Shown: piece after piece, positions 1 through 64,000 of the stretch
How the letters are laid out: every line of letters begins with the position of its first letter
How positions within the stretch are numbered: position 1 is the first letter of the stretch
Assembly: GCA_951812665.1 (NCBI GenBank)
Contig: CATOST010000045.1
Coordinates: 1-64,000 of the forward strand
Length of the DNA: 64,000 bases
Reading direction: 5' to 3'
Source of the DNA: an uncultured Acidobacteriota bacterium
Lineage (GTDB): Bacteria; Acidobacteriota; UBA6911; RPQK01; JAJDTT01
Notes under the pieces: generated by a model
The model's input: the letters and a program-made list of their open reading frames with translations, nothing else
What the model was told of the DNA's origin: nothing
Databases searched by the model: none
Position numbers and translations under genes: made by a program

Positions 1-2
1 AG

Positions 3-1883
3 GTGGGCTTGGATCCGGAACGATTCCAGGAACTGTGGGAGCAAGCGGCGCCGGAACACTTGAAGGAGATCCGGGAACGCCAGGCATACAACCAGGAGAA
101 CTTCGCTTCACTTCCTCTGAGCGACTGGTTCCCCGAAGGTGTGGGGCTGCTTGAAGGCCGGTCAGAGGACGGAGAATTCATCCTGGCCCCTGAGGGGCCG
201 GTGGCGGTCAACGGCGTCTATCCCGCGGGGGTCTACACCCACGCCCTTTCGGAACGGCTCAACGGGGCTCTCCGCTCCCCCTACCTGACCAAGGAAAAGA
301 AGTTTCTCAGCCTTCAGGTCATGGGCGGAATGCTGGGAGGGCGCCGGGCGGTCGTGGACAACTGCATGCTGGGCGAGGGCATCGAAGTCTTCGACAGCTC
401 CGATCTCAACTGGCAGAAGGTTTCGACTCTTCAGGACAAAGAGCGATTTCCCGTCTACGTCGAGCTGGTCACCAAGACCAACAACCCACGGCTCCCGGAT
501 CGGCCCAAGAGAATCAAGGGGTTCACCGAGGAGAAGATGGAAGCGCCCGGATCCTATTTCGGCATCGCCCGGGCCATGCTCCACGACGTGGATGATCCTC
601 CTCGCAACGACCTTTCCCATCTGTTGCCCTTGTTTCGGGACCCGGCTCCCCAAAATCCCCGGGAAGCCTCCCGGCGCTACGCCGAGCGGAGCCGTCAGGC
701 CCTGGAAGCCTGGTCCCGGGGAACAGCCACCGAGAACGACGTTCGCTGGGTCCACTGGCTCGTCACCAACCATCTGGTGGACAATTCCACCGATCTCACT
801 CCCAAGCTGTCGGCACTGATTTCCGAGTACAGAGCCATCGAATCCAGGCTCTCGCAGCCCCAGACCATCAACTCGTTGCTGGATATGGGGACGGGACGGG
901 ACTATTCGTTGCTGCAGAACGGAGACGCCAAAAAGCCGGGTGATCCCGTGCCTCGCCGCTATCTGACCGTGCTCAGCGGCGGCCGGCCCCTGGAGACCAA
1001 CGGCAGCGGCCGGCGGGAGTTGGCGGAGCTCATTGCCTCCCCCCGAAACCCCCTCACCGCCCGGGTCATGGTGAACCGGGTCTGGAACTACCTCTTCGGC
1101 CGAGGTCTGGTGGGCACCATCAACGACTTCGGCAACTTCGGAGAGAGACCCTCCCACGGCCTGCTCCTGGACCATCTGGCTCGGCAGTTCATCGCCGACG
1201 GCTGGTCCCTGAAGCGGCTGGTCCGGCGGCTGGTTCTCACGCAATCCTTCCGGCAGTCGAGCCGAACCACCGAGGAAGCCTCCCGGATCGACCCCCAGAA
1301 CCGGCTTCTGCACCACTACCCGGTCCGGCGCTTGGAGGCCGAGGCCATCCGCGACTCGATCCTGGCCACTTCGGGCCGTCTCGATCCGTTGCGTTACGGT
1401 CCCAGCGTCGAACCCTACCGGCTGAAGACCAAGGAATACCGGAAGCTTCACGCCGGTCCGTTGGACGGACACGGGCGCCGGAGCGTCTACCTGCGCGTGA
1501 CCCGCATGGAGGGCGCCCGCTTCCTGGAGCTTTTCGATTTCCCCGTCCCCTCCGTTTCCAGAGGGCGCCGGGACGTGACCAACGTCCCTTCCCAGGCGCT
1601 GGCCATGCTCAACGACCCCTTCGTGATCCAACAGGCGGACTACTGGGCGGACCGGCTTCTGGAACGGGAGGGGGAGACGCTCCGGGAGCGCTTGGGGCGT
1701 ATGTTCAACCGGGCGTTCGCTCGGCCCCCGAGCCCCGACGAGGTGGCCCGGTTTGGCGACCTGACCCGGAAGCTGGGACGCTTGTATCAAGTCCCGCAAG
1801 AGCATATCCTGGCCAGCAAAGAGATCTGGAAGGACGTGGCCCACAGTCTCTTCAACACCAAGGAATTCATCTATCTGAGGTGA
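3..1883 (+). CDS. DUF1549/DUF1553 (PSD1-type) protein, 5'-truncated
   Basis: Probable secreted or periplasmic protein of the DUF1549/DUF1553 family, first named from planctomycete cytochrome-c-like proteins; no biochemical role is firmly established. The frame is open to the window edge, so the N-terminus, usually carrying a signal peptide and a c-type haem domain, is missing and the GTG at base 3 is only the first in-frame start. The last ~280 residues carry the DUF1553 core, including NPLTARVMVNRVWNYLFG, followed by DPQNRLLHHYPVRRLEAEA and a C-terminal FNTKEFIYLR. The next gene, a DUF1501 protein, starts 4 bp after the stop. This pairing is typical in Planctomycetes, Verrucomicrobia and Acidobacteriota and suggests a shared exported function. 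The 615-aa antisense ORF over it is a shadow. Confidence 0.85.
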   Translation: MGLDPERFQELWEQAAPEHLKEIRERQAYNQENFASLPLSDWFPEGVGLLEGRSEDGEFILAPEGPVAVNGVYPAGVYTHALSERLNGALRSPYLTKEKKFLSLQVMGGMLGGRRAVVDNCMLGEGIEVFDSSDLNWQKVSTLQDKERFPVYVELVTKTNNPRLPDRPKRIKGFTEEKMEAPGSYFGIARAMLHDVDDPPRNDLSHLLPLFRDPAPQNPREASRRYAERSRQALEAWSRGTATENDVRWVHWLVTNHLVDNSTDLTPKLSALISEYRAIESRLSQPQTINSLLDMGTGRDYSLLQNGDAKKPGDPVPRRYLTVLSGGRPLETNGSGRRELAELIASPRNPLTARVMVNRVWNYLFGRGLVGTINDFGNFGERPSHGLLLDHLARQFIADGWSLKRLVRRLVLTQSFRQSSRTTEEASRIDPQNRLLHHYPVRRLEAEAIRDSILATSGRLDPLRYGPSVEPYRLKTKEYRKLHAGPLDGHGRRSVYLRVTRMEGARFLELFDFPVPSVSRGRRDVTNVPSQALAMLNDPFVIQQADYWADRLLEREGETLRERLGRMFNRAFARPPSPDEVARFGDLTRKLGRLYQVPQEHILASKEIWKDVAHSLFNTKEFIYLR

Positions 1884-1887
1884 TGTC

Positions 1888-3309
1888 ATGACCCAGCGAA
1901 TCAAGGAACAAGACGGGTGTCCGGGTTGCATCGGCAGTCCGCTCAGTCGACGCCAGATGCTTTCGCTGAGCGCCAACGGGTTTGGACTGACCGCCCTCTC
2001 CGCCCTCATGGCTGAAGACGCCTACGCGGGCCTGGTTCCGACGCCACCCACGCATTTTCGACCCCAGGTCAAGAACGTCATCCTCTGCTTCATGCCGGGC
2101 GGCGTCTCCCACATGGACACCTTCGATCCCAAACCCAAGCTCAACGAACTGCACGGCCAGCTCTCCGGCGACGGGATCCGCACCTATCAGGGTTGTCCCT
2201 GGACCTTCAAGAAATACGGCCAGGCGGGCATTGCCGTGAGTGAGCTCTTCCCCCATATCGCCACCTGCGTGGACGATCTGGCGATCGTTCGTTCCATGGT
2301 CTCCAACTTCCCTCTGCACCCGCGAGGCAACATCCTGTTTCACACGGGCCGCAACGTCGGCGGTTATCCCAGCCTGGGATCCTGGATCACCTATGCTTTG
2401 GGAAGCGAGAACAGGAACCTGCCCGGCTACGTTCTTCTCCATCCGGAAAGCACGTCGATTCCGCCGGGTGGTTTGGAGAACTTCTCCAACGGTTTCCTCC
2501 CCGCAACCCACCAGGCGTTGCCGGTGAAGGCGGAGGGCACACCCATCGAAAACCTGGTCCCGGCCGACGAGAGCGCCATCCAGAACACCAAATTGTCGGT
2601 GCTGCTGGACCAGGACCGGGAGTTTCTGGCCGAGGCCGGGAAGAACGACGCCATCGAGTCGGCCATCCGCAACTACGAAATGGCCTACCGAATGCAGTCC
2701 CTGGTCCCCGATGTGCTGGACCTGTCGCGCGAGACCGAAGCCACCAAGCGGCTCTACGGGCTGGACACCTCCAATAAGGACCAGCGGAACTATGCCCTGC
2801 AATGCCTCCGGGCGCGGCGCCTGATCGAGTCGGGCGTGCGATTCGTGGAGGTGACGCCTCCTGTCCTGTTCGGAGCTACGAACGGCACCTGGGACCAGCA
2901 CACGATCCTGAAGAAGGGACACGAGGGGAACGCCCTGGTGGCGGACCAAGCGGTGGCCGCCCTGATCAAGGATCTCAAGTCCCGAGGAATGCTGGAAGAG
3001 ACGCTGGTCATCTGGGGCACCGAGTTCGGCCGAACGCCGGACACCGGAAACGGGGACGGGCGCGACCACCTGGAGACGGCCTTCACCATCTGGATGGCCG
3101 GAGGAGGTGTCAAGGGTGGGACGCTGTACGGCCGGACCGACGAGATCGGCAAGACCGTGGTCGAAAACAAGACCACCGTCCATGACCTGCACGCCACCAT
3201 CCTGCATCTGTTGGGGCTGGACCATGAACGCCTGGTCTATCGTTTCGGGGGCCGCGACGAGAGTCTGACCGACGTCCACGGCCGCGTAGTCCACGAAATC
3301 CTGGCCTGA
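1888..3309 (+). CDS. DUF1501 family protein, Tat-exported
   Basis: 473-aa DUF1501 protein, distantly related to the alkaline-phosphatase/sulfatase superfamily; substrate unknown. The N-terminus has a twin-arginine motif (SRRQML) followed by a short hydrophobic stretch, so export by Tat is likely. Typical family blocks are visible: a MPGGVSHMDTFDPK segment near residue 70, a RFVEVT segment in the middle, and WGTEFGRTPD near residue 380, which probably contributes metal ligands. It starts 4 bp after the DUF1553 gene and is almost certainly co-transcribed with it. Cysteine synthase follows 39 bp later on the same strand. Family assignment is firm; function is unknown. Confidence 0.88.
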   Translation: MTQRIKEQDGCPGCIGSPLSRRQMLSLSANGFGLTALSALMAEDAYAGLVPTPPTHFRPQVKNVILCFMPGGVSHMDTFDPKPKLNELHGQLSGDGIRTYQGCPWTFKKYGQAGIAVSELFPHIATCVDDLAIVRSMVSNFPLHPRGNILFHTGRNVGGYPSLGSWITYALGSENRNLPGYVLLHPESTSIPPGGLENFSNGFLPATHQALPVKAEGTPIENLVPADESAIQNTKLSVLLDQDREFLAEAGKNDAIESAIRNYEMAYRMQSLVPDVLDLSRETEATKRLYGLDTSNKDQRNYALQCLRARRLIESGVRFVEVTPPVLFGATNGTWDQHTILKKGHEGNALVADQAVAALIKDLKSRGMLEETLVIWGTEFGRTPDTGNGDGRDHLETAFTIWMAGGGVKGGTLYGRTDEIGKTVVENKTTVHDLHATILHLLGLDHERLVYRFGGRDESLTDVHGRVVHEILA

Positions 3310-3348
3310 CGTCGGGGCTGTCCGGTTGGCCGTCATCCAACTTTACCC

Positions 3349-4287
3349 ATGCCCCACCATCGCCCTCTGCTGGCAGACAACATCCTCGAACTCATCGGCA
3401 ACACGCCGCTGGTCCGGGTCCAGCGCCTGACTCGTCCCGGATCGGCCGAGGTCCTGCTGAAGTTGGAGTCCCTGAACCCCTCCTTCAGCGTCAAGGACAG
3501 GATCGCCTACGCCATGCTGAAACAGGCGCAGGACGAGGGCAGGATCCATCCGGGAAAGACGGTCATCGTCGAGCCCACCAGCGGGAACACCGGCATCGGT
3601 CTGGCCATGGCGGCGGCCGTCATGGGGTACCGCCTGATCCTGACCATGCCCGACACCATGTCCATGGAACGTAGGCGCGTCCTTCAGGCCATGGGCGCCG
3701 AACTGGTCCTGACCCCCGAGATCCGCGGAATGACCGCCGCCATCGACAAGGCGGAAGAACTGGTGAGCCGGCTTCCCGACGCCTACATGCCGCAGCAATT
3801 CAACAACCCGGCCAATCCCCGGGTTCACCGCCAGACCACTGCGGTGGAGATCCTGGAAGCAACGGACGGGAGATTGGATGCGTTCGTGGCCGGCGTCGGT
3901 ACGGGAGGCACCATCACCGGTGTGGGTGAGATCCTGAAACAGGAATTGGGAGACGTTCTGATCGTCGCCGTCGAGCCGGCGGAGTCCCCAGTGCTGGCGG
4001 GAGGAGAGCCGGGGCCCCACGAGATCCAGGGGATCGGAGCCGGCTTCGTCCCGTCGGTCCTGAATCGCAGCGTCATCGACGAGATCGTCCACGTCCAGTT
4101 CGAGGACGCCCGCCGGGTCACCCGGAATCTGGCTCGCAAAGAGGGCATCTTCGCGGGCATCTCATCCGGGTCCAATTGCTGGGCCGCGCTCCGGATCGCC
4201 CAAAGGCTGGGGAAAGACGCCCGGGTCGTCGCCATGGTCTGCGACCTCGGCGAACGCTACCTGAGCCATCCGGTCTATGCGGAGTAG
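3349..4287 (+). CDS. cysK: cysteine synthase (O-acetylserine sulfhydrylase)
   Basis: PLP-dependent enzyme making L-cysteine from O-acetylserine and sulfide, cytoplasmic. The 312 aa match the family length. The PLP lysine lies in NPSFSVKDR (about residue 49), the substrate loop is TSGNTG, and the glycine-rich phosphate-binding loop is GTGGTITG. The sequence begins with the usual LIGNTPLVR segment, so the ATG at 3349 is well placed. It follows the DUF1501 gene on the same strand; this may be shared transcription rather than a functional link. CysK and CysM types are hard to separate by eye, but length and motifs favour CysK. The 3' end faces the convergent M23 peptidase gene across a hairpin-rich spacer. 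Confidence 0.93.
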   Translation: MPHHRPLLADNILELIGNTPLVRVQRLTRPGSAEVLLKLESLNPSFSVKDRIAYAMLKQAQDEGRIHPGKTVIVEPTSGNTGIGLAMAAAVMGYRLILTMPDTMSMERRRVLQAMGAELVLTPEIRGMTAAIDKAEELVSRLPDAYMPQQFNNPANPRVHRQTTAVEILEATDGRLDAFVAGVGTGGTITGVGEILKQELGDVLIVAVEPAESPVLAGGEPGPHEIQGIGAGFVPSVLNRSVIDEIVHVQFEDARRVTRNLARKEGIFAGISSGSNCWAALRIAQRLGKDARVVAMVCDLGERYLSHPVYAE

Positions 4288-4376
4288 AGGAGCGGCGTCT
4301 TTTAGGCGCCGACAGGGGGGGCAAGGGGGGAGGGAGTCCACTTTACGCTTTCCTCCCGCCGACCAGTAGCGGGCGA

Positions 4377-4450
4377 CTTCCATTCGCCGATCAATGGAAG
4401 ACAGGGGGACTGAAAGTCCCCCCTCCCAGTGGGCGACAAGAAAGTCGCCC
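4377..4450. repeat. cluster of three perfect inverted repeats between convergent genes
   Basis: Three successive perfect hairpins fill the 171-bp spacer between convergent cysK and the M23 gene: CTTCCATT/AATGGAAG (4377-4400), GGGGGACT-GAA-AGTCCCCC (4404-4422) and GGGCGAC-6nt-GTCGCCC (4431-4450). The last two share a frame, with each stem ending in CCCCTCC and followed by AGT, so they look like a tandemly repeated REP-like unit. They may act as a bidirectional transcription terminator although no long T-tract is present. Confidence 0.6.
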
Positions 4451-4458
4451 CTCCAGTC

Positions 4459-5808
4459 TCATTCCCCGGGAGTTTCCAACCTCGATAGGACTCGCTTGCG
4501 GACCCAGGCCGGGTCCCACCACTCGATGGGATTGACCTGGGTGCCGTGGAGGACCATGGTGAAGTGCAGGTGGTCCCCACCTGCCAGGCCGGTCTGACCG
4601 GTCCTTCCCAGCGATTGCCCTTTTCGGACCCCTTCTCCCACCTTCACGTCGAAGCGGCTCAGGTGCGCATACAGCGACTGGAGCCCCAGACCATGATCCA
4701 CGACCACGGTGTTGCCGTAGATCCCCAGATAGTCGGCAAAGATGACGACACCGTCGTTGGAACACTCCACCGGAGCCTGAGCCAGTGAGGCCAGATCGAA
4801 TCCCAGATGGGTCTGTTCGTCGATCCTCTTCCCCCGGTAAAGGTAGGTGCGGAAATCAGCGAAGGAGGACTCAACCTGGGAATTGCTCAACTGCAGAAAC
4901 TCCTCGGTCCAGAGGGGAGTAGCGGCGGTCTGGGCCGCCATCTCGGCAATCTGCCGGTTGTTGACCCGGCGCAACGATCCGTTGACCTCGAGGAACGTCT
5001 CCAGTAGATCGGAGGTTGTGCGGACTTGGTCGCTTCGCTCCACTATCCGAGGCAGAACCCGTTCCATGAAGCGGTCGGAGATATTGATGTTTCGCTTTCG
5101 AAAACGTCCCGGAAACACCTTTTTCCAAAAGTTTTCCCGGCCTCGATTACCGGCCGTGTCCTGAGCCCATACCGTCATGGAGGTTTCTCTGTTCTGATCG
5201 TGTCCCAGGGCGAAAAGACAGATGTAGACGCCTTCTTCTTGGGAGGGGACGGGGTACCCCGCGTAGATCCGGTCCCCCACTTGGATTCCGCTGGAATGGA
5301 CCGGCTCGGACAATCTGTACCGGACGGCGGCGGATCCACCCTGACGGATATAGTGCTGGTTGGAGAGAACTTCAATTCGAGGAGGGGTGCGATCCAAATG
5401 GAAGGTCTGCTCCTCGACCGTTTCCCGTGACCAGAGTCCCAGACTCGCGTGGTCCTGAACCTGCATCTCCAGCGTGAACTGGCCTTCTGCCAGTTCATCA
5501 CGCGGGGCCAGATCGGACACACGGAGTTCCAGCCGGCGCTCGAGAGTTCCGTCCGTCCAGAGAAAACCGGCCTGGGAGAAGTTCTCTTCGTGCACCACCT
5601 GTTCTCCTCTCTGCTGGCGCAGCAGGAGCCGCAGGGACTTGAGTCCCCGTCCTTTGTCTCTGATCTCCACCTGGAGCTCGGTCTTGGGTCCGACGATCTC
5701 GGGTGGATCGATCCATAGAACTTCGGGAGGCGTCGAGTCCCAAGTGGCGACGGCCCAAACGGTCGCAAGACCCACCACCAGAATCAATGCCGCCGCCAAC
5801 GGTTTCAT
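4459..5808 (-). CDS. M23 family metallopeptidase, membrane-anchored
   Basis: 449-aa periplasmic peptidase or peptidoglycan-binding protein of the lysostaphin/NlpD-like M23 family. The N-terminus is a single signal-anchor (MKPLAAALILVVGLATVWAV). A ~270-residue all-beta-looking middle region follows, and the last ~120 residues form the M23 domain. The zinc-site pattern is present: HLGFD (HxxxD) and the later HLHF motif, with a GNTVVVDHG strand between, so the domain could be catalytic rather than a degenerate activator. It ends with INPIEWWDP-like residues typical of the domain's C-terminus. It is divergent from the aminotransferase gene across 131 bp. Likely role: cell-wall remodelling; the exact substrate is not deducible. 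Confidence 0.9.
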   Translation of the reverse strand: MKPLAAALILVVGLATVWAVATWDSTPPEVLWIDPPEIVGPKTELQVEIRDKGRGLKSLRLLLRQQRGEQVVHEENFSQAGFLWTDGTLERRLELRVSDLAPRDELAEGQFTLEMQVQDHASLGLWSRETVEEQTFHLDRTPPRIEVLSNQHYIRQGGSAAVRYRLSEPVHSSGIQVGDRIYAGYPVPSQEEGVYICLFALGHDQNRETSMTVWAQDTAGNRGRENFWKKVFPGRFRKRNINISDRFMERVLPRIVERSDQVRTTSDLLETFLEVNGSLRRVNNRQIAEMAAQTAATPLWTEEFLQLSNSQVESSFADFRTYLYRGKRIDEQTHLGFDLASLAQAPVECSNDGVVIFADYLGIYGNTVVVDHGLGLQSLYAHLSRFDVKVGEGVRKGQSLGRTGQTGLAGGDHLHFTMVLHGTQVNPIEWWDPAWVRKRVLSRLETPGE

Positions 5809-5903
5809 ACATCAATCCTCGTCGTCATTATCTCGTAGAAGCCTTACAGAAGCCCCCTTGCGGGTCAACGGCTTCCGACTCGATTATGGTCCGGGTTGTC
5901 CAA

Positions 5904-5932
5904 TTGACAGTGTCTGACCCCCCGACTAAACT
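5904..5932 (+). promoter_or_regulatory. sigma-70 promoter of the aminotransferase gene, implying a leaderless mRNA
   Basis: A perfect -35 hexamer TTGACA (5904-5909), a 17-bp spacer and a -10 hexamer TAAACT (5927-5932) lie just before the ATG at 5940. A normal start point 7-8 nt after the -10 falls at 5939-5940, on the start codon itself. No Shine-Dalgarno sequence is visible before this ATG. Confidence 0.6.
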
Positions 5933-5939
5933 CCCGGCC

Positions 5940-7142
5940 ATGAGTGTTCAAGAGCGAACGGGATTGAAGATTTCACAGCGGCTCATGCAGCTTCAGGAGT
6001 CGGCGACCATTGCGGTCAGCAACCGAGCCGCCGAGCTTCGCCGGGATGGGGTCGACGTGGTGAGCCTGGGGGCGGGAGAACCCGATTTTCCGACTCCGGC
6101 TCACATTCGAAAACATGCTCTGGATTGCATCGAAGCGGGAGAAACCAAGTACGCCAAACCCGCGTCGGGAGTTCCCGAGGCCAAGGCTGCCGCGGCCGAG
6201 AAGCTTCGCCGTGAGAACTCGCTGGAGTACTCTCCCTCCCAGATTCTGGTCACCGTCGGCGGCAAGGAGGGTCTCTGGCTCGCCTTCGCCACCCTCCTGG
6301 ACCCTGGAGACGAGGTCATCATCCCCGCTCCCTACTGGGTTTCGTACCCGGAACAGGTGAAGATCGCCGGCGGCGTGCCCGTGTTCGTGAGCGCGACCGT
6401 CGATGCCGATTTCAAGATCACCCCGCGGCAGCTGCGGGAGGCGCTGACGCCTCGGACCGCGGCGGTCATCTTCAACTCTCCGAGCAATCCCAGCGGGACC
6501 GCCTACAGCCCCGAGGAGACGGACGCGTTGGCCGAGGTTCTGGCCGAACGGGATGACGTGGCCGTCATCAGCGACGAGATCTACGATCGGCTTCTATACG
6601 GTGGCCGGACCTACAAGAGCTTTGCGGCCACGTCCTCTCACGCCTATGAGCAGACCCTGACCTTCAACTCCATGTCCAAGAGCTATTCCATGACCGGATG
6701 GCGCATCGGCTACGTGGCAGGGTCCCAGGACGTGATCCGCAACATGGGCAAGCTCCAGTCCCAGACCACCAGCGGCGCCGCGACCTTCACCATGCATGCC
6801 ATGGCTGCGGCTCTCACCGGAAGTCAAGACTGCGTCGAAGAGATGCGCTCCGAGTTCGAGCGGCGCGCCAAGGTCCTGCACGGCCGGCTCAATGCCATTC
6901 CCGGCGTGGTCTGTCCCGAACCGGCCGGGGCTTTCTACGTATTTCCTGACGTCTCGGCAACGTACTCCCGCCTGGGGGTTTCGGGGTCGGTCGAATGGAC
7001 GACGCGGCTGCTGGGCGAAGCCCATCTGGCCGTGGTGCCCGGCGCCGCCTTCGGGCTCGACAACTGCGTGCGGCTCAGCTTCGCCACCAGCATGGACGTG
7101 ATTCAGGAGGGTCTGGACCGGCTGGAACGGTTCCTCGGCTGA
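5940..7142 (+). CDS. class I aminotransferase, aspartate aminotransferase-like
   Basis: 400-aa PLP-dependent fold-type I transaminase, cytoplasmic, probably interconverting aspartate/2-oxoglutarate and oxaloacetate/glutamate. Family signatures are GAGEPDFPTP near residue 45, NSPSNPSG (about 180) and the PLP-lysine segment SMSKSYSMTGWRIGY (about 245). The ORF track extends to 5703, but homology to AspAT begins at the ATG at 5940 (MSVQERTGLKISQR), which sits one promoter-length after a strong promoter. The upstream extension reads through the promoter and is not coding. Substrate could also be an aromatic or branched-chain amino acid; the family is certain and the exact substrate is inferred. 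Confidence 0.92.
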   Translation: MSVQERTGLKISQRLMQLQESATIAVSNRAAELRRDGVDVVSLGAGEPDFPTPAHIRKHALDCIEAGETKYAKPASGVPEAKAAAAEKLRRENSLEYSPSQILVTVGGKEGLWLAFATLLDPGDEVIIPAPYWVSYPEQVKIAGGVPVFVSATVDADFKITPRQLREALTPRTAAVIFNSPSNPSGTAYSPEETDALAEVLAERDDVAVISDEIYDRLLYGGRTYKSFAATSSHAYEQTLTFNSMSKSYSMTGWRIGYVAGSQDVIRNMGKLQSQTTSGAATFTMHAMAAALTGSQDCVEEMRSEFERRAKVLHGRLNAIPGVVCPEPAGAFYVFPDVSATYSRLGVSGSVEWTTRLLGEAHLAVVPGAAFGLDNCVRLSFATSMDVIQEGLDRLERFLG

Positions 7143-7183
7143 TCCCCGCCGGCCGCTCGGGAACGATGCTCTCGACGTCGTGG

Positions 7184-7498
7184 TCAGCCGACCCAGTCCT
7201 CGGCAGACGGATACACCGGCGCGGCCTGTTCCACCACCAGCTCACCGTCGAACCAGTTGCTAGTCGTGTGCTTCCAGCGCAGGAAATGGGGCGCTTGGCG
7301 GTGGGCCTCCAAAGCCTCCCGGTCCCAATAGACTTCGTAGAGAAAGATCCGGTTCGGGTCGTCCACATCCGCCAGCACGTCGAATCTGAGGCAGCCGGGC
7401 TCGTCCTGGACCGAGTGGCTGGCATCGTCTAGCATGGCCTCCATGAAAGCCTCCCGATGCGGAGGCTGAATCCGGATCGTGACCAGAAGAGCGATCAT
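7184..7498 (-). CDS. antibiotic biosynthesis monooxygenase (ABM/YgiN-like) domain protein
   Basis: 104-aa single-domain protein of the ABM dimeric ferredoxin-like fold. It begins with a beta strand (MIALLVTIRIQP), then the helix HREAFMEAML, the conserved EPGCLRFDV segment, and ends with FLYEVYWDREALEAH followed by the PHF motif typical of these proteins. Members include quinol monooxygenase YgiN and small-molecule oxygenases; the substrate cannot be told here. It is convergent with the aminotransferase and divergent from the propeller gene at 7561. A short AAGGGG precedes the ATG. Confidence 0.85.
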   Translation of the reverse strand: MIALLVTIRIQPPHREAFMEAMLDDASHSVQDEPGCLRFDVLADVDDPNRIFLYEVYWDREALEAHRQAPHFLRWKHTTSNWFDGELVVEQAAPVYPSAEDWVG

Positions 7499-7560
7499 TC
7501 CATGTTCCCCTTATCGCCTTTTTCTCGAGGCTGTGTTTCCCCTCTAACGAGAGCTGTACT

Positions 7561-9135
7561 ATGACTAACCCGATCTCCGTTCTCAGCGGCCTGCTCCTTT
7601 TGGCCGGATCTCTGGTCCCACCCCTGGCGGCTCAAGCGTTGGTGGTCGGAGACCGGAAGCAACTCTTCGTCGACCATCGTTTCATCGAATCCAGCGACGG
7701 AATCACCCTCCGCATGAACCCTCCTTACCAGACGGGTGAGCCTCTGGTCGTGGTGGACCAGCCGTGGGAAGAGGGTGCAAAGATCCACGTCTATTGCAGC
7801 GTGATGAAGGAAGAAGGTCCCGACGGGGTCCGGATTCGCCTCTGGTACGATCTGTATACGGGTCAAGGCCGGCCCCGGCAGGGTTTCCGTGCCATCTGCT
7901 ACGCCGAGTCGAACGACGGCATCCGGTTCCGAAAACCGGTCCTGGGATTGGTGGAGAAGGACGGATCCCGGGAGAACAACCTGGTCATGCCCACCGACCT
8001 TTCGGTGATGACCGTCGGGGGCGGATCGGTTGCCAGGGACGACAATCCCGGCACGCCGGCCGAAAAACGGTACCGGTCCTGGTCCAAGCTCTACACCATC
8101 CCGGGAACGCGCAAGGGAGGGAACGCCTTCTGGTACTCCGCGGACGGACTTCGCTGGCATCTGGAGGAGACGCTCCCCACCGGACTGCGGGCCGCCGACA
8201 CGCAGCCCAGCTGGTTCTGGGATCCGACGATCGGACGCTATCGGGGCTACAGCCGGGAGGTCCATCCCCGGATGATCGGGTACAACGAGTCGGACGACAT
8301 GACCCACTGGGAGAACTTCGAAATCGTCCTCTTGCCCGATGCCCGGGACTTGGCGCCCCTGGTCGATTTTCTGCCCCGGCGCCAGCAGTCGCGCGCTTCC
8401 GAGAAGGCCCACCAGGTGGAGACTGTTTTCGGACCCGGCTACACCGTCGTCGGTCCTTTGTCACTGGACTTCTACGGAACGGGCGTCTTTCGCTACGCGC
8501 AGGCCCAGGACGCCTACTTCGCCATGATTCCCATCTACTATCACTACCGCCATCTCCATCCCACCACGGCGGACGTCCAACTGGCGGTGAGCCGCGACGG
8601 CCGGAATTTCCAACGCCTGGGCGAGCGCCAGTCGTTTCTGCGCCTGGGTCACGCCGGCAGCTTCGGATCCAAGTGGATGTGGGGAATGCCCCGGCCCATC
8701 CGCATGGGCAACGAGCTCTGGATCTACTACGTGGGGACCAACTGGGACCACGCCGACCGCGTCGACCCCGATCCCGGCGGGCGCAGGTCGGCCGTCTCCA
8801 GAGCGATCCTTCGCCTGGATGGATTCGTCTCTGCCGACGCCGGCTACCGGGGAGGTTGGCTGTCGACTCCTCCCATCCGCTTTAGCGGCAACCGGCTGGA
8901 GTTGAACCTGGATACGAGCGCGGGCGGCGAAGCGCTGGTGGAGATCCAGGACCCTCAGGGCCGGCCCATTCCAGGGTTCGCCCTGGAGGACGCCGACCCC
9001 ATGAACGGGAACGACGTTGCTTTCCCGGTTTCGTGGAAGGGACGGAGGGACGTGTCGAGCTTGGCGGGACGGGAAGTCCGTCTGCGCATCAAGCTCAGAA
9101 ACTCCAAGCTCTACGCCTTCCAATTCGTTCGTTAG
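7561..9135 (+). CDS. secreted five-bladed propeller (glycoside hydrolase GH32/43-like) protein
   Basis: 524-aa exported protein. A signal peptide spans about residues 1-24 (LLLLAGSLVPPLAAQA). The N-terminal motif DRKQLFVDHRFIESS introduces a region with repeated propeller-like strands (RLWYDLY, RYRSWSKLY, ELWIYYVGTN), as in the GH32/GH43/GH68/DUF1961-type superfamily. The C-terminal ~90 residues form a separate beta domain (RLELNLDTSAGG to LYAFQFVR). The same head and tail occur in the pseudogene at 18912, so this is one of at least two paralogues in the window. Probably acts on carbohydrates in the periplasm or outside; no catalytic triad could be assigned with confidence. Confidence 0.75.
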   Translation: MTNPISVLSGLLLLAGSLVPPLAAQALVVGDRKQLFVDHRFIESSDGITLRMNPPYQTGEPLVVVDQPWEEGAKIHVYCSVMKEEGPDGVRIRLWYDLYTGQGRPRQGFRAICYAESNDGIRFRKPVLGLVEKDGSRENNLVMPTDLSVMTVGGGSVARDDNPGTPAEKRYRSWSKLYTIPGTRKGGNAFWYSADGLRWHLEETLPTGLRAADTQPSWFWDPTIGRYRGYSREVHPRMIGYNESDDMTHWENFEIVLLPDARDLAPLVDFLPRRQQSRASEKAHQVETVFGPGYTVVGPLSLDFYGTGVFRYAQAQDAYFAMIPIYYHYRHLHPTTADVQLAVSRDGRNFQRLGERQSFLRLGHAGSFGSKWMWGMPRPIRMGNELWIYYVGTNWDHADRVDPDPGGRRSAVSRAILRLDGFVSADAGYRGGWLSTPPIRFSGNRLELNLDTSAGGEALVEIQDPQGRPIPGFALEDADPMNGNDVAFPVSWKGRRDVSSLAGREVRLRIKLRNSKLYAFQFVR

Positions 9136-9144
9136 CCCGACGGT

Positions 9145-9172
9145 TTGAAATTGCTTCGGGGAGTGATATATC
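9145..9172 (+). promoter_or_regulatory. sigma-70-type promoter of the LarA-like gene
   Basis: TTGAAA (9145-9150), a 16-bp spacer and TATATC (9167-9172) lie just after the stop of the propeller gene. The predicted start near 9179 gives a ~50-nt leader before the ATG at 9231, which has a GAAGGGAG Shine-Dalgarno-like sequence. Confidence 0.5.
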
Positions 9173-9230
9173 AGTTGGAGGTCAGGTTTCCGGTCCACCG
9201 ACGGGGCAGAGGGGCTGAAGGGAGTACCAG

Positions 9231-10493
9231 ATGTCGTTTCCCAGAATGTTGCGTTTGAGTCAGAAGTTCGAAGGGCCGGAGCTCGCCGACGTGGAGCATG
9301 AGACCGGCACACAGTTGGCCGCACTTCAGCTCGGGAACAAGATTCGTCCCGGGGAGAGCGTGGCCATCACGGCCGGCAGCCGCGGGATCGCCAATATCGC
9401 CTCCATCATCAAGGCGGCTACCCGGCAGCTCAAGGAGATCGGAGCAGAACCGTTCGTGGTTCCGGCCATGGGCAGTCATGGCGGCGGCACCGCCGAAGGA
9501 CAGCAGGAGATTCTTCACAGCTACGGTGTCACCGAGGAATACACCGGAGCCCCGATCCGCTCCTCCATGGAGACGGTCATCGTGGACACGACTCCCCAGG
9601 GTATTCCCGTCCATTTCGACCGCCATGCCTACGAGGCGGATCACGTCATCGTCTGCGGCCGGGTCAAGCCCCATACCGGGTTCGTGGGTCCCATCGAATC
9701 GGGGCTTCACAAGATGATGCTCATCGGCCTGGGCAAGCATCAGGGCGCCAAGATCTACCACCGGGCCATCAAGGACTTCAGCTTTCTGGAAATCATCCTG
9801 GCCGTCGCCGACGTCATCCTGGCCAAGTGCCGTGTTTCTGCGGGACTGGCCATCGTGGAGAACGCCTACGATGAGACTGCTCTCATCGAGGCGGTGGCCC
9901 CGGATCGATTCTTCGAACGGGAAAAGGAGCTTCTCAAGCTGGCCCAGGAGTGGATGCCCCGTCTTCCGTTCCCCGAAGTGGATCTTCTGGTGGTCGACCA
10001 GATCGGCAAGAACATCTCGGGCTCCGGCATGGACACCAACGTCGTGGGGCGCAAGTTCAACGACCACGTAGCCACGGAGGACGATACGGTCAATTGCAAG
10101 CGCATCTTCGTGCGGGGACTCACCCCCGAGACGCATGGAAACGCCTGCGGCATCGGCATGGCCGAGGTGACCAATCAGAGGACCGTCGACCAGGCGAACC
10201 TGGTGGCGACCCGGATCAATGCGCTCACCGGAGGGCACCCGTCCGCCGCCGCGGTCCCCATCGCCTTCGACACGGATCAGGAAGCCATGCTCGCCATCCT
10301 GGAGACCGTGGGCCTGGTCGACCCGGCGGATTCGGGCATCATTCAGATTGCCAACACGCTCAAGCTGGGTGAGGTCCTGGTCAGCGAGAAGTACTCGCCC
10401 GAGGTCCAGGAACGCTCCGACCTGGAAGTCCTCTCGGGCCCCGATAACATGGCCTTCGACCCCCACGGCAATCTGGCGCCCGTGGCCGTGTAG
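9231..10493 (+). CDS. LarA-like (DUF2088, nickel-dependent lactate racemase N-domain) protein
   Basis: 420-aa cytoplasmic protein resembling the N-terminal domain family of the nickel-pincer lactate racemase LarA. Visible family features are the glycine-rich TAGSRGIANI near residue 45, the MGSHGGG loop (about 80), the VKPHTGF motif (about 145) and ESGLHKMMLIGLGKHQGAK (about 155-172), which contains the histidines and lysines that bind cofactor or substrate in LarA. No larB, larC or larE is nearby, and many members of this branch have unknown substrates, so racemase activity on lactate should not be assumed. A good promoter precedes it and a rho-independent terminator follows it, so it is probably monocistronic. 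Confidence 0.82.
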   Translation: MSFPRMLRLSQKFEGPELADVEHETGTQLAALQLGNKIRPGESVAITAGSRGIANIASIIKAATRQLKEIGAEPFVVPAMGSHGGGTAEGQQEILHSYGVTEEYTGAPIRSSMETVIVDTTPQGIPVHFDRHAYEADHVIVCGRVKPHTGFVGPIESGLHKMMLIGLGKHQGAKIYHRAIKDFSFLEIILAVADVILAKCRVSAGLAIVENAYDETALIEAVAPDRFFEREKELLKLAQEWMPRLPFPEVDLLVVDQIGKNISGSGMDTNVVGRKFNDHVATEDDTVNCKRIFVRGLTPETHGNACGIGMAEVTNQRTVDQANLVATRINALTGGHPSAAAVPIAFDTDQEAMLAILETVGLVDPADSGIIQIANTLKLGEVLVSEKYSPEVQERSDLEVLSGPDNMAFDPHGNLAPVAV

Positions 10494-10521
10494 CCGTTCC
10501 GCAATTCCCTTAGATTATTGT

Positions 10522-10550
10522 GGGGGCGCTCCTCGTGGGCGCCCTTTTTT
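10522..10550 (+). terminator. rho-independent terminator after the LarA-like gene
   Basis: A GC-only 6-bp stem GGGCGC/GCGCCC (10524-10529 with 10539-10544), a 9-nt loop and an immediately following run of six T (10545-10550), 30 bp after the stop codon. Confidence 0.75.
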
Positions 10551-10787
10551 CTCTCTTGAGGAAGGTGGCTTGGAGGGGGGAGAGTCTTGTCCCCCATGCC
10601 TCACCCCTCATTCCCTTTCGTGAATTCAGCGGCTGGGAAGCCACCGCGCCAACTTCTCTCGCACATTTCTCTGCTTGCGCGTTTGTTCATATATGGCGCT
10701 CAGAAGATCCCAAGCGATCATCGAGGGGTTTCCCGGCAGTCCCGTATCGGGATGCACCGGAGGCCTCGTTCTCCACAAGGAGGAACC

Positions 10788-10835
10788 ATGAGAATTAAAT
10801 CATGGATGTTTGGGGGAATTAATCTGAACTTGTAG
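10788..10835 (+). CDS. possible 15-codon small ORF or leader peptide
   Basis: ATG at 10788, four bases after a full AAGGAGG Shine-Dalgarno sequence (10777-10783), opens a 15-codon frame (MRIKSWMFGGINLNL) ending at TAG 10833-10835. The ribosome-binding site is better than that of most genes in the window. The stop codon overlaps the first base of a 10-bp inverted repeat. It could be a translated leader for the ankyrin operon 216 bp downstream, or the beheaded start of a gene interrupted by the inverted-repeat segment. No homology is recognised. Confidence 0.35.
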   Translation: MRIKSWMFGGINLNL

Positions 10836-10939
10836 GAAGTGGAACAGATTCAAAAAAGTATCGCGAGTCTTCACTCGCCTTGCCCGGGTCTTCCACTTCC
10901 AATTCGAGCCTGTCGAATGGGGCTACATTCGACAGGCTC
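10835..10939. repeat. nested and serial inverted repeats in the 557-bp gap before the ankyrin gene
   Basis: Between 10494 and 11050 no ordinary gene is seen. The segment contains an outer 10-bp perfect repeat GGAAGTGGAA/TTCCACTTCC (10835-10844 with 10891-10900) enclosing a 6-bp hairpin GCGAGT-CTTC-ACTCGC (10863-10878). A 13-bp perfect repeat GAGCCTGTCGAAT/ATTCGACAGGCTC with an 8-nt loop follows (10906-10939). A further hairpin CAGGACG/CGTCCTG sits at 11016-11031, just ahead of the ankyrin ribosome-binding site. The GAGCCTGTCGAA palindrome resembles widespread bacterial REP-like sequences. This may be a small mobile palindromic element or a structured leader. Confidence 0.55.
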
Positions 10940-11050
10940 TAAATCAACTCGTCCTGCGTAGGAGGAGGAGTCAATCTTGGAAAATTATACTCATCGACTC
11001 TCAGGCTTGCCTGTGCAGGACGCCCGTCCTGACGAAAGGAGGTCCGATCC

Positions 11051-11905
11051 ATGACTAAAAAGCATTGGAAACTGGGGATGATAATGGTCATTCCCCTGCT
11101 GTTGATTCTCTGGTGGGGTTGGGAGGATACCGAGCCGGTAAAGGTGAATGATCCTCCACAACAACCCTTGAAGGGGCAGTCCGAGAGTTCCGCGCCTTCC
11201 ATCCAACCCAAGCGGAGGCCCCATCCCATTCCGATCGAGGAATGCGAGACCTGTCCCGACCATCCGGAATTGGAGAGTCTGAAACGTGACGGGGAGGACG
11301 AAGATATCGCTGAACAGATGAAGACCGTTCTCTATTCCATCGCAGGAGAGATCGGGGGATGTTACGGCCTGCTGTACAAGGCGGCACTCGATGGCAATCC
11401 CAAGCCGGATACGAGCCAGCTTGGGGGCTGTGAAGGCAAAACACCTCTTCACATGGCCAACACGCCAGATCAGGTACGGGCACTGCTTGACGCGGGAGCG
11501 GACGTCAATGCTGCGGATGATTTTGGCGCCACGCCATTGCATCTGCAGAGCATTCCCCCCCGGCCCACTGCCGAGAGCCTGGAGATCGTCGAAATGCTGT
11601 TGGAAGCTGGAGCCGACCTTCAAGCAGAAACTGAGAATGGCCTGCAGCCTTGGAAGTATGTCCGTCTTCACTCCTCGGTCTCAACCTCTCATCTCCATAC
11701 CTATGAAGACATTGCCCGAGCAGCGGGCGAATCCGGTGTCTCAGTGGATGACTATCTGGCCGCTCATCCGCGAGAACAGGAGCAGCTGGACAGGTTCATG
11801 GAGCATCATCTCGTGGACGCACAAATCCGGGCGAGAATTCTGGAGGCGTCCGTCGGACCGGAGTTCATCTCCAAGATCCGCGGGCAATATTCTGAAGAAC
11901 AATAA
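11051..11905 (+). CDS. membrane-anchored ankyrin-repeat protein
   Basis: 284-aa protein with an N-terminal signal-anchor (about residues 8-23, LGMIMVIPLLLILWWG), a proline-rich linker and then ankyrin repeats from about residue 110. GCEGKTPLHMA, VRALLDAGADVNAADDFGATPLHL and VEMLLEAGADLQAETENG are clear repeat consensus pieces. The rest is probably periplasmic. Four cysteines are present (ECETC and two isolated ones). The ATG follows an AAAGGAGGT ribosome-binding site. The small eight-cysteine protein gene starts 12 bp after its stop, so the two are almost certainly one operon. Ankyrin proteins bind other proteins; here the obvious candidate partner is its operon neighbour, which is inference only. 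Confidence 0.85.
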   Translation: MTKKHWKLGMIMVIPLLLILWWGWEDTEPVKVNDPPQQPLKGQSESSAPSIQPKRRPHPIPIEECETCPDHPELESLKRDGEDEDIAEQMKTVLYSIAGEIGGCYGLLYKAALDGNPKPDTSQLGGCEGKTPLHMANTPDQVRALLDAGADVNAADDFGATPLHLQSIPPRPTAESLEIVEMLLEAGADLQAETENGLQPWKYVRLHSSVSTSHLHTYEDIARAAGESGVSVDDYLAAHPREQEQLDRFMEHHLVDAQIRARILEASVGPEFISKIRGQYSEEQ

Positions 11906-11917
11906 GAAGGAGAATAA

Positions 11918-12172
11918 ATGAAAGTCATTGCCACACTCATAATCACTTTGGTCATTCTACAAGCATCGGTTGCAACCGTACCCGCAGGTCTGGGCACATG
12001 GGCCTGCAAATCGGTTTGCTGGGCCCGTTACGAGTGGTGTCTATCGGCGGCTTATGAGGCCTATCGAAGGTGCCAACGATTCGGGGAAGAAATGCAATGC
12101 CAGTATGTCCTTGAATTCCAGAAGAGAATTTGCAACCGGCAATACAGATCCTGCATGAGATGGTGTAGGTAA
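11918..12172 (+). CDS. small secreted eight-cysteine protein with palindromic Cys spacing
   Basis: 84-aa protein of no family I recognise. A cleavable signal peptide is likely (residues 1-20, MKVIATLIITLVILQASVA), leaving a mature part of about 60 residues. Its eight cysteines follow C-x3-C-x6-C-x10-C-x8-C-x10-C-x6-C-x3-C, which reads the same in both directions. The residues between them are helix-friendly (Tyr, Ala, Arg, Glu, Gln, Trp) and a Gly lies in the central x8 turn. This predicts an antiparallel helical hairpin with disulfides 1-8, 2-7, 3-6 and 4-5, like a longer alpha-hairpinin or CHCH fold. A good AAGGAG site precedes the ATG. It is downstream of the ankyrin gene and followed by a hairpin terminator. 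Function unknown; an exported toxin-like, inhibitor or structural role are all possible. Confidence 0.8.
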   Translation: MKVIATLIITLVILQASVATVPAGLGTWACKSVCWARYEWCLSAAYEAYRRCQRFGEEMQCQYVLEFQKRICNRQYRSCMRWCR

Positions 12173-12189
12173 TTCAAATCCCATCCCAA

Positions 12190-12213
12190 GGGGCCGGTCA
12201 TCCGACCGGCCCC
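12190..12213 (+). terminator. terminator-like hairpin after the ankyrin/eight-cysteine operon
   Basis: A perfect 10-bp stem GGGGCCGGTC/GACCGGCCCC with a 4-nt loop lies 17 bp after the stop codon. The following tract (TACATCTTT) is only weakly T-rich, so it may act as a terminator, an mRNA-stabilising hairpin or a REP-like repeat. Confidence 0.6.
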
Positions 12214-12348
12214 TACATCTTTCCATTTCCCTTCTCTGTCCCGGCCGCCGGTTCCGATTGATAATTCGCAATTCTCATTCCCCCACCCACCGTGATCTGT
12301 TAAACAAGTGCGGAACTGTCGCGGAATCCGATGGAGGGGAGAGAGAAA

Positions 12349-15273
12349 ATGGAATTGCCACCACTGTACCACTGCCGAAAAAATTTCTCATCAGCTTCAG
12401 GATTCCTTCTGGCCCTGACCCTGACGGCGGCGGTCTTCTCGAATCTGCATTCCGAGTCCGGAACCCACCGGATCCGCCACGAGGGTTTCGAAAGCCTGAG
12501 CCAGGGGCGTTTTGGAGATGCCGGAGCGAATTCCTACATCTCCCGCAAGGGGCGGCTCCAAACCATCAACCGTCTCGATTTGAACCGGGATGGTGAACTG
12601 GATCTGGTTTTCACCCAAGACCACAACAGCGTCTACAACCCCGACTCCCTCATCTATTGGGGAGGACCGCAGGGTTTCCGCTCTCTCATGCCCGATTTGT
12701 GGGAGCTTCGAGCCCCTTTCTCCATCCTGAAGTATCTGGACGATTCCGCCTCCTATGTCACCCGGTTGCCCACACAGGGAGGTGGCCGCGGCTTGATTTC
12801 GGACCTGAATCTGGATGGGTTCCCAGACATCGTCATCGCCAATTTCATGCACAACTATCGGCCCGACCAGGACGTGTACATCTACTGGGGAGGACCGTCC
12901 GGATACGGTCTCGGGAATCACACGCAGTTGCCGGCCTACCGGGCGGGTGGCGTAGCGGCGGGAGACCTGAACGGGGACGCCTTCCCCGACCTGGTCGTGG
13001 CCAATAGGGGAGATGAACTTGGAGAATCGCTCGGGCTTCGCATGCACCTGGAATCGTACATCTACTGGGGAAGCGTCACCGGCTTCCATCCGGATCGCCG
13101 CGATTCAGTTCCCAGCATTACCGCGCAGGATGCAGCCGTCGGAGATTTCAACGGCGACGGCTCCCGGGACTTGGCTTTCGCCAACCACAACAGCCAGGTC
13201 CAGAACGGTTTCGTCTATTGGGGAGACGGTGAGGGACACTTTGGGCCCGAGCGGCGTCAGGTCCTCGATCGCGAAGACCTCTACCTGGAGGAGGGAGTGA
13301 AGGAGGGCAGGCGGCTGCACGATGGCATGAGCACGCTCCTGGCTACGGATCTGAATGGAGACGGCACTGACGACCTGGTCGCTGCCGGGAGTTCCAACGG
13401 GGTCGTGTTTTTCGGATCTTCCAGTGGCCTCGACACCCGAACCTCAATCCGGCTGCCGGCAGATTCTTGTCAGGGATTGGCGGCTGCGGACCTCAACAGC
13501 GACGGCAGGATCGATCTGGTTTTCGCCAACCGGGGAGGACGCCGGGGATCCCCGCCGCCATCGGAGATTTTCTGGGGTACGGAAAATGGATTCAGCCCCG
13601 GGAAACGCACGCCCCTCCCCACTTTGGCCGCGACGACGGTTCAAGCGGCCGATCTGAACCTTGACGGCTTTCCCGATCTCCTGTTCGGTAACAGCCGGGG
13701 ACAATCCACCGCCGACGCGCCCTCCTTCATCTACTGGGGAAGCGGCCGGGGCTTCTCCCCGCACCGGCGCACACAGCTCCTGGGTTTCGGTGTCGACGGT
13801 TCCGGGGTCGCCGACCTGGACGGGAACGGTTGGCCGGACGTCCTTCTGGTCAATCACCTCAGCAGCCACACCGATATCCTTCCTACGGCCATCTTCTGGG
13901 GCGAATCCCGGCGCCAATACGGGGATTCCTCGCTGACATTGTTGAAGCCGGGCGGCATGATGGAGTACAGCATCGCCGATCTGGACGATGACGATTTTCC
14001 CGACCTGCTCCTGGTTCATCGCGAGGGACCGGCCATCTGGTGGGGTGGACCCGAAGGCTACGACGCCAACCGCCGCACGCGGCTGCAGGTCCAACGTCCC
14101 AGCAGCAACACCATTGCCGATCTGAACCGGGACGGTTACCTGGACCTCCTCTTTACCGGCCCCGGCCGTTCCGGCCGCAAGGACGTCGAAGCGGCCACGA
14201 TCGTCTGGGGCGGCGCGGGCCGGTTCGAATCGCCCCGCACGACCCAATGGGACCTTCACGACAAGTTGCTGGAGGCATCCGCCATCGCCGATCTCAATCG
14301 GGACGGCCACTTGGACCTGGTCTTTCCCATGAGCTATGGCGACCGGTCGGAGATCGTCTGGGGAAGCCCCGACGGATACCGGAGCGGGAACCATCTCCTG
14401 TTGGAGGCCCATGGCGCCGCTCACGCCGTGCCTGCCGACCTGGACCGGGACGGATGGCTCGATCTGCTCTTCACCAGCAGCGCGAGTCCCAAATACCGCG
14501 ACATGGACGGGCCGGCACTCATCTACTGGGGAGGTCCCGGCGGACTCACCGCGGTCCCGCCCACTCCGCTGGAAGGATTCACGAGCCTGGACGCCTCCGT
14601 CGCCGATTTCAATGAGGACGGGCATCTGGATATCGCGCTCACCAACTACAAGTCGGCCACGACCCGGGAGATTCCCGCTTTCGTCTATTGGGGGGACGGA
14701 AGCCGGAACTACTCGAAGGCTCGGCGGACCCTGGTGAAGGCCGCCTCCTCCGCGGCGGTCGACTCTCTGGATCTGGACCGGGACGGATGGGTGGATCTGG
14801 TGGTTTCCAACCATCAGACCTTCTTCGATCATGCGGCAGGGACGAACATCTATTGGGGCGCGGAGGAGGGCTTCACCGCCTCCAACCGAACCCATCTGCC
14901 GACCGTGGGGGTCCATCTGGACGCCATGGTCGATGCCGGAAACGTCTATACGCGGGAACCGAAGTGGGACTTCGTTTCCGTCCCCGTCGAGGCCCCTGCG
15001 GGAACCCGTTTCAAGCGCCTGCTCTGGTCTGGCCAGACGCCGCTGGGGACAGGGCTGGAATTTCAGGTCCGCACCGCCGCTGCCCGGGACGAGTTGGAGG
15101 CTGCTCCTTGGGGAGGGCCCACTGGTTCCGGTTCCTTCTATTCCACATCCGGAGATCCCCTGCAGGAGATTCCGGACGGCCATTCCTGGCTCCAGTACCG
15201 AGTGGTGCTGGTCTCTCCCGACGGCGGCAACTCGCCGATCCTGACTGAGGTGGTCCTGGAGTGCGAGCCCTGA
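12349..15273 (+). CDS. secreted FG-GAP/VCBS repeat protein
   Basis: About 974-aa exported protein built of beta-propeller repeats. I count 14 calcium-binding FG-GAP-type loops of the form D-[LF]-[ND]-x-[DN]-[GD]-x-x-D-[LIV] (for example ADLNRDGYLDLLF), spaced roughly 50-75 residues, most followed by a YWGG or FWG motif, suggesting two seven-bladed propellers. The last ~120 residues form a different beta domain. The track start at 12331 can be shortened to the ATG at 12349, which has GGAGGGGAGAG just upstream and leads directly into the signal peptide. Likely extracellular adhesion or carbohydrate binding; related to integrin-alpha-like repeats. No enzyme domain is seen. Confidence 0.85.
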   Translation: MELPPLYHCRKNFSSASGFLLALTLTAAVFSNLHSESGTHRIRHEGFESLSQGRFGDAGANSYISRKGRLQTINRLDLNRDGELDLVFTQDHNSVYNPDSLIYWGGPQGFRSLMPDLWELRAPFSILKYLDDSASYVTRLPTQGGGRGLISDLNLDGFPDIVIANFMHNYRPDQDVYIYWGGPSGYGLGNHTQLPAYRAGGVAAGDLNGDAFPDLVVANRGDELGESLGLRMHLESYIYWGSVTGFHPDRRDSVPSITAQDAAVGDFNGDGSRDLAFANHNSQVQNGFVYWGDGEGHFGPERRQVLDREDLYLEEGVKEGRRLHDGMSTLLATDLNGDGTDDLVAAGSSNGVVFFGSSSGLDTRTSIRLPADSCQGLAAADLNSDGRIDLVFANRGGRRGSPPPSEIFWGTENGFSPGKRTPLPTLAATTVQAADLNLDGFPDLLFGNSRGQSTADAPSFIYWGSGRGFSPHRRTQLLGFGVDGSGVADLDGNGWPDVLLVNHLSSHTDILPTAIFWGESRRQYGDSSLTLLKPGGMMEYSIADLDDDDFPDLLLVHREGPAIWWGGPEGYDANRRTRLQVQRPSSNTIADLNRDGYLDLLFTGPGRSGRKDVEAATIVWGGAGRFESPRTTQWDLHDKLLEASAIADLNRDGHLDLVFPMSYGDRSEIVWGSPDGYRSGNHLLLEAHGAAHAVPADLDRDGWLDLLFTSSASPKYRDMDGPALIYWGGPGGLTAVPPTPLEGFTSLDASVADFNEDGHLDIALTNYKSATTREIPAFVYWGDGSRNYSKARRTLVKAASSAAVDSLDLDRDGWVDLVVSNHQTFFDHAAGTNIYWGAEEGFTASNRTHLPTVGVHLDAMVDAGNVYTREPKWDFVSVPVEAPAGTRFKRLLWSGQTPLGTGLEFQVRTAAARDELEAAPWGGPTGSGSFYSTSGDPLQEIPDGHSWLQYRVVLVSPDGGNSPILTEVVLECEP

Positions 15274-15303
15274 TCGGGCGATCGGCTCGGGGCACCTGTT
15301 CCG

Positions 15304-16530
15304 ATGAAGAGCAAGATGAGCAAGCTCCTGTTGGGTCTGGCGTCCACGCTGGTGGTATTGACGATCGTCGAGATCGGTTTGAGGGTCTCTGACTACGACC
15401 CGAACACAAGTCCCTGGTATCGCTTCCACCCGGATCTGGGCTGGACGTTGGATCCGGTTCACCGGCGGGTCGGCGGGTTAAATTCCAGAGGCTTCCGCTA
15501 CCCGCAGGTGAACCGGATCAAGCCGGAGGGAACTCGAAGGTTGTTGAACCTGGGAGATTCGTTCTCGGCGGGGATGAACGTCGCCTACGGGAAGACCTAC
15601 CCGGGACTCCTTGCGGACTGGCTCAGCCGAAACGGCGAGTCGTGGGAGGTCATCAACCTGGCCGTCGGAGACTGGGGCACCAATCAGCAATTGATCGCAT
15701 TGCAGACGCTGGGACTGGAATTGAAACCGGACGTGGTGATCCTCCAGGTTTTTCCGTTCAACGACCTCTGCAACAACAGCGTTGAACTCTCCCATACCTG
15801 CAGCATGCAGGACCTGTTTCGTCCCTACCTGAACCCCAACGTTCCGGAGCTGCAACCTGTTTTTCTGAATCCGATCAGAGCCGAATTTCGCCGCCGTTTC
15901 CGGATCTTCGGACTGTTGGAGGAACCGGCGGTCCGGGCCTCGCTCTGGCTCCAGGAGGTCCGGCCCGGCGACGGCAAATCGACTCAGCAATATTTCCTCA
16001 AACATGCACGGCGAGCTGGACTCTCCGTCGGCGGAGCGCTTGCTTCCCTTCTCCCCGAAGACCACCAGCCGCCACCATTGCGGCGCGCCTGGAAAGACAC
16101 GGAAGAAGTCCTGAAACGTGTCAAGAGTCTGCTTGACCGGGAACAAATCCCTCTGATTGCGCTGGTCATTCCCTACAAATGGACGCTGTCGAAACTTTGG
16201 GTCCGGTATAAGCAGGGGAGACCGGAAGCAATGGATCCCCGGTATGGAACGAATCGGGTCGAGGGCCTCTTGAGCGATCTGGAGGCCACCGTGATCTCGA
16301 TCCGGCAACACTTCGAGGCCAGTCCGATTCCGATCGAAGATTTCTTTCTCACCGACAGCCATTTCAATCAGACCGGACACGCTCTTGCCGCCGAGCAGAT
16401 CCTTGACGAATTGGGAAGAGCGGGTTGGACCCGGAGCGCGTCTCGAATCCGGGAAATCGACACCGCTCAAGCTGATCCGGAACCAAGCCGTCGAGAGTCG
16501 TTCGGGTGCGAGCCATGCCGGAACAATTGA
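15304..16530 (+). CDS. membrane-anchored SGNH-family hydrolase-like protein
   Basis: 408 aa. A hydrophobic anchor lies near the N-terminus (LLLGLASTLVVLTIVEIGL). The SGNH blocks follow: block I LNLGDSFSAG (catalytic Ser, about residue 85), a glycine in NLAVGDWG, the block III-like asparagine in VFPFNDLCNN, and the Asp/His pair in TDSHFNQTGH near the C-terminus. The domain therefore looks catalytically complete as an esterase, acyltransferase or deacetylase acting in the periplasm. It starts 30 bp after the FG-GAP gene, and its end overlaps the MFS gene by 16 nt, so the pair is translationally coupled. A similar protein lies at 58579. Substrate unknown; glycan O-acyl groups are a reasonable guess. 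Confidence 0.8.
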   Translation: MKSKMSKLLLGLASTLVVLTIVEIGLRVSDYDPNTSPWYRFHPDLGWTLDPVHRRVGGLNSRGFRYPQVNRIKPEGTRRLLNLGDSFSAGMNVAYGKTYPGLLADWLSRNGESWEVINLAVGDWGTNQQLIALQTLGLELKPDVVILQVFPFNDLCNNSVELSHTCSMQDLFRPYLNPNVPELQPVFLNPIRAEFRRRFRIFGLLEEPAVRASLWLQEVRPGDGKSTQQYFLKHARRAGLSVGGALASLLPEDHQPPPLRRAWKDTEEVLKRVKSLLDREQIPLIALVIPYKWTLSKLWVRYKQGRPEAMDPRYGTNRVEGLLSDLEATVISIRQHFEASPIPIEDFFLTDSHFNQTGHALAAEQILDELGRAGWTRSASRIREIDTAQADPEPSRRESFGCEPCRNN

Positions 16531-17798
16531 ACACTGGTACCGGCGCGGAGGAACCGGTGACAGGCTATTGGGAACTGGTTCGGGGAAACTCCAGCTTCCG
16601 GTATCTCTGGTTCGGGCAGATCGCGAGTCTGCTGGGCGACTGGTTCAACCTGATCGCCTCGGCGGCCCTTCTGGCTCAGCTCACCGGCTCCGGATTCGCG
16701 GTTGGAAGCCTGTTTGCGGTACGAATGCTCGCGCCGTTTCTCATCAGCCCGTTGGCAGGCGTCGTTGCCGACCGCTGCAATCGCAAACACATTCTTATCC
16801 TGAGCGACCTGTTTCGCGCCGTCACCGTGTGCGGTTTCCTGCTGGTCCGGGATCCGCAGGACGTCTGGCTGCTGTACGCGCTCACGGCCATCCAGTTGGC
16901 CCTGGGAGGTTTCTTCTTCCCGGCCCGCAACGCCATCCTCCCCGACATCGTCTCTTCCAGGGAACTGGGAACCGCCAACGCCATCAACGCCACCACCTGG
17001 TCGGTGATGCTCGCGTTCGGGGCGGCGCTGGGAGGACTCGTCGCGGGGACTTGGGGCATCTATCCCGCCTTCATCATCGATGCCTTCAGCTTCGTGGTTT
17101 CCGCCGTCATTCTCTTGGGAGTGCAGTACCGGAAGACACCCGAAGCCGATTCTGCCTCCGGCCGGGGCCTGTTCGAGACCGCCGTAGTCCAGTACCTGGA
17201 GGGTCTCGGCTACCTCCGAAACAACCGGCAGATCCTGGTCACGGCCCTCCACAAAGGAGTGACCGCCCTGGTCTTCTCCCAGGGATATCAGGTCGTCAAG
17301 GTGGTCATCGGCCGGAGCCTGTTTCCCATGGGCAAAGCCGGCGGAATCAGCCTCGGACTGCTCTTCTCCGCTGCCGGCCTGGGGACGGGAATCGGCCCCA
17401 TCGCCGGCCGTCTCTGGACCGGGGACCGGCCTGACCGGCTCCGTCAGGCCCTGTTCGCGGGGTATCTCCTGAGCGCGCTGGGCCTGGGAATCTCGTCTCT
17501 TCTCATCAACCTGGAAACCGTGTTGCTGGGAGGCCTCTGGGCAGGGATCGGCGGAGGAATCATCTGGGTCTTCTCCACCCAGCTCCTGCTCCAATCCGTG
17601 CCGGGAAAAGTACGGGGACGAGTCTTCGCTACGGAGTACGCCATCTTCACCCTGCTGTCCACGTTCGGCGTGACAGCGACAGGCCTGGCTCTGGACTCGT
17701 CTCTGAAGGTGTCGGAAATCCTGGCGGCGATGTCTGTCCTGACGCTGGTTCCCGCCGGGTTATGGCGTTTCTGGCTGTGGCGTCACCCGCAAAGGTAG
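16515..17798 (+). CDS. MFS transporter, EntS/MFS_3-like exporter
   Basis: About 427-aa inner-membrane protein with ~12 hydrophobic segments. The loop between helices 2 and 3 carries GVVADRCNRKHILILSD, the canonical MFS signature, and the conserved FFPARNAILPDIV segment is typical of the MFS_3 (enterobactin exporter-like) branch. The track start is GTG 16506; the ATG at 16515 is preferred. Either overlaps the SGNH gene. Substrate not deducible; the coupling with an SGNH hydrolase could mean export of an acylated small molecule, which is inference. Confidence 0.85.
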   Translation: MPEQLNTGTGAEEPVTGYWELVRGNSSFRYLWFGQIASLLGDWFNLIASAALLAQLTGSGFAVGSLFAVRMLAPFLISPLAGVVADRCNRKHILILSDLFRAVTVCGFLLVRDPQDVWLLYALTAIQLALGGFFFPARNAILPDIVSSRELGTANAINATTWSVMLAFGAALGGLVAGTWGIYPAFIIDAFSFVVSAVILLGVQYRKTPEADSASGRGLFETAVVQYLEGLGYLRNNRQILVTALHKGVTALVFSQGYQVVKVVIGRSLFPMGKAGGISLGLLFSAAGLGTGIGPIAGRLWTGDRPDRLRQALFAGYLLSALGLGISSLLINLETVLLGGLWAGIGGGIIWVFSTQLLLQSVPGKVRGRVFATEYAIFTLLSTFGVTATGLALDSSLKVSEILAAMSVLTLVPAGLWRFWLWRHPQR

Positions 17799-17870
17799 CC
17801 CCCCATTCCGCTGCGCCGGCAATCGGCTTGAAGAACGGCTCCCGCTTCAGTAGCCTCCCGGAGACCTTTC

Positions 17871-18884
17871 GTGGCGAACGCTGCCACGTACCGTCGAATA
17901 CGGCTTGCCCAAAAGGTGCAAATGGCCCAAAAATCCGAGATCATTCGTTCGGTGCATTTTGCGGAGCGTGATCCAGGGCGCCACTGGGTCAAGGACGCGC
18001 ACATCGCCGTGGATCAGGACACGCCTTTGGATTCCACCAAGATTCTCACGCCCAACGTGATTCGGTTTCCGGATGGACGCTACCGCATGTACTACACCGG
18101 TCTGGGACTCGGCCGTCCCGTAGCCGAGTCCGAGGGTTACATTCTGAGCGCCGGCTCCGATGACGCGAAGGTGTGGGTCAAGGATCCGGGGATTCGATTG
18201 GACGTCCACTCTCCTGACGCGGACCGCAGGGTGCTCTGTCCGGACGTCATCCCGCTGCCGGACGGACGGTACCGTATGTACTATGAAGCCAGGGCGGAGA
18301 CTGGTCCCACCAGCGTCCTGAGCGCCGTTTCGGGAAATGGACTCGACTGGGAACCGGAGCCGGGGATTCGAGTCGCCGACGGCCGGTGGTCCTATGGATC
18401 GCCACGGTGCCTCTATTTCCGGGATTCGAACGGCGGACTCCGGTACCGGATCTATTGCCACCATTACTCTCATCCTCTGAAGCCGGGTCTGAGATCCCGG
18501 AACCATATCGTAAGCGCCACCTCGAAAGATGGACTCCACTTCGAACTGGAACCGGGAGTGCGCATTCCGCAGGAGACCCGTTTCGAGGACTATGCCGTGT
18601 ATGCGCCGGAAGTGATTCATCTGGCCGGCGGCAGCTATCGAATGTACTACGCCGCGTGGACCCACAAACCCATGCACGGACGGATTTTTACGGCGGTTTC
18701 CCGCGACGGACTGCACTGGGACAAGGATTCCGAGCCCTGTCTCGACATCGGCGGTCCCTGGGACCGGACGCACGCCTCCGAGCCGTGTGTCATCGACTTG
18801 GACGATGGCCGCTTCCGGCTCTTCTACGAGGCCTGTGACGCGAATGGCCGCTGGCGCATTCTGAGCGCCACGTCGTCGAACTGA
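17871..18884 (+). CDS. five-bladed propeller, glycosidase-like protein
   Basis: Up to 337-aa protein of the GH32/GH43/GH68-like five-bladed-propeller superfamily. It has four or more repeats of the type FPDGRYRMYYTG, LPDGRYRMYYEA, GSYRMYYAAW and DGRFRLFYEA, each followed by a blade containing GLHWDKDSEP- or GLDWEPEPG-type turns. No signal peptide is seen, so it may be cytoplasmic; the start could be GTG 17871 or ATG 17922. The next gene is a decayed member of the secreted propeller family. Likely carbohydrate-binding or -cleaving; the catalytic acids cannot be assigned. Confidence 0.75.
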   Translation: MANAATYRRIRLAQKVQMAQKSEIIRSVHFAERDPGRHWVKDAHIAVDQDTPLDSTKILTPNVIRFPDGRYRMYYTGLGLGRPVAESEGYILSAGSDDAKVWVKDPGIRLDVHSPDADRRVLCPDVIPLPDGRYRMYYEARAETGPTSVLSAVSGNGLDWEPEPGIRVADGRWSYGSPRCLYFRDSNGGLRYRIYCHHYSHPLKPGLRSRNHIVSATSKDGLHFELEPGVRIPQETRFEDYAVYAPEVIHLAGGSYRMYYAAWTHKPMHGRIFTAVSRDGLHWDKDSEPCLDIGGPWDRTHASEPCVIDLDDGRFRLFYEACDANGRWRILSATSSN

Positions 18885-18911
18885 TCTCCGAGTCCGGCAG
18901 AAAGGACCCCT

Positions 18912-19879
18912 ATGACAAGCTTCGAGGGTCTTCTGAAATCCGCGGCGCGAGGTCCGCTCGCCTACCTGACTTTGTTCCTGCTCATGGCACCGCCGGTCTT
19001 GGCGGAGTCCGCTTCCGCGCTCGACATCGGTGAGCGCCGTCAGGTCTTCATCGACCATCGATTCCTGGAATCCTCTCAGGGAGTCCGTTTGCGCGTTCAT
19101 CCTCCCCAAAAGACGGGCGAGATGACCATCGCCCAGGAACACCCGTGGGAGAGCCGGAGAGTGGGCTTGTACGGCACGGTTCTGAAACTGGGCGAGACCT
19201 ACCACATGTGGTACGAGTCTCTGCGAAATCTTCTGGGACGACCGAATCCGAAAGTACGTCGCCTATGTGAGACGGAACGCTCCGGGGCCCGGCCAACACC
19301 GGACCAACGCCCGCAGTGAATCTCACCGCCTCGATCTGTTTCCCGACGTCGATGATTCGGCCGTCTCGCTGTCCACCGACCGGCTGGACCTGCACCACCC
19401 CGACCCCAGCTCCAGGACCGAGGTCCCGGTGGTCGACTTCTATACCAGCATCGTCGTGAAATACCCTTGGGCCCAGGACGCCTATTACGCTTTTCCTTCC
19501 CTCTACTATCACTACGACGGGCGTTTCCTGCGCGAGTTCAGGGAGGAGACGCCGCATAACACCGGGACCAACGACATCCGCTTATTCGGGCGGCGGATTC
19601 ACGACGCCGTTGTTGAAGTTCCACGGCAGCGAGCTGGTCCTGAACCTGAACACCTCCGCCGCCGGTATCGCGCGCGTGGCGATCCTGGATTCGGACTTCA
19701 GGCCCCTGGACGGCTACTCCTTGGAAGACTGTGACCGGATCCATACCACCAACCGGATCGACCGGCGGGTTTCATGGAACGGAAAATCTGACCTGAGTTC
19801 GCTACCGGGCCGTCCGGTCCGGCTCCATTTCGAGCTGCGCGATCTGGATCTCTACGGGTTCCAGTTTCGGAATCCGTGA
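18912..19879 (+). pseudogene. decayed secreted propeller protein (paralogue of the 7561 gene)
   Basis: Three fragments in three frames add up to a shortened relative of the gene at 7561. Frame 1 (18912 to ~19215) has a signal peptide and RRQVFIDHRFLESS, matching RKQLFVDHRFIESS in the intact gene. It then shifts at about 19218 to a frame reading FWDDRIRKYVAYVRR and VKYPWAQDAYYAFPS, and shifts again near 19590 to GGFTTPLLKFHGSELVLNLNTSAAG through LYGFQFRNP, matching the intact C-terminus. The total is ~320 codons against 524, so internal segments have been deleted and both junctions break the frame. A Shine-Dalgarno-like AAAGGA remains upstream. Confidence 0.8.
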
Positions 19880-19908
19880 CGGCGGGGAAGGATCAGGCAA
19901 AATCGCCG

Positions 19909-20934
19909 TCACGGCTCGGGGCTGACCGAGAGGTAGGCGATGATGTTGGCCAGATGCATGACGAACTCGGTCGTGATCATGATCTTGTCGCCCAGCGTCG
20001 GGTCGGGAGTCCAGAATTTGGTGTTCTCCCAATGGCCGTCGTCGAACTGATGCTCTACGAACCAGTCTCCCATGCGCTGGGTCCAGGCCCGATACGATTC
20101 CTCCCGCGTCGCGACGTACAACAGGCCTGAGCCCCAGCCCGACTTGCACACCTGCTTGGAACTAAACTGGATGTCATTCGTGCTCATGGAGAATCGTTCG
20201 TATTCCCGGGCCAGACGCAGCCAACGATCTTCTCCCGTGGCCTCGTGGATGTGGAGCAGCGCGGCGGCGGCGATTCCCCCGTTGAAGTGGTGTTGCCAGG
20301 GCTCGTCCTTGAGGGTGACGTAGAATGCCGCCTCCTCGGGATCGTAGTCGCGCACGAGTCCCTGGGAACGCCTGTAAACGGCGTAAAGGCGGTGCTCCGG
20401 ATCGGGCTGCAGTTCCCAGAGACGGTGGAGCCAGCGGCCGGCCTGGACCGCCTCGGGAATCCGGCCCACCAGGGCGAGAGTCATGGCAGCCTGGGCTGTG
20501 GGAAACAGTTCCTGGTCCCCTTCGACGCCTTCTTGCGCGTTGGCGAAGAAGCCTCCGGTCTCCGGGTCCTGCCAGGTGAGCAGACTCCCGACGCAACGCC
20601 GCACCAGATCCAACCGGCCCAGGAGGCTGGCGCCGTAGATCAGACACGCCAGAGCGTACGAGCCGTAGCGGAGCTGCGGTCCTGCACTGGTGGCACTCTC
20701 GTCCAAGGAGCCTTCGGGCGTGATCCGATTGCGATCGACCCAGTCCAGCAACCGGTGAGCTGCCTCGGTCTCGCCCTTGAGGGCCAATGCCCAGGGAACG
20801 CGATAGTAGTAGTTTCGCTCCGTAACGTCCCCCAGGGATCCATCCGGATTGAAATGGTCCAACATCCAATCGGTGCCCCTCCGGCAGGCACGCCGGTAGC
20901 TCTCCAGCTTGGTTTCGACATCGACGACTTGCAT
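19909..20934 (-). CDS. conserved hypothetical protein, alpha/alpha-barrel-like
   Basis: 341 aa when started at the ATG at 20934, which has AGGAGA upstream; the 389-aa track ORF adds a non-conserved tail overlapping the SDR gene. No signal peptide. The sequence consists of helical repeats with motifs such as GTDWMLDHFNPDGSLG, TGGFFANAQEG and EFVMHLANIIAYL, typical of (alpha/alpha)6 or (alpha/alpha)7 toroids like glycosidases, terpene cyclases or N-acylglucosamine epimerases. It could be a hydrolase or lyase of an unassigned glycoside family. It lies 37 bp downstream of the SDR gene on the same strand, probably in an operon. Confidence 0.65.
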   Translation of the reverse strand: MQVVDVETKLESYRRACRRGTDWMLDHFNPDGSLGDVTERNYYYRVPWALALKGETEAAHRLLDWVDRNRITPEGSLDESATSAGPQLRYGSYALACLIYGASLLGRLDLVRRCVGSLLTWQDPETGGFFANAQEGVEGDQELFPTAQAAMTLALVGRIPEAVQAGRWLHRLWELQPDPEHRLYAVYRRSQGLVRDYDPEEAAFYVTLKDEPWQHHFNGGIAAAALLHIHEATGEDRWLRLAREYERFSMSTNDIQFSSKQVCKSGWGSGLLYVATREESYRAWTQRMGDWFVEHQFDDGHWENTKFWTPDPTLGDKIMITTEFVMHLANIIAYLSVSPEP

Positions 20935-20971
20935 TGGTGCTTCTCCTGGCGTAGCGCCTGTGTTGATCCGG

Positions 20972-21757
20972 TTAGCGCGCGGTGAAACCCCCGTCGACCG
21001 GGAGCAGGACTCCGGTGACCCAACGCGCCTCGTCTGAAGCCAGGTAGACGGCGGCATCGGCCACGTCTCCCGGTTCACCCAGCCGTCCCAGCGGGTGCTG
21101 CCGAATCATTTCCGACCAGGCGGCCGCGTCCTCCTTGAGACGGCGAAACATCTCCCGGTTGATGTCGGTGATCACGAAGGAGGGATTGATGGCATTGACC
21201 CGGATGTTGTACTTGCCGAAATCGACGGCCATTTGCCGGGTCAGGATGGACACGGCTCCCTTGGAGGCTCCGTACGCCGGTCGAATCGGCAGGCCGACCA
21301 GACCTGCCACCGACGACATATTGACGATGGCGCCTCCACCCTGTCGAATCATCCCCGGAATGACGGCCCGGCTCATGAGAAAAACGCCCTTGGCATTGAC
21401 GCGGAGGGTCTCGTCCCAATCCTCTTCCCGGGTGTCGAGCACGGTTTCGCGAGAAGGGATGACTCCGGCGTTGTTGACCAGGATGTCGATGCCCTCCAGC
21501 AGCGAGTGGGCCGTGGCTACGATGCGCTCCACCTGGACCGATGATCCCACGTCACCCACTACGACATGAGCTTCCCCGCCCTGTTCGCGAATCGATTCGA
21601 CGACCTGGTGTGAAGCCCGCTCCTGGATATCGACGACGACGACCCGCGCTCCCTCTCCCGCGAAACGGCGGGCAATGGCCTCTCCGAGGCCGGCGGCGGC
21701 TCCGGTGACCAGCGCCCGCTTTCCCGCCAGTCGTCCCGATTCCAATTGGCCTGTCAC
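20972..21757 (-). CDS. short-chain dehydrogenase/reductase (SDR)
   Basis: 261-aa classical SDR, NAD(P)-dependent oxidoreductase. Rossmann motif TGAAAGLGEAIA (about residues 19-30), an Asp in VVVVDIQ that favours NAD(H), NNAGV, catalytic NMSSVAG, and YGASKGAV with the Tyr-x3-Lys pair. The C-terminal WVTGVLLPVDGGFTAR is typical of the FabG-like group. Upstream of the helical-barrel gene and downstream of the two epimerase genes on the same strand, so possibly part of one sugar-metabolism cluster. Substrate unknown. Confidence 0.9.
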   Translation of the reverse strand: MTGQLESGRLAGKRALVTGAAAGLGEAIARRFAGEGARVVVVDIQERASHQVVESIREQGGEAHVVVGDVGSSVQVERIVATAHSLLEGIDILVNNAGVIPSRETVLDTREEDWDETLRVNAKGVFLMSRAVIPGMIRQGGGAIVNMSSVAGLVGLPIRPAYGASKGAVSILTRQMAVDFGKYNIRVNAINPSFVITDINREMFRRLKEDAAAWSEMIRQHPLGRLGEPGDVADAAVYLASDEARWVTGVLLPVDGGFTAR

Positions 21758-21839
21758 GGAGACGTCCTCCGTCCGGAAGCTGATCCGTTATCTTGACGCT
21801 TCATCAATGCTCCCTCTCAGCATCCATCCTATGGCGACG

Positions 21840-22568
21840 TCACCGTTTCCAAAAGCTTTCGAAACCAAAAGTCGGACGCCAGCCAAAGACTCGTTTGACC
21901 TTTTCATTGGAGAACTGACCGTGGGGAAAATCTGCCGAGACGAAGTAGGCCTCGTAGCGCGACGGCAATCGCTCCAACGGAATCTCCAGGGCCAGGGGAA
22001 ACAGGGCCGCTGCATCCTGCCAAGTTACGGTGAAGGGGACGAACGTGGGCTCGTCGTCGGGGCGCGGCCGGGTGTCTCGGAAGTGGTAGAAGAGGAAGGA
22101 GGTGACATAGAGATCGTGATTGCGAGTGAAGATCCGGCAGACCTCCTCGGCCAGTCCCTTGGTCAGGGCATACAGATGGGTTCCCGGCCGTGGGGTGACG
22201 TCGGGATGCATGGCGAAGTCACAGGGTTCGCAGGTGGCGGGTCCCGTGATCGCATAGAAGGGACCGGTCTGGATGAACCTTTGGATCCCATGTCTGCAGG
22301 CAGCCACCAACGCATTGTAGGCGCCTCGGGTGTTGACGTCGAAAGCCAGTCGCCGGTCATGCCGCAGAACGGACAGGTTGATGATGGTGTCCATCCCCTC
22401 TGCCGCGTCCAGCACCTGCTCCAAATCGGCGACGTCGACGTGCCGGTATTCGTGACCCCCGTCGCCGGACTCCTTGACGTCGGTCAGCCTCAACTCGTGC
22501 CGGCCCTCCAACGCCCGGACCAGATGGGGGCCCAGGTAGCCGGCGGCACCCAGAATCAGGACCTTCAC
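21840..22568 (-). CDS. NAD-dependent epimerase/dehydratase family protein
   Basis: 242-aa extended-SDR-type protein. N-terminal Rossmann motif VLILGAAGYLGPHLVRAL and an LTDV strand are followed by INLSVLRHD and the catalytic-like YALTKGLAEE (Tyr-x3-Lys). The start is a GTG at 22568 that overlaps the TGA of the preceding gene (GTGA), so the two are translationally coupled; the track ORF extending to 23342 is a shadow of that other gene. At 242 aa it is shorter than full epimerases (~310 aa). Substrate unknown, probably a nucleotide sugar or polyol. Confidence 0.8.
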   Translation of the reverse strand: MKVLILGAAGYLGPHLVRALEGRHELRLTDVKESGDGGHEYRHVDVADLEQVLDAAEGMDTIINLSVLRHDRRLAFDVNTRGAYNALVAACRHGIQRFIQTGPFYAITGPATCEPCDFAMHPDVTPRPGTHLYALTKGLAEEVCRIFTRNHDLYVTSFLFYHFRDTRPRPDDEPTFVPFTVTWQDAAALFPLALEIPLERLPSRYEAYFVSADFPHGQFSNEKVKRVFGWRPTFGFESFWKR

Positions 22569-23239
22569 GCCCTGCTCCACGATGATTCGAATCCCAGAAT
22601 CCGTTGCGCCCGTTCGGTACCGTATCGCTGCCCGGGAAGGTTGGACTGGATGTGCAGCACCGAATACGCAGGCAAATCTGCCGTCAGCGATCGTTCGACT
22701 GCCTCGACGGCGTCTTGGACGGTGACACCGTCGGCACAGGAATGCTCCGGGCTCCACAGGATCGCACCCAGCCTGAGACAGACGACCTGGAGTTTTCCCT
22801 CCCGGGCGAACTCGCGGCACAGGATCTCTCCCAGGCGATAGGTGAGGGTCGGGGGTTCCGCGGCCGGCCAGGGCAACCATCTCTCGGTGATCCGGACATC
22901 GGCGGGATACTGATCCATGACGGCGAGGGAGCTCAATTGGACCACGCGGGCAACGCCGGCCTCCCAGGCCGCCCAGAGCAGGTTGTACAGACAGCGCGTC
23001 TGTCGGTCCAGCCGCGAGGAGGCATCCTCGGAAGGATCGGTCCAGCCCGACCAGATGATGGCGTCCATTCCCTCGACCAACAGCCGTGTCTCGGCGTCGT
23101 GATTCAAGTCGCACGAAACGAACCGGTGTCGGCTCCGGACCGGCAGAGTGTCGGTGAGAACGACTCGGTGTCGCGTGGCCAGAGCGTGAGCCAGATGTCG
23201 AGCAAGCCGATTCCTGGCGGTTGTGAGCAGGAGCGTCAT
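22565..23239 (-). CDS. short NAD-dependent epimerase-like protein
   Basis: 224 aa from the ATG at 23239 (a GTG at 23263 is the alternative). It resembles the downstream epimerase: a Rossmann-like TLLLTTARNRLARHLA start with a degenerate glycine motif, then DAIIWSGWTDP, VVQLSSLAVMD, and TYRLGEILCREFA in place of the usual Tyr-x3-Lys helix (Tyr-x3-Gly here). The weak cofactor motif and lack of the Lys suggest it may be a non-catalytic partner of the protein encoded 4 bp downstream. Both C-termini end with an RxFGW- or RILGF-type segment, supporting common descent by duplication. Confidence 0.65.
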   Translation of the reverse strand: MTLLLTTARNRLARHLAHALATRHRVVLTDTLPVRSRHRFVSCDLNHDAETRLLVEGMDAIIWSGWTDPSEDASSRLDRQTRCLYNLLWAAWEAGVARVVQLSSLAVMDQYPADVRITERWLPWPAAEPPTLTYRLGEILCREFAREGKLQVVCLRLGAILWSPEHSCADGVTVQDAVEAVERSLTADLPAYSVLHIQSNLPGQRYGTERAQRILGFESSWSRA

Positions 23240-23405
23240 GGGATTTTTCGTCCGCCGACCCACAGGCTGGTCCGCTTTCGACTGAATCGTCCGGTGCCGA
23301 CCTTGAAGTACCGGAAATCAAACTTACAGGGTTCTCGTCCAATGATCCAGAAAGGGGAGCGTAGAGGCCTGGACCAGTATTCGATGCGGGACCGGGCCCT
23401 TGCCG

Positions 23406-24398
23406 TCACTGCGGTCGCGCTATCTTCGGGGGTGGATTGGTATCGATCCTCGGATACAACCAGGAGTGGGTCAGCCCCGGGTGACGTTGGCCGTAACGGG
23501 CAGGCACATCCTGGGTCCAATTGCTGGGGATGGTCAGGCAGAACAGCAACAGACAGGCGAAGACAACCCGCTGGGAGGCCAAGGGAGGCTTGGCGCTCAC
23601 TGCCCGGGTAGCAGGTCCGGGATCACTCCGGAGACGTCCCTGCCTGCGCAGACGGGATCGATAGAGCAGGATCGCCCCCAGCAGGGTCATCAGGATGTTC
23701 AAGGTCTGACCCGTCCCGATGGGAAGACGGTGGGTCGGATAGTCTCGGAAAATATCGATGACGAACCGAGGTAGCGCGTACCAGAAGACGAAGCGCGCCG
23801 CCACGGCGCCGGGGGTCTGGTTGGACCGCCTGACCCAGAGCAGGTACCCCATCAAGAGCAGATTCTTGGCTCCGTCATAGAGCACGACCGGATGGCGAAA
23901 TCCGTCCGCGTCGGGGAACTTCACCCCCCACCAGACATCGGTGACGTTGCCGACGATCTGGCCGTCGATGAAGTTCCCGATCCGTGCGGTGCCCATGAGA
24001 AACGCCGCCGGAATAACCAGCATGTCGGCGAGCGGCAGGAGAGGTTTCCGGTACCGGCGCGCAAAGAGCACCAGGCCGAGTCCGGCACCCAACATGACGC
24101 CGTGGGTGGCCATGCCCCCGAGCCAGAATGCCGGGATCAGCTCTGGGTGCCGGCTGTAGAAGGGCCATTCATCGAAAGCGATCTCGATGGCGCGGCCTCC
24201 GGCCAGAACCCCGATGACGATGAACAGACTCAGGGTCCAGACCTCCCGGCCGGACAACTCCAGACGTCGTCCGGCCCGGCGGATCGAGAGCTGGAGATGC
24301 AGGAACCCGAGAGCGAAGCCGAGGCCGTACCACCAGAGGTGCACTCCGGCGAGGTCGAAGAGGATGGGATCGATCTGGTGGGTGTAGGGTCCGATCAT
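23406..24398 (-). CDS. lgt: prolipoprotein diacylglyceryl transferase
   Basis: 330-aa inner-membrane enzyme that transfers diacylglycerol from phosphatidylglycerol to the lipobox cysteine of prolipoproteins. About seven hydrophobic segments; the family signature appears as ARIGNFIDGQIVG, the HG motif as GGMATHGVMLG, and the conserved WWYGLGFALGF lies in the first helix. The C-terminus extends ~50 residues beyond a typical Lgt and is basic and proline-containing. The neighbours are accessory genes rather than lsp or uvr genes. The lipoprotein pathway is completed in the window by lnt and LolCDE components. Confidence 0.93.
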   Translation of the reverse strand: MIGPYTHQIDPILFDLAGVHLWWYGLGFALGFLHLQLSIRRAGRRLELSGREVWTLSLFIVIGVLAGGRAIEIAFDEWPFYSRHPELIPAFWLGGMATHGVMLGAGLGLVLFARRYRKPLLPLADMLVIPAAFLMGTARIGNFIDGQIVGNVTDVWWGVKFPDADGFRHPVVLYDGAKNLLLMGYLLWVRRSNQTPGAVAARFVFWYALPRFVIDIFRDYPTHRLPIGTGQTLNILMTLLGAILLYRSRLRRQGRLRSDPGPATRAVSAKPPLASQRVVFACLLLFCLTIPSNWTQDVPARYGQRHPGLTHSWLYPRIDTNPPPKIARPQ

Positions 24399-24559
24399 CG
24401 ATCGATTCCGCGGCAGAGTTCACGGTTCAGAGGACTGCCGGATATCGATGAATTTCGGTCCCAACAGTTTGGACGGCAACGCGGCCGGCCGGATGAAACT
24501 CGCGGCCCGCTCCACTGGATTCAACCTTCCGGACGGGAGCGAAGGGAGTGGTCAGGCGT

Positions 24560-25846
24560 TCAGACTGTAGAACCAGGGAGAATCATGGTCGCGCCTTCGC
24601 CCCGGCCATATGCGTCTTCACCATGCTCCAGAATGTCCAGCCCGGTCCTTTCTTCATTCTGAACCGGCCTCAGGGTCCCGAACAGCGAGATCACCTTCAG
24701 CAGCACCCAGGTGACGACACCGCAATAGACGATCGTGGCGAGCACGCCCACAGCCTGGATGACGACCTGCATCGGGTTTCCGTACAGCAGACCATCGGTT
24801 CCACCCCAGACGGCATGCGCGAAGACACCCGTCAGGATAGCGCCGCTCAATCCGCCCATTCCGTGGGCCGCCGCTACGTCCAGCGAATCATCCAGACCGG
24901 ACCGGGATCGAAAGAGGATCGCATAGTAGCAGGGAAAGGTGGCGATGGCGCCGATAGCCACGGCTCCCAAGGGACTCACGAAGCCGGCTGCCGGCGTCAC
25001 GGCGACCAGTCCGACGACGATGCCGGTAGCGGCTCCCACTGCCGTCGCCATCCGGTCCCGGATGGCATCCAGAATCATCCAAACGGTCAACGCGGTCGCA
25101 GGGGCCAGCAAGGTATTGACGAAGGCCAGACTGGCAGAACCGTCGGCCGCCAGGGCGCTGCCGCCGTTGAATCCGAACCAGCCGAACCAGAGCAGTCCGG
25201 CGCCCAACAGCACGAACGGCACATTATGGGGAATGATCGCCTGGCGTCCGAAATCGCTCCGGGGTCCCACCTGCCAGGCGGCCACGACTGCTGCCGTTCC
25301 CGCCGTCACGTGGACCACGGTTCCGCCTGCAAAATCCAGGGCGCCGAGTTCACCCAGCCATCCTCCACCCCAGACCCAGTGGCAGACGGGCGCATAGACG
25401 AGCATTACCCAGCCGCAGATAAAGACAAGGTAAGGCCCAAAACGGATTCGCTCCACCACGGCTCCGGAGATGAGCGCCGCCGTGATAATGGCAAAGGCTC
25501 CCTGATACGCCGCGAAAAGGAGGTGGGGAATGCTGCCGTTGGCTTCCAGATTCACGCCCTGCAGAAAGAGATGTCCCAAGCCGCCCAACCAGGGTTGCAT
25601 GGCGTCGCTTCCCGGAGCGAAGGCCAGACTGTAAGCGGCCAGGAACCAGACCAATGCGGTCACGCCCAGGGAGGCGAAGCTCATCATCATGGTGTTGAGG
25701 ATGTTCTTGGACCGGACCAGACCGCCGTAAAAGAAGGCCAGCCCCGGGGTCATGAGCAGGACCAGGGCACAAGAAACCAGCATCCACGCGGTATCCGCAG
25801 CCGAGATACTCGCGGCGGCGGCAGTGGTCATTTCGGTTTCCGCCAT
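24560..25846 (-). CDS. amt: ammonium transporter
   Basis: About 428-aa trimeric ammonium channel of the Amt/MEP/Rh family, inner membrane, eleven predicted helices. Signatures are TPGLAFFYGGLVRSKN, the pore twin-histidine positions in VVHVTAGTAAVVAA and AAHGMGGLSGAI, and GWFGFNGGSAL. The ATG at 25846 is preferred over the track start because GAGGAGG lies just before it. No glnK/PII gene follows, which is unusual for bacterial amt. It lies 32 bp downstream of the Gfo/Idh gene. Confidence 0.94.
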   Translation of the reverse strand: MAETEMTTAAAASISAADTAWMLVSCALVLLMTPGLAFFYGGLVRSKNILNTMMMSFASLGVTALVWFLAAYSLAFAPGSDAMQPWLGGLGHLFLQGVNLEANGSIPHLLFAAYQGAFAIITAALISGAVVERIRFGPYLVFICGWVMLVYAPVCHWVWGGGWLGELGALDFAGGTVVHVTAGTAAVVAAWQVGPRSDFGRQAIIPHNVPFVLLGAGLLWFGWFGFNGGSALAADGSASLAFVNTLLAPATALTVWMILDAIRDRMATAVGAATGIVVGLVAVTPAAGFVSPLGAVAIGAIATFPCYYAILFRSRSGLDDSLDVAAAHGMGGLSGAILTGVFAHAVWGGTDGLLYGNPMQVVIQAVGVLATIVYCGVVTWVLLKVISLFGTLRPVQNEERTGLDILEHGEDAYGRGEGATMILPGSTV

Positions 25847-25878
25847 GGTCGGTCCTCCTCTTCTTTCAGAGCACTGAC

Positions 25879-27198
25879 TTACGCAGGCGTGATGGTCCGC
25901 TGGTCGGGGTCGAAGATCATCTTTCGACCGCTCCACAAGGAGTCCACAGCCATGATGCAGGCGATGGAATGTCCGTAACCCGCTTCGACCGGACAGGAAA
26001 TTCCGTCTACATCGCGCCGCCGGACGCAGTCGAGCCAGTTGGCCATGTGAGGGAAGCGATGATTGGGCATCGCCCCCGGCTCGCCGGCGATGTATTCACC
26101 CTGCATCTGCTTCGCGCCCGGCTTCAGGGCCTGATCGCCGCGAATGCCGTCTCCGGAAACCCGCCAGGGCACTTCGTTGAAGAGCGGCGACTTCTCGAAC
26201 GAGAGGGTTCCCTTGGTTCCCTGGAAGGTATAGCCGGTTCCGGCGCCGTTGATCAGGCAGCAGCCGTAGCTGGCCAGGAATTTCTTGTCTCCCGTCCCGT
26301 ATTCGAAAATGGCCTCCGTGGTGTCCGGATTTTCCCGGTAGTCCTTGTAGCGGTAGATTCCGCCTTCGGCGCGAGCGCTCATGGGGTAGGGTTCCCCGGT
26401 GAGATAGTGCAGAGTGTCGATGTCGTGGCTCATCCACTGGTCGTAGATTCCGCTTGAGAAGTCCTTGAACAGCCGGAAGGACCGGTAGATTCTGGGATCG
26501 AAGGGCCGATACGGCTTACCCAGCAGAAACTCCTTCCAGTTCAGGTCTTCTTCCCGGCACTCGGCCAGTGCCTCCGGCGAGCGGCGCCACCGGTGAGGAC
26601 TGTACTCGTTCTCGACCAGCGTGACCCGAACGATATCTCCGATGAGTTGGTCCTTCATGATCCCGCGCGCGGCGATGCACTTGGGATGGCTTCTGCCCTG
26701 GGTGCCGATCTGAACCACGGTGCCGGCCTGCTTGCAGGCATCCAAGGCGTCGTTCGCCTCGGAAAGGACGTTGGCCATGGGCTTTTCGCAATAGGCATCC
26801 TTGCCTGCTTCGACCACCATCTTCAACATCTTGCCGTGCTGATGGTCGGCGGTGGCGATGATGACGGCATCGATCCCGTCATCGGCCAGAAGGTCGTCGA
26901 TGTGGTGGTAGAGCTTGGGCTCGCTGCCGTAGTGCTCACGGAGGTGATTGGTGGCGATTTTCTGGTTCCGCTTCCAGATTTCGCACACTGCGGTGATCCG
27001 CGCGTTGTAGGCATCGGCGTGTTCCAGACATTTCCTCAGCAGGAACATGCCCCGGCCGCCCGGACCCAGAACCGCCACTTGGAGGGTGTCGTTGAGGCTG
27101 CGTCGCTTGGCCAGAAGGGATCCCGAAAGCCCGGTCATGACTGCTCCCGCACCGGCCGTGGCCCCCATGAAGCTGCGACGATTCAATTCCTTGGTCAT
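25879..27198 (-). CDS. Tat-exported Gfo/Idh/MocA family oxidoreductase
   Basis: 439-aa NAD(P)-dependent oxidoreductase with a twin-arginine signal (NRRSFMGATAGAG) and an Ala-rich hydrophobic stretch, so it is probably periplasmic. Rossmann motif VAVLGPGGRGMF (about residues 42-53), IIATADHQHG, and the catalytic-region AYCEKPMANVLSEA containing the conserved EKP. The C-terminal domain has the DQWMSHDIDTLHYLTGEPYP block common to secreted members in Acidobacteriota and Planctomycetes, which often act on glycans. A Tat-exported sugar-isomerase-like protein lies just upstream (71-bp gap), so the two probably share a pathway. Confidence 0.9.
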   Translation of the reverse strand: MTKELNRRSFMGATAGAGAVMTGLSGSLLAKRRSLNDTLQVAVLGPGGRGMFLLRKCLEHADAYNARITAVCEIWKRNQKIATNHLREHYGSEPKLYHHIDDLLADDGIDAVIIATADHQHGKMLKMVVEAGKDAYCEKPMANVLSEANDALDACKQAGTVVQIGTQGRSHPKCIAARGIMKDQLIGDIVRVTLVENEYSPHRWRRSPEALAECREEDLNWKEFLLGKPYRPFDPRIYRSFRLFKDFSSGIYDQWMSHDIDTLHYLTGEPYPMSARAEGGIYRYKDYRENPDTTEAIFEYGTGDKKFLASYGCCLINGAGTGYTFQGTKGTLSFEKSPLFNEVPWRVSGDGIRGDQALKPGAKQMQGEYIAGEPGAMPNHRFPHMANWLDCVRRRDVDGISCPVEAGYGHSIACIMAVDSLWSGRKMIFDPDQRTITPA

Positions 27199-27269
27199 TT
27201 CCTGATCTCCTTACGTTTTGGAAAACTCCAGTCCAGTGTCGCTCCCTTGAGCCGTCATCAGGAGAGAGT

Positions 27270-28244
27270 TCAGCTCCTGGGAACAGCGGCCTTCTCAAAA
27301 GCCCGGGACATCTTCCTATAGCAATGTGTAGCTGCGGCCACCGGATCATAACCCGGTTTCCTGTGAATCTGACCACTGACCTCCAGCACCACGGATCCCC
27401 GATAACCCTGGGCCTGCAACTCTTTGAGGTAGGTCACGTAATCCGTATCTCCGTCACCCGGCATCAAGAACTGTGTCTTTCCATCCTCAGTGATGGTCGC
27501 ATCTTTGGCGTGTGCGAAGACCGCATGAGAGCCGAGTAGCCGTATCGAGTCCACCATGTCGAAGTTCATTGCCCGGAAGTGGCTGTAGTCATACGTCACC
27601 CGCACCCAGGGACTGTCGGCCTGCTGCATCAACCAGAGTGCGCCCTCGGGACTGTGCAGGGCGCTTCCCACGTGCGCTTTGATGGCCAACCGGATCTCAT
27701 GGGAACGACCCACTTCAGCCCAATCCCGGAGCCGCTCCGCCATGGCATTCTTTGCCTGGTCCCACTCGGCGGTCTTCCCTCCCAATGTCAGGACCAGAAC
27801 CGGACGGCGGTGCCGCCGGGCTGGAGTCCTGACGTTGAACGGGTAGATGTCTCGCCAGAGTTGTGCTGCTCGTTTGATCCGCTCCAGGTTCTCCCGGTGC
27901 GCCTCCGGACCCACCAGCAACCTCAGGTCCTCGTCCAAGCCGCTCAGGCCCAATCCCAACTCGCCGAACAGACTGGCCAACTCCCGCCGCGCCGACCGGG
28001 TGAGGATCTTGGGATCGTCCTGCCAACCGGGATAGATGGCCGGTTCCACATCGTCGTAACCCACCTCACTGGCCATACGCATCGCGTCCGGTGTGCGGAG
28101 GGTTCGGTTGTTGTAGAGACTCCAGCCCAAGCCAATTCCGAGTTTCGGTTTGGGTCCGGAGCCCAATGCCGAAAGCATGGGCATCAGCGTCGCGGCTGCT
28201 GTTGGAATGGACTTGAGAAACGCTCGCCGATGGAGCTGGGACAT
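27270..28244 (-). CDS. Tat-exported sugar phosphate isomerase/epimerase-like TIM barrel protein
   Basis: 324 aa of the xylose-isomerase-like TIM-barrel (AP endonuclease 2) superfamily. The Tat motif HRRAFLKSIPTAAA opens the protein. The barrel shows EVGYDDVEPAIYPG, a KAHVGSALHSPEG metal-site-like segment, YDYSHFRAMN, VFAHAKDATI and GYRGSVVLEVSGQIHRKPGYD with the usual E and H ligand positions. Likely a periplasmic isomerase or epimerase of a free sugar, partnered with the downstream oxidoreductase. First gene of this minus-strand group; 170 bp of non-coding DNA separate it from the tRNA gene. Confidence 0.85.
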   Translation of the reverse strand: MSQLHRRAFLKSIPTAAATLMPMLSALGSGPKPKLGIGLGWSLYNNRTLRTPDAMRMASEVGYDDVEPAIYPGWQDDPKILTRSARRELASLFGELGLGLSGLDEDLRLLVGPEAHRENLERIKRAAQLWRDIYPFNVRTPARRHRRPVLVLTLGGKTAEWDQAKNAMAERLRDWAEVGRSHEIRLAIKAHVGSALHSPEGALWLMQQADSPWVRVTYDYSHFRAMNFDMVDSIRLLGSHAVFAHAKDATITEDGKTQFLMPGDGDTDYVTYLKELQAQGYRGSVVLEVSGQIHRKPGYDPVAAATHCYRKMSRAFEKAAVPRS

Positions 28245-28414
28245 TCAGGATTTCCCTTCAGTTCGACGCCGCAAAGTCTAACCCACCACCTCCCATAAAA
28301 CAAACCTCCGACCCCCATCGGAATGGGGTCTTTTATCGAGTCAGTTCGCATCAAATTGTCAATTCTTCGTTGCTGCACTCGCGACCTGTTGTGGTGTAAA
28401 CTCGTCGTCAGGTC

Positions 28415-28502
28415 GCCGGAGTGGTGGAATTGGCAGACGCGCTGCGTTCAGGACGCAGTGGGCTAAACGCCCGTGGGAGTTCGAGTCTCCCCTCCGGCAC
28501 CA
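28415..28502 (+). tRNA. tRNA-Leu (anticodon CAG), CCA encoded
   Basis: Acceptor stem GCCGGAG/CTCCGGC (28415-28421 with 28492-28498), discriminator A and encoded CCA (28500-28502). Anticodon stem CTGCG/CGCAG with loop TTCAGGA places CAG at 28449-28451, decoding CUG. The long variable arm (GGGCTAAACGCCC) is class II, as expected for Leu, and GTTCGAGTC forms the T loop. A possible -10 (TAAACT, 28397-28402) sits 12 bp upstream. Confidence 0.96.
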
Positions 28503-28648
28503 CCCTTCCGAGAATTCCCGAATTTCCCAAAGTACAAGTGGAAGGGTGAAGTTTCGCCGCCCCGTCGATGGAACCGGGGAAAGAGGAAAGAGTGAAGAAA
28601 GACAGGTAGTTTACGCCTGACTGGGGAGCTACCGGGAAACGGCGCTTC

Positions 28649-29053
28649 TCATTTCGTCTTCGGAACGAAACGGTCCAACTTGTCCTTCAGTTCAGCCATG
28701 CTGTAGGGCTTGGTCACCACGTCCTGACCGCCCGCGGCCAGAATTTCTTCGGCGCTTCCCTCCATGGCCGCGGCAGCGATGGCCAGGATCGGCACCCGAG
28801 CGAAGTTCCCGGCCCTGCGAATCTGACGGATGACTCGATATCCGCCTCCACCGGAGATCATCATGTCCACGATGATCAATTCCGGGTCGAAGTCCATCAA
28901 TTCGCCGATCGAGGACTGGGGCGAGAACGACCGCGTCTGAAAACCGAGACTCTGCAACACGAATTGAATCGAGTAGATATCGTCGGCTATCTCCTCGATC
29001 ACGGCCAACCGTTTTGACTCGGGAGTCGGAGCCCGAGGGCGGCGCCGCCTCAT
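28649..29053 (-). CDS. single-domain response regulator (CheY-like receiver)
   Basis: 134-aa receiver domain with no output domain. The phospho-acceptor Asp lies in LIIVDMMISGGG, the acidic pair in VIEEIADD (one Glu-Glu and one Asp-Asp cluster) and the conserved Lys in VVTKPYS. The usual Thr/Ser switch residue appears to be Ala (PILAIAAAAM), so signalling may differ from CheY. The ATG overlaps the gatB TGA by 4 nt (ATGA), so it is translationally coupled to gatB. No histidine kinase is nearby. Probably a stand-alone phosphotransfer or protein-interaction regulator; the N-terminal 14 residues are very basic. Confidence 0.87.
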   Translation of the reverse strand: MRRRRPRAPTPESKRLAVIEEIADDIYSIQFVLQSLGFQTRSFSPQSSIGELMDFDPELIIVDMMISGGGGYRVIRQIRRAGNFARVPILAIAAAAMEGSAEEILAAGGQDVVTKPYSMAELKDKLDRFVPKTK

Positions 29054-30507
29054 CGGTCCAACATCTTTCTGAGCAGTTCGTTGACCATCTTCGGGTTGGC
29101 TTGCCCGCGGGTCTGCCGCATCACCTGTCCCACGAAAAATCCTAGCAGGCCCCGCTTCCCATTCCGATAACGCTCCACGGCGTCGGCATGCGAATCCAGA
29201 ATCCCGGAAACGACGGTTTCCAATTCGCTCCGATCACTGATCTGGGACAGGTTCTGTTCTCTGACGATCGTCCCTGGAGATTTACCCGTCTCATACATTC
29301 GATCGAAGACGCCCTTGGCCATCTTGCCGCTGATGGCTCCGTCGTCCAAGAGCCGGATCAACGCTCCGAGATCCGCAGCCTCGACGGGAGATTCGCGGAG
29401 TCCCAGCCCATCTCTCTTCAGACGATGGGTCACATCCCCGACCATCCAGTTCAGAACCGTCTTGGGGCTTCCGGCACTCTTCGCGGACGCTTCAAAATAG
29501 TCGGCAAACTCGGGCGTCCGGGTGGCCACGAAGGCGTCACTCTGATCGAGACCGTACTGGGAACCGAACCGGCGCGCGCGTTCTCCCGGAAGTTCCGGCA
29601 AATCGTTCCTGAGCTGGTCCAACCGGTCAGCCGAGATCACGACCGGAAGTAGATCGGGATCCGGAAAGTACCGGTAGTCATGGGCTTCTTCCTTGCTTCT
29701 CATGGGACGGGTCTCTTCCAGATCCTCTTTCCAGAGCCGCGTTTCCTGAACCACTTGCCGCCCCGACTCCAAGACTCGAATCTGCCTCCGGATCTCGTAG
29801 TCCAGAGCCTTGTTCAGAAAACGGAAGGAGTTCAGATTCTTGATTTCAGTCTTGGTCCCGAGTGAAGTCTTCCCCAGTGGACGGACCGAGACATTGGCGT
29901 CGCAGCGGAGACTCCCTTCCTCCATGTTCCCGTCACACAGCGCCAGATAAAGCAGGACTCTTCTCAGGTAGTCCAGGAAATTTCTGGCCTCCCGGCCGGA
30001 CCTCAGATCGGGACGGGTGACGATCTCCATCAAGGGGACGCCGCACCGATTCAAATTGACCTGCGTGTCCTGCCTCGCGGCATGAATCGACTTGCCGGCG
30101 TCCTCTTCCAGATGGACACGAATGATCCCCACGCTGAGTTCACGCAGTGTTCCCCGATTCCCCGGAGTCCCGCGATCCATCGTCACCAGCCGTACTCGGC
30201 CGTCGACCGCCAGGGGTTCTTCATACTGGGAGATCTGGTAACCCTTGGGAAGGTCAGGGTAGAAATAGTTCTTTCGGGCGAGAAGTGAACGCCGATTGAT
30301 GCGGCAGTCCAGGGCCAACCCGGCCCTGACCGCCATCTCCACAGCATGGCCGTTGACCACCGGAAGCGAGCCGGGAAGGCCCAGGCAGACGGGACACGTC
30401 TGGGAATTGGGGGGAGCTCCGAACCGGGTGCTGCAACCGCAGAAGACCTTGCTCCGGGTGCGTAGCTGAGCGTGGACCTCCAGACCGATTACCGGCTCGT
30501 ACTGCAT
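29050..30507 (-). CDS. gatB: Asp-tRNA(Asn)/Glu-tRNA(Gln) amidotransferase subunit B
   Basis: 485-aa subunit of GatCAB, which amidates Glu-tRNA(Gln) and/or Asp-tRNA(Asn). It opens with YEPVIGLEVHAQLRTRSK, contains the zinc-type cysteines FCGCS and CPVCLGLPG, and the central EDAGKSIH and DANVSVRP motifs; the C-terminal YqeY-like tail ends VGQVMRQTRGQANPKMVNELL. The length is normal (~480). gatA and gatC are not in the window. The start overlaps the end of miaA by 19 nt; the receiver gene follows with an ATGA overlap. Confidence 0.96.
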   Translation of the reverse strand: MQYEPVIGLEVHAQLRTRSKVFCGCSTRFGAPPNSQTCPVCLGLPGSLPVVNGHAVEMAVRAGLALDCRINRRSLLARKNYFYPDLPKGYQISQYEEPLAVDGRVRLVTMDRGTPGNRGTLRELSVGIIRVHLEEDAGKSIHAARQDTQVNLNRCGVPLMEIVTRPDLRSGREARNFLDYLRRVLLYLALCDGNMEEGSLRCDANVSVRPLGKTSLGTKTEIKNLNSFRFLNKALDYEIRRQIRVLESGRQVVQETRLWKEDLEETRPMRSKEEAHDYRYFPDPDLLPVVISADRLDQLRNDLPELPGERARRFGSQYGLDQSDAFVATRTPEFADYFEASAKSAGSPKTVLNWMVGDVTHRLKRDGLGLRESPVEAADLGALIRLLDDGAISGKMAKGVFDRMYETGKSPGTIVREQNLSQISDRSELETVVSGILDSHADAVERYRNGKRGLLGFFVGQVMRQTRGQANPKMVNELLRKMLDR

Positions 30508-31442
30508 CGGACCAACTCCAGAAGCTGCTTCAACGCCGATTCCGACTCTCCGGGCGACTGGATCCAGCGCATGTCGTCCTCCCGGCGAAACCAGGTCATC
30601 TGCCGTTTGGCGTAGCGACGCGTGTCCCGGCTCGTCAGCTCGATGGCCTCCTCCAGCTTCAACTCGCCGCGAAGGGTCCGCACCGCGTACCGGTAACCTA
30701 ACGCCTCAAAGGCCTTGCATCGCTCATCGTACCCCTTCCGGAGTAGTCGATCCACTTCGTCCAGAAGGCCACTGCGGAACATTTCCCGGGCTCGAGAATC
30801 AATCCTGTGGTAGAGAAGCGTACGGCACAGGTTCAGTCCGATCTTCAGAATGCGGTAGCCCGCGAGCGCTTTTCGGCGCTCCTGAAGCAGACTGATGGGA
30901 GTCCCTGTCAAGAAGTAGACCTCCAGGGCGCGTATCAGGCGCCGCCGGTCCCCCACGCCGATCTTCCGGGCCGTCGCCGGGTCCTTCCGGGCCAGAAGAC
31001 GAAACAATCTCTCCTGACCGCGGCGTTGCACCATCTTCTCCAAGCGATCCCGAAGGATTTCACAGCGGGAGGGTCCATCGAAGACTCCCTGCAGCAGAGC
31101 CCTGAGATAGAGTCCGGTGCCTCCCACCACGAACGGAATCTTTCCCCGATCCCGGACCAGATGACAGACTTTCCTGGCTTCCGCCATATATCGTCCTGCG
31201 CTGTAGATCTCGTCCGGTTTCAGAAAATCGTATAGATGATGGGGCACCGACTCGGTTTCCCGGGCCGACGGTTTCCCGGTCCCGATCCGGAGTTCCCGGT
31301 ACAACTGGAGTGAGTCGCAGTTGATGATCTCCCCGTCCAACCGGAGAGCCGCCTGCACCGCCAGGGCGCTCTTGCCGGAGGCCGTTGGACCGGCGATAGC
31401 GATCAGCAGGGGATCTTCGGGGGGCGGCGACGGCGTCTTCAA
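30489..31442 (-). CDS. miaA: tRNA dimethylallyltransferase
   Basis: About 317 aa from a TTG at 31442 that has GAGGAA nine bases upstream; the track ORF reaches 31529 but overlaps the preceding gene. MiaA prenylates A37 of tRNAs reading UNN codons. P-loop AIAGPTASGKSALA, INCDSLQLYRELRIGTGKP, the PHHLYDF motif, and VGGTGLYLRALLQG are all family signatures; the C-terminal RYAKRQMTWFRRED is the last conserved block. Part of the long minus-strand cluster, between the Gfo/Idh gene and gatB, with which it overlaps. Confidence 0.94.
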   Translation of the reverse strand: MKTPSPPPEDPLLIAIAGPTASGKSALAVQAALRLDGEIINCDSLQLYRELRIGTGKPSARETESVPHHLYDFLKPDEIYSAGRYMAEARKVCHLVRDRGKIPFVVGGTGLYLRALLQGVFDGPSRCEILRDRLEKMVQRRGQERLFRLLARKDPATARKIGVGDRRRLIRALEVYFLTGTPISLLQERRKALAGYRILKIGLNLCRTLLYHRIDSRAREMFRSGLLDEVDRLLRKGYDERCKAFEALGYRYAVRTLRGELKLEEAIELTSRDTRRYAKRQMTWFRREDDMRWIQSPGESESALKQLLELVRCSTSR

Positions 31443-31479
31443 CGCGAACGTTTCCTCTAACCGGTACTTGCCGGTCCCA

Positions 31480-32472
31480 TCAACCGGCGTGGTCCGGCAC
31501 GGAATACGCCGACCCCGTCTGGCCGGCAACGGTCATCCGATCCAGGATCTCCAAGGCCAGCCCCAGGACCCGGGCGCCTTCCCCGCCGCTACATCCCCGC
31601 CGGATTTTTCGCTCCTGGCCGCGTCTGCTCGCGATCTCCTCCAGGAACGCCACAATCTCCATCTTGAGAGGTTCTTCGCGCGTCACCGGCGGAGACCGGT
31701 TGACGATCCGCTTGGTCCCATCCACCTCCACCATGCTCGAGACCTCCGCCACCTGACGATCCAGATCCAGGGAGATGTAGTCGTCCGCTTGGAAGAACCT
31801 CAACTTTCTCATCTTCTGCTTCGAGACCCGGCTCGAAGTGAGATTGGCGACACATCCGTCCTCGAATTCCAGACGGGCGTTGGCGATGTCGATCCGGGGG
31901 GTGAGCACGGGAATCCCCACGGCGCGAATCTCCCGGATGGGGCTCCGGACCATTTGGGTGATGAGGTCCAGATCATGAATCATCAGGTCCAACACCACAT
32001 CCACGTCAAGACTGCGTGGCGTCAGCACGCTGAGCCGGTGGACCTCGAAGAACCGGGGAGTCTTGATGAAGGACTGTATTGCCAGCACCGCGGGATTGAA
32101 CCGCTCAGAGTGCCCCACATGGAGAACCGTCCCCGGGGCCTCATCCACCATGCGCCGAGCGGATTCCAGATCTTCGGCGATGGGTTTCTCCACCAGAACG
32201 TGGATTCCCCGCTTCAAGAACGGCAGGGCGACGGCAGCGTGCAGAGAGGTGGGAACGGCCACGCTGACGGCGTCTACCCGATCCAACAGGGGGCTCTGGT
32301 CCGGCCAGGATCGGCAGTCATACCGGGAAGCCAGCTCCCGCCGCCTTGCTCGGATCGGATCCACCACTCCCACCAGCTCCACTTCCGGGAGACTGCTGTA
32401 AATGCGGGTATGGTGACTCCCCAATACGCCCCCACCGACCACGCCGACCCGGATCCTGTCTTTGGCACTCAT
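31480..32472 (-). CDS. Gfo/Idh/MocA oxidoreductase in the lipid A cluster (possible GnnA)
   Basis: 330-aa cytoplasmic NAD-dependent oxidoreductase. Rossmann GVVGGGVLGSHH (about residues 10-21), AVPTSLHA, catalytic VLVEKPIAED and HVGHSERFNPA, then a domain of the MviM/WlbA type. The ATG overlaps the lpxI stop by 4 nt (ATGA), so it is coupled to lipid A synthesis. In organisms making 2,3-diamino-glucose lipid A, GnnA, a Gfo/Idh enzyme, oxidises UDP-GlcNAc at C3; this gene is a candidate, but the partner aminotransferase GnnB is not in the window. The 622-aa track ORF fuses this gene with a shadow of lpxI. Confidence 0.85.
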   Translation of the reverse strand: MSAKDRIRVGVVGGGVLGSHHTRIYSSLPEVELVGVVDPIRARRRELASRYDCRSWPDQSPLLDRVDAVSVAVPTSLHAAVALPFLKRGIHVLVEKPIAEDLESARRMVDEAPGTVLHVGHSERFNPAVLAIQSFIKTPRFFEVHRLSVLTPRSLDVDVVLDLMIHDLDLITQMVRSPIREIRAVGIPVLTPRIDIANARLEFEDGCVANLTSSRVSKQKMRKLRFFQADDYISLDLDRQVAEVSSMVEVDGTKRIVNRSPPVTREEPLKMEIVAFLEEIASRRGQERKIRRGCSGGEGARVLGLALEILDRMTVAGQTGSAYSVPDHAG

Positions 32473-33326
32473 TGGCAGACCACCGTGATTCTCGACTCGT
32501 CGGCGCCCCGGACGAAGTGGTCCCGCTCCAGGATCAGGGTTCGCCCGGAATCGATGGAGAGAGCTGAGACCCGGCACTCTCTCAAAACCTCCAAGGTCTT
32601 CGATCCGATGACTGGAACGTCGTATCTCATCTCGTTGCGGGCACGGCTGACCTTGACCACCGTGAGACGGCTCCCCGCAACCAATCCCGCCGCTCTCCGG
32701 ATGGTGGCATCCGTCCCCTCCATGGCCTCCACCGCCACCACGGCCCGATCCTTGACGACCACGGTCTGGCCCAGATCGAGTCGGGACAACTCCTTGGCTA
32801 CCTCCAACCCATATTCCATGTCCCGTCTTTCCCGGTCGTTGGGCTTGCGGCGAGTGAGCACACCCGGGCCCGGGATCAGATCGGCAAGCAGCCAGGTCGA
32901 GTCCAGGACCTCGATCCCTTCGGCCCGCAGGACTCCGATGACGCCTTCGAGCAGCGACCGCGTATTGCGTCGGCGCAGCGACGCCAGCATGCGCAACATC
33001 CTGCCGTCGGGCAACGCCGACAGGATTCCCGCCGGCGTCCGAACGCCGGCGGCGAATATGCGGACATGCTTCACCTGGCCGGCCATGACCGCGTGCCGTA
33101 TGCCCGCACGCTTGAACACGCGGATCAGCTTCCCCAACTGCCCCAACCCGATCCAGTGGAACGACGAGCCGCTGGAGAGCTGACCCGAGATCTCTTCCAA
33201 CTGGGGATCCGCTTCTTCTCGAATGGCCGCCACGACCAGCGGCAACCGTCGATTTCGGGCTTGGTCCAGCACCAGGAACGGAAACCGCCCGTTTCCGGCG
33301 ATCAACCCGAGCTTTTCGACTTCCAA
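32469..33326 (-). CDS. lpxI: UDP-2,3-diacylglucosamine pyrophosphatase LpxI
   Basis: 285-aa LpxI (DUF1009) enzyme that hydrolyses UDP-diacylglucosamine to lipid X, replacing LpxH. Motifs: LGLIAGNGRFPFLVLDQA at the N-terminus, WIGLGQLGKLIRVFK, AGQVKHVRIF, and the C-terminal catalytic-domain signatures RRDMEYGLEVAKELSRLD, GQTVVVKDRAVVAVEAMEG and KVSRARNEMRYDVPVIG. Follows lpxA by 87 bp and overlaps the Gfo/Idh gene. The classical lpxH is not needed if this gene is functional. Confidence 0.95.
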   Translation of the reverse strand: MEVEKLGLIAGNGRFPFLVLDQARNRRLPLVVAAIREEADPQLEEISGQLSSGSSFHWIGLGQLGKLIRVFKRAGIRHAVMAGQVKHVRIFAAGVRTPAGILSALPDGRMLRMLASLRRRNTRSLLEGVIGVLRAEGIEVLDSTWLLADLIPGPGVLTRRKPNDRERRDMEYGLEVAKELSRLDLGQTVVVKDRAVVAVEAMEGTDATIRRAAGLVAGSRLTVVKVSRARNEMRYDVPVIGSKTLEVLRECRVSALSIDSGRTLILERDHFVRGADESRITVVCQ

Positions 33327-33413
33327 CGCTTCCCCTCCCCGGTTCCAAGGGGTGCTCGAAAAGAAACCTGTACCGATCTTACGCTTGGCTCCGGAGCATT
33401 CGGCGCAAGGCGC

Positions 33414-34211
33414 CTACCGAATAACCCCCCGGCTCGAGGTCTCCAGGAATTGCAGCAACGATTCGACATCGGCCGTTTGCAACTTCTCTCGCAGGATGTG
33501 GTCGCGAGCCTGCGGCACGGTGAGACCCTTTCGAAAAATCCACCGGTAGGCCTTCCTCAACGCCCGAATCCGTTCCTCCGGGAATCCCTTGCGGGAGAGA
33601 CCGATTCCATTGATTCCGTAGGTCCGGGCCTGATTGCGATGTCCTACCGTCTTGATGAAAGGGGGCGCGTCCCGTGTGATCACGGAGTAGCCGCCGATGA
33701 AGGCGTGGCGTCCCACCCGGCAAAACTGGTGAACGCCGGTGAATGCACCGACGGTAGCGTTGTTCCCGATCTCCACATGACCGGCCAGCGTCGCCGCATT
33801 TGCGAGGATGCCGTCGTGCCCCAGATGGCAATCGTGCGCCACATGCACTCCCGCCATGAACAGGTTGCGACTCCCGATCGTGGTCTTGCCTCCACCCTGA
33901 GCCGTACCCCGGTTGATGGTGACGAACTCGCGGACGACGTTCTCGTCGCCGATATGAAGGGAGGTCTCCTCGCCCTGGTACTTCAGGTCCTGGGGATCCG
34001 TCCCGATGGCACTCTGCCCCAGGATTCGATTTCGTTTGCCCAAATAGGAGGGACCTTTCAGGACAGTGTGGGGACCGACCGCGGTGTCTTCACCGATGAC
34101 GACTCCGTCTCCAATGATGACAAAGGGACCGACGGTCACTCCGCGTCCCAATTGCGCGCCGGAAGACACCTGTGCCGTGGGATGGATCTGGGCAGTATCG
34201 GCGACGGGCAT
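33414..34211 (-). CDS. lpxA: UDP-N-acetylglucosamine acyltransferase
   Basis: 265-aa left-handed beta-helix acyltransferase, first step of lipid A synthesis, using 3-hydroxyacyl-ACP. Hexapeptide repeats run through residues ~5-190, with the catalytic His in MAGVHVAHDCHLG and the GIGLSRKGFPEERIRALRKAYR helical C-terminal domain. The ATG at 34211, 4 bp after the fabZ stop, is preferred; the track ORF starts inside fabZ. Because a possible GnnA lies two genes downstream, this LpxA may accept the amino-sugar substrate; sequence alone does not decide. Confidence 0.96.
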   Translation of the reverse strand: MPVADTAQIHPTAQVSSGAQLGRGVTVGPFVIIGDGVVIGEDTAVGPHTVLKGPSYLGKRNRILGQSAIGTDPQDLKYQGEETSLHIGDENVVREFVTINRGTAQGGGKTTIGSRNLFMAGVHVAHDCHLGHDGILANAATLAGHVEIGNNATVGAFTGVHQFCRVGRHAFIGGYSVITRDAPPFIKTVGHRNQARTYGINGIGLSRKGFPEERIRALRKAYRWIFRKGLTVPQARDHILREKLQTADVESLLQFLETSSRGVIR

Positions 34212-34215
34212 GGCG

Positions 34216-34671
34216 TCAGCCTCGGCCGGAAACGACCGAGGAACGGTCCACCAGAGAGAACAGGATCTGCGCTTCTGCCGCACGCTGGTCTCCGACAAAA
34301 GCTTGGCCCCGAAGCTTGCCCGCCCGGCCCCTGATCCGGACGACGACCATTTCGAGCCTCAATTGATCTCCCGGCCTGACCGGCCGGCGAAACCGGGCCT
34401 TCTCGATACCCATGAGAAAAACCAGTTTGGATTCCCGATTCGGAAGAGACTTGAACACCAGAAAGCCGCCAGCTTGTGCCATGGACTCGATGATCAGGAC
34501 TCCCGGCATGATGGGAGCCCCGCAAAAGTGGCCCTGGAAGAACGGCTCGTTGATGGTGACGTTCTTGATGGCAACGATCCGTTCGCCCTCCTGGTATTCG
34601 ACCACCCGGTCCACCAGGAGCATGGGATAGCGATGAGGAAGGAGATCCATGATCTCCTGAATGTCGAACAT
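34216..34671 (-). CDS. fabZ: 3-hydroxyacyl-ACP dehydratase
   Basis: 151 aa from the ATG at 34671, which matches the E. coli FabZ length; the track extension to 34716 is a GTG start in the lpxD-fabZ spacer. Hot-dog-fold dehydratase of fatty acid synthesis. It has DIQEIMDLLPHRYPMLLVDR and the catalytic HFCGAPIMPGVLIIESMAQ with the active-site His and Glu. Placed between lpxD and lpxA, the common arrangement balancing 3-hydroxyacyl-ACP use between lipid A and fatty acid synthesis. Confidence 0.95.
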   Translation of the reverse strand: MFDIQEIMDLLPHRYPMLLVDRVVEYQEGERIVAIKNVTINEPFFQGHFCGAPIMPGVLIIESMAQAGGFLVFKSLPNRESKLVFLMGIEKARFRRPVRPGDQLRLEMVVVRIRGRAGKLRGQAFVGDQRAAEAQILFSLVDRSSVVSGRG

Positions 34672-34728
34672 GCCGCGTTCCTGCCCTTCCTTCAAAAGCA
34701 GTATCCTACCCACCACCGGAAAGGTGTT

Positions 34729-35736
34729 TCAAGGCTGCCTCTTCTTCCAAGCACGCCATTCCGCCATCAGCTGGGGAAGCCGCCGCGTCAGGGCCTGAAT
34801 CTTCACCGTCGTCCGGTGTTCTCTGGCCGGTTGTCCGGACACGGTCATTCCGTCCGGGATGTCCTTGGTCACCGCCGTCTTGGCCAGGACCTTGACCCCG
34901 TCGCCGATTCGGACGTGGTCGACGACTCCCGACTGCCCCGCCAGAATGCAGTTCCGGCCCACGGTGACGCTACCGGAGACACCCACCTTCCCGACCATGA
35001 CGGTGTTCTCGCCGATGGTGCAGTTGTGACCGATCTGCACGTGGTCGTCCAGCTTGACGCCCCGGCCGATGGTGGTATGACCGAAGGTGGCCCGGTCCAC
35101 GCAGCTGTTGGCACCGATCTCCACGTCGTCCTCGATCACGACCGTCCCCCGTTGCGGGATCTTGACCTGCCGTTCTCCGTCGAAAACATAGCCGAATCCA
35201 TCGGCACCGATCACGGCTCCGCTATGCAGGATGACGCGGGCGCCGATGCGAATCCCATCGTAGACCGTCACGTTGGGGTGAAGAACGGTACCTGCACCGA
35301 TCCTGCACCCGTTCCCCACATGAACCCCGGGATGGAGGGTCACCTCTTCGCGCAAGGTGACTCCGTCTCCGACATGGACATGGGGATAGATGGACACCCT
35401 CTCGGGGATGGAGCAACCGCGGCCCACCGTGGCGTGAGCTGAGACGCCGGTGGGTACAAAGGGCGTCTTATGGATGAATTGCAAGAGCCGAGCGAAAGCC
35501 AACCGCGGGTTGTCGACGCGAAGCAAGGGACGGTTCCGAAACCGCACCGCCTTGGATACGATGACGGCCGACGCGCCGGATTCCCGAATCCGCTCCTGGT
35601 ACCGCGTCTCGGCCGCCAGGGTCAGATCGCCCGGGCCAGCCGTCTCGAAGGGTCTCAAGCGCTCGATAAGAGTGTCCGGGTCTCCCGCGACCTCTCCGCC
35701 CACATGGTCGGCCAGTTGTCGCAGACGATAGAGCAC
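34729..35736 (-). CDS. lpxD: UDP-3-O-(3-hydroxyacyl)glucosamine N-acyltransferase
   Basis: 335-aa lipid A enzyme. N-terminal uridine-binding domain (TLAAETRYQERIRESGASAVIV), then left-handed beta-helix with IGADGFGYVFDG and the catalytic His in KLDDHVQIGHNC, ending in a short helical tail (QALTRRLPQLMAEWRAW). Length is normal. It lies 133 bp downstream of the Skp gene and 57 bp upstream of fabZ. Confidence 0.96.
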   Translation of the reverse strand: MLYRLRQLADHVGGEVAGDPDTLIERLRPFETAGPGDLTLAAETRYQERIRESGASAVIVSKAVRFRNRPLLRVDNPRLAFARLLQFIHKTPFVPTGVSAHATVGRGCSIPERVSIYPHVHVGDGVTLREEVTLHPGVHVGNGCRIGAGTVLHPNVTVYDGIRIGARVILHSGAVIGADGFGYVFDGERQVKIPQRGTVVIEDDVEIGANSCVDRATFGHTTIGRGVKLDDHVQIGHNCTIGENTVMVGKVGVSGSVTVGRNCILAGQSGVVDHVRIGDGVKVLAKTAVTKDIPDGMTVSGQPAREHRTTVKIQALTRRLPQLMAEWRAWKKRQP

Positions 35737-35869
35737 GGTCGTTCCCTAACCGGTATCGACGCGCCAGCGACGGCCATTTCGCCGGGCGCGTCATCGGACT
35801 CGGAGGGAGGCAGGACTGGGACCGCCAATCCAGTATCAATCCCGCGGCGACGGGGTTCCCGCTCGGGCG

Positions 35870-36454
35870 CTAAGGCTGGGCCGGAGCGGACGAAGCCTGG
35901 GCGGAAGCCACCGGATGACGCTGATTGTAGATGGAGACGAGTTCCTTGGTGATGTCCAAGGAGGGATCCACATAGCTCTGGCTCTCGTTGCGCAAGAAGA
36001 TGACGGAATAACCGTTCTGCTGGGCGTACTCGGTGATGATCGTCTGGATCTTGGTTCCGACCTGTTCCAGCATCTGACGATTCCTGGACTCGGACTCCAG
36101 CTGGCTGTCTTCCTGTTTCCGGCGCAGCCTTCGGTCCCGATCCTCGATGGTCCTCATCATTTCCGTCCGAGTATCCGGATTCAGTGTCCGCTCCTGGGCG
36201 GCGAACTGTTCGCGCAACCGATCCAACTCGATCTTGTCCTGCTGCAGTTCCTTTTGTCTCGCCTCGGCCCACTGCTGAAACTCGGCCACCTTCTGTCTGC
36301 CCTCGTCGGTCCCTTGCAGAACTTCAACCGAATTGACAAATCCAAACTTGAGGCCGGCGCCGGTCACACCCTGTGACATCGCCCAGGGTGCCGTGCCCAT
36401 CACACCGGCAAGGCCGGCAAACAAGACCAAATAGCTTCGAGATCTCGTGAACAT
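35870..36454 (-). CDS. skp: periplasmic chaperone Skp/OmpH family
   Basis: About 194-aa exported chaperone for outer-membrane proteins. Signal peptide with Ala-x-Ala-like end (MGTAPWAMSQG), then the beta strand FGFVNSVEVLQG, a long charged coiled coil (residues ~55-140) and a C-terminal YSVIFLRNES strand, as in OmpH. The ATG at 36454 has GGAGAGG upstream; the track's GTG start four codons earlier lies on AAGGA. Between bamA and lpxD, the conserved bamA-skp-lpxD-fabZ-lpxA order. Confidence 0.92.
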   Translation of the reverse strand: MFTRSRSYLVLFAGLAGVMGTAPWAMSQGVTGAGLKFGFVNSVEVLQGTDEGRQKVAEFQQWAEARQKELQQDKIELDRLREQFAAQERTLNPDTRTEMMRTIEDRDRRLRRKQEDSQLESESRNRQMLEQVGTKIQTIITEYAQQNGYSVIFLRNESQSYVDPSLDITKELVSIYNQRHPVASAQASSAPAQP

Positions 36455-36472
36455 AATCCTCTCCACTCCTTA

Positions 36473-39115
36473 CTAGAAGGTATACCCTACCGTAAATCGA
36501 ATGTTCTTGCGACGTTCCTGCATCGGATAACGGATCCCGTTCACCGTAACCGTGGTATCCATGACCATGGGATTGTAGGCGAATATGAGGCGAAACGGCT
36601 GGTTGAGCATCGGCATCACAAACTGGAATTCCATCCCCGTCGACATCCGCCAAACATCGTTGGTGCTCTCCACCAGGTCAATCGCCGTGTTCGGTCCGAA
36701 CAGAACCAGCTTGTTCTTCTTCAGTACCGTGTTGATCCCGAAATCCGCGAATGCGGCCAGATGAATGGGCCCGGCCACGGGAATTCGGTACTCGCCGGTA
36801 AAGAGTAAAGATGTGTCTCCACCCGCGGGCACCAGATTCTCGCTCAGGGCCGGAAGTCCCGTCCGGCGATCGATGATGGGATTTCCCGATTCGTCCCTCA
36901 AGGGTGATCGAGTCTTGGCCCACGGTGTCACCGATCTCAGATCGAACCCCCGAAAGTCGAACTCGCCGCCCCGGTAGATGCGTTCGAAGAACGGCACCGT
37001 CATGGGGCCGCCGTTGGGCAGTTTTCCGTACGGGAGCAGGTGCAGAAACTGAGCTCGAAAGCCCATACTGTTGCGGCCGCCGCTCAACCAGCGGTCTTCC
37101 ATGAATTTCTGATATTCGAGGATGGGGGAAACGACGTTGTAGGTCCCCCCCAAGGGCCCCCCGGCAAGAGGAACCTGGAGTCGCAACATGGACCCCCGGG
37201 TGGCGCCAAAAAATGCGTTCTTGCTGTTGTAGGTCCAACTGGGGGTGACCTCGCTCCGGATGATGCCTTTCTGGGCATCTTCGCGGCTGCCGCCGGGAGT
37301 GAACCCGGTCAGCTGACTCAAGGCAAAATCGCCGAAGGATTCCGCCACGTCCGTGATGCTGATCCTCTGGAGCTGATAAGAGAGTCCCACCCGCACCCAT
37401 CGCCACAGGGGATAGGCTGTCTGCACACTGAACCCGGTACTGCTCCGGGTAAAAAGGTTGACGTTGTTCTCGGGCAGGAACAGACCATAGAAGGCCGTAT
37501 AGGTATCGTAACGGAAGCGCTGGCTGAAGATGGAGAACCCCAGGGACAGGCGTGTATCCAGAAAATACGGTTCTTGGAACGAGAAATTGTACTGCTGAGT
37601 TCGAGTCCCGGTGACCGCCTGGACGTAGATTTGCTGTCCCAATCCCCGGAAGTTGTTGGTGGAATAACTGAGCCCGATGAACTTGCCGCTGATGCCGCTC
37701 ACGCCGCCCGTCAGGCCGATGGATTGTTGACTCTGCTCCTTGACCGTGACCAGAACGTCCACCTCGGCCAGATCCGGGCGCTTGACGACCTCGTAATCCT
37801 CCTCCTCGATCTTGTCGAAGAACCCCAACTGATTGAGGCGAATGACGGAAATGTCCAACAGGTCGCCGTTGAACTGCCGCTGCTCCTCCAGCAGAAACTC
37901 ACGCCGGAGGACCTTGTCCCGGGTCTTGGTATTCCCCAGGAAGTTGATCCGCTTCACCAGGTACTGCTTCCCTTCCTCCACCCGGATCGCGACGTTCATG
38001 ACATTTTCGTTTTCGCCCTTGTCGATCTCGGGAATCGCCTCCATATCCAGGTAGCCGTAGCGGGCGTAGAGCTTTTTCAGATCGTCGTTGGCCTTCTGCA
38101 GTAGGACCCAGTTGAAGACTTCACCTTTCTGAATGTTGTAGGCGCGGGTCAGGACTTCGGCGTCGAAGTTCTTGATGCCCTCCAGCTTGAAGTCGCCGAA
38201 CCTGAACTGAGGCCCCTCGTCGATGGGCACGGTGATGAAGTACTGTTGCTTGGTCTTGCGAAAACCGAAAAGAATGCCTCGGCCCGCCTCCACGATCTCC
38301 ACCTCGGGTTCGCCGAGCCGGGCCTCCATGTACCCCCGCTCCCGGTACTTGTCCATCATGTTGACGTGGAGATCGTGCTCCACCTTCTCCTTGATGTACT
38401 TGTCGAGACCCTTGAAGAGGGTGATGGGCCCCCGCTCCTTGGTCAGCTCCAAGCCTCCCCGCAATTCCTTGTCCGAAAAGACCGTGTTGCCCTCGAATTG
38501 AATCTTGCCGATCCTCACCTTGGGGCCTTCGTCGATGTTGAAGACCACCTTGACGGCGGAAGACGTGATCGGCTCGACGGTGACCTCCACTCGGCCCAGA
38601 GGGCGTCCGTTGGTGTCCAGCAAGGTCCGCAGGGCCCGCCGCGCCTTGGGCAGCTTGGCGCCGTCGAAGGGGTTGTCGACGGTCATCCCCACCTTGAGTT
38701 CCCGGAACTGCTCCAACACGTCCGATTCCTTGAAGGACTTCATGCCCTTGTATTCGATGGTCCGAATGAGGGGGCGTTCCTTGACCTCGAACAGGACGAT
38801 GGTTCCCGTCTCTCCCTCCATTTTCTTCACCTTGGCATCGAGGAAGAAATTGGTGTTGAGGAGACTCCGGTAATCGCGGAGGATCTGCCCTTCGTTATAG
38901 ACGTCCCCCTGCCGGCTCTGGATGTAGAAACGAATGGTGTCCTCGCTGATGCGCCGATTCCCGAGGATGCGGACTTCCTCGAGGCGGCCGACCGATTGGC
39001 GGTCCTGGGCGCCGAGAAGCTCGGAGCCTCCCCAGGAAAACACCAGAATCAGAAACACGATCCGGCAGATCCGGACGGCGTTCAGTCTCTGAGCAGCACG
39101 ATCTGGTTTGCCCAT
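36473..39115 (-). CDS. bamA: outer-membrane protein assembly factor BamA
   Basis: About 880-aa Omp85 protein. Signal peptide (RICRIVFLILVFSWGGSELLG region), five POTRA domains (first: VEEVRILGNRR-like, VRILGNRRISEDTIRFYIQS), then a C-terminal 16-strand barrel starting around residue 480. Lid-loop motif and the typical final strand NIRFTVGYTF ending in Phe are present. It inserts beta-barrel proteins in the outer membrane. The ATG at 39115 gives a conventional signal peptide; the track start lies 12 codons earlier. A 253-bp spacer containing a structured element separates it from clpC. Confidence 0.96.
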   Translation of the reverse strand: MGKPDRAAQRLNAVRICRIVFLILVFSWGGSELLGAQDRQSVGRLEEVRILGNRRISEDTIRFYIQSRQGDVYNEGQILRDYRSLLNTNFFLDAKVKKMEGETGTIVLFEVKERPLIRTIEYKGMKSFKESDVLEQFRELKVGMTVDNPFDGAKLPKARRALRTLLDTNGRPLGRVEVTVEPITSSAVKVVFNIDEGPKVRIGKIQFEGNTVFSDKELRGGLELTKERGPITLFKGLDKYIKEKVEHDLHVNMMDKYRERGYMEARLGEPEVEIVEAGRGILFGFRKTKQQYFITVPIDEGPQFRFGDFKLEGIKNFDAEVLTRAYNIQKGEVFNWVLLQKANDDLKKLYARYGYLDMEAIPEIDKGENENVMNVAIRVEEGKQYLVKRINFLGNTKTRDKVLRREFLLEEQRQFNGDLLDISVIRLNQLGFFDKIEEEDYEVVKRPDLAEVDVLVTVKEQSQQSIGLTGGVSGISGKFIGLSYSTNNFRGLGQQIYVQAVTGTRTQQYNFSFQEPYFLDTRLSLGFSIFSQRFRYDTYTAFYGLFLPENNVNLFTRSSTGFSVQTAYPLWRWVRVGLSYQLQRISITDVAESFGDFALSQLTGFTPGGSREDAQKGIIRSEVTPSWTYNSKNAFFGATRGSMLRLQVPLAGGPLGGTYNVVSPILEYQKFMEDRWLSGGRNSMGFRAQFLHLLPYGKLPNGGPMTVPFFERIYRGGEFDFRGFDLRSVTPWAKTRSPLRDESGNPIIDRRTGLPALSENLVPAGGDTSLLFTGEYRIPVAGPIHLAAFADFGINTVLKKNKLVLFGPNTAIDLVESTNDVWRMSTGMEFQFVMPMLNQPFRLIFAYNPMVMDTTVTVNGIRYPMQERRKNIRFTVGYTF

Positions 39116-39209
39116 CTTCAAGATTCTATCCAGTGCCCTCCGGCAGGACAATTTTTGATCGACGATCCCATCCCGATTTCTGACCTGGACTGGGAGATTA
39201 GTGAATCTG

Positions 39210-39368
39210 CAGCCCGCGGCATAAGTCTTCGTGGCCTCTGACCAAGGTCGCCTTCCGGCGGAAGGTTTTGCTCCTCGGTTACATACTCCCCGTATGCTTC
39301 CTCGTCACTCCTTGACCGGCGAACCGCTCGCCGCTTCGGGTCCTCCGCGGGACTTACACCACGGGCCG
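39210..39368 (-). ncRNA. 159-nt structured palindromic element abutting the clpC stop codon
   Basis: Outer arms CAGCCCGCGGCATAAGTC (39210-39227) and GACTTACACCACGGGCCG (39351-39368) pair over 18 positions. As a plus-strand RNA four positions would be A-C mismatches; as a minus-strand RNA all four become G-U pairs, so the stem is intact only in the direction clpC and bamA are transcribed. Inside are hairpins CGGCGA/TCGCCG (39317-39333), ACATAC/GTATGC (39281-39297, again one G-U on the minus strand) and CCTTCC-GGC-GGAAGG (39251-39265). The right arm begins at the base after the clpC TAA. Could be a functional RNA, an intergenic attenuator, or a small palindromic mobile element. Partial copies at 41998 and 48105. 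Confidence 0.6.
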
Positions 39369-41810
39369 TTACGCGATCCCGAATGACAGGGGAACACCTG
39401 CACTCTTGGATCCCTTGGCCCGATAGTACAATGCTCCACCCTTGATAAAGATGGAGAGAGTTTCCTTTTCTTTCAATTTTCCCTGAATGATCAACTCCGC
39501 AACCGGATCTTCAATATATTTCTGAATGGCTCTCCTCAGGGGGCGTGCGCCATAGGAACGGTCGCGGCAAGTCTTGTCTATGATCCATCTTTTCGCGCTC
39601 TTGCCCAACGATATGCGAATCTGCTTCTGGGACAGATTCTCGTTGCCCTTGTCGATGAGCAGATCGACGATCTTTCCCAGATCCTCTTCGGTCAGGGAAT
39701 CGAACAGGATGAGGTCGTCCACCCGATTCAAAAACTCGGGATTGAAGACCCGTTTCACCTCTTCCATGATGACCTCTTCCACCTTCTCCTTCCCCTGATC
39801 CGCTCCGCTCGCAAACCCCATCTGGGGTTTGTTCATCAGGTATCGGGCTCCGATGTTGGAGGTCATGATGATGATGCCGTTCTTGAAATCGACGGTATTC
39901 CCATGGGAGTCGGTCAACTGGCCGTCTTCGAAGACCTGCAGCAACAAGTTGAAGATGTCGAAGTGGGCTTTTTCGACTTCATCCAGAAGGATCACGCAAT
40001 AGGGATTGCGCCGGACACGTTCGGTCAGCTGCCCACCCTCTTCGTGCCCCACGTATCCAGGGGGCGAACCGATGAGCTTGGACACCGAATGTTTCTCCAT
40101 GTACTCGGACATGTCGAAGCGGATCAGCGCCTTCTCGCTTCCGAACAGGAACTCGGCCAATGATTTGGCCAACTCGGTCTTGCCCACTCCCGTGGGCCCC
40201 AGGAACAGGAAGGATCCTACCGGCCGGTTCGGATGTTTCATCCCGGCTCGGCTCCGGCGAATTGCACGGGCGAGCGCGGATACCGCCGTGTCCTGGCTGA
40301 TCACCCGGCGGTGCAGGTCAACCTCCATGCGCAGCAGCTTCTGGGTCTCCTCTTCCCGCAACGCGCTTACCGGAATCCCGGTCCAGCGGGAGATGACCTC
40401 TTCGATATGTTTCCGTCCCACCAACGGAGTGACGCGATTCTTGAGCTTCCAGCGATCCTTGACGATCTTCAGGTTCGCGCGCTCCACCACCTCGCGGTCC
40501 TTGAGTTGGGCCGCCCGGTCGAATTCCTTGGCGGAGATGGCGTCGTCCACTTCCCGGACGGTCACCCGAATCTTCTGTTGGAGAACCGTCACTTCGTCGG
40601 GAAATGAGGTGTAGTTGAGTTTCACCCTGGCTCCGGCTTCATCCAGGACGTCGATCGCCTTGTCCGGCAGAAATCGATCGGGGATGTAACGATTGGAATG
40701 GCTGACCGCAGCCTTGATGGAATCGTCGTCGTATTTCACCCGGTGGAAACTCTCGTAGCGTTCCTTGATGCCGTGGATGATCCGTATCGTCTCTTCTTCG
40801 TTGGTTGCCGCCACCTTTACAGACTGGAACCGGCGTTCAAGGGCCCGGTCCTTCTCGATGAAACGGCGGTATTCGTAAGGCGTCGTCGCCCCCACGCACT
40901 GGAGATCCCCACGCGACAGGGCCGGTTTCAGGATGTTGGCCGCATCCAGTGAGCCCTCTGCCGAGCCGGCGCCCACCAGCGTGTGCAACTCGTCGACGAA
41001 GATCACGAATTGGGGATTCTCGATGATCTCCTTCATGATGGACTTCAACCGCTCCTCGAACTGCCCGCGGTATTTGGTGCCGGCCACGATCAAGGAAATG
41101 TCCAGAGCGAGAATTCGTTTGTCCAGGAGCATGGTGGGAGCGTCGCCGTTGACGATTCTCTGCGCCAGGCCCTCTACGATCGCCGTTTTTCCCACCCCCG
41201 GCTCACCGACCAGAGCCGGATTGTTCTTGGTCCGGCGGCAGAGAATCTGGGTGACACGCTCGATCTCGGCCTCGCGGCCGATGAGGGGGTCCAAGTCTCC
41301 GCACATGGCCGCTTCGGTCAGGTCCCGGCTGAACTCGGTCAGGATCAAAGATTCCTTCACCTTATGCGGCGTGGGACGTCCCGGATTTCCAGACAGCTCA
41401 TCCCGAACCCGCGCCAGATGCAGCCCTTTTTCGGTCAGGATCATCGAGGCCGCCGACTTCTCTTCCCTGAGGAGGCCCAAAAGAATGTGCTCGGTCCCGA
41501 TATAACTGCAAAGCAGGCGTTCCGCTTCTTCGGCGGCAAACGTGAGCACCCGCTTTGACTCATCGCTCAGAGGAAGTTCGACTGAAGTCGAGACTTTCTC
41601 CCGGACTCCCGAACGACCTTCGATCTCCTTGCGAATCGTCTCCAGCGTGGTTTCGCTCCTGCGGAAAAAGCGGTTGGTGAGACCCTTGTCCTCCCGGAGC
41701 AGGCCCAGCAGGATATGTTCCGTTTCGATGGACCGGGAACCGAGCTGACTGGCCTCATATCGGGCAAAGAAAATGACCCGCCTCGCCTTTTCCGTGTACT
41801 TCTCAAACAT
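39369..41810 (-). CDS. clpC: ATP-dependent Clp protease ATP-binding subunit ClpC
   Basis: About 813-aa AAA+ unfoldase that feeds substrates to ClpP. Two Clp-N repeats (residues ~1-150), first AAA domain with GEPGVGKTAIVEG, a coiled-coil middle with a UVR-like helix pair (AISAKEFDRAAQLKDREV), and a second AAA domain with GPTGVGKTELAKSL and EYMEKHSVSKLIGSPPGYVG. The ATG at 41810 (MFEKYTEKARR) is the classic ClpC start; the track start is 26 codons upstream. A TATAAT -10 lies 68 bp upstream, so clpC probably has its own promoter. The C-terminal tail continues after the domain with SKSAGVPLSFGIA and then meets the structured element. No CIRCE or CtsR box was recognised. Confidence 0.95.
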   Translation of the reverse strand: MFEKYTEKARRVIFFARYEASQLGSRSIETEHILLGLLREDKGLTNRFFRRSETTLETIRKEIEGRSGVREKVSTSVELPLSDESKRVLTFAAEEAERLLCSYIGTEHILLGLLREEKSAASMILTEKGLHLARVRDELSGNPGRPTPHKVKESLILTEFSRDLTEAAMCGDLDPLIGREAEIERVTQILCRRTKNNPALVGEPGVGKTAIVEGLAQRIVNGDAPTMLLDKRILALDISLIVAGTKYRGQFEERLKSIMKEIIENPQFVIFVDELHTLVGAGSAEGSLDAANILKPALSRGDLQCVGATTPYEYRRFIEKDRALERRFQSVKVAATNEEETIRIIHGIKERYESFHRVKYDDDSIKAAVSHSNRYIPDRFLPDKAIDVLDEAGARVKLNYTSFPDEVTVLQQKIRVTVREVDDAISAKEFDRAAQLKDREVVERANLKIVKDRWKLKNRVTPLVGRKHIEEVISRWTGIPVSALREEETQKLLRMEVDLHRRVISQDTAVSALARAIRRSRAGMKHPNRPVGSFLFLGPTGVGKTELAKSLAEFLFGSEKALIRFDMSEYMEKHSVSKLIGSPPGYVGHEEGGQLTERVRRNPYCVILLDEVEKAHFDIFNLLLQVFEDGQLTDSHGNTVDFKNGIIIMTSNIGARYLMNKPQMGFASGADQGKEKVEEVIMEEVKRVFNPEFLNRVDDLILFDSLTEEDLGKIVDLLIDKGNENLSQKQIRISLGKSAKRWIIDKTCRDRSYGARPLRRAIQKYIEDPVAELIIQGKLKEKETLSIFIKGGALYYRAKGSKSAGVPLSFGIA

Positions 41811-41877
41811 GAAGCGATTTCCATCTAAATTTAAGCAAACCGCAAATGCCCGAGCAAACGGTTCACCGACTCCGTAG

Positions 41878-41883
41878 ATTATA
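41878..41883 (-). promoter_or_regulatory. candidate -10 element of clpC
   Basis: A perfect TATAAT on the minus strand, 68 bp upstream of the clpC ATG, in the lolD-clpC spacer. No good -35 hexamer is seen at 16-18 bp, so recognition may need an activator or alternative sigma factor. Confidence 0.4.
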
Positions 41884-41997
41884 CACACGCATAGTGAAAA
41901 AGCCGGAAACCGGCGCCGCCAGGATCGCTCCGGGACCCGGAATCGCGCCCGATCGAGTTTGGAGCTCCGGAGACCGGCAAGAACATGGAATGCTTAA

Positions 41998-42077
41998 CAG
42001 CCCGTGGCAAAAGTCATCACGGCATTCGACCGTCCCTGCATCGTGCGCGGACTACGTTGCGACCCGGTCACATACTC
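41998..42077 (-). repeat. 80-nt half copy of the clpC-bamA structured element, abutting the lolD stop
   Basis: On the minus strand this begins with GAGTATGTGACCG directly after the lolD TAA and ends with GACTTTTGCCACGGGCTG. The full element has GAGTATGTAACCG and GACTTATGCCGCGGGCTG at the same distance (79 nt), but the sequence between is poorly conserved. The other arm of the 18-bp stem is missing here. Confidence 0.55.
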
Positions 42078-42749
42078 TTAAACGAGTTTTCCTTGAAAGA
42101 CCTCCTTGCGGACGTTGCAAAGATCCGCGAGGGTGGCATTGTGGGTTGCGATCAGTGAAGTGAGTCCGTGGGTTCGATGTACTTGATCCAGCAGTTCGTA
42201 AATTCGCTCGGAGGTCGCGGGATCCAGATTGCCTGTGGGTTCGTCGGCCAACAACAGTCTGGGTTCTCCCGCCAAGGCGCGCGCGATGGCGACACGCTGC
42301 TGCTCACCGCCCGAGAGTTCCCCCGGCCGGTGCCGCATCCGGTCACCCAGCCCCACCTCTTCCAGTAGCGCTTCCGCCCGCTCGGATGCCTCCTGGTGGG
42401 AGGCTCCCCGCAGCAACAGGGGAAACATGGCGTTTTCCTGAGCGTTGAACTCGGGGAGGAGGTAGTGGAACTGAAACACGAAGCCCACGGTCCGGTTCCG
42501 GTACGCGGCCAGCTCCCTCCCCTGCAATCCGGTGATCTCAAGATCCTGGAAGACAATACTCCCTGAATCCGGTCTCTCCATTCCCCCGACCAGATGCAGA
42601 AAGGTGCTCTTGCCCGAACCGCTGGCTCCCGTGATCGCCACCATTTGGCCCGCCCGAACCGTCAGCTTCAAATCCACGAGAATGCGCAGTTGCTCCTGTC
42701 CCGAACGATAGGATTTCGAGAGGCCACGGATCTTGAGAAGATCACTCAT
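42078..42749 (-). CDS. lolD: lipoprotein-releasing system ATP-binding protein LolD
   Basis: About 223-aa ABC ATPase of the LolCDE-type complex, which extracts lipoproteins from the inner membrane for transfer to LolA. Walker [15 protein letters not shown], signature [15 protein letters not shown], Walker [13 protein letters not shown]. The ATG at 42749 overlaps the permease gene by 8 nt, so translation is coupled. The H-loop appears as LIATHNATL. Only one permease gene is adjacent, so this is a LolF/LolC-type homodimer system or has its second permease elsewhere. Confidence 0.94.
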
Positions 42750-43968
42750 GGCGGAGCCCTTCCACCGGATCCAGCCTGGAGGCGGCGCGGGCCGGATACA
42801 GGGTGGCGGCAAAACTGATGAGAATCGCCAGCAGCGAAACCACCACCAGATCCCACGGATTCAACTGAAAGGGGACATATGGGATCGAATAGACACGAGG
42901 TTCCAGCTCGATCGCCTGGTAGGCGTCCAGGTACCAGGCGGTGACCGCCCCCGAGACGCCGCCCAGGCCGGTGCCGGCCAAACCGATGATGAGGCCTTGG
43001 AGCATGAACACCACGGTGACCGTTCGAGGAGTCCCCCCCATGGCGGTGATGATGGAAATATCCCGGTTCTTGTCCATGACCATGAGGGTCAGGGTGCTGA
43101 CGATATTCAGGGCAGCGACCAGAACGATGAGTCCGATGGCGACGAACAGGGCCAGCTTCTCCAGTTCCAGAGCGGAAAACAACGGCCTGTTCAATTCGAT
43201 CCAGGTGTTGGTGGCGAAATCATCGCCCATCGCCTCTTGCACTGTCCGAGCTTGGCTTTCGACCTCATAGATGTCTTCGACGCGCATTTCCAACGCCGAG
43301 GCCTGGTCCTTCGAAAGACCGAAGAAGGACTGCGCGGCGGCCAGCGGCACCAGAGCCCAATTGGAGTCGTATTCCCACAATCCGGACTCGAAAATAGCCA
43401 TGACCCGGAAACTTCCGACCCGAATGCTGCGGCCGAGGGGTGAGAGCTCGCCCCGTAGCCCGTAAGCCCGAACCGGTTCTCCAACCAGCGCTCCCAGCGC
43501 TCCTGCCAGGTCCTTCCCCAGGATGATGGGGAAGGGTCTGCCGCCGTCATGGAATCCTGCCGTGGTTCCTTCGATGATGGAGACACTCAGATTGGACGGA
43601 CGGCTCGGGTCTCCGCCGATCCCCTTCAGAATTGCCGCACCCTGTCTCGAACCGACCCGCAACATCGTCTGTCCGTAGACCGTCGGCACCACACTCCTGA
43701 TCCGGGGCATCTCATTCAGGGCGCGCGCGACTTCCTGATAACCCGTGATGGTCCGGTCCCGGGCGGGCAGAAGATTGAGATGGGAGGTGGCCCCCAGAAT
43801 GCGGGCCTTGAACTCCCGTTGCAGACCGTTGTTCAGGGCCAACGCGATGGTGAGGGCCATCACTCCGGCGGCTACCCCGACCACCGAGATGATGCTGATG
43901 ACCGATATGACGGCCTGCTTGCGCCGGGCTCGAAGGTAGCGGAGGGCGACAAACAGCTCGAAACGCAT
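42742..43968 (-). CDS. lipoprotein-releasing ABC transporter permease LolC/LolE-like
   Basis: 408-aa MacB-fold permease. N-terminal FELFVALRYLRARRKQAVISVISIISVVGVAAGVMAL is the LolC/E signature; helix 1 is followed by a large periplasmic domain (residues ~50-270) and three C-terminal helices, with the conserved IITAMGGTP and VEGLRHE tail. Works with LolD. A single permease gene is present, unlike the lolC-D-E operon of E. coli. Confidence 0.93.
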   Translation of the reverse strand: MRFELFVALRYLRARRKQAVISVISIISVVGVAAGVMALTIALALNNGLQREFKARILGATSHLNLLPARDRTITGYQEVARALNEMPRIRSVVPTVYGQTMLRVGSRQGAAILKGIGGDPSRPSNLSVSIIEGTTAGFHDGGRPFPIILGKDLAGALGALVGEPVRAYGLRGELSPLGRSIRVGSFRVMAIFESGLWEYDSNWALVPLAAAQSFFGLSKDQASALEMRVEDIYEVESQARTVQEAMGDDFATNTWIELNRPLFSALELEKLALFVAIGLIVLVAALNIVSTLTLMVMDKNRDISIITAMGGTPRTVTVVFMLQGLIIGLAGTGLGGVSGAVTAWYLDAYQAIELEPRVYSIPYVPFQLNPWDLVVVSLLAILISFAATLYPARAASRLDPVEGLRHE

Positions 43969-44036
43969 TCACGCTCCTTATTTCGTCGCCTCTTCACCGA
44001 CTCCGAGTGAGGACAACCCGCCCAACGCCCGGCCTC

Positions 44037-45554
44037 TTACTCTTCATCCCGCGAGCCTCTTTCCCTTCGCGACGGGCGCAGGTGGGGAAAGAGAATCACT
44101 TCCCGGATGGAGGGAGAGTTGGTCAGCAGCATTGCAAGCCGATCGATGCCGATCCCCTCGCCGGCGACCGGCGGCATTCCGTACTCGAGGGCCCGGATGT
44201 AGTCCTCATCCATCTCGTGGGCCTCGTCGTTTCCCCGCTCCCGGTCGATCAACTGCTCCCGGAATCGTTGCCTCTGCTCTTCCGGATCGTTCAGCTCGCT
44301 GTAGGCGTTGGCCAGCTCCAGACCTCCGGCGAACAGCTCGAAACGCTCCGTGAATCGGGGATCATCGGTTTTCCGCTTGGAGAGAGGGGAAAGCTGCGCC
44401 GGGAAATCATAGATGAATGTGGGCTGGATCAAGTGCTTTTCGGCCACCGTTTCGAACAGCAGTCCCAGCATGCGATCCCAACTCGAACCCGCCGGCACTT
44501 CCAGGTTCCGGTCACGAAGCAGAGTCTTCAGCCCGGTGGAGTCCATCAGGCTCTCGGCCGAGGGGGCCTGTGGCCCGGGCCAGAACTGACGAATCGCATC
44601 CACCATGCTGTACCGTTGAAACGAGGAGAAGTCGATGGTCGCTGATCCGTACTCCACCTCCAACCCTGGGCAGACCTCCCGGACCAGACCCCCCAGCATC
44701 TCTTCCGTCAAATCCATCAGATCACCGTAGTCGCTGTAGGCCTGGTAGAACTCCAACATGGTGAACTCGGGATTGTGACGGGTGGACACGCCCTCGTTCC
44801 GAAAATTCCGGTTGATCTCGAACACCCGATCCAACCCGCCCACCACCAGGCGTTTGAGGTAGAGTTCCGGCGCGATCCTCAGATACAACGGAATTCCCAG
44901 CGCTTCGTGATAGGTCTTGAAGGGCCGGGCCGTCGCGCCTCCCGCCAGGACCTGCATCATGGGGGTTTCCACCTCCAGGAATCCCCTGGCCTCCAGAAAG
45001 CGGCGGAGGAACGAGATGATCCGGTTGCGGCGCACGAATACGGACCGCACGCGGGAGTTGGCCATCAGGTCCAGATAGCGTTGTCGATAACGTACTTCGA
45101 CGTCGGCCAGACCGTGCCACTTCTCGGGCAGGGGCCGGACCGACTTGGACAACAACCGCACCGAATCGGCGAAGACCGTCAGTTCTCCGGTACGGGTCCG
45201 CAGCAACTCCCCCTCCACGCCCAGAAAGTCCCCGATGTCCAGCAACCGGAACAGATCGTGTTCCTCGGGTCCCACCCGATCCCGGCGGACGTAGATCTGG
45301 AGGCGGCCTCCACCCTGGCTCAAGTGGGCGAAGCTGACCTTGCCATGGCCCCGAATCGAAACCATGCGGCCCGCGGTTCGAACCTTCCGCCGCGCGGCCT
45401 CCAGCTCCGCCGTCTCGAGTTGGGAGAAGCTCTCCAGAATCCAGGGAATTTCGTGGGTCAGGTCGTAGTTGGCGGGATAGGGTTCGTAGCCACCGGCCCG
45501 TATGCTCCGCAGCTTCTCCATCCGCCGGTCGATCAGTTCCTTTCCGGCGCTCAT
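44037..45554 (-). CDS. lysS: lysyl-tRNA synthetase, class II
   Basis: 505-aa enzyme charging tRNA-Lys. N-terminal OB-fold anticodon-binding domain (KVRTAGRMVSIRGHGKVSFAHL), motif 1 around the FLEVETPMMQ segment, motif 2 VFEINRNFRNEGVSTRHNPEF, and motif 3 GEGIGIDRLAMLLTN. About the usual 500 aa. It lies 68 bp upstream of the lolC/E gene and 63 bp downstream of nusB, same strand. Confidence 0.96.
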   Translation of the reverse strand: MSAGKELIDRRMEKLRSIRAGGYEPYPANYDLTHEIPWILESFSQLETAELEAARRKVRTAGRMVSIRGHGKVSFAHLSQGGGRLQIYVRRDRVGPEEHDLFRLLDIGDFLGVEGELLRTRTGELTVFADSVRLLSKSVRPLPEKWHGLADVEVRYRQRYLDLMANSRVRSVFVRRNRIISFLRRFLEARGFLEVETPMMQVLAGGATARPFKTYHEALGIPLYLRIAPELYLKRLVVGGLDRVFEINRNFRNEGVSTRHNPEFTMLEFYQAYSDYGDLMDLTEEMLGGLVREVCPGLEVEYGSATIDFSSFQRYSMVDAIRQFWPGPQAPSAESLMDSTGLKTLLRDRNLEVPAGSSWDRMLGLLFETVAEKHLIQPTFIYDFPAQLSPLSKRKTDDPRFTERFELFAGGLELANAYSELNDPEEQRQRFREQLIDRERGNDEAHEMDEDYIRALEYGMPPVAGEGIGIDRLAMLLTNSPSIREVILFPHLRPSRRERGSRDEE

Positions 45555-45617
45555 CTTCCCGCTCCCCGATCCCGGGTCCTCCCTGCGTCCCCCGCCGCGC
45601 GCGTCATTTCTCTCTCC

Positions 45618-46043
45618 TCAACCGGTCTCCCTTTCCGCATCCTCCGCATCCAGTTCCTTCCGAATGGCGTCCAGGATACCGTTGACGAAATCCGCCGATC
45701 GCTCGGTCCCGTATTTTCGTGCGATCTCGATGGCCTCGCTGATGACCACCACCTTGGGCGTGTCCAAAAAGAGGAACTCGGTGATCCCCAGGCGCAGCAC
45801 GTTTCGATCGACCGCCGAAATCCGTCTCAATTTCCAGTTGTCGCAATGACGTCGGATCAGGGCGTCGATTCTGCTCCTGGCTTGCAGTGACTTCCCGAAG
45901 AGGTGACCTGCGAAGGTTCGGGCCTCTTCAGCCGCGGCATGTACGCCCCAGAAGGACCGCGCCACTACCGAGCCCGGGTCCCGGGTCACCTCCTGCTGAT
46001 AGAGCATCTGCAGGGCGAATTCACGAGCCCTCCTTCTACTCAT
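45618..46043 (-). CDS. nusB: transcription antitermination factor NusB
   Basis: 141-aa all-helical RNA-binding protein that, with NusE/S10, mediates rRNA antitermination at boxA. Opens with SRRRAREFALQMLYQQEV, and later has the conserved LRRISAVDRNVLRLGITEFLF and SADFVNGILDAI. Normal length. Follows ribH with a 139-bp gap, the common ribH-nusB order. Confidence 0.94.
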   Translation of the reverse strand: MSRRRAREFALQMLYQQEVTRDPGSVVARSFWGVHAAAEEARTFAGHLFGKSLQARSRIDALIRRHCDNWKLRRISAVDRNVLRLGITEFLFLDTPKVVVISEAIEIARKYGTERSADFVNGILDAIRKELDAEDAERETG

Positions 46044-46182
46044 ATCAGTCTACTGAACCAGGGGAGTGGTGCCACCAGCCGGTGGGATTGATCGTCTCGC
46101 GCCCGGCAGGAGGCCATTCCCGGTCTGAACCTGGGAGCCGGAGACCAGGAGGCGCGTCCCTTCTCCGTGTCCACCGGGCGCA

Positions 46183-46656
46183 TCACCCGTCCGCCAGCTT
46201 CTGACGAGCCAGGTCAGCCATTTCCACCGCAGCGGACGCCGCTTCCGCACCCTTGTTGCCATGCTTCAATCCGGCACGATTGATGGCTTGTTCGGTGGTA
46301 TCCGCCGTGATCAGGCCGTAGGTGATGGGGACGCCCTGCTCCAGTGCCAACCGCGACAGGGCTCCGGTCACATGCGAAGCCAAGTATTCGTAATGGTCCG
46401 TCTCTCCCCGAATCAGGGTCCCGAGGCAGACGACCGCGTCGCAGATCCCGGCGGAAGCCAGTTGCCGGGCGGCAAAAGGGATTTCGAAGCTCCCAGGCAC
46501 ATGAACGACGGTCACACCCTCATCCGGGACTCCGAGCCGGTCGAGCAGGTCCAACGCCCCCTTCAGAAGCCGATCGGTGACCAACTCGTTGAAGCGGCTG
46601 ACTACCACGCCGATCCTGAGATCCGCGCCATCCAAACGTCCTGTGATTTCCTTCAC
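46183..46656 (-). CDS. ribH: 6,7-dimethyl-8-ribityllumazine synthase
   Basis: 157-aa penultimate enzyme of riboflavin synthesis, condensing the amino-pyrimidine with dihydroxybutanone phosphate; forms 60-mer or pentamer shells. Motifs: VSRFNELVTDRLLKGA, VPGSFEIPFAARQL, LGTLIRGETDHYEY (catalytic His) and GLITADTTEQAINRAG with HGNKG. Normal length. No other rib genes are nearby; followed by nusB. Confidence 0.95.
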   Translation of the reverse strand: MKEITGRLDGADLRIGVVVSRFNELVTDRLLKGALDLLDRLGVPDEGVTVVHVPGSFEIPFAARQLASAGICDAVVCLGTLIRGETDHYEYLASHVTGALSRLALEQGVPITYGLITADTTEQAINRAGLKHGNKGAEAASAAVEMADLARQKLADG

Positions 46657-46702
46657 GTCCCTGTCTCCCGGATCCCAGTCTACTACGACCGGACTTTCGG
46701 CT

Positions 46703-47485
46703 TCACCGGCCCTTGAAACGGGGCTTTCTCTTTTCCATGAAGGCCCGGGTGCCTTCCTTCATGTCATCCGTGCCTGAAGCCAGCCCAAAGAGAGCAGTCT
46801 CCAGCGCAAGCCCGGCTTGCAATGGCAGATCGTAACCCCGATTGACGGCCTCGAAGCAGTACCTTACAGCTAAAGGCGCCTGTCCGGCGATCCTTGACGC
46901 CATTGCTCGACAGGTGGGCAGAAGCAGGTCCGGTTCCACCACGCGGCTCACCAGATCGGCCTGCAAGGCCTCCTGAGCGGTCATGGTCCGTCCGCTGAGC
47001 AACAATTCGAGGGCCTTGGAACGCCCCACGATTCGGGCCAGACGCTGGGTGCCGCCGTACCCGGGAATGATGCCCAGCTTCACTTCAGGCAAGCCGATTC
47101 GAGCGTCCGTCGCCGCGATCCGGAGATGACACGCCAGCGCGAGTTCGCAGCCCCCACCAAGGCAGAATCCCCGAACTGCCGCCAGAACCGGTTTGCAACC
47201 GTCTTCGATCCGATTCAGGACGGAATGGCCCCGTCGAGAGAATGCCTGGGCGGTTTCGGCGTCCAACCGGTGGACCTCAGGGATGTCCGCCCCGGCGGAA
47301 AACGCCGTTCCGGCGCCTGCGAGGAGCACCACACGGACTTCCTGATTCCGCTCCAGGGACCGGAACGCCGTCTCCAGTTCCCGAATCGTTTCCTGGTTCA
47401 ACGCGTTCAGGACCTCCGGCCGTTCCAGGGTGAGCTCGGCGACTCCTCCCGCATCGACTTCCAACCTCAGGTTGCGGAATTCCAT
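46703..47485 (-). CDS. enoyl-CoA hydratase/isomerase family protein
   Basis: 260-aa crotonase-fold enzyme. AFSAGADIPEVHRL and GFCLGGGCELALACHLRIA form the oxyanion hole; a catalytic Glu may lie in GLPEVKLGIIPGYGGTQRL, and the C-terminal MKEGTRAFMEKRKPRFKG is characteristic. Both Glu positions expected for a hydratase (GGGCELA and LPEVKLG) are present. Likely acts in beta-oxidation or degradation of a branched acid. Placed between pgsA and ribH with 35-46-bp gaps; its place in a housekeeping cluster may be positional only. Confidence 0.9.
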   Translation of the reverse strand: MEFRNLRLEVDAGGVAELTLERPEVLNALNQETIRELETAFRSLERNQEVRVVLLAGAGTAFSAGADIPEVHRLDAETAQAFSRRGHSVLNRIEDGCKPVLAAVRGFCLGGGCELALACHLRIAATDARIGLPEVKLGIIPGYGGTQRLARIVGRSKALELLLSGRTMTAQEALQADLVSRVVEPDLLLPTCRAMASRIAGQAPLAVRYCFEAVNRGYDLPLQAGLALETALFGLASGTDDMKEGTRAFMEKRKPRFKGR

Positions 47486-47520
47486 GACGAATCTGATTCA
47501 ACTCCCGATATGCAGGCGAT

Positions 47521-48072
47521 TCATCCCCGATTACAGGCAAAGATACGCACGCTACGGACCAGATACTGGAAACCGCTGCCCACCGTCAATAGGGCCGTGA
47601 GACCGAAGAGACTGCTGTGAAACGGCATTCGCCACGGGACCAGGTTGTCCACCAGGACCGCCAAGATGGTCGTGAACTGGGCAAGTGTGGACAACTTTCC
47701 CAAGATGGACGGGGGAAACGCCTTGTTGCCGGTGAAGACGTAGATCGAGAGGGCGCCAATTCCCAGAAGCAGGTCCCGGGCCACCACCGAAAGGGTCAAC
47801 CATTGGGGTATTTGGACCTCCAGAGCCGGGTTCTCCAGAGAGAGCACGACCAGAGCGCCGACCATCAGGAGCTTGTCGGCCAAGGGATCCAGCAACCTTC
47901 CCAAGGAGGTCCCCTGGCCGAATTTTCGAGCGATCAGCCCATCCAACAAATCGGTCGTCCCGGCCAGAAGGAAAACCAACAGGGCGGTTCCGACGGCGCC
48001 GGAAACCACCAGAGCCAGAAAAACCGGAACCGAGAGGATGCGAAGCAAGGTGAGCTGATTTGCTGAGGTCAT
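47521..48072 (-). CDS. pgsA: CDP-diacylglycerol-glycerol-3-phosphate 3-phosphatidyltransferase
   Basis: 183-aa CDP-alcohol phosphatidyltransferase making phosphatidylglycerol phosphate. The family motif D-x2-D-G-x2-A-R-x8-G-x3-D-x3-D is intact as DLLDGLIARKFG, then GRLLDPLADKL. Five to six hydrophobic segments; inner membrane. PG produced here is the donor for Lgt. It starts 64 bp after ptsI; the spacer holds one copy of the repeat found near clpC. Confidence 0.93.
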   Translation of the reverse strand: MTSANQLTLLRILSVPVFLALVVSGAVGTALLVFLLAGTTDLLDGLIARKFGQGTSLGRLLDPLADKLLMVGALVVLSLENPALEVQIPQWLTLSVVARDLLLGIGALSIYVFTGNKAFPPSILGKLSTLAQFTTILAVLVDNLVPWRMPFHSSLFGLTALLTVGSGFQYLVRSVRIFACNRG

Positions 48073-48104
48073 GGCGATTCACCGCCAAGTGGTTTCACCC
48101 CCAC

Positions 48105-48136
48105 TCGAATGCCGCGACGACTTTTGCCACGGGCTG
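48105..48136 (+). repeat. 32-bp copy of the palindromic-element end, abutting the ptsI stop
   Basis: TCGAATGCCGCGACGACT and the following TTTGCCACGGGCTG match the minus strand of the 41998 copy with two transitions in 32 bp. It lies between ptsI and pgsA. Relative to the transcribed strand it is in the opposite orientation to the copies at 39210 and 41998, yet also directly touches a stop codon. Confidence 0.55.
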
Positions 48137-49936
48137 TCAACTCTTCACGAACTGGGGTTCCGATCCCTGACCGACGGTTTCCCACGACGGCATCTCCCGT
48201 TTCACGAATCTCTCGACTCCTTGAATCGTAGAGAACTCCAACAGCTCTTGAATTCGCTCCCTTGCTTCCTCGTAGACCATCTCTCGAATTCGTTTCTTCA
48301 CCGTCGGAATCGAGAACGGATTCATGGAAAGCCGTTGGAAACCCATACCGATGAGCAGGTACGCGTAGAGTGGCTGCGCGGCGACCTCGCCACAGACGTA
48401 GGCGGGAATCCGGTTCTCGGACGCGACCCGGGCCACCCGTTCCAGGCTTTTCAGGATGGCCGGATGGAGGGGGTTGAAAAGGGGAGACAGAAGGTCGCTG
48501 GATCGGTCCACCGCCAGCGTGAACTGGATCAGATCATTGCTGCCCACCGACACGAAATCCGCATGCCGGCAGATTCCGTCCAGAACCAGCACGGCCGAAG
48601 GGACCTCGATCATGGCGCCTACCTGGATCGGCGATTCCGGTTCAATGCCCGTTTCTTTGGACACCTCCCGCTCCACTTGCCGAATCAACTGGCGGGCGGT
48701 GACCAGTTCGTCCGCACTCGAGATCATGGGGAGCAGAATCCGCAGGTTCCCCTCCGTACGGGCACAGACAATGGCTCGCACCTGGTCTCGAAAAAGATGG
48801 GGTTGGTCCAGACTCAATCGAATGCCCCGGAGGCCCAACACCGGTCCCCCGCCCGCGAGCCGGCTGAAGTAGGGGTGATCTTCCGTTCCCATGTCCAAAG
48901 TCCGGATCACGGCCGGTCGCTGCCCGGTCAATCGGGCCAACCGCCGATAGATGGTCAACTGCTCTTCAAACCGGACGGGACCACTCCTTTCACCCATGTA
49001 CACGAACTCGGAACGAAAGAGTCCGATCCCCTCCGCACCCAGCCCAAAGGCTACGGTGGCTTCGTCTTCCATATCGGTGTTGGCGAGCACTGAGACCACC
49101 CTCCCGTCAGCCGTACGGGACGGTCTGGAGTCCCCCTCCAACTGGGAACTCCGACGTTGCTCCTGCCGCAACAACACCTGGAAACTGTGGCGCTCTCCCG
49201 CCGACGGCTGAACCAGAACCACACCTTCGGAGCCGTCGACGATCATTTCATCTCCGGTCCGAATGGCTCCTTCGACCTCCCGAACGCCGGATACGGCCGG
49301 AATACGGTGCACCCGGGCGATGATGGTGATATGCGAGGTCCGTCCCCCGCGCATCGAGACCAGTCCCTTGACCTGGCTCAGAGGAAAGCCGGCCAGATCC
49401 GAGAGTCCGATTACCGAGCCCACCAGGATCAGGTCCTCGGATGGTTCTTCCTCCCTGCGGGGCGGGCCGGATTCAACCAGGTTGGCAACGATCCTCCGCG
49501 CGACTTCTTCCAGATCCGATCCACGGTCCCGGAAAAAGGGGTCGGTCAAAGTGCGGAACACGTCCAGCCACTCCTCAGTGGCCTCCCAGACGGCCCGCTC
49601 GGGACCGTACAGATGATCCCTGATCTTGGATCGAATCTGGTTCAGGAATTCCTGATCTTCAAGGATCAGCCGATGAGCATCGATGATGTAGGAGTGTTCC
49701 TTGCCCAGTTGTTGTTCGAATCGTTCCTTGATTCGTACCAACTGGTCTCGGGACTTGGCCAGGGCTTCCTGCAGCCTCTCCAACTCGCGAGGCGCTTCGG
49801 CCGGAGCAAGATGCAGCCGATGGAAGTCCGGCGCATGGCGCTCGATCCGATACGCTCTTCCAGCCCCGATTCCTGGAGAGAGGGGTGTGCCCACCAATCT
49901 CCGGCCGGATTCGTTGGGTTGCAGCTTCTCCACCAT
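48137..49936 (-). CDS. ptsI: phosphoenolpyruvate-protein phosphotransferase (Enzyme I)
   Basis: 599-aa first enzyme of the PTS, phosphorylating itself with PEP and then HPr. Phospho-His in GGRTSHITIIA; PEP-domain signatures GIGLFRSEFVYM and SVGSNDLIQFTLAVDR, and catalytic Cys in YVCGEVAAQP. Full length with HPr-binding N-domain. First residues GRRLVGTPLSPGIGAGRA are typical. Lies downstream of ptsH by 71 bp. Confidence 0.95.
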   Translation of the reverse strand: MVEKLQPNESGRRLVGTPLSPGIGAGRAYRIERHAPDFHRLHLAPAEAPRELERLQEALAKSRDQLVRIKERFEQQLGKEHSYIIDAHRLILEDQEFLNQIRSKIRDHLYGPERAVWEATEEWLDVFRTLTDPFFRDRGSDLEEVARRIVANLVESGPPRREEEPSEDLILVGSVIGLSDLAGFPLSQVKGLVSMRGGRTSHITIIARVHRIPAVSGVREVEGAIRTGDEMIVDGSEGVVLVQPSAGERHSFQVLLRQEQRRSSQLEGDSRPSRTADGRVVSVLANTDMEDEATVAFGLGAEGIGLFRSEFVYMGERSGPVRFEEQLTIYRRLARLTGQRPAVIRTLDMGTEDHPYFSRLAGGGPVLGLRGIRLSLDQPHLFRDQVRAIVCARTEGNLRILLPMISSADELVTARQLIRQVEREVSKETGIEPESPIQVGAMIEVPSAVLVLDGICRHADFVSVGSNDLIQFTLAVDRSSDLLSPLFNPLHPAILKSLERVARVASENRIPAYVCGEVAAQPLYAYLLIGMGFQRLSMNPFSIPTVKKRIREMVYEEARERIQELLEFSTIQGVERFVKREMPSWETVGQGSEPQFVKS

Positions 49937-50007
49937 GTCCCTCGAAAATACAGCAAAGACCCGGGTCTTCCTATCCTGAGCGAATCGCGTTGATCACCCC
50001 TGCGATT

Positions 50008-50283
50008 TCACTTCTCCTCTCCAAAGCGGTTTCTGACCAGACTCTCTATGGCCTCGGCGGCCTCGATCTCGTCGGACCCGCGCACCGTGAATTCCAGCTC
50101 GGTGCCGTAGGAGGCGGCCAACAGGAGAATGCCCAGAATGCTCTTGCCGTCGATCTGCTGGGATCCAGCGACCCTTGAGAGCTTGATCTCGCTGTCATAG
50201 TGGGATGCCGTCTTCACCAGTTTGGCAGCCGCTCGAGCGTGCAATCCCAGACGATTCCGGATCTGCACGACCCGCCGGATCAT
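50008..50283 (-). CDS. ptsH: phosphocarrier protein HPr
   Basis: 91-aa HPr. The active His is in GLHARAAAKLVK (His-15), and the HprK target Ser-46 is in the SQQIDGKSILGIL region. The ATG at 50283 overlaps the EIIA stop by 4 nt (ATGA). The 187-aa track ORF extends over EIIA in another frame and is not the real protein. With EI, EIIA-Man and HprK it forms a regulatory phosphorelay. Confidence 0.94.
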   Translation of the reverse strand: MIRRVVQIRNRLGLHARAAAKLVKTASHYDSEIKLSRVAGSQQIDGKSILGILLLAASYGTELEFTVRGSDEIEAAEAIESLVRNRFGEEK

Positions 50284-50699
50284 TCCCCCAGCAACCCGCT
50301 GGCCAAAGCGATGTGTTTCTGCCCCTGTTCCAGGACCCGGCGCGCGAGTTCGCTCACGTCCTCCTTCCCCGTCTGATTGGCCAACTTGATGATCATGGGA
50401 AGGTTGACCCCAGTGACTATTTCCACCTCTCCCTTCTTCAACCAGGCGAGGGTCAGATTGGATGGCGTGCCTCCGAACATGTCCGTCAGAATGATGACTC
50501 CGCCGCCACGGTTGAGGCTGCTGATGGCTTCCTCGATCTCCTCCCGGGACCGATCCACGTCGTCGTGCCAACCGATGGAGACCGGCAGGATGTGGGGAAT
50601 CTCCCCGACGATCATCTCGGCGGCGGCGACCAGTTCATGGCCCAGTCTCCCGTGAGTGACGACCAGTCCTCCGATCTGGGTCCGTTCCGTTTCATTCAT
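50280..50699 (-). CDS. PTS mannose-type EIIA domain protein
   Basis: 139-aa single-domain EIIA of the mannose/fructose/sorbose family. Phospho-His lies in LVVTHGRLGHEL; GGVIILTDMFGGTPSNL and VEIVTGVNLPMIIKLA are the other family motifs. No EIIB, IIC or IID gene follows, so a sugar-transport role is unlikely; in Gram-negative bacteria such orphan EIIA-Man proteins are regulatory. It overlaps hprK by 8 nt and ptsH by 4 nt. Confidence 0.92.
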   Translation of the reverse strand: MNETERTQIGGLVVTHGRLGHELVAAAEMIVGEIPHILPVSIGWHDDVDRSREEIEEAISSLNRGGGVIILTDMFGGTPSNLTLAWLKKGEVEIVTGVNLPMIIKLANQTGKEDVSELARRVLEQGQKHIALASGLLGE

Positions 50700-51684
50700 G
50701 GTTCCGATCCCCCGCTCGGGGTTGCTCGTCTCGATTCCAGGGCACTTGAATACGCTTTTCCAGAAGGCGAATCGACTCCAGCGCAGGATTATATCCCTGC
50801 ATCTTCAATTTCTGGATTCTGACGGCCACCTCCACCAGGGTCGCCAGGGTCCGTCCAGGCGCCACCGGAATCGTGATCAAGGGAAGATCCACTCCCAGTA
50901 CGCAATACTTCTCTTCCTCCAGTCCCAAACGGTCCCGAGTCTCCCGCTCCGGCCATTTTTCCAGCATGATCACCAGATCGACGGTCCGTGCGGGGCTCAG
51001 CACGGAGATCCCGAACAGATCCCTGACGTTGATGATGCCCAAGCCCCTCAGTTCCATGTGGAAGGGCGCATCCGGCGGTCCGGACCCCACCAGGCTGTCG
51101 CCCGAATACCTCTTCAATACGACCAGATCGTCGGTGACCAGACGGTGACCCCTCAGGATCAGGTCCAGCGCACACTCACTCTTCCCGATTCCCGACTCCC
51201 CCACCAGCAGGACCCCAAGTCCCAGCAGCTCCACCAGAACCCCATGGATGGTCTGGGTGAGTGCCAGATGCTCCTGAAGATTCGCGGTGACCTCGACTAC
51301 GGCCTGGGAGCTGAGCGCCGTGGTGGTGAGGACCGGAGTCGCCGTCTTCTCCGCCGCGGCCAAAAAGTCCGGTGGCGGCGCCAATCCGGTCGTCACCAGG
51401 ACGCAACAGAGTCCTACCTCGAAGGCGTCGGCAAGAACCTTCCGGCGGCGCTCCGGGGACAATTCCTCCATGTAGTAAATCTCGGTGCGGCCGACGAACT
51501 GCACTCGTCCCCGGTGCAGATAACGCGTGTATCCTGAAAGGGCCAAGCCCAACTTCTGAATTCTGGGAGACGTGATGGAGTTGTCCAAGCCGGCCGTGCT
51601 GGAGGCCAGTGCCGGGTCCAGAGCCTGATCCATGGACTCGTAGAACTGTTGAACGGTCACCGAGGGCAGGGATTGATTCTGCAT
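50692..51684 (-). CDS. hprK: HPr kinase/phosphorylase
   Basis: 330-aa bifunctional enzyme that phosphorylates and dephosphorylates Ser-46 of HPr. N-terminal domain ends around residue 135; P-loop VGESGIGKSECAL; capping-loop and signature HMELRGLGIINVRDLFG; C-terminal motif IPVAPGRTLATLVEVAV. Position next to EIIA, HPr and EI is typical, but the rapZ gene often found between hprK and EIIA is missing; the genes overlap instead. Confidence 0.95.
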   Translation of the reverse strand: MQNQSLPSVTVQQFYESMDQALDPALASSTAGLDNSITSPRIQKLGLALSGYTRYLHRGRVQFVGRTEIYYMEELSPERRRKVLADAFEVGLCCVLVTTGLAPPPDFLAAAEKTATPVLTTTALSSQAVVEVTANLQEHLALTQTIHGVLVELLGLGVLLVGESGIGKSECALDLILRGHRLVTDDLVVLKRYSGDSLVGSGPPDAPFHMELRGLGIINVRDLFGISVLSPARTVDLVIMLEKWPERETRDRLGLEEEKYCVLGVDLPLITIPVAPGRTLATLVEVAVRIQKLKMQGYNPALESIRLLEKRIQVPWNRDEQPRAGDRNHE

Positions 51685-51726
51685 GGTTCACGCCTCGCCT
51701 GCGGCCCTCCCGGTGGGAAATGGGGG

Positions 51727-53172
51727 CTACAGCAAATTCGCCTTCTTTCTGGCGAGCGAACCGGGAACTCTCATCTGATCCCGGTACTTGGCGACGGTGC
51801 GACGGGTAATACGGATCCCATCCCGGTTCAACTGGTCGGTGAGTTTCTGATCGGACAAGGGCTTCTTGGGATCCTCTTGCTGGATCAGGGTTCTGAGCCT
51901 GTCCTTCACCTGCATGGTGGAGACGTTCTCTCCGTTGGCATGCTCCACGCCCACGGAGAAGAATCGGCGCAACTGCATCACGCCCTGCGGGGTGTGAGCA
52001 TACTTGTTGGCGACGACGCGACTGATGGTGGAAGGATGAACCCCCAGTTCATCGGCCACATCCTTGATCAACAACGGCTTCAACTTCCGAATTCCCGATT
52101 CCATGTAATCGTACTGGTGCCGGATGATCACGCGGCAGACTCGGAAGATGGTCTCCTCCCGCTGATCCACCCCTCGCAGCAACTCGATGGCCGCCCGAAA
52201 TCGCTCGCGGATGAAGCTCTTGGTTTCCTTGGAGACGCCGTTCTTGCGAAGCAACTTCCGGTAGGAACGGTTGATTCTCAGCTTGGGCAGGCCATCGTCG
52301 TTGAGGCTGATCTGATACTCGTCTCCAACCTTTCGAATGTGCACGTCCGGCCGGACGTAGACCGGTTTGGCAGCGGTATATTTCTGCCCGGGCCGCGGCG
52401 AAAAGCCTCGAATCAACTCCAGAGCGCGGGACAGGTCCTCCGGATCGCAGGCCAGACGATTCCGTATGCCGGAGAATTTTCTGGCTTCGATCAAGGGCAG
52501 GCAGTCCCGAATCAGCGCGCCGACCAGAGAGTCTTCCAGGTCTGCGGCTCGGGCTTGCAGCAGCAGACACTCGCGCAGGTCGCGGCACCCGATGCCCACC
52601 GGATCGAGGGCCTGAACCGCCGCCAGAGCGGCGTCGACACTCTCCGAAGAAACCTGCAGCTGCTGACAGATTTCCTCCGGGGTGACGGTCAGGTAACCAT
52701 CCTCGTCCAGGTTGCCCACAATGAAATAGGCGATCGTTCGCAGGTCCGAATCGATGCCGCTGAGGTTCAACTGCCAATTCAGGTAATCCAACAAAGAATC
52801 GGCGGACGAGAGAAAATGCTCGAACGAAGCCTTCTGTTCAACGGGTTCGAACTCCTGCCGCTCGTAACTCGATCCCAGGTAGTCTCCGAAGAAATATTCG
52901 AAGTCCAAGTCCTCCAGACGGCTTCCTGCTTCGAGCGAACCCTCATCCTGCTCCGATTCACGGGTCGGTTCCGAAGCCTCCGGTCCGGCTTCGAAGTGAT
53001 CCGAAATCTCGTCCAACAAAGGGTTCTCTTCCAACTCCTGCTGGAGGATCTCAGAGAGTTCCAACTGATTGACGGAGAGCAGCTCAATCTTCTGGAGGAG
53101 CGAGGGAGTGATGGTCAGCCGTTGCGAGAGGCCAAGAACCAGGGAGGGTTTCAATTGAGCGCGTCGACTCAT
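51727..53172 (-). CDS. rpoN: RNA polymerase sigma-54 factor
   Basis: 481-aa sigma-54. Region I is Gln/Leu-rich (LGLSQRLTITPSLLQKIELL), an acidic region II follows (residues ~60-110), then the core-binding domain, the HTH (ELGVHPSTISRVVANK) and the RpoN box RRTVAKYRDQM close to the C-terminus. Length normal. It lies 261 bp downstream of lptB; that spacer has no gene or obvious motif. The hpf gene, often next to rpoN, is absent. Confidence 0.95.
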   Translation of the reverse strand: MSRRAQLKPSLVLGLSQRLTITPSLLQKIELLSVNQLELSEILQQELEENPLLDEISDHFEAGPEASEPTRESEQDEGSLEAGSRLEDLDFEYFFGDYLGSSYERQEFEPVEQKASFEHFLSSADSLLDYLNWQLNLSGIDSDLRTIAYFIVGNLDEDGYLTVTPEEICQQLQVSSESVDAALAAVQALDPVGIGCRDLRECLLLQARAADLEDSLVGALIRDCLPLIEARKFSGIRNRLACDPEDLSRALELIRGFSPRPGQKYTAAKPVYVRPDVHIRKVGDEYQISLNDDGLPKLRINRSYRKLLRKNGVSKETKSFIRERFRAAIELLRGVDQREETIFRVCRVIIRHQYDYMESGIRKLKPLLIKDVADELGVHPSTISRVVANKYAHTPQGVMQLRRFFSVGVEHANGENVSTMQVKDRLRTLIQQEDPKKPLSDQKLTDQLNRDGIRITRRTVAKYRDQMRVPGSLARKKANLL

Positions 53173-53433
53173 GGCACTCCGGAATTGCTCCGGTTCAGGG
53201 TCCCTTGGCGGCCCGAAGCAAAAGTCGGCACGTCATTTGGCCGGGCCAGCATCCCGGTGGACATCGCCGACCCTCGGTTCCCTCCGATCGAGTATGCTTT
53301 GTCGTCCCGTCTGGTCCGGCGGCCGCATACCCGTGGTCGGGGCTAAGCGGGACTGTCACCACGAACCGCTGCCGATGAATCCCCTGCAGCGCGGAGGGAA
53401 GTTTCAGGCCAGTCCAACTGGCGCCCACTGGGC

Positions 53434-54162
53434 TCAGTATAGCTGGAAGTGATCTCCCAGGTAAACTTTGCGGACGTCGGGATCGGAGGAGAGAAGATCC
53501 GGGGTACCCGATCGAAAGATTCTCCCCTCCGTGATGATGTAAGCCCGATCGGTGATCCGAAGCGTTTCGCGAACGTTGTGATCGGTGATCAGCACACCTA
53601 TTCTCCGCGCCTGGAGCCGGGTCACCATGCGTTGGATATCCAACACGGCGATGGGGTCGATTCCGGCGAAAGGCTCGTCCAGCAAGATGAAGTCGGGTCG
53701 GATGACCAGTGCGCGTGCGATCTCCAGACGCCGTCTCTCGCCGCCGGAAAGGGTGTAGGCCGGACGCTCCCTCAACGCTGCGATCCCGAATTCTTCCAGC
53801 AACTCGCTGACCAACTGATCCGATTCCCCGTGGGGGAGATCCAGGGTTTCGGCGATGGCGTACAGATTGTCTTCCACCGAAAGTCTGCGAAACACCGAAG
53901 GTTCCTGAGCAAGATAGCTGATCCCTCTTCGCGCCCGCACGTACATGGGCAAGGGCGTAATGTCCTCGCCGTCCAGGAAAACCTCACCCCGGTCGGGGTC
54001 CAGCAGCCCCACAATCATGTAAAAGGTGGTCGTCTTTCCAGCGCCGTTGGGGCCCAGCAAACCCACGACCTCACCCGATGAGATGGTGAGGCTCACTTCG
54101 CCGACGACCTGCCTGCTCCGATATGACTTACAGAGGCTCCGCGCCTCGAGAACCTTGTCCAG
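53434..54162 (-). CDS. lptB: LPS export ABC transporter ATP-binding protein LptB
   Basis: ATPase of LptBFGC, powering LPS transport. Walker [15 protein letters not shown], signature [15 protein letters not shown], Walker [14 protein letters not shown]-loop ITDHNVRET. The track gives 220 aa from GTG 54096, but homology continues upstream in frame ([21 protein letters not shown]). The best match to the E. coli N-terminus is a CTG at 54162, after AAGGGGG; an ATT at 54165 is also possible. That gives ~242 aa, as in E. coli. No ATG, GTG or TTG exists in the extension. Confidence 0.92.
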
Positions 54163-54223
54163 AATGCCCCCTTGGCAATTGGAAACGGGAAAGCAAGACT
54201 GTGCCGAGCCCTGGCAGCACGGG

Positions 54224-55657
54224 TCACGGCGCCGGGAGCGAGGCCGGCTGATCGATCACGATCCTGTCGGTTCCCACGAACAAAGTCACCCTCCGTCCGG
54301 ACGCGCTGCCGCGAAGCGGCTCGACCACCTCGGCGAGCTCACCGGTCAACTCCACGCGACCCTCCCGGGGATGATACACCGCCTGGTCTCCGCGAGCCCA
54401 TCGATCCCCCTCCCGGATCTCCACGTCACCGCCCGCGGCAATGCTTTGAATGGTGCTCGAAGACGAATCCTCCAGCAGCAGGTCCAAATGGGAGGATTCC
54501 ACTTTGAAGTCACCGGACTGCATCCGGACGCCGCCCCTGTAGGCCGCCTTTCCGGAACTCCGCTGATAGACGAGCTCGGGCGCCTGGATCCGGCACTTGC
54601 GGTCCGAATCTCCCCCAGGATCCCAAAAGGTGCTGTCCACGTCCTGAACCTCCAGCCGTTCGCCGGCGGAGTCCAAGCGAATCGTCGTTCCCCGGATCAG
54701 GTGGGACTGCCGGAGGATCCTCGGATTTCCGGCGTAGGACAGCGATTTGAGACCGGAGTCCAGAACCAGTCTTTCAGCCTGGATCAGGACCGGTTCTTTT
54801 CCGGGACGGCTGAAGATGGTTTGGACGCTCCCGGCCGCAGCCAGCTCTCCCCGGTCGGCGTGGAATCGAAAACCGTCCGCCCGAGTCCGCGACTCCACGA
54901 CACCCGTGTCTTCCATCGAGTTCCTGGCGTAATGCAGATGAGCCCCTTCCGGGTCCGAAAAGGAGAACAAGTTCGGCCCCGCGTCATACGCCGCGCTGTT
55001 CGCCGTCAGGGTAAGGCGCCCCGAAGGGCTCTCTTCCCGATAGACTACCTGGCCCTCCCCTCGGGCTTCCTGGAGTTGCTCTCCGAAGAATCCAAGATCG
55101 AGTCTCCCGCTCTCCCCTTCTCGCCGCATCAGGTCTGAGCTCAGGGCCCAATGGACCTCGCCCACGGCCGCAACACTCAGCACGTCTCCCTCCTTGAAGA
55201 CAGCCTCCATGCGTTTCGACTCCACTGTCCGTTCCCCTGCGGGAACCTGCTGGCGCAGAACCGGATTTTGCGTGGCAACGACCCGCTTCAGTTCCCCACC
55301 CCGGTAGAATGCATCCATTCGCCCTGCTTGAAGCTGAGCCGCAGCCGTGTCTCCGGTTCGGGACCAAGCCACGGCATTCCCTGAAACGGTCGCGCGATCC
55401 GGGACTCCGTCAGCGCCAAGATCCAGAACCAGCAGGTCTCCCTGAATGGACTCCCGAGAATCATCGAGGTCTCGAAGGCGTCCTTTCAGTGACGTTTTCC
55501 CCCGCATCTCCAACCACTTGAGACGCTGATGTTCAAGACTCAGGCGAGCTGAAAACCGGTCGGCTCGCCCTTCTTCCACACCCAGCGCCCGGGAGCGAAC
55601 GAGCACCCGCCGGTGCGCCAGGAACTCAGTCTCCCCCGAACCCGGAGCCCCGGCCAA
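54224..55657 (-). CDS. lptA: LptA/OstA-like LPS transport protein, C-terminal part of a frameshifted LptC-LptA fusion
   Basis: 477-aa track ORF with repeated OstA/LptA-type beta strands ([71 protein letters not shown]). No signal peptide of its own: the TTG start lies within a sequence whose coding character continues upstream (QQRAVYEDPETYLEADRI), in the frame next to that of lptC. It is therefore probably the C-terminal two thirds of one ~780-aa periplasmic protein starting at 56580. It would form the bridge for LPS between inner and outer membrane; lptB follows 62 bp downstream. Confidence 0.75.
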
Positions 55658-56580
55658 GCCATCGATTCGGTCCGCTTCCAGATAGGTCTCGGGGTCTTCG
55701 TATACGGCCCGCTGCTGGGAGATTCCGGCGTGGCTTTGCCGGAGTAGACGTAGAAGCGTTCGATCCTTCCTGCTGCGGAGTCGGAGAACAGATGGATGGA
55801 CTCACCGCTAAAGGACCGGCCCGAATCCAGGACCAGACGAACACCACGCGACGTGAACATCCGCTCGACGCCCCTGTCTTCGGTCAGAAAAACCCGGACG
55901 TACCCGGCGGTCAAGTCTCCCTGCGGACCTCGGATGCGAGCACCGTCCAAGAGATCGACCCTTCGATCCTCCAGATCGTACAACGCCCTCGAACCCGTGA
56001 CCTGGAGCCGATCCGTCCCTTGAGTGATGTTCAGTTCGAACTCTTCGTCGACAAGAAGACGGCTCCTTCGGATCTCATAGCTGAGGGATCGGCCATGGCC
56101 GGAGAGCTGCTCCATCTCGAAGCGAAAACCTTCCTCGATGGCCACCACATTACGAGCCAGGTCGGCTTTCAGACGATCCGCTTCAATCGAGGTCCCATCG
56201 GAAAGCTGGATACGAACCTTTCCCGTGAACTCGATCTCCTCGTCGACGACCCGGTAGATGCCTTCGTTTCCTGAGATCTCCTCGGCAGCGCTTCCGTCCG
56301 GACCGAAGTGAGTCAGTTTCACGCCCAAAAGACGATGGATTTCCTTGACCGTCCGGGTACTGGTCCCGGCCTCCACCTTGTAGAGCGTTCGACCTTCCTG
56401 GTGCTCGGTATGCTCGAATTCGGTGCTCTGCTGCTGCAGCTCGGGAGAGAGCAGCCGTTCCCGCACCAAGGGCGGCCTCAGGTCCCGTCTGGTCAGAAAG
56501 CTCCAGACCACGGCCCCCATGGCCGTCACCAGCACCACTATCAGACCCACCCGGATGAGCTTGAGGGAACGGGGACGCAT
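55540..56580 (-). CDS. lptC: LPS export protein LptC-like, N-terminal part, frameshifted
   Basis: 346-aa track ORF. N-terminal membrane anchor (LIRVGLIVVLVTAMGAVVWSFL) followed by LptC-domain repeats up to about residue 280 (GKVRIQLSDGTSIEADRLKADLARN, GPQGDLTAGYVRVF). The last ~65 residues (rich in Trp, Pro and Arg) do not look like the domain; the neighbouring frame takes over with QQRAVYEDPETYLEADRI. The change of frame lies near 55735-55745, and the two frames overlap for 118 bp. One base deleted or misread would explain it. First gene of the lpt-rpoN-pts group, 70 bp after recJ. Confidence 0.8.
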   Translation of the reverse strand: MRPRSLKLIRVGLIVVLVTAMGAVVWSFLTRRDLRPPLVRERLLSPELQQQSTEFEHTEHQEGRTLYKVEAGTSTRTVKEIHRLLGVKLTHFGPDGSAAEEISGNEGIYRVVDEEIEFTGKVRIQLSDGTSIEADRLKADLARNVVAIEEGFRFEMEQLSGHGRSLSYEIRRSRLLVDEEFELNITQGTDRLQVTGSRALYDLEDRRVDLLDGARIRGPQGDLTAGYVRVFLTEDRGVERMFTSRGVRLVLDSGRSFSGESIHLFSDSAAGRIERFYVYSGKATPESPSSGPYTKTPRPIWKRTESMAWPGLRVRGRLSSWRTGGCSFAPGRWVWKKGEPTGFQLA

Positions 56581-56616
56581 AGAAAGTCCGGTTTGAAGCA
56601 GTCCTTAACGGATCGT

Positions 56617-56630
56617 TCACGGGCCCGTGA
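56617..56630. repeat. 14-bp perfect palindrome between recJ and lptC
   Basis: TCACGGGCCCGTGA lies in the 69-bp recJ-lptC spacer, 37 bp upstream of the lptC ATG. It could be an operator or a chance GC-rich palindrome. Confidence 0.3.
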
Positions 56631-56649
56631 CGACGTGGGCCGGAGGTGG

Positions 56650-58374
56650 TCAAGAATCGGACGCGATCGGGTGCGTGCGCAGATCCTGGACCGTCATCAG
56701 CAGACTCTCCACGCCCCGGTACTGGTTTCGATTCAAAGTATAGGCCACATCGATCTTCGATCCTCTCGGTATGGTAGCAGCGGCATTCCCGTTCTTCCAC
56801 CAGATCGCGTCCACACCGGCTCCGTTGGCGCCCAGACGGATCTTCAGATGCCGGTTCTTCAATACCCAAGGACCGCCGGTCACGTCCAACCCGTTCGTGG
56901 CGAAGACGGGAACCGGATTCCCGACCCCGAACGGCGCGAGCTGCTGGATATCCCGGTAGAGCGAAAACGAAAGGTGGTCCGCCGTCAAATAGGAGTCCAA
57001 CGAGACCAGGGGCGTCAGATCCTCTGTTGACAGCACCAGCCGCGCGTGGGCATCGAGACGATCCGAAAGGCTCCGGAGGCGGTCTTCCAGAGAATCGCTT
57101 CCCTCCATGGCGCAACCCACCGCCTGAGCATGCCCCCCATATCGATCGAGAAGATCGCCGCACCCCTCCAATGCCTCCAACAGATGGAAGCCGGGTATGC
57201 TCCTCCCCGAGCCCTGACAGTCGGATTCCCCGATCGAGATCACCAGTGTGGGGCGAAAGAAACGCCTGGCTACCCTCGAGGCAATGATCCCGATCACGCC
57301 CCGGTGCCAGTCCCTTCCGGCCAGGACGATGAAGGTCTTCCGGAACAATTCCGGCCGGCTACGCTCCCACTCATGGATCTCCTCCAGGATCGCCTCTTCC
57401 CGCCTCCGACGCTCCCGGTTCTTCGAGTTCATGTCCCGGACGATCGCCTCGGCCCGTGACCTGTCGCGGGTATCGAAGAGATCCAATACCTCGGGTCCGC
57501 CCCCCATTCGGGTCACGGCATTGATGCGGGGAGCGATCCTGAAGGCCACGTCGTTGAGCCCCACCTCTCCGGAGACCCCGGCGCCGTCAAGCAGCGCCCG
57601 AAGTCCCACGTTGTGCGGTTGGGCCAGACCTTCCAATCCCAGTTTGACCAGAATTCGGTTCTCTCCGGTCAGCGGCACCATGTCGGCCGCGGTTCCCAGG
57701 GCCACGACTTTCAGAAAATGGTGCAATATCCGAGCCCGCCCGGCTTTTTCGAAGAGTCCCTGCACCAGCTTGAAAACGACACCTGCCGCGGACAAGTTCT
57801 GGTCCGGGTAGGGACAGTCCGCACGATGTGGATTGAGGATGGCTCGCGCCGGAGGAAGTTCCGCGGAAGGCAGGTGATGATCGCACACCAGAACGTCGAG
57901 GCCCAACTCGCGCGCCCGGCCACAAGCTTCGAAGGCGCGAATTCCGCAGTCGGAGGTCACCAACAGCCCTACCCCGGATTGGTGGCACCGTTCCACGAAC
58001 TCGGTTTGAATTCCATATCCGTCCTTGAGTCGTCTGGGGATATGAATGCCGACGCGGCCACCGAGCATGTCAAGAGCCCGTTTCAGGATCAGGCTGGAGG
58101 TGATCCCGTCCACATCGTAGTCGCCGTGGATCACAATCCGTTGCTTCCCCTGCAGAGCCCGCCAGATGAGCGGGACCGCCCTGTCCATGTCCTTCATGAG
58201 ATAGGGGTCATGAAGATTCTCAAAGCGGGGATGGAGAAAATGGTGGGCTTCATCCGGATCCCGGATACCGCGGTTCACCAGCAGACGAGCCGTCAACGCC
58301 GATACCTCCAGCTCGGAGGCCAGAGCTTGAGCCGCCTCCGCCTCCGGCTCCCGGAGTGCCCACCTGCGTGTCAT
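56650..58374 (-). CDS. recJ: single-stranded-DNA-specific exonuclease RecJ
   Basis: 574-aa 5'-3' ssDNA exonuclease of recombination and mismatch repair. DHH-family motifs: GDYDVDGITSSLIL, TSDCGI, VCDHHLPSAELPPA; DHHA1 motif GGHAQAVGCAMEG; C-terminal OB-like domain. Length normal. It is the upstream end of the long minus-strand cluster and is preceded by a ~200-bp divergent spacer. Confidence 0.94.
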   Translation of the reverse strand: MTRRWALREPEAEAAQALASELEVSALTARLLVNRGIRDPDEAHHFLHPRFENLHDPYLMKDMDRAVPLIWRALQGKQRIVIHGDYDVDGITSSLILKRALDMLGGRVGIHIPRRLKDGYGIQTEFVERCHQSGVGLLVTSDCGIRAFEACGRARELGLDVLVCDHHLPSAELPPARAILNPHRADCPYPDQNLSAAGVVFKLVQGLFEKAGRARILHHFLKVVALGTAADMVPLTGENRILVKLGLEGLAQPHNVGLRALLDGAGVSGEVGLNDVAFRIAPRINAVTRMGGGPEVLDLFDTRDRSRAEAIVRDMNSKNRERRRREEAILEEIHEWERSRPELFRKTFIVLAGRDWHRGVIGIIASRVARRFFRPTLVISIGESDCQGSGRSIPGFHLLEALEGCGDLLDRYGGHAQAVGCAMEGSDSLEDRLRSLSDRLDAHARLVLSTEDLTPLVSLDSYLTADHLSFSLYRDIQQLAPFGVGNPVPVFATNGLDVTGGPWVLKNRHLKIRLGANGAGVDAIWWKNGNAAATIPRGSKIDVAYTLNRNQYRGVESLLMTVQDLRTHPIASDS

Positions 58375-58578
58375 GGGCGGATCTTATCAACGTCTGCTGA
58401 CGCCCACCGGACGGCGGTAGGGGCTCCCCATGTGGGCGCCCTCTTCGTTTGCGTTGGCCGGAGGTCGGACGATTGCCACGGCGCCCCTTGAATCGTCTCC
58501 CTGGATTCCCTATCTTGACTACCCGTAACCGGAAGCTGGCTTCCAGGTCCGAAATCCCACCGGATAAGAGGAAATAAA

Positions 58579-59742
58579 TTGCGGAGTCGACTCCTTCTCC
58601 TGGCTCTGATCTTATTCGGCCTTCTGGCCGTCCTGATTCTGCTCGTGACCGAGTTGTGGCTCCGCCATTCCTTTCTCGGGGACTCCAATGAACCTCGGGA
58701 TCACGCCGAGGAGACCTGGTACCTGCCGGTCCGTCTGAGGGGAGACTACGAAGGTGTCATGTGGGACCTGCCCTTCGCCACCAACAGCTACGGCTTCCGC
58801 GACGAGCCGCCTTTGGATCCCGTCCCCCCGGTGGGCGAATTCCGTATCCTCTCGCTGGGAGATTCCATCGGATTTGGCCTCGGAGTCCCGTCCCAGGACC
58901 GTTATGGACAAGTTCTGCAACGGGAACTCAATAGCTCGCCGGGGGCCCTCCGCTTTCGGGTCGTCAACGCATCGGGGCAGGGTTACAGCCCTTCCAGTTA
59001 CGCAGCCTACATCCATCAGGAAGGTCTCGAACTGAACCCCGATCTGGTATTGGTCCAGATCGAACTCTGCAACGACGTGACCGACGAAGCTCTGCTCGGC
59101 TGGTCGTCAGATCTCAAGGCGGGTCTCCCCCAATCGATCCGCGGTGGCCGGTACGTCGTGGGATGGGACGGCCAGCTTTTGGGTACTTGGGCTCGAGGAC
59201 CGTATTTCTTCGAAAAAACCTACACTTACACGGTTCTACTTCGCAAAATACTTGAATCTCTGTACCGAATCGGGCCCACGGAGCCGTTCCACAGCACCCG
59301 GGGGCTGACCTACTACGCCATGGGTTACGAAAAGTTTCTCCTGGACCGGCATCGGATCGACTCCGGTTGGAGCAGGCTTTTCGGGGCACTGGAAGGCACC
59401 CGGGACCTTCTTGAGCGCGAGCGGATTCCGTTTCTCCTGATCCTGGTCCCCTCCCGTTTCGTGTTCCGGAAAGAGGCTCCGGAGCATGCCCTCTTTGCCC
59501 GCAAGCTGATGGATCGAGCCATCGAACAATGCCGATCCCGGCGGATTCCGTACCTGGATCTATCTCACGATTTGGGACAAGCCGGCGGATCGGAACTCTA
59601 TTTCGACTTCGCTCATCTCACCGGCGAGGGGAACCGGATCGCAGGACGGGCTCTGGCCCGGGAACTGCGGCGGCGTTATCCGGGTGTCGCGCGGACGGGA
59701 ACCCAGACCCACTCCGGCACCGATCTGGAAGCGATCGAGTAG
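58579..59742 (+). CDS. membrane-anchored SGNH-family hydrolase-like protein
   Basis: 387 aa from a TTG at 58579 with AGAGGAAA upstream. Signal-anchor LLLLALILFGLLAVLILLV, then SGNH blocks: LSLGDSIGFG (nucleophile Ser), NASGQGYS, VQIELCNDVTD (block III Asn) and DFAHLTGEGN (catalytic Asp/His). Similar in architecture to the protein at 15304. Likely a periplasmic acyl-ester hydrolase or acetyltransferase acting on glycans. Convergent with the small membrane protein gene, 7 bp between stop codons. Confidence 0.78.
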   Translation: MRSRLLLLALILFGLLAVLILLVTELWLRHSFLGDSNEPRDHAEETWYLPVRLRGDYEGVMWDLPFATNSYGFRDEPPLDPVPPVGEFRILSLGDSIGFGLGVPSQDRYGQVLQRELNSSPGALRFRVVNASGQGYSPSSYAAYIHQEGLELNPDLVLVQIELCNDVTDEALLGWSSDLKAGLPQSIRGGRYVVGWDGQLLGTWARGPYFFEKTYTYTVLLRKILESLYRIGPTEPFHSTRGLTYYAMGYEKFLLDRHRIDSGWSRLFGALEGTRDLLERERIPFLLILVPSRFVFRKEAPEHALFARKLMDRAIEQCRSRRIPYLDLSHDLGQAGGSELYFDFAHLTGEGNRIAGRALARELRRRYPGVARTGTQTHSGTDLEAIE

Positions 59743-59749
59743 CTCAAGG

Positions 59750-60478
59750 TCAATTGGATTCGGGCCGCACCAGGTCCCGTGCGGCCTGGCTCAATGGGGT
59801 CGCGGTTCGGGTCTCCAAATCCACCGACCAGATCAGGTGGACCTCCGGATCCGGATCACGGGTCGCGACCAGATCGATCCAGAAGACCGGAACATCGTCT
59901 TTCACCAATCTCCACTCCTTGAACGCCTGCCCGGGAATCTTTCCCTCAGTAAGGTCCTTGGCGCTGGCTGACTTTTCCAGGAGCAGCCGGTAGGCCGTCT
60001 CGGAGTCTCGCGTCTTCTTCAGAGCCTGAGGCTGGCGGGGGTCGCCGCTCGGGGTCTCCCCGGATGAGGTGGTTCCCCCCTCCGGCACCTTCGCACCGGA
60101 CACGATGGCGACCGGCGCCTGAAAGACCACCTTCTGGTCGGCGGGTTTGGGAGGTGGGGGCGGCAGCCGATAGATATGGGACCGGGTGACGTCGCGGGCA
60201 GCAGCAATCCACAATTCCGAAACCTGAAGCACCAGCTCCTGCCGGACGGAGGGGAACATGAGGAGATAGATGCTGCTTCCCATGACCCCCATGAAGAACG
60301 CCAGATAGAGGACCTTGCCGAAGAAGGACGGACCGGACGGATCGGTCCTGTCCCGACGAACCCCCATCCGCAGCCTACGGGCCTGTTCCCGCAACTCTTC
60401 GACCGGGACCTGGCCCTGGGATTCCGGGGATTCCTCCTGTGATGTGTTCTCCTGAGGTTCAGATTCCACTTTCACCAA
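59750..60478 (-). CDS. hypothetical single-pass membrane protein
   Basis: 242 aa, no family recognised. Charged N-terminus, one hydrophobic segment (about residues 55-75, VLYLAFFMGVMGSSIYLLMF), then a proline run (RLPPPPPKPADQ) and a C-terminal domain with EWRLVKDDVPVFWIDLVATRDPDPEVHLIWSVDLET. Type II topology with a periplasmic C-domain is likely. It is 6 bp downstream of prfB on the same strand, so probably co-transcribed. Confidence 0.6.
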   Translation of the reverse strand: MVKVESEPQENTSQEESPESQGQVPVEELREQARRLRMGVRRDRTDPSGPSFFGKVLYLAFFMGVMGSSIYLLMFPSVRQELVLQVSELWIAAARDVTRSHIYRLPPPPPKPADQKVVFQAPVAIVSGAKVPEGGTTSSGETPSGDPRQPQALKKTRDSETAYRLLLEKSASAKDLTEGKIPGQAFKEWRLVKDDVPVFWIDLVATRDPDPEVHLIWSVDLETRTATPLSQAARDLVRPESN

Positions 60479-60484
60479 ATATCC

Positions 60485-61637
60485 CTAAACACCTTTCGAG
60501 CCGATAATATAGGTTCCTGATTCCGAAATTCTTCCGCGCCGGCTCTTCTCTCGGCTGCGCCGTTTCAGGGAGGCCTCGATGAAGCGATCGATTCCTCCGT
60601 CCAATACCGAATCCACGTTTCCGATCTCGATCCGGGTCCGGTGGTCCTTGACCAGACGATAGGGATGCAGCACGTACGAACGAATCTGGCTGCCCCACGC
60701 GATATCGGCTTTGGAATCCTCGACTTCGTCCAGTTCCTTCCGCCTCTTCTCCATTTCGTAGTCGTAGAGCTTGGCCCTGAGGACCTTCATTGCCGTGTCC
60801 TTGTTCCGGTGTTGGGACCGTTCGTTTTGACACTGCACGACGATTCCCGTCGGCAAATGGGTGATGCGGACGGCCGAATCCGTGACGTTCACGTGCTGCC
60901 CGCCGCTACCGGAGGACCGGTAAGTGTCGATCTTGAGATCCTTCTCATCGATGACAATCTGCACGCTGTCGTCGATCTCGGGCGAGACGAAGACCGAGGC
61001 GAACGACGTGTGGCGTCTGGCCGCGGCATCGTAAGGAGAGATACGCACCAGGCGATGGACACCGATCTCACCCAACAGGTATCCGTAGCCGTAGTCTCCT
61101 TGAGCCAGGAACGTCGCCGACTTGATCCCGGCTTCCTCCCCCTCCTGCAAGTCCACGATCTCGGTCTTGTAGCCCTGCTTTTCGGTCCATCTCAGGTACA
61201 TGCGCAAGAGCATCTGTGCCCAATCCTGGCTCTCGGTGCCTCCGGCGCCCGGATGGATGGTTACGATGGCGTTGCAGGCGTCGTTCCGGCCGGAGAGAAG
61301 CGTCTTCAACTCGGCCTCGGAGAGCCGTTCCTCGAGGCCCCGCACCTGTTGCCGGATATCGTCGAGGACATCCTCCCCTTCCCGGTCCAGCTCGATCAAC
61401 ACCTCCAGGTCCTCCAGGCCGTTCCCGCATTCCCGAGATAATTCCAGGCTCCGGTCCAGATAGCGGCGGCGGCGAAGAACGTGTTGGGACTCCTGGGTCC
61501 GGGTCCAGAAGGACGGGTCCGAAATGACCTTCTCGATCTGTTCGAGTTCCTTTTCCTTGGCCTCGACGTCAAAGATACTCCCACAGGTTGGCGATCCTGT
61601 TCCTGAGATCCCGATAGCGTTCCTGAATATCCTCCAT
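60485..61637 (-). CDS. prfB: peptide chain release factor 2, with programmed +1 frameshift
   Basis: RF2 terminates translation at UGA/UAA. A 22-codon ORF from ATG 61637 (MEDIQERYRDLRNR..., AGGGAGG upstream) ends at an in-frame TGA (61571-61569). Slipping +1 at CTT continues as DVEAKEKELEQ... for 361 more residues. The GGQ motif is in SSGSGGQHVNV; the tripeptide region reads ISPYDAAARRHTSF. The track ORF (458 aa from 61861) follows the downstream frame backwards through noncoding sequence; its first ~90 residues are not real. The total is 383 aa. Confidence 0.95.
61568..61582 (-). promoter_or_regulatory. prfB +1 recoding site
   Basis: On the minus strand GGGAG-TAT-CTT-TGA-C: an internal Shine-Dalgarno-like GGGAG three bases before CTT, the slippery CUU codon, the UGA stop and a following C. 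This is the classic autoregulatory frameshift signal that makes RF2 level depend on RF2 itself. Confidence 0.93.
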
Positions 61638-61700
61638 GGCGACAGCCTCCCTGTATCTAGCTTAAGAATTCCGGCGATGACGCTTTCCAGACGTTGCGAT

Positions 61701-63140
61701 TCAAACAGAACTTGCGGCGACGCCTGATCGCCGTCTCCGAGGAAAAAACAGACCGAGAAGCGCCACGCCGACCAGAAACATATTAATCCATTCGCCCACT
61801 CGGGAGTAAACGGACCGGTACCCGCTGTTGGCGCAGCGCAGCAAAGGACGGCGCTGTTCAATGGCTCGAAAGGCCCCGAACTGAAAGTGTTGCATGGGAG
61901 CCGCCGTCACGCCGTACCAGGTGTCGTTGGTGATGTTGACCAGGACCTCGGCGCCGCTCCGGACAAAGTCTCGCGCCAACTCGGGGAAAATGCCCTCGAA
62001 GCAGATCAGCGTCGCGAACCGGACTCCGGAGACCTGACCGAGGACATATTCCCGCCCCGGATGGAACCCGCCCACCTCCTGGACCAGGGGTGTGGCGAAT
62101 GCAAGCCACTCCGCCATCGGAACGTACTCCCCGAAGGGAACCAGGTGAATCTTGTCGTAGCGGTAGGAGACAGCTTCCCCGCCCTCCAGGAGATAGGCGC
62201 TGTTGAAATAGCGGGTGGAGGGAGGCGGTTCGATCGAGGCGACGTTCAGCAGCAGGGGCACCCCCGCCGTCCGGACCTGACGCTGCCAGAATGCCCGAAA
62301 TTCGGAGTCCGTCTGAAATAGGTAAGGGTTCTGCGCCTCCGGGAAGATCACCCAGTCCACGCCTGCTTCCGCCGCCTTCCGGTAAAGCCGGGGAAGTTCT
62401 TCGAAGTACTTCTCGGCATAGTGGCCGGCGATCGGCAAAGAGACCGACATTGGGCTGCACCAGGGCGGACGCGTAGATTCGGACCGGGAGGCGGGAGTCC
62501 CAAAAATGGCAACGGTAACAACCCATACAAAATTGGCTCCTGTGAAGCAGATTGCGAAAACGATCGGAATTCTCCAACTCCGGGATCGAAACAGCGCTAC
62601 GAGAGCTGCATTCCCCAGCAGCACCAGAAACGAGATCAGGTAGACGCCGCTCAGATCCGCCACCTGGACGATCCAGCGGTAGGGGAATTGAGGACTGGCC
62701 CACCAACGCCCATGGAAATCCGTTTACGGTGTAGTAGTTACGCAGCAGCTCGGTCAAGATCCAGAGGGCCGGGGGCGGACCAAAGAGCGATGCTAGCGGA
62801 GCTTCGGGCCAGGGTCTGCATCAGGAGGGAAAAAAGGAAGCAGGAACAGATCCAGAACCAGGATCATGAGCCCGAAGATGAGAGCGGGACGTGAAACCAG
62901 TCCAGATTGCCGTACTCGACCAGGGACACGGGGAATCCAGTAGAGGGACTCCGCCGAAATAGAGGGGACGAGAAGATCAGATGTCCCGCCAGAAACCCGG
63001 CGCCGTGACTTGGTCTCCAGGAGAAATTGCAGGTAGGGCGCCAATGCGACCCACGCCAGGGGATAGAGGGGAAAATCCGGGGAAGGCCAGACAGATCCCG
63101 ATCCCGGAGACCAGCGGGACGTAGCGTCCCAGCCTTTCAT
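61701..63140 (-). pseudogene. lnt: apolipoprotein N-acyltransferase, N-terminal half frameshifted
   Basis: Lnt adds the third acyl chain to lipoproteins. The C-terminal catalytic half (61701-62663) is open, with the Glu in VIFPEAQN, Lys in YDKIHLVPFGEY and Cys in LICFEGIFPE. The N-terminal membrane half is scattered over three frames: RYVPLVSGIGICLAFP, DFPLYPLAWVALAPYLQF, GNLDWFH, ALIFGLMILVLDLFLLPFF, LWILTELLRNYYTVNGFPW. Clear single-base insertions occur at 62691 (splitting GQS from QFPY) and near 63080. Typed here as a pseudogene for the frameshifts, but a consensus error is as likely. An ATG at 63140 overlapping the SPOR stop is the probable start. Confidence 0.75.
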
Positions 63141-63703
63141 GGGGAATCGGACATGCTTCGCACGAACGTAGGAAAACCCGTCTTCGTACAATCGGTTGGC
63201 CAAATGGTCGGCTTGCTCCTTGGTGGGAAAGTCCTCCGACCCAGACCCCGATAGTAACGATCGTTTGGCCCCAGGCGGCGTATCTCGGCCAAGTATCCCC
63301 GGGGACTGAAACTCGCATCAACTCCTTCCGCGCCTCCGCTTCCCGCTCCATGGCGGCAATCTGAACGGTGAAACGGCCTGCGGCCTGATGGCGGCACATG
63401 CGCGTCCGCTCAGGGGCGCCGGCGCCCGTTGCGTCCGGTATCGGAAGGGGAGAAGTCTTGGCGCCGGGTGCATCCGCACCCCGGGTCGTCGGGTCATTCA
63501 GACGCCCGTAGAACTCCAACCGAGGCTTCGATTCGGAAACCGGAGGAGCCGATCCCTGCCCGGCGCCGTCAAAACGCGTCGGCTCCACCTCGACAGGGAA
63601 ACTTCGGCCCCACGTAGAGGCCGAGGAGGAAGAATCCAGTTACTGTCAGGAGAGTCAGTCCATAAAGGTGAACTATCTCTCTCCAATCAATCTTCGGAAT
63701 CAC
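63137..63703 (-). pseudogene. SPOR-domain membrane protein, frameshifted
   Basis: From GTG 63703, which overlaps the slipin stop (GTGA), the reading begins [20 protein letters not shown], one transmembrane helix. A single inserted T near 63600 then moves it to a frame with EVEPTRFDG and a linker, and to the SPOR domain RFTVQIAAMEREAEARKE. More insertions scatter the remainder over three frames: RGYLAEIRRLGPNDRYYR, VWVGG, KEQADHLANRLYEDGFSYVRAK. The repaired protein would be ~185 aa, septal-peptidoglycan-binding. Its stop overlaps lnt. Confidence 0.65.
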
Positions 63704-64000
63704 CGCCACTCTGCCCCCCCGGCCTTCTCGGCCATCCGCATCAGGGGAGGACAGGAGGGTCCATCGGAAGGGGGAAACACGATTGTGGAATTCTGCTCGG
63801 TGGGCGATCTCAGAGAGAGTCGACAGATAACGCAGCTGCAGCGACACCGGCTCCTTGGCAAGGGTGGCGCCCGCTTCCCGCAGGCGTGCCGCCGCCTGGA
63901 ACTCACCTCGGGCATGGATGATCTTGGCTCTCCGTTCCCGCTCGGCTTCAGCCTGCCGGGCCATGGCCCGTTGCATTTCCGCCGGAAGATCCACGGTCCT
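63700..64000 (-). pseudogene. slipin/SPFH-family protein, C-terminal part, frameshifted and cut by the window edge
   Basis: C-terminal end of a stomatin-like slipin: [35 protein letters not shown] and [13 protein letters not shown] are signature segments. An inserted C near 63804 separates these from [14 protein letters not shown], the usual end of slipins, which is in the next frame and stops at 63700. The gene's 5' part lies beyond the window. Probable membrane-scaffold role. Probably co-transcribed with the SPOR gene and lnt. Confidence 0.75.

Follow-up and report, generated by a model that had tools for sequence, protein, structure and literature searches.

We consider it very probable that the structured spacer between clpC and bamA in the window (the whole analyzed stretch of DNA, 64,000 nucleotides from an uncultured Acidobacteriota bacterium) derives from a non-autonomous hairpin MITE that inserted there long ago, that the respective family is likely moved by an IS1182-like IS, and that the docking on the clpC stop codon results from the YTAR target of this family. 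In this way, a conspicuous structured spacer is traced to common transposon biology, the stop-codon docking receives a quantitative basis (YTAR target, 18% of the harmless sites), and an Acidobacteriota-type genus gains a MITE family of high copy number together with its likely partner IS. An earlier note on this locus had offered three readings of the element, namely tuning of bamA expression, a processed small RNA and a palindromic mobile element; the last of these was the right choice, given the multiple copies, the shared ends and the 4-bp duplications.

The clpC-bamA element and its family

Direct reading of the sequence bears out the placement of the element in the earlier note, from the base after the clpC TAA (39371-39369) to 94 bp before the bamA start: its first base is 39368 and its last base is 39210, with 94 nt left to the bamA ATG at 39115 (the longest bamA open reading frame starts with TTG at 39151). 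The element is in the sense orientation between co-directional genes for a ClpC-type ATPase (39369-41888) and BamA (POTRA and Omp85 domains), both assigned using Pfam and both on the minus strand. The 18-bp closing stem described in the note, whose four non-Watson-Crick pairs are exclusively G-U on the minus strand (zero A-C), was recovered as well; two of these four wobbles, at stem positions 11 and 12, are already present in the family consensus. The window copy is an old insertion, judging from the 37 substitutions over 154 sites that separate it from the consensus and from the lack of a visible duplication: the right counterpart of its GTAA, read directly from the sequence, is CAGA (39209-39206), so the match is lost. 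The table also includes three other family sequences from the window; one of these, the half MITE, has TTAA on both flanks despite the loss of its left half.

Table. MITE family sequences in the window, with the ends and the presumed target duplication of the clpC-bamA copy
Feature	Coordinates	Strand	Evidence
Diverged copy of genus-specific 158-bp MITE, 5' end at the clpC stop	39210..39368	-	nhmmer family profile, E=6.7e-32
Left terminal inverted repeat CGGCCCGTGGTGTAAGTC (family version CAGTCCGTGGTGAAAGTC)	39351..39368	-	alignment with family copies
Right terminal inverted repeat GACTTATGCCGCGGGCTG (family and IS version GACTTTTGCCACGGGCTG)	39210..39227	-	alignment with family copies and IS ends
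GTAA, presumed left target duplication, includes the clpC TAA stop	39369..39372	-	sequence; 4-bp YTAR duplications of the family
Right half of a further copy, adjoining the TAA of a lolD-like gene	41998..42077	-	nhmmer E=3.2e-19; sequence
Right-end remnant, GACTTTTGCCACGGGCTG intact	48105..48136	+	nhmmer E=4.6e-5; sequence
Another old full-length family copy	53209..53369	-	nhmmer E=5.4e-17; alignment

The family was analyzed in the genome under study (G000; 5.72 Mb in 59 contigs) and in three sister genomes of the genus (G001, G002 and G003). A BLAST comparison of the window stretch with its own genome detected eight further places with 67-82% identity, and the consensus derived from these places yielded full-length matches for all 40 scored among 206 candidates. 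In the 2.59 Mb of G000 that were read, a profile search identified 64 full-length copies, 63 of them intergenic, which corresponds to a density of about 25 per million bases; the genome-wide copy number of about 140 is an extrapolation from these 2.59 Mb. The copies are non-coding, about 158 bp long, and have sharp ends (CAGTCCGTGGTGAAAGTC...GACTTTTGCCACGGGCTG) and 18-bp terminal inverted repeats. The family is present in 4 of the 4 genomes of the genus, with further copies in the three sister genomes, and was absent from all 56 searched genomes of other genera. Across GTDB genomes, an exact 33-nt end pattern matched only two MAGs, both from this genus: JAPOYZ (COS4_bin_49, labelled Candidatus Aminicenantes) and JAJDTT (jk18x1bzbins.39, labelled Acidobacteria). 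Thus, this is a new MITE family, though not a new kind of element, and it has a likely partner IS. Integron attC sites came into consideration owing to the flanks, but by eye the R'/R'' boxes are not conserved among the aligned copies, and this reading was rejected.

Target sites and the likely partner IS

The flanking 4 bp are identical in 56 of the 107 copies, compared to 6% in a shuffled-flank control, with zero cases for lengths 3 and 5 to 9, and the target consensus is YTAR. Reverse-complementary flanks were rejected as the target rule (3 of the 74 non-palindromic cases vs 33 direct). Five sister-genome copies, all at sites other than the clpC-bamA locus, face element-free sites in G000, and at some of these sites the duplicated bases show point differences; the short alleles of the window copy are deletions. 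The copies dock on stop codons because the YTAR target contains TAA or TAG. A stop codon is abutted by 14 of 63 copies (22%) vs the 18.2% expected from the 1283 YTAR sites of the read DNA that could take an insertion without damage to any gene (p 0.41; gene calls, here and in the orientation counts below, come from a simple purpose-made caller), so special stop-codon recognition is unnecessary.

A search for facing ends in the read 45% of the genome (2.59 Mb) revealed three elements of 1476-1478 bp on contig C30 that have the MITE's ends and contain one transposase ORF each. The complete IS copies share the 18-bp end CAGCCCGTGGCAAAAGTC and are flanked by 4-bp duplications (TTAG, CTAT and TTAA), the same length as in the MITE, where that of the window copy itself has decayed; the right ends of the MITE and the IS are identical in 18 of 18 positions and the left ends in 15 of 18. 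The transposase matched NCBIfam IS1182 (NF033551, E=5.9e-50) as well as Pfam DUF772; its score of 170.6 bits falls below the curated NF033551 cut-off of 270, and for this reason we limit the name to 'IS1182-like'. G000 encodes five complete or nearly complete transposase reading frames and one with a TAG, G001 retains fragments, G003 a trace, and G002 none. Taken together, the ends and the duplications point to the 1.48-kb IS1182-like element with an intact transposase as the likely mover of the MITE. The MITE does not appear to be a simple deletion derivative of the IS because its interior has no visible counterpart there. Two IS copies, C30:10712-12189 and C30:17358-18833, have mismatched flanks of their own (ATAG/TTAA and CTAA/ATAG, respectively), and the left flank of the former is the same as the right flank of the latter, which suggests rearrangement between the copies.

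In the proposed mechanism, the IS1182-like transposase would recognize the 18-bp ends common to the MITE and the IS and place the MITE into a YTAR site, duplicating 4 bp; a TAA or TAG inside the target would be rebuilt by the duplication, such that no gene is harmed and the insertion survives. By the YTAR-duplication route of the family, the window copy would begin one base past the clpC stop because the stop within the target was recreated, with subsequent decay of the right duplication. Transcription of the operon would then include the inserted copy as a long hairpin, and the copy would later decay or be deleted, as in two of the sister species.

RNA folding and one-sided wobble pairs

The fold of the window copy beats chance on both strands and more strongly on the minus strand: the sense fold reaches -74.2 kcal/mol (0 of 200 shuffles as low, z -3.7) and the antisense fold -62.6 kcal/mol (1 of 200 shuffles as low, z -2.8). 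The family consensus folds into one long hairpin, imperfect but with 61 pairs (-101.9 kcal/mol sense, -82.2 kcal/mol antisense), and the three additional hairpins reported for the window copy mainly correspond, in the family, to the upper part of this single structure. On one strand, each of the seven wobbles in the consensus hairpin is a G-U and none an A-C (sign test ~0.016). Among 24 diverse copies, 12 pairs changed on both sides, compared to 5.4 after shuffling; the covariation score, which relatedness can inflate, was above those of all 500 shuffles.

Single copies show no sign of being held to the RNA strand because recent mutations lack the G-U bias: singletons at paired sites make 11 G-U and 14 A-C pairs, and variants present in no more than two copies make 22 and 20, respectively. 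Another count (385 vs 4 cells) had appeared to show a strong G-U bias; it was set aside as dominated by founder positions, the bias being gone among the rare variants. Thus, the wobble stems mainly from the founder, and because a single palindrome can inherit one-sided G-U wobble in this way, its presence there says little for RNA selection. The orientation of the copies relative to flanking co-directional genes is unbiased as well (19 same, 13 opposite). At the clpC-bamA locus, the proposed selection for an RNA fold is not supported given these counts and the deletion of the copy in two of the four species, and what may persist of it is constraint on the founder copies. Such founder constraint is possible because all seven consensus wobbles are G-U and the hairpin was kept by paired changes across subfamilies.

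A selected hairpin RNA made from the sense strand of the founders and useful to the MITE itself, for example, by lowering its cost or acting as a small RNA, would explain the seven one-sided wobbles, the sense-antisense difference of the consensus and the paired changes, although a DNA palindrome would also acquire paired changes if its arms were under selection or copied from one another. Randomly mutated consensus sequences fold much more weakly than many subfamily members on both strands, which fits a palindrome kept as such, and the difference between sense and antisense in simulated decay is mostly not significant. Given also the lack of G-U bias among recent variants, of any promoter-like or terminator-like site inside the element, and of any credible Rfam match to it at gathering or relaxed thresholds, we find this explanation quite improbable. 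It is still a little harder to accept that the MITE is an RNA-selected mobile element whose founders had to retain an RNA fold on just one strand; if true, such constraint would imply a transcript function for the element or the host. The size, the mobility and the closing stem of the element are reminiscent of HEARO/OMEGA-type RNAs (IscB/IsrB guide RNAs); this reading, or that of another known structured RNA, has a negligible probability and was rejected because the HEARO covariance model (RF02033) found nothing in the whole genome at E<=1, no Rfam family scored above chance at the element, and the 4-bp duplications point to a DDE-type transposase.

Adoption of this particular copy by the host is more plausible than these possibilities, if still unlikely. 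The clpC-bamA hairpin would then serve as a processing or stability element, for instance, as a cleavage site of RNase III, and would reduce or adjust bamA expression. Its sense orientation between two co-directional genes and its stable fold are compatible with such a role, as are the cleavage of Correia/NEMIS RNAs by RNase III and the effect of ERIC on mRNA stability (PMC10969869, PMC2229807). Furthermore, the window copy folds better than randomly mutated consensus sequences (0 of 300), in contrast to the copy at 53209..53369 (p 0.47), although an older subfamily could explain this difference. In the orthologous copy of G003, 16 of 159 positions differ from G000, that is, 10% of the sites, compared to 20% in the 200 bp to its right, spacer included. 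Because of this lower divergence and the better fold, the window copy may be under some constraint. Nevertheless, one of the G000-G003 differences makes a G-G in the closing stem, the element is lost from this locus in G001 and G002, and neither the orientation of the family copies to genes nor the G-U and A-C counts among recent mutations are biased. With the old MITE insertion as the preferred explanation, an effect of the copy on the clpC-bamA mRNA is speculative, and any such effect, possible by analogy with Correia and ERIC, would be a by-product of an insertion that two relatives discarded.

Fate of the locus and comparison with known elements

In G001 and G002 (spacers L168 and L170, respectively; L169 in G003), only the first ~22 nt of the element remain after the clpC TAA, and a common deletion, as read by eye, extends from there to ATAGAATC near the bamA start. 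The window copy is dispensable in these two species, given that two of the four deleted most of it, and the insertion most likely predates the split of the four. By bamA distances, G002 and G003 are the closest (0.037), yet the deletion is common to G002 and G001 while G003 retains the element; either recombination or old polymorphism at the locus would produce this pattern.

Several known families are similar in kind. Like the present MITE, the Correia repeats/NEMIS of Neisseria (107-155 bp) are small intergenic MITEs with terminal repeats and target duplication that are transcribed as hairpins within mRNAs, but their host and ends are unrelated, their target is TA rather than a 4-bp YTAR, and the RNase III cleavage shown for them would be only a possibility here. 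ERIC (127 bp, enterobacteria) is likewise an intergenic, imperfect palindrome with a high copy number that is transcribed with neighbouring genes; it differs in sequence and target, and here a likely partner IS is found in the same genome. MITEAba12 of Acinetobacter and QMITE2 of Coxiella are also non-autonomous IS-related elements, and QMITE2 similarly resides mainly in 3' untranslated regions (PMC10969869). Unlike MITEs of IS families in general, the one reported here has a likely IS1182-like partner from which its interior is not visibly derived. The IS1182 family is the closest to the partner transposase (NF033551), but insertion of its staphylococcal member IS1272, in which target stem-loops are replaced, produces no duplication (PMC5678879), in contrast to the clean 4-bp duplication observed here.

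Some copies in G000 have been altered internally. Two 97-nt derivatives (C18:11477-11573 and C18:138571-138667) keep both ends and have lost the upper half of the hairpin. The copy at C9:152010-153683 is interrupted near the apical loop by ~1.5 kb of other DNA with a ~7 bp repeat at the break, probably another IS inserted into the MITE, and the copy at C18:350710-351115 carries ~250 nt of unrelated sequence inside its apical loop.
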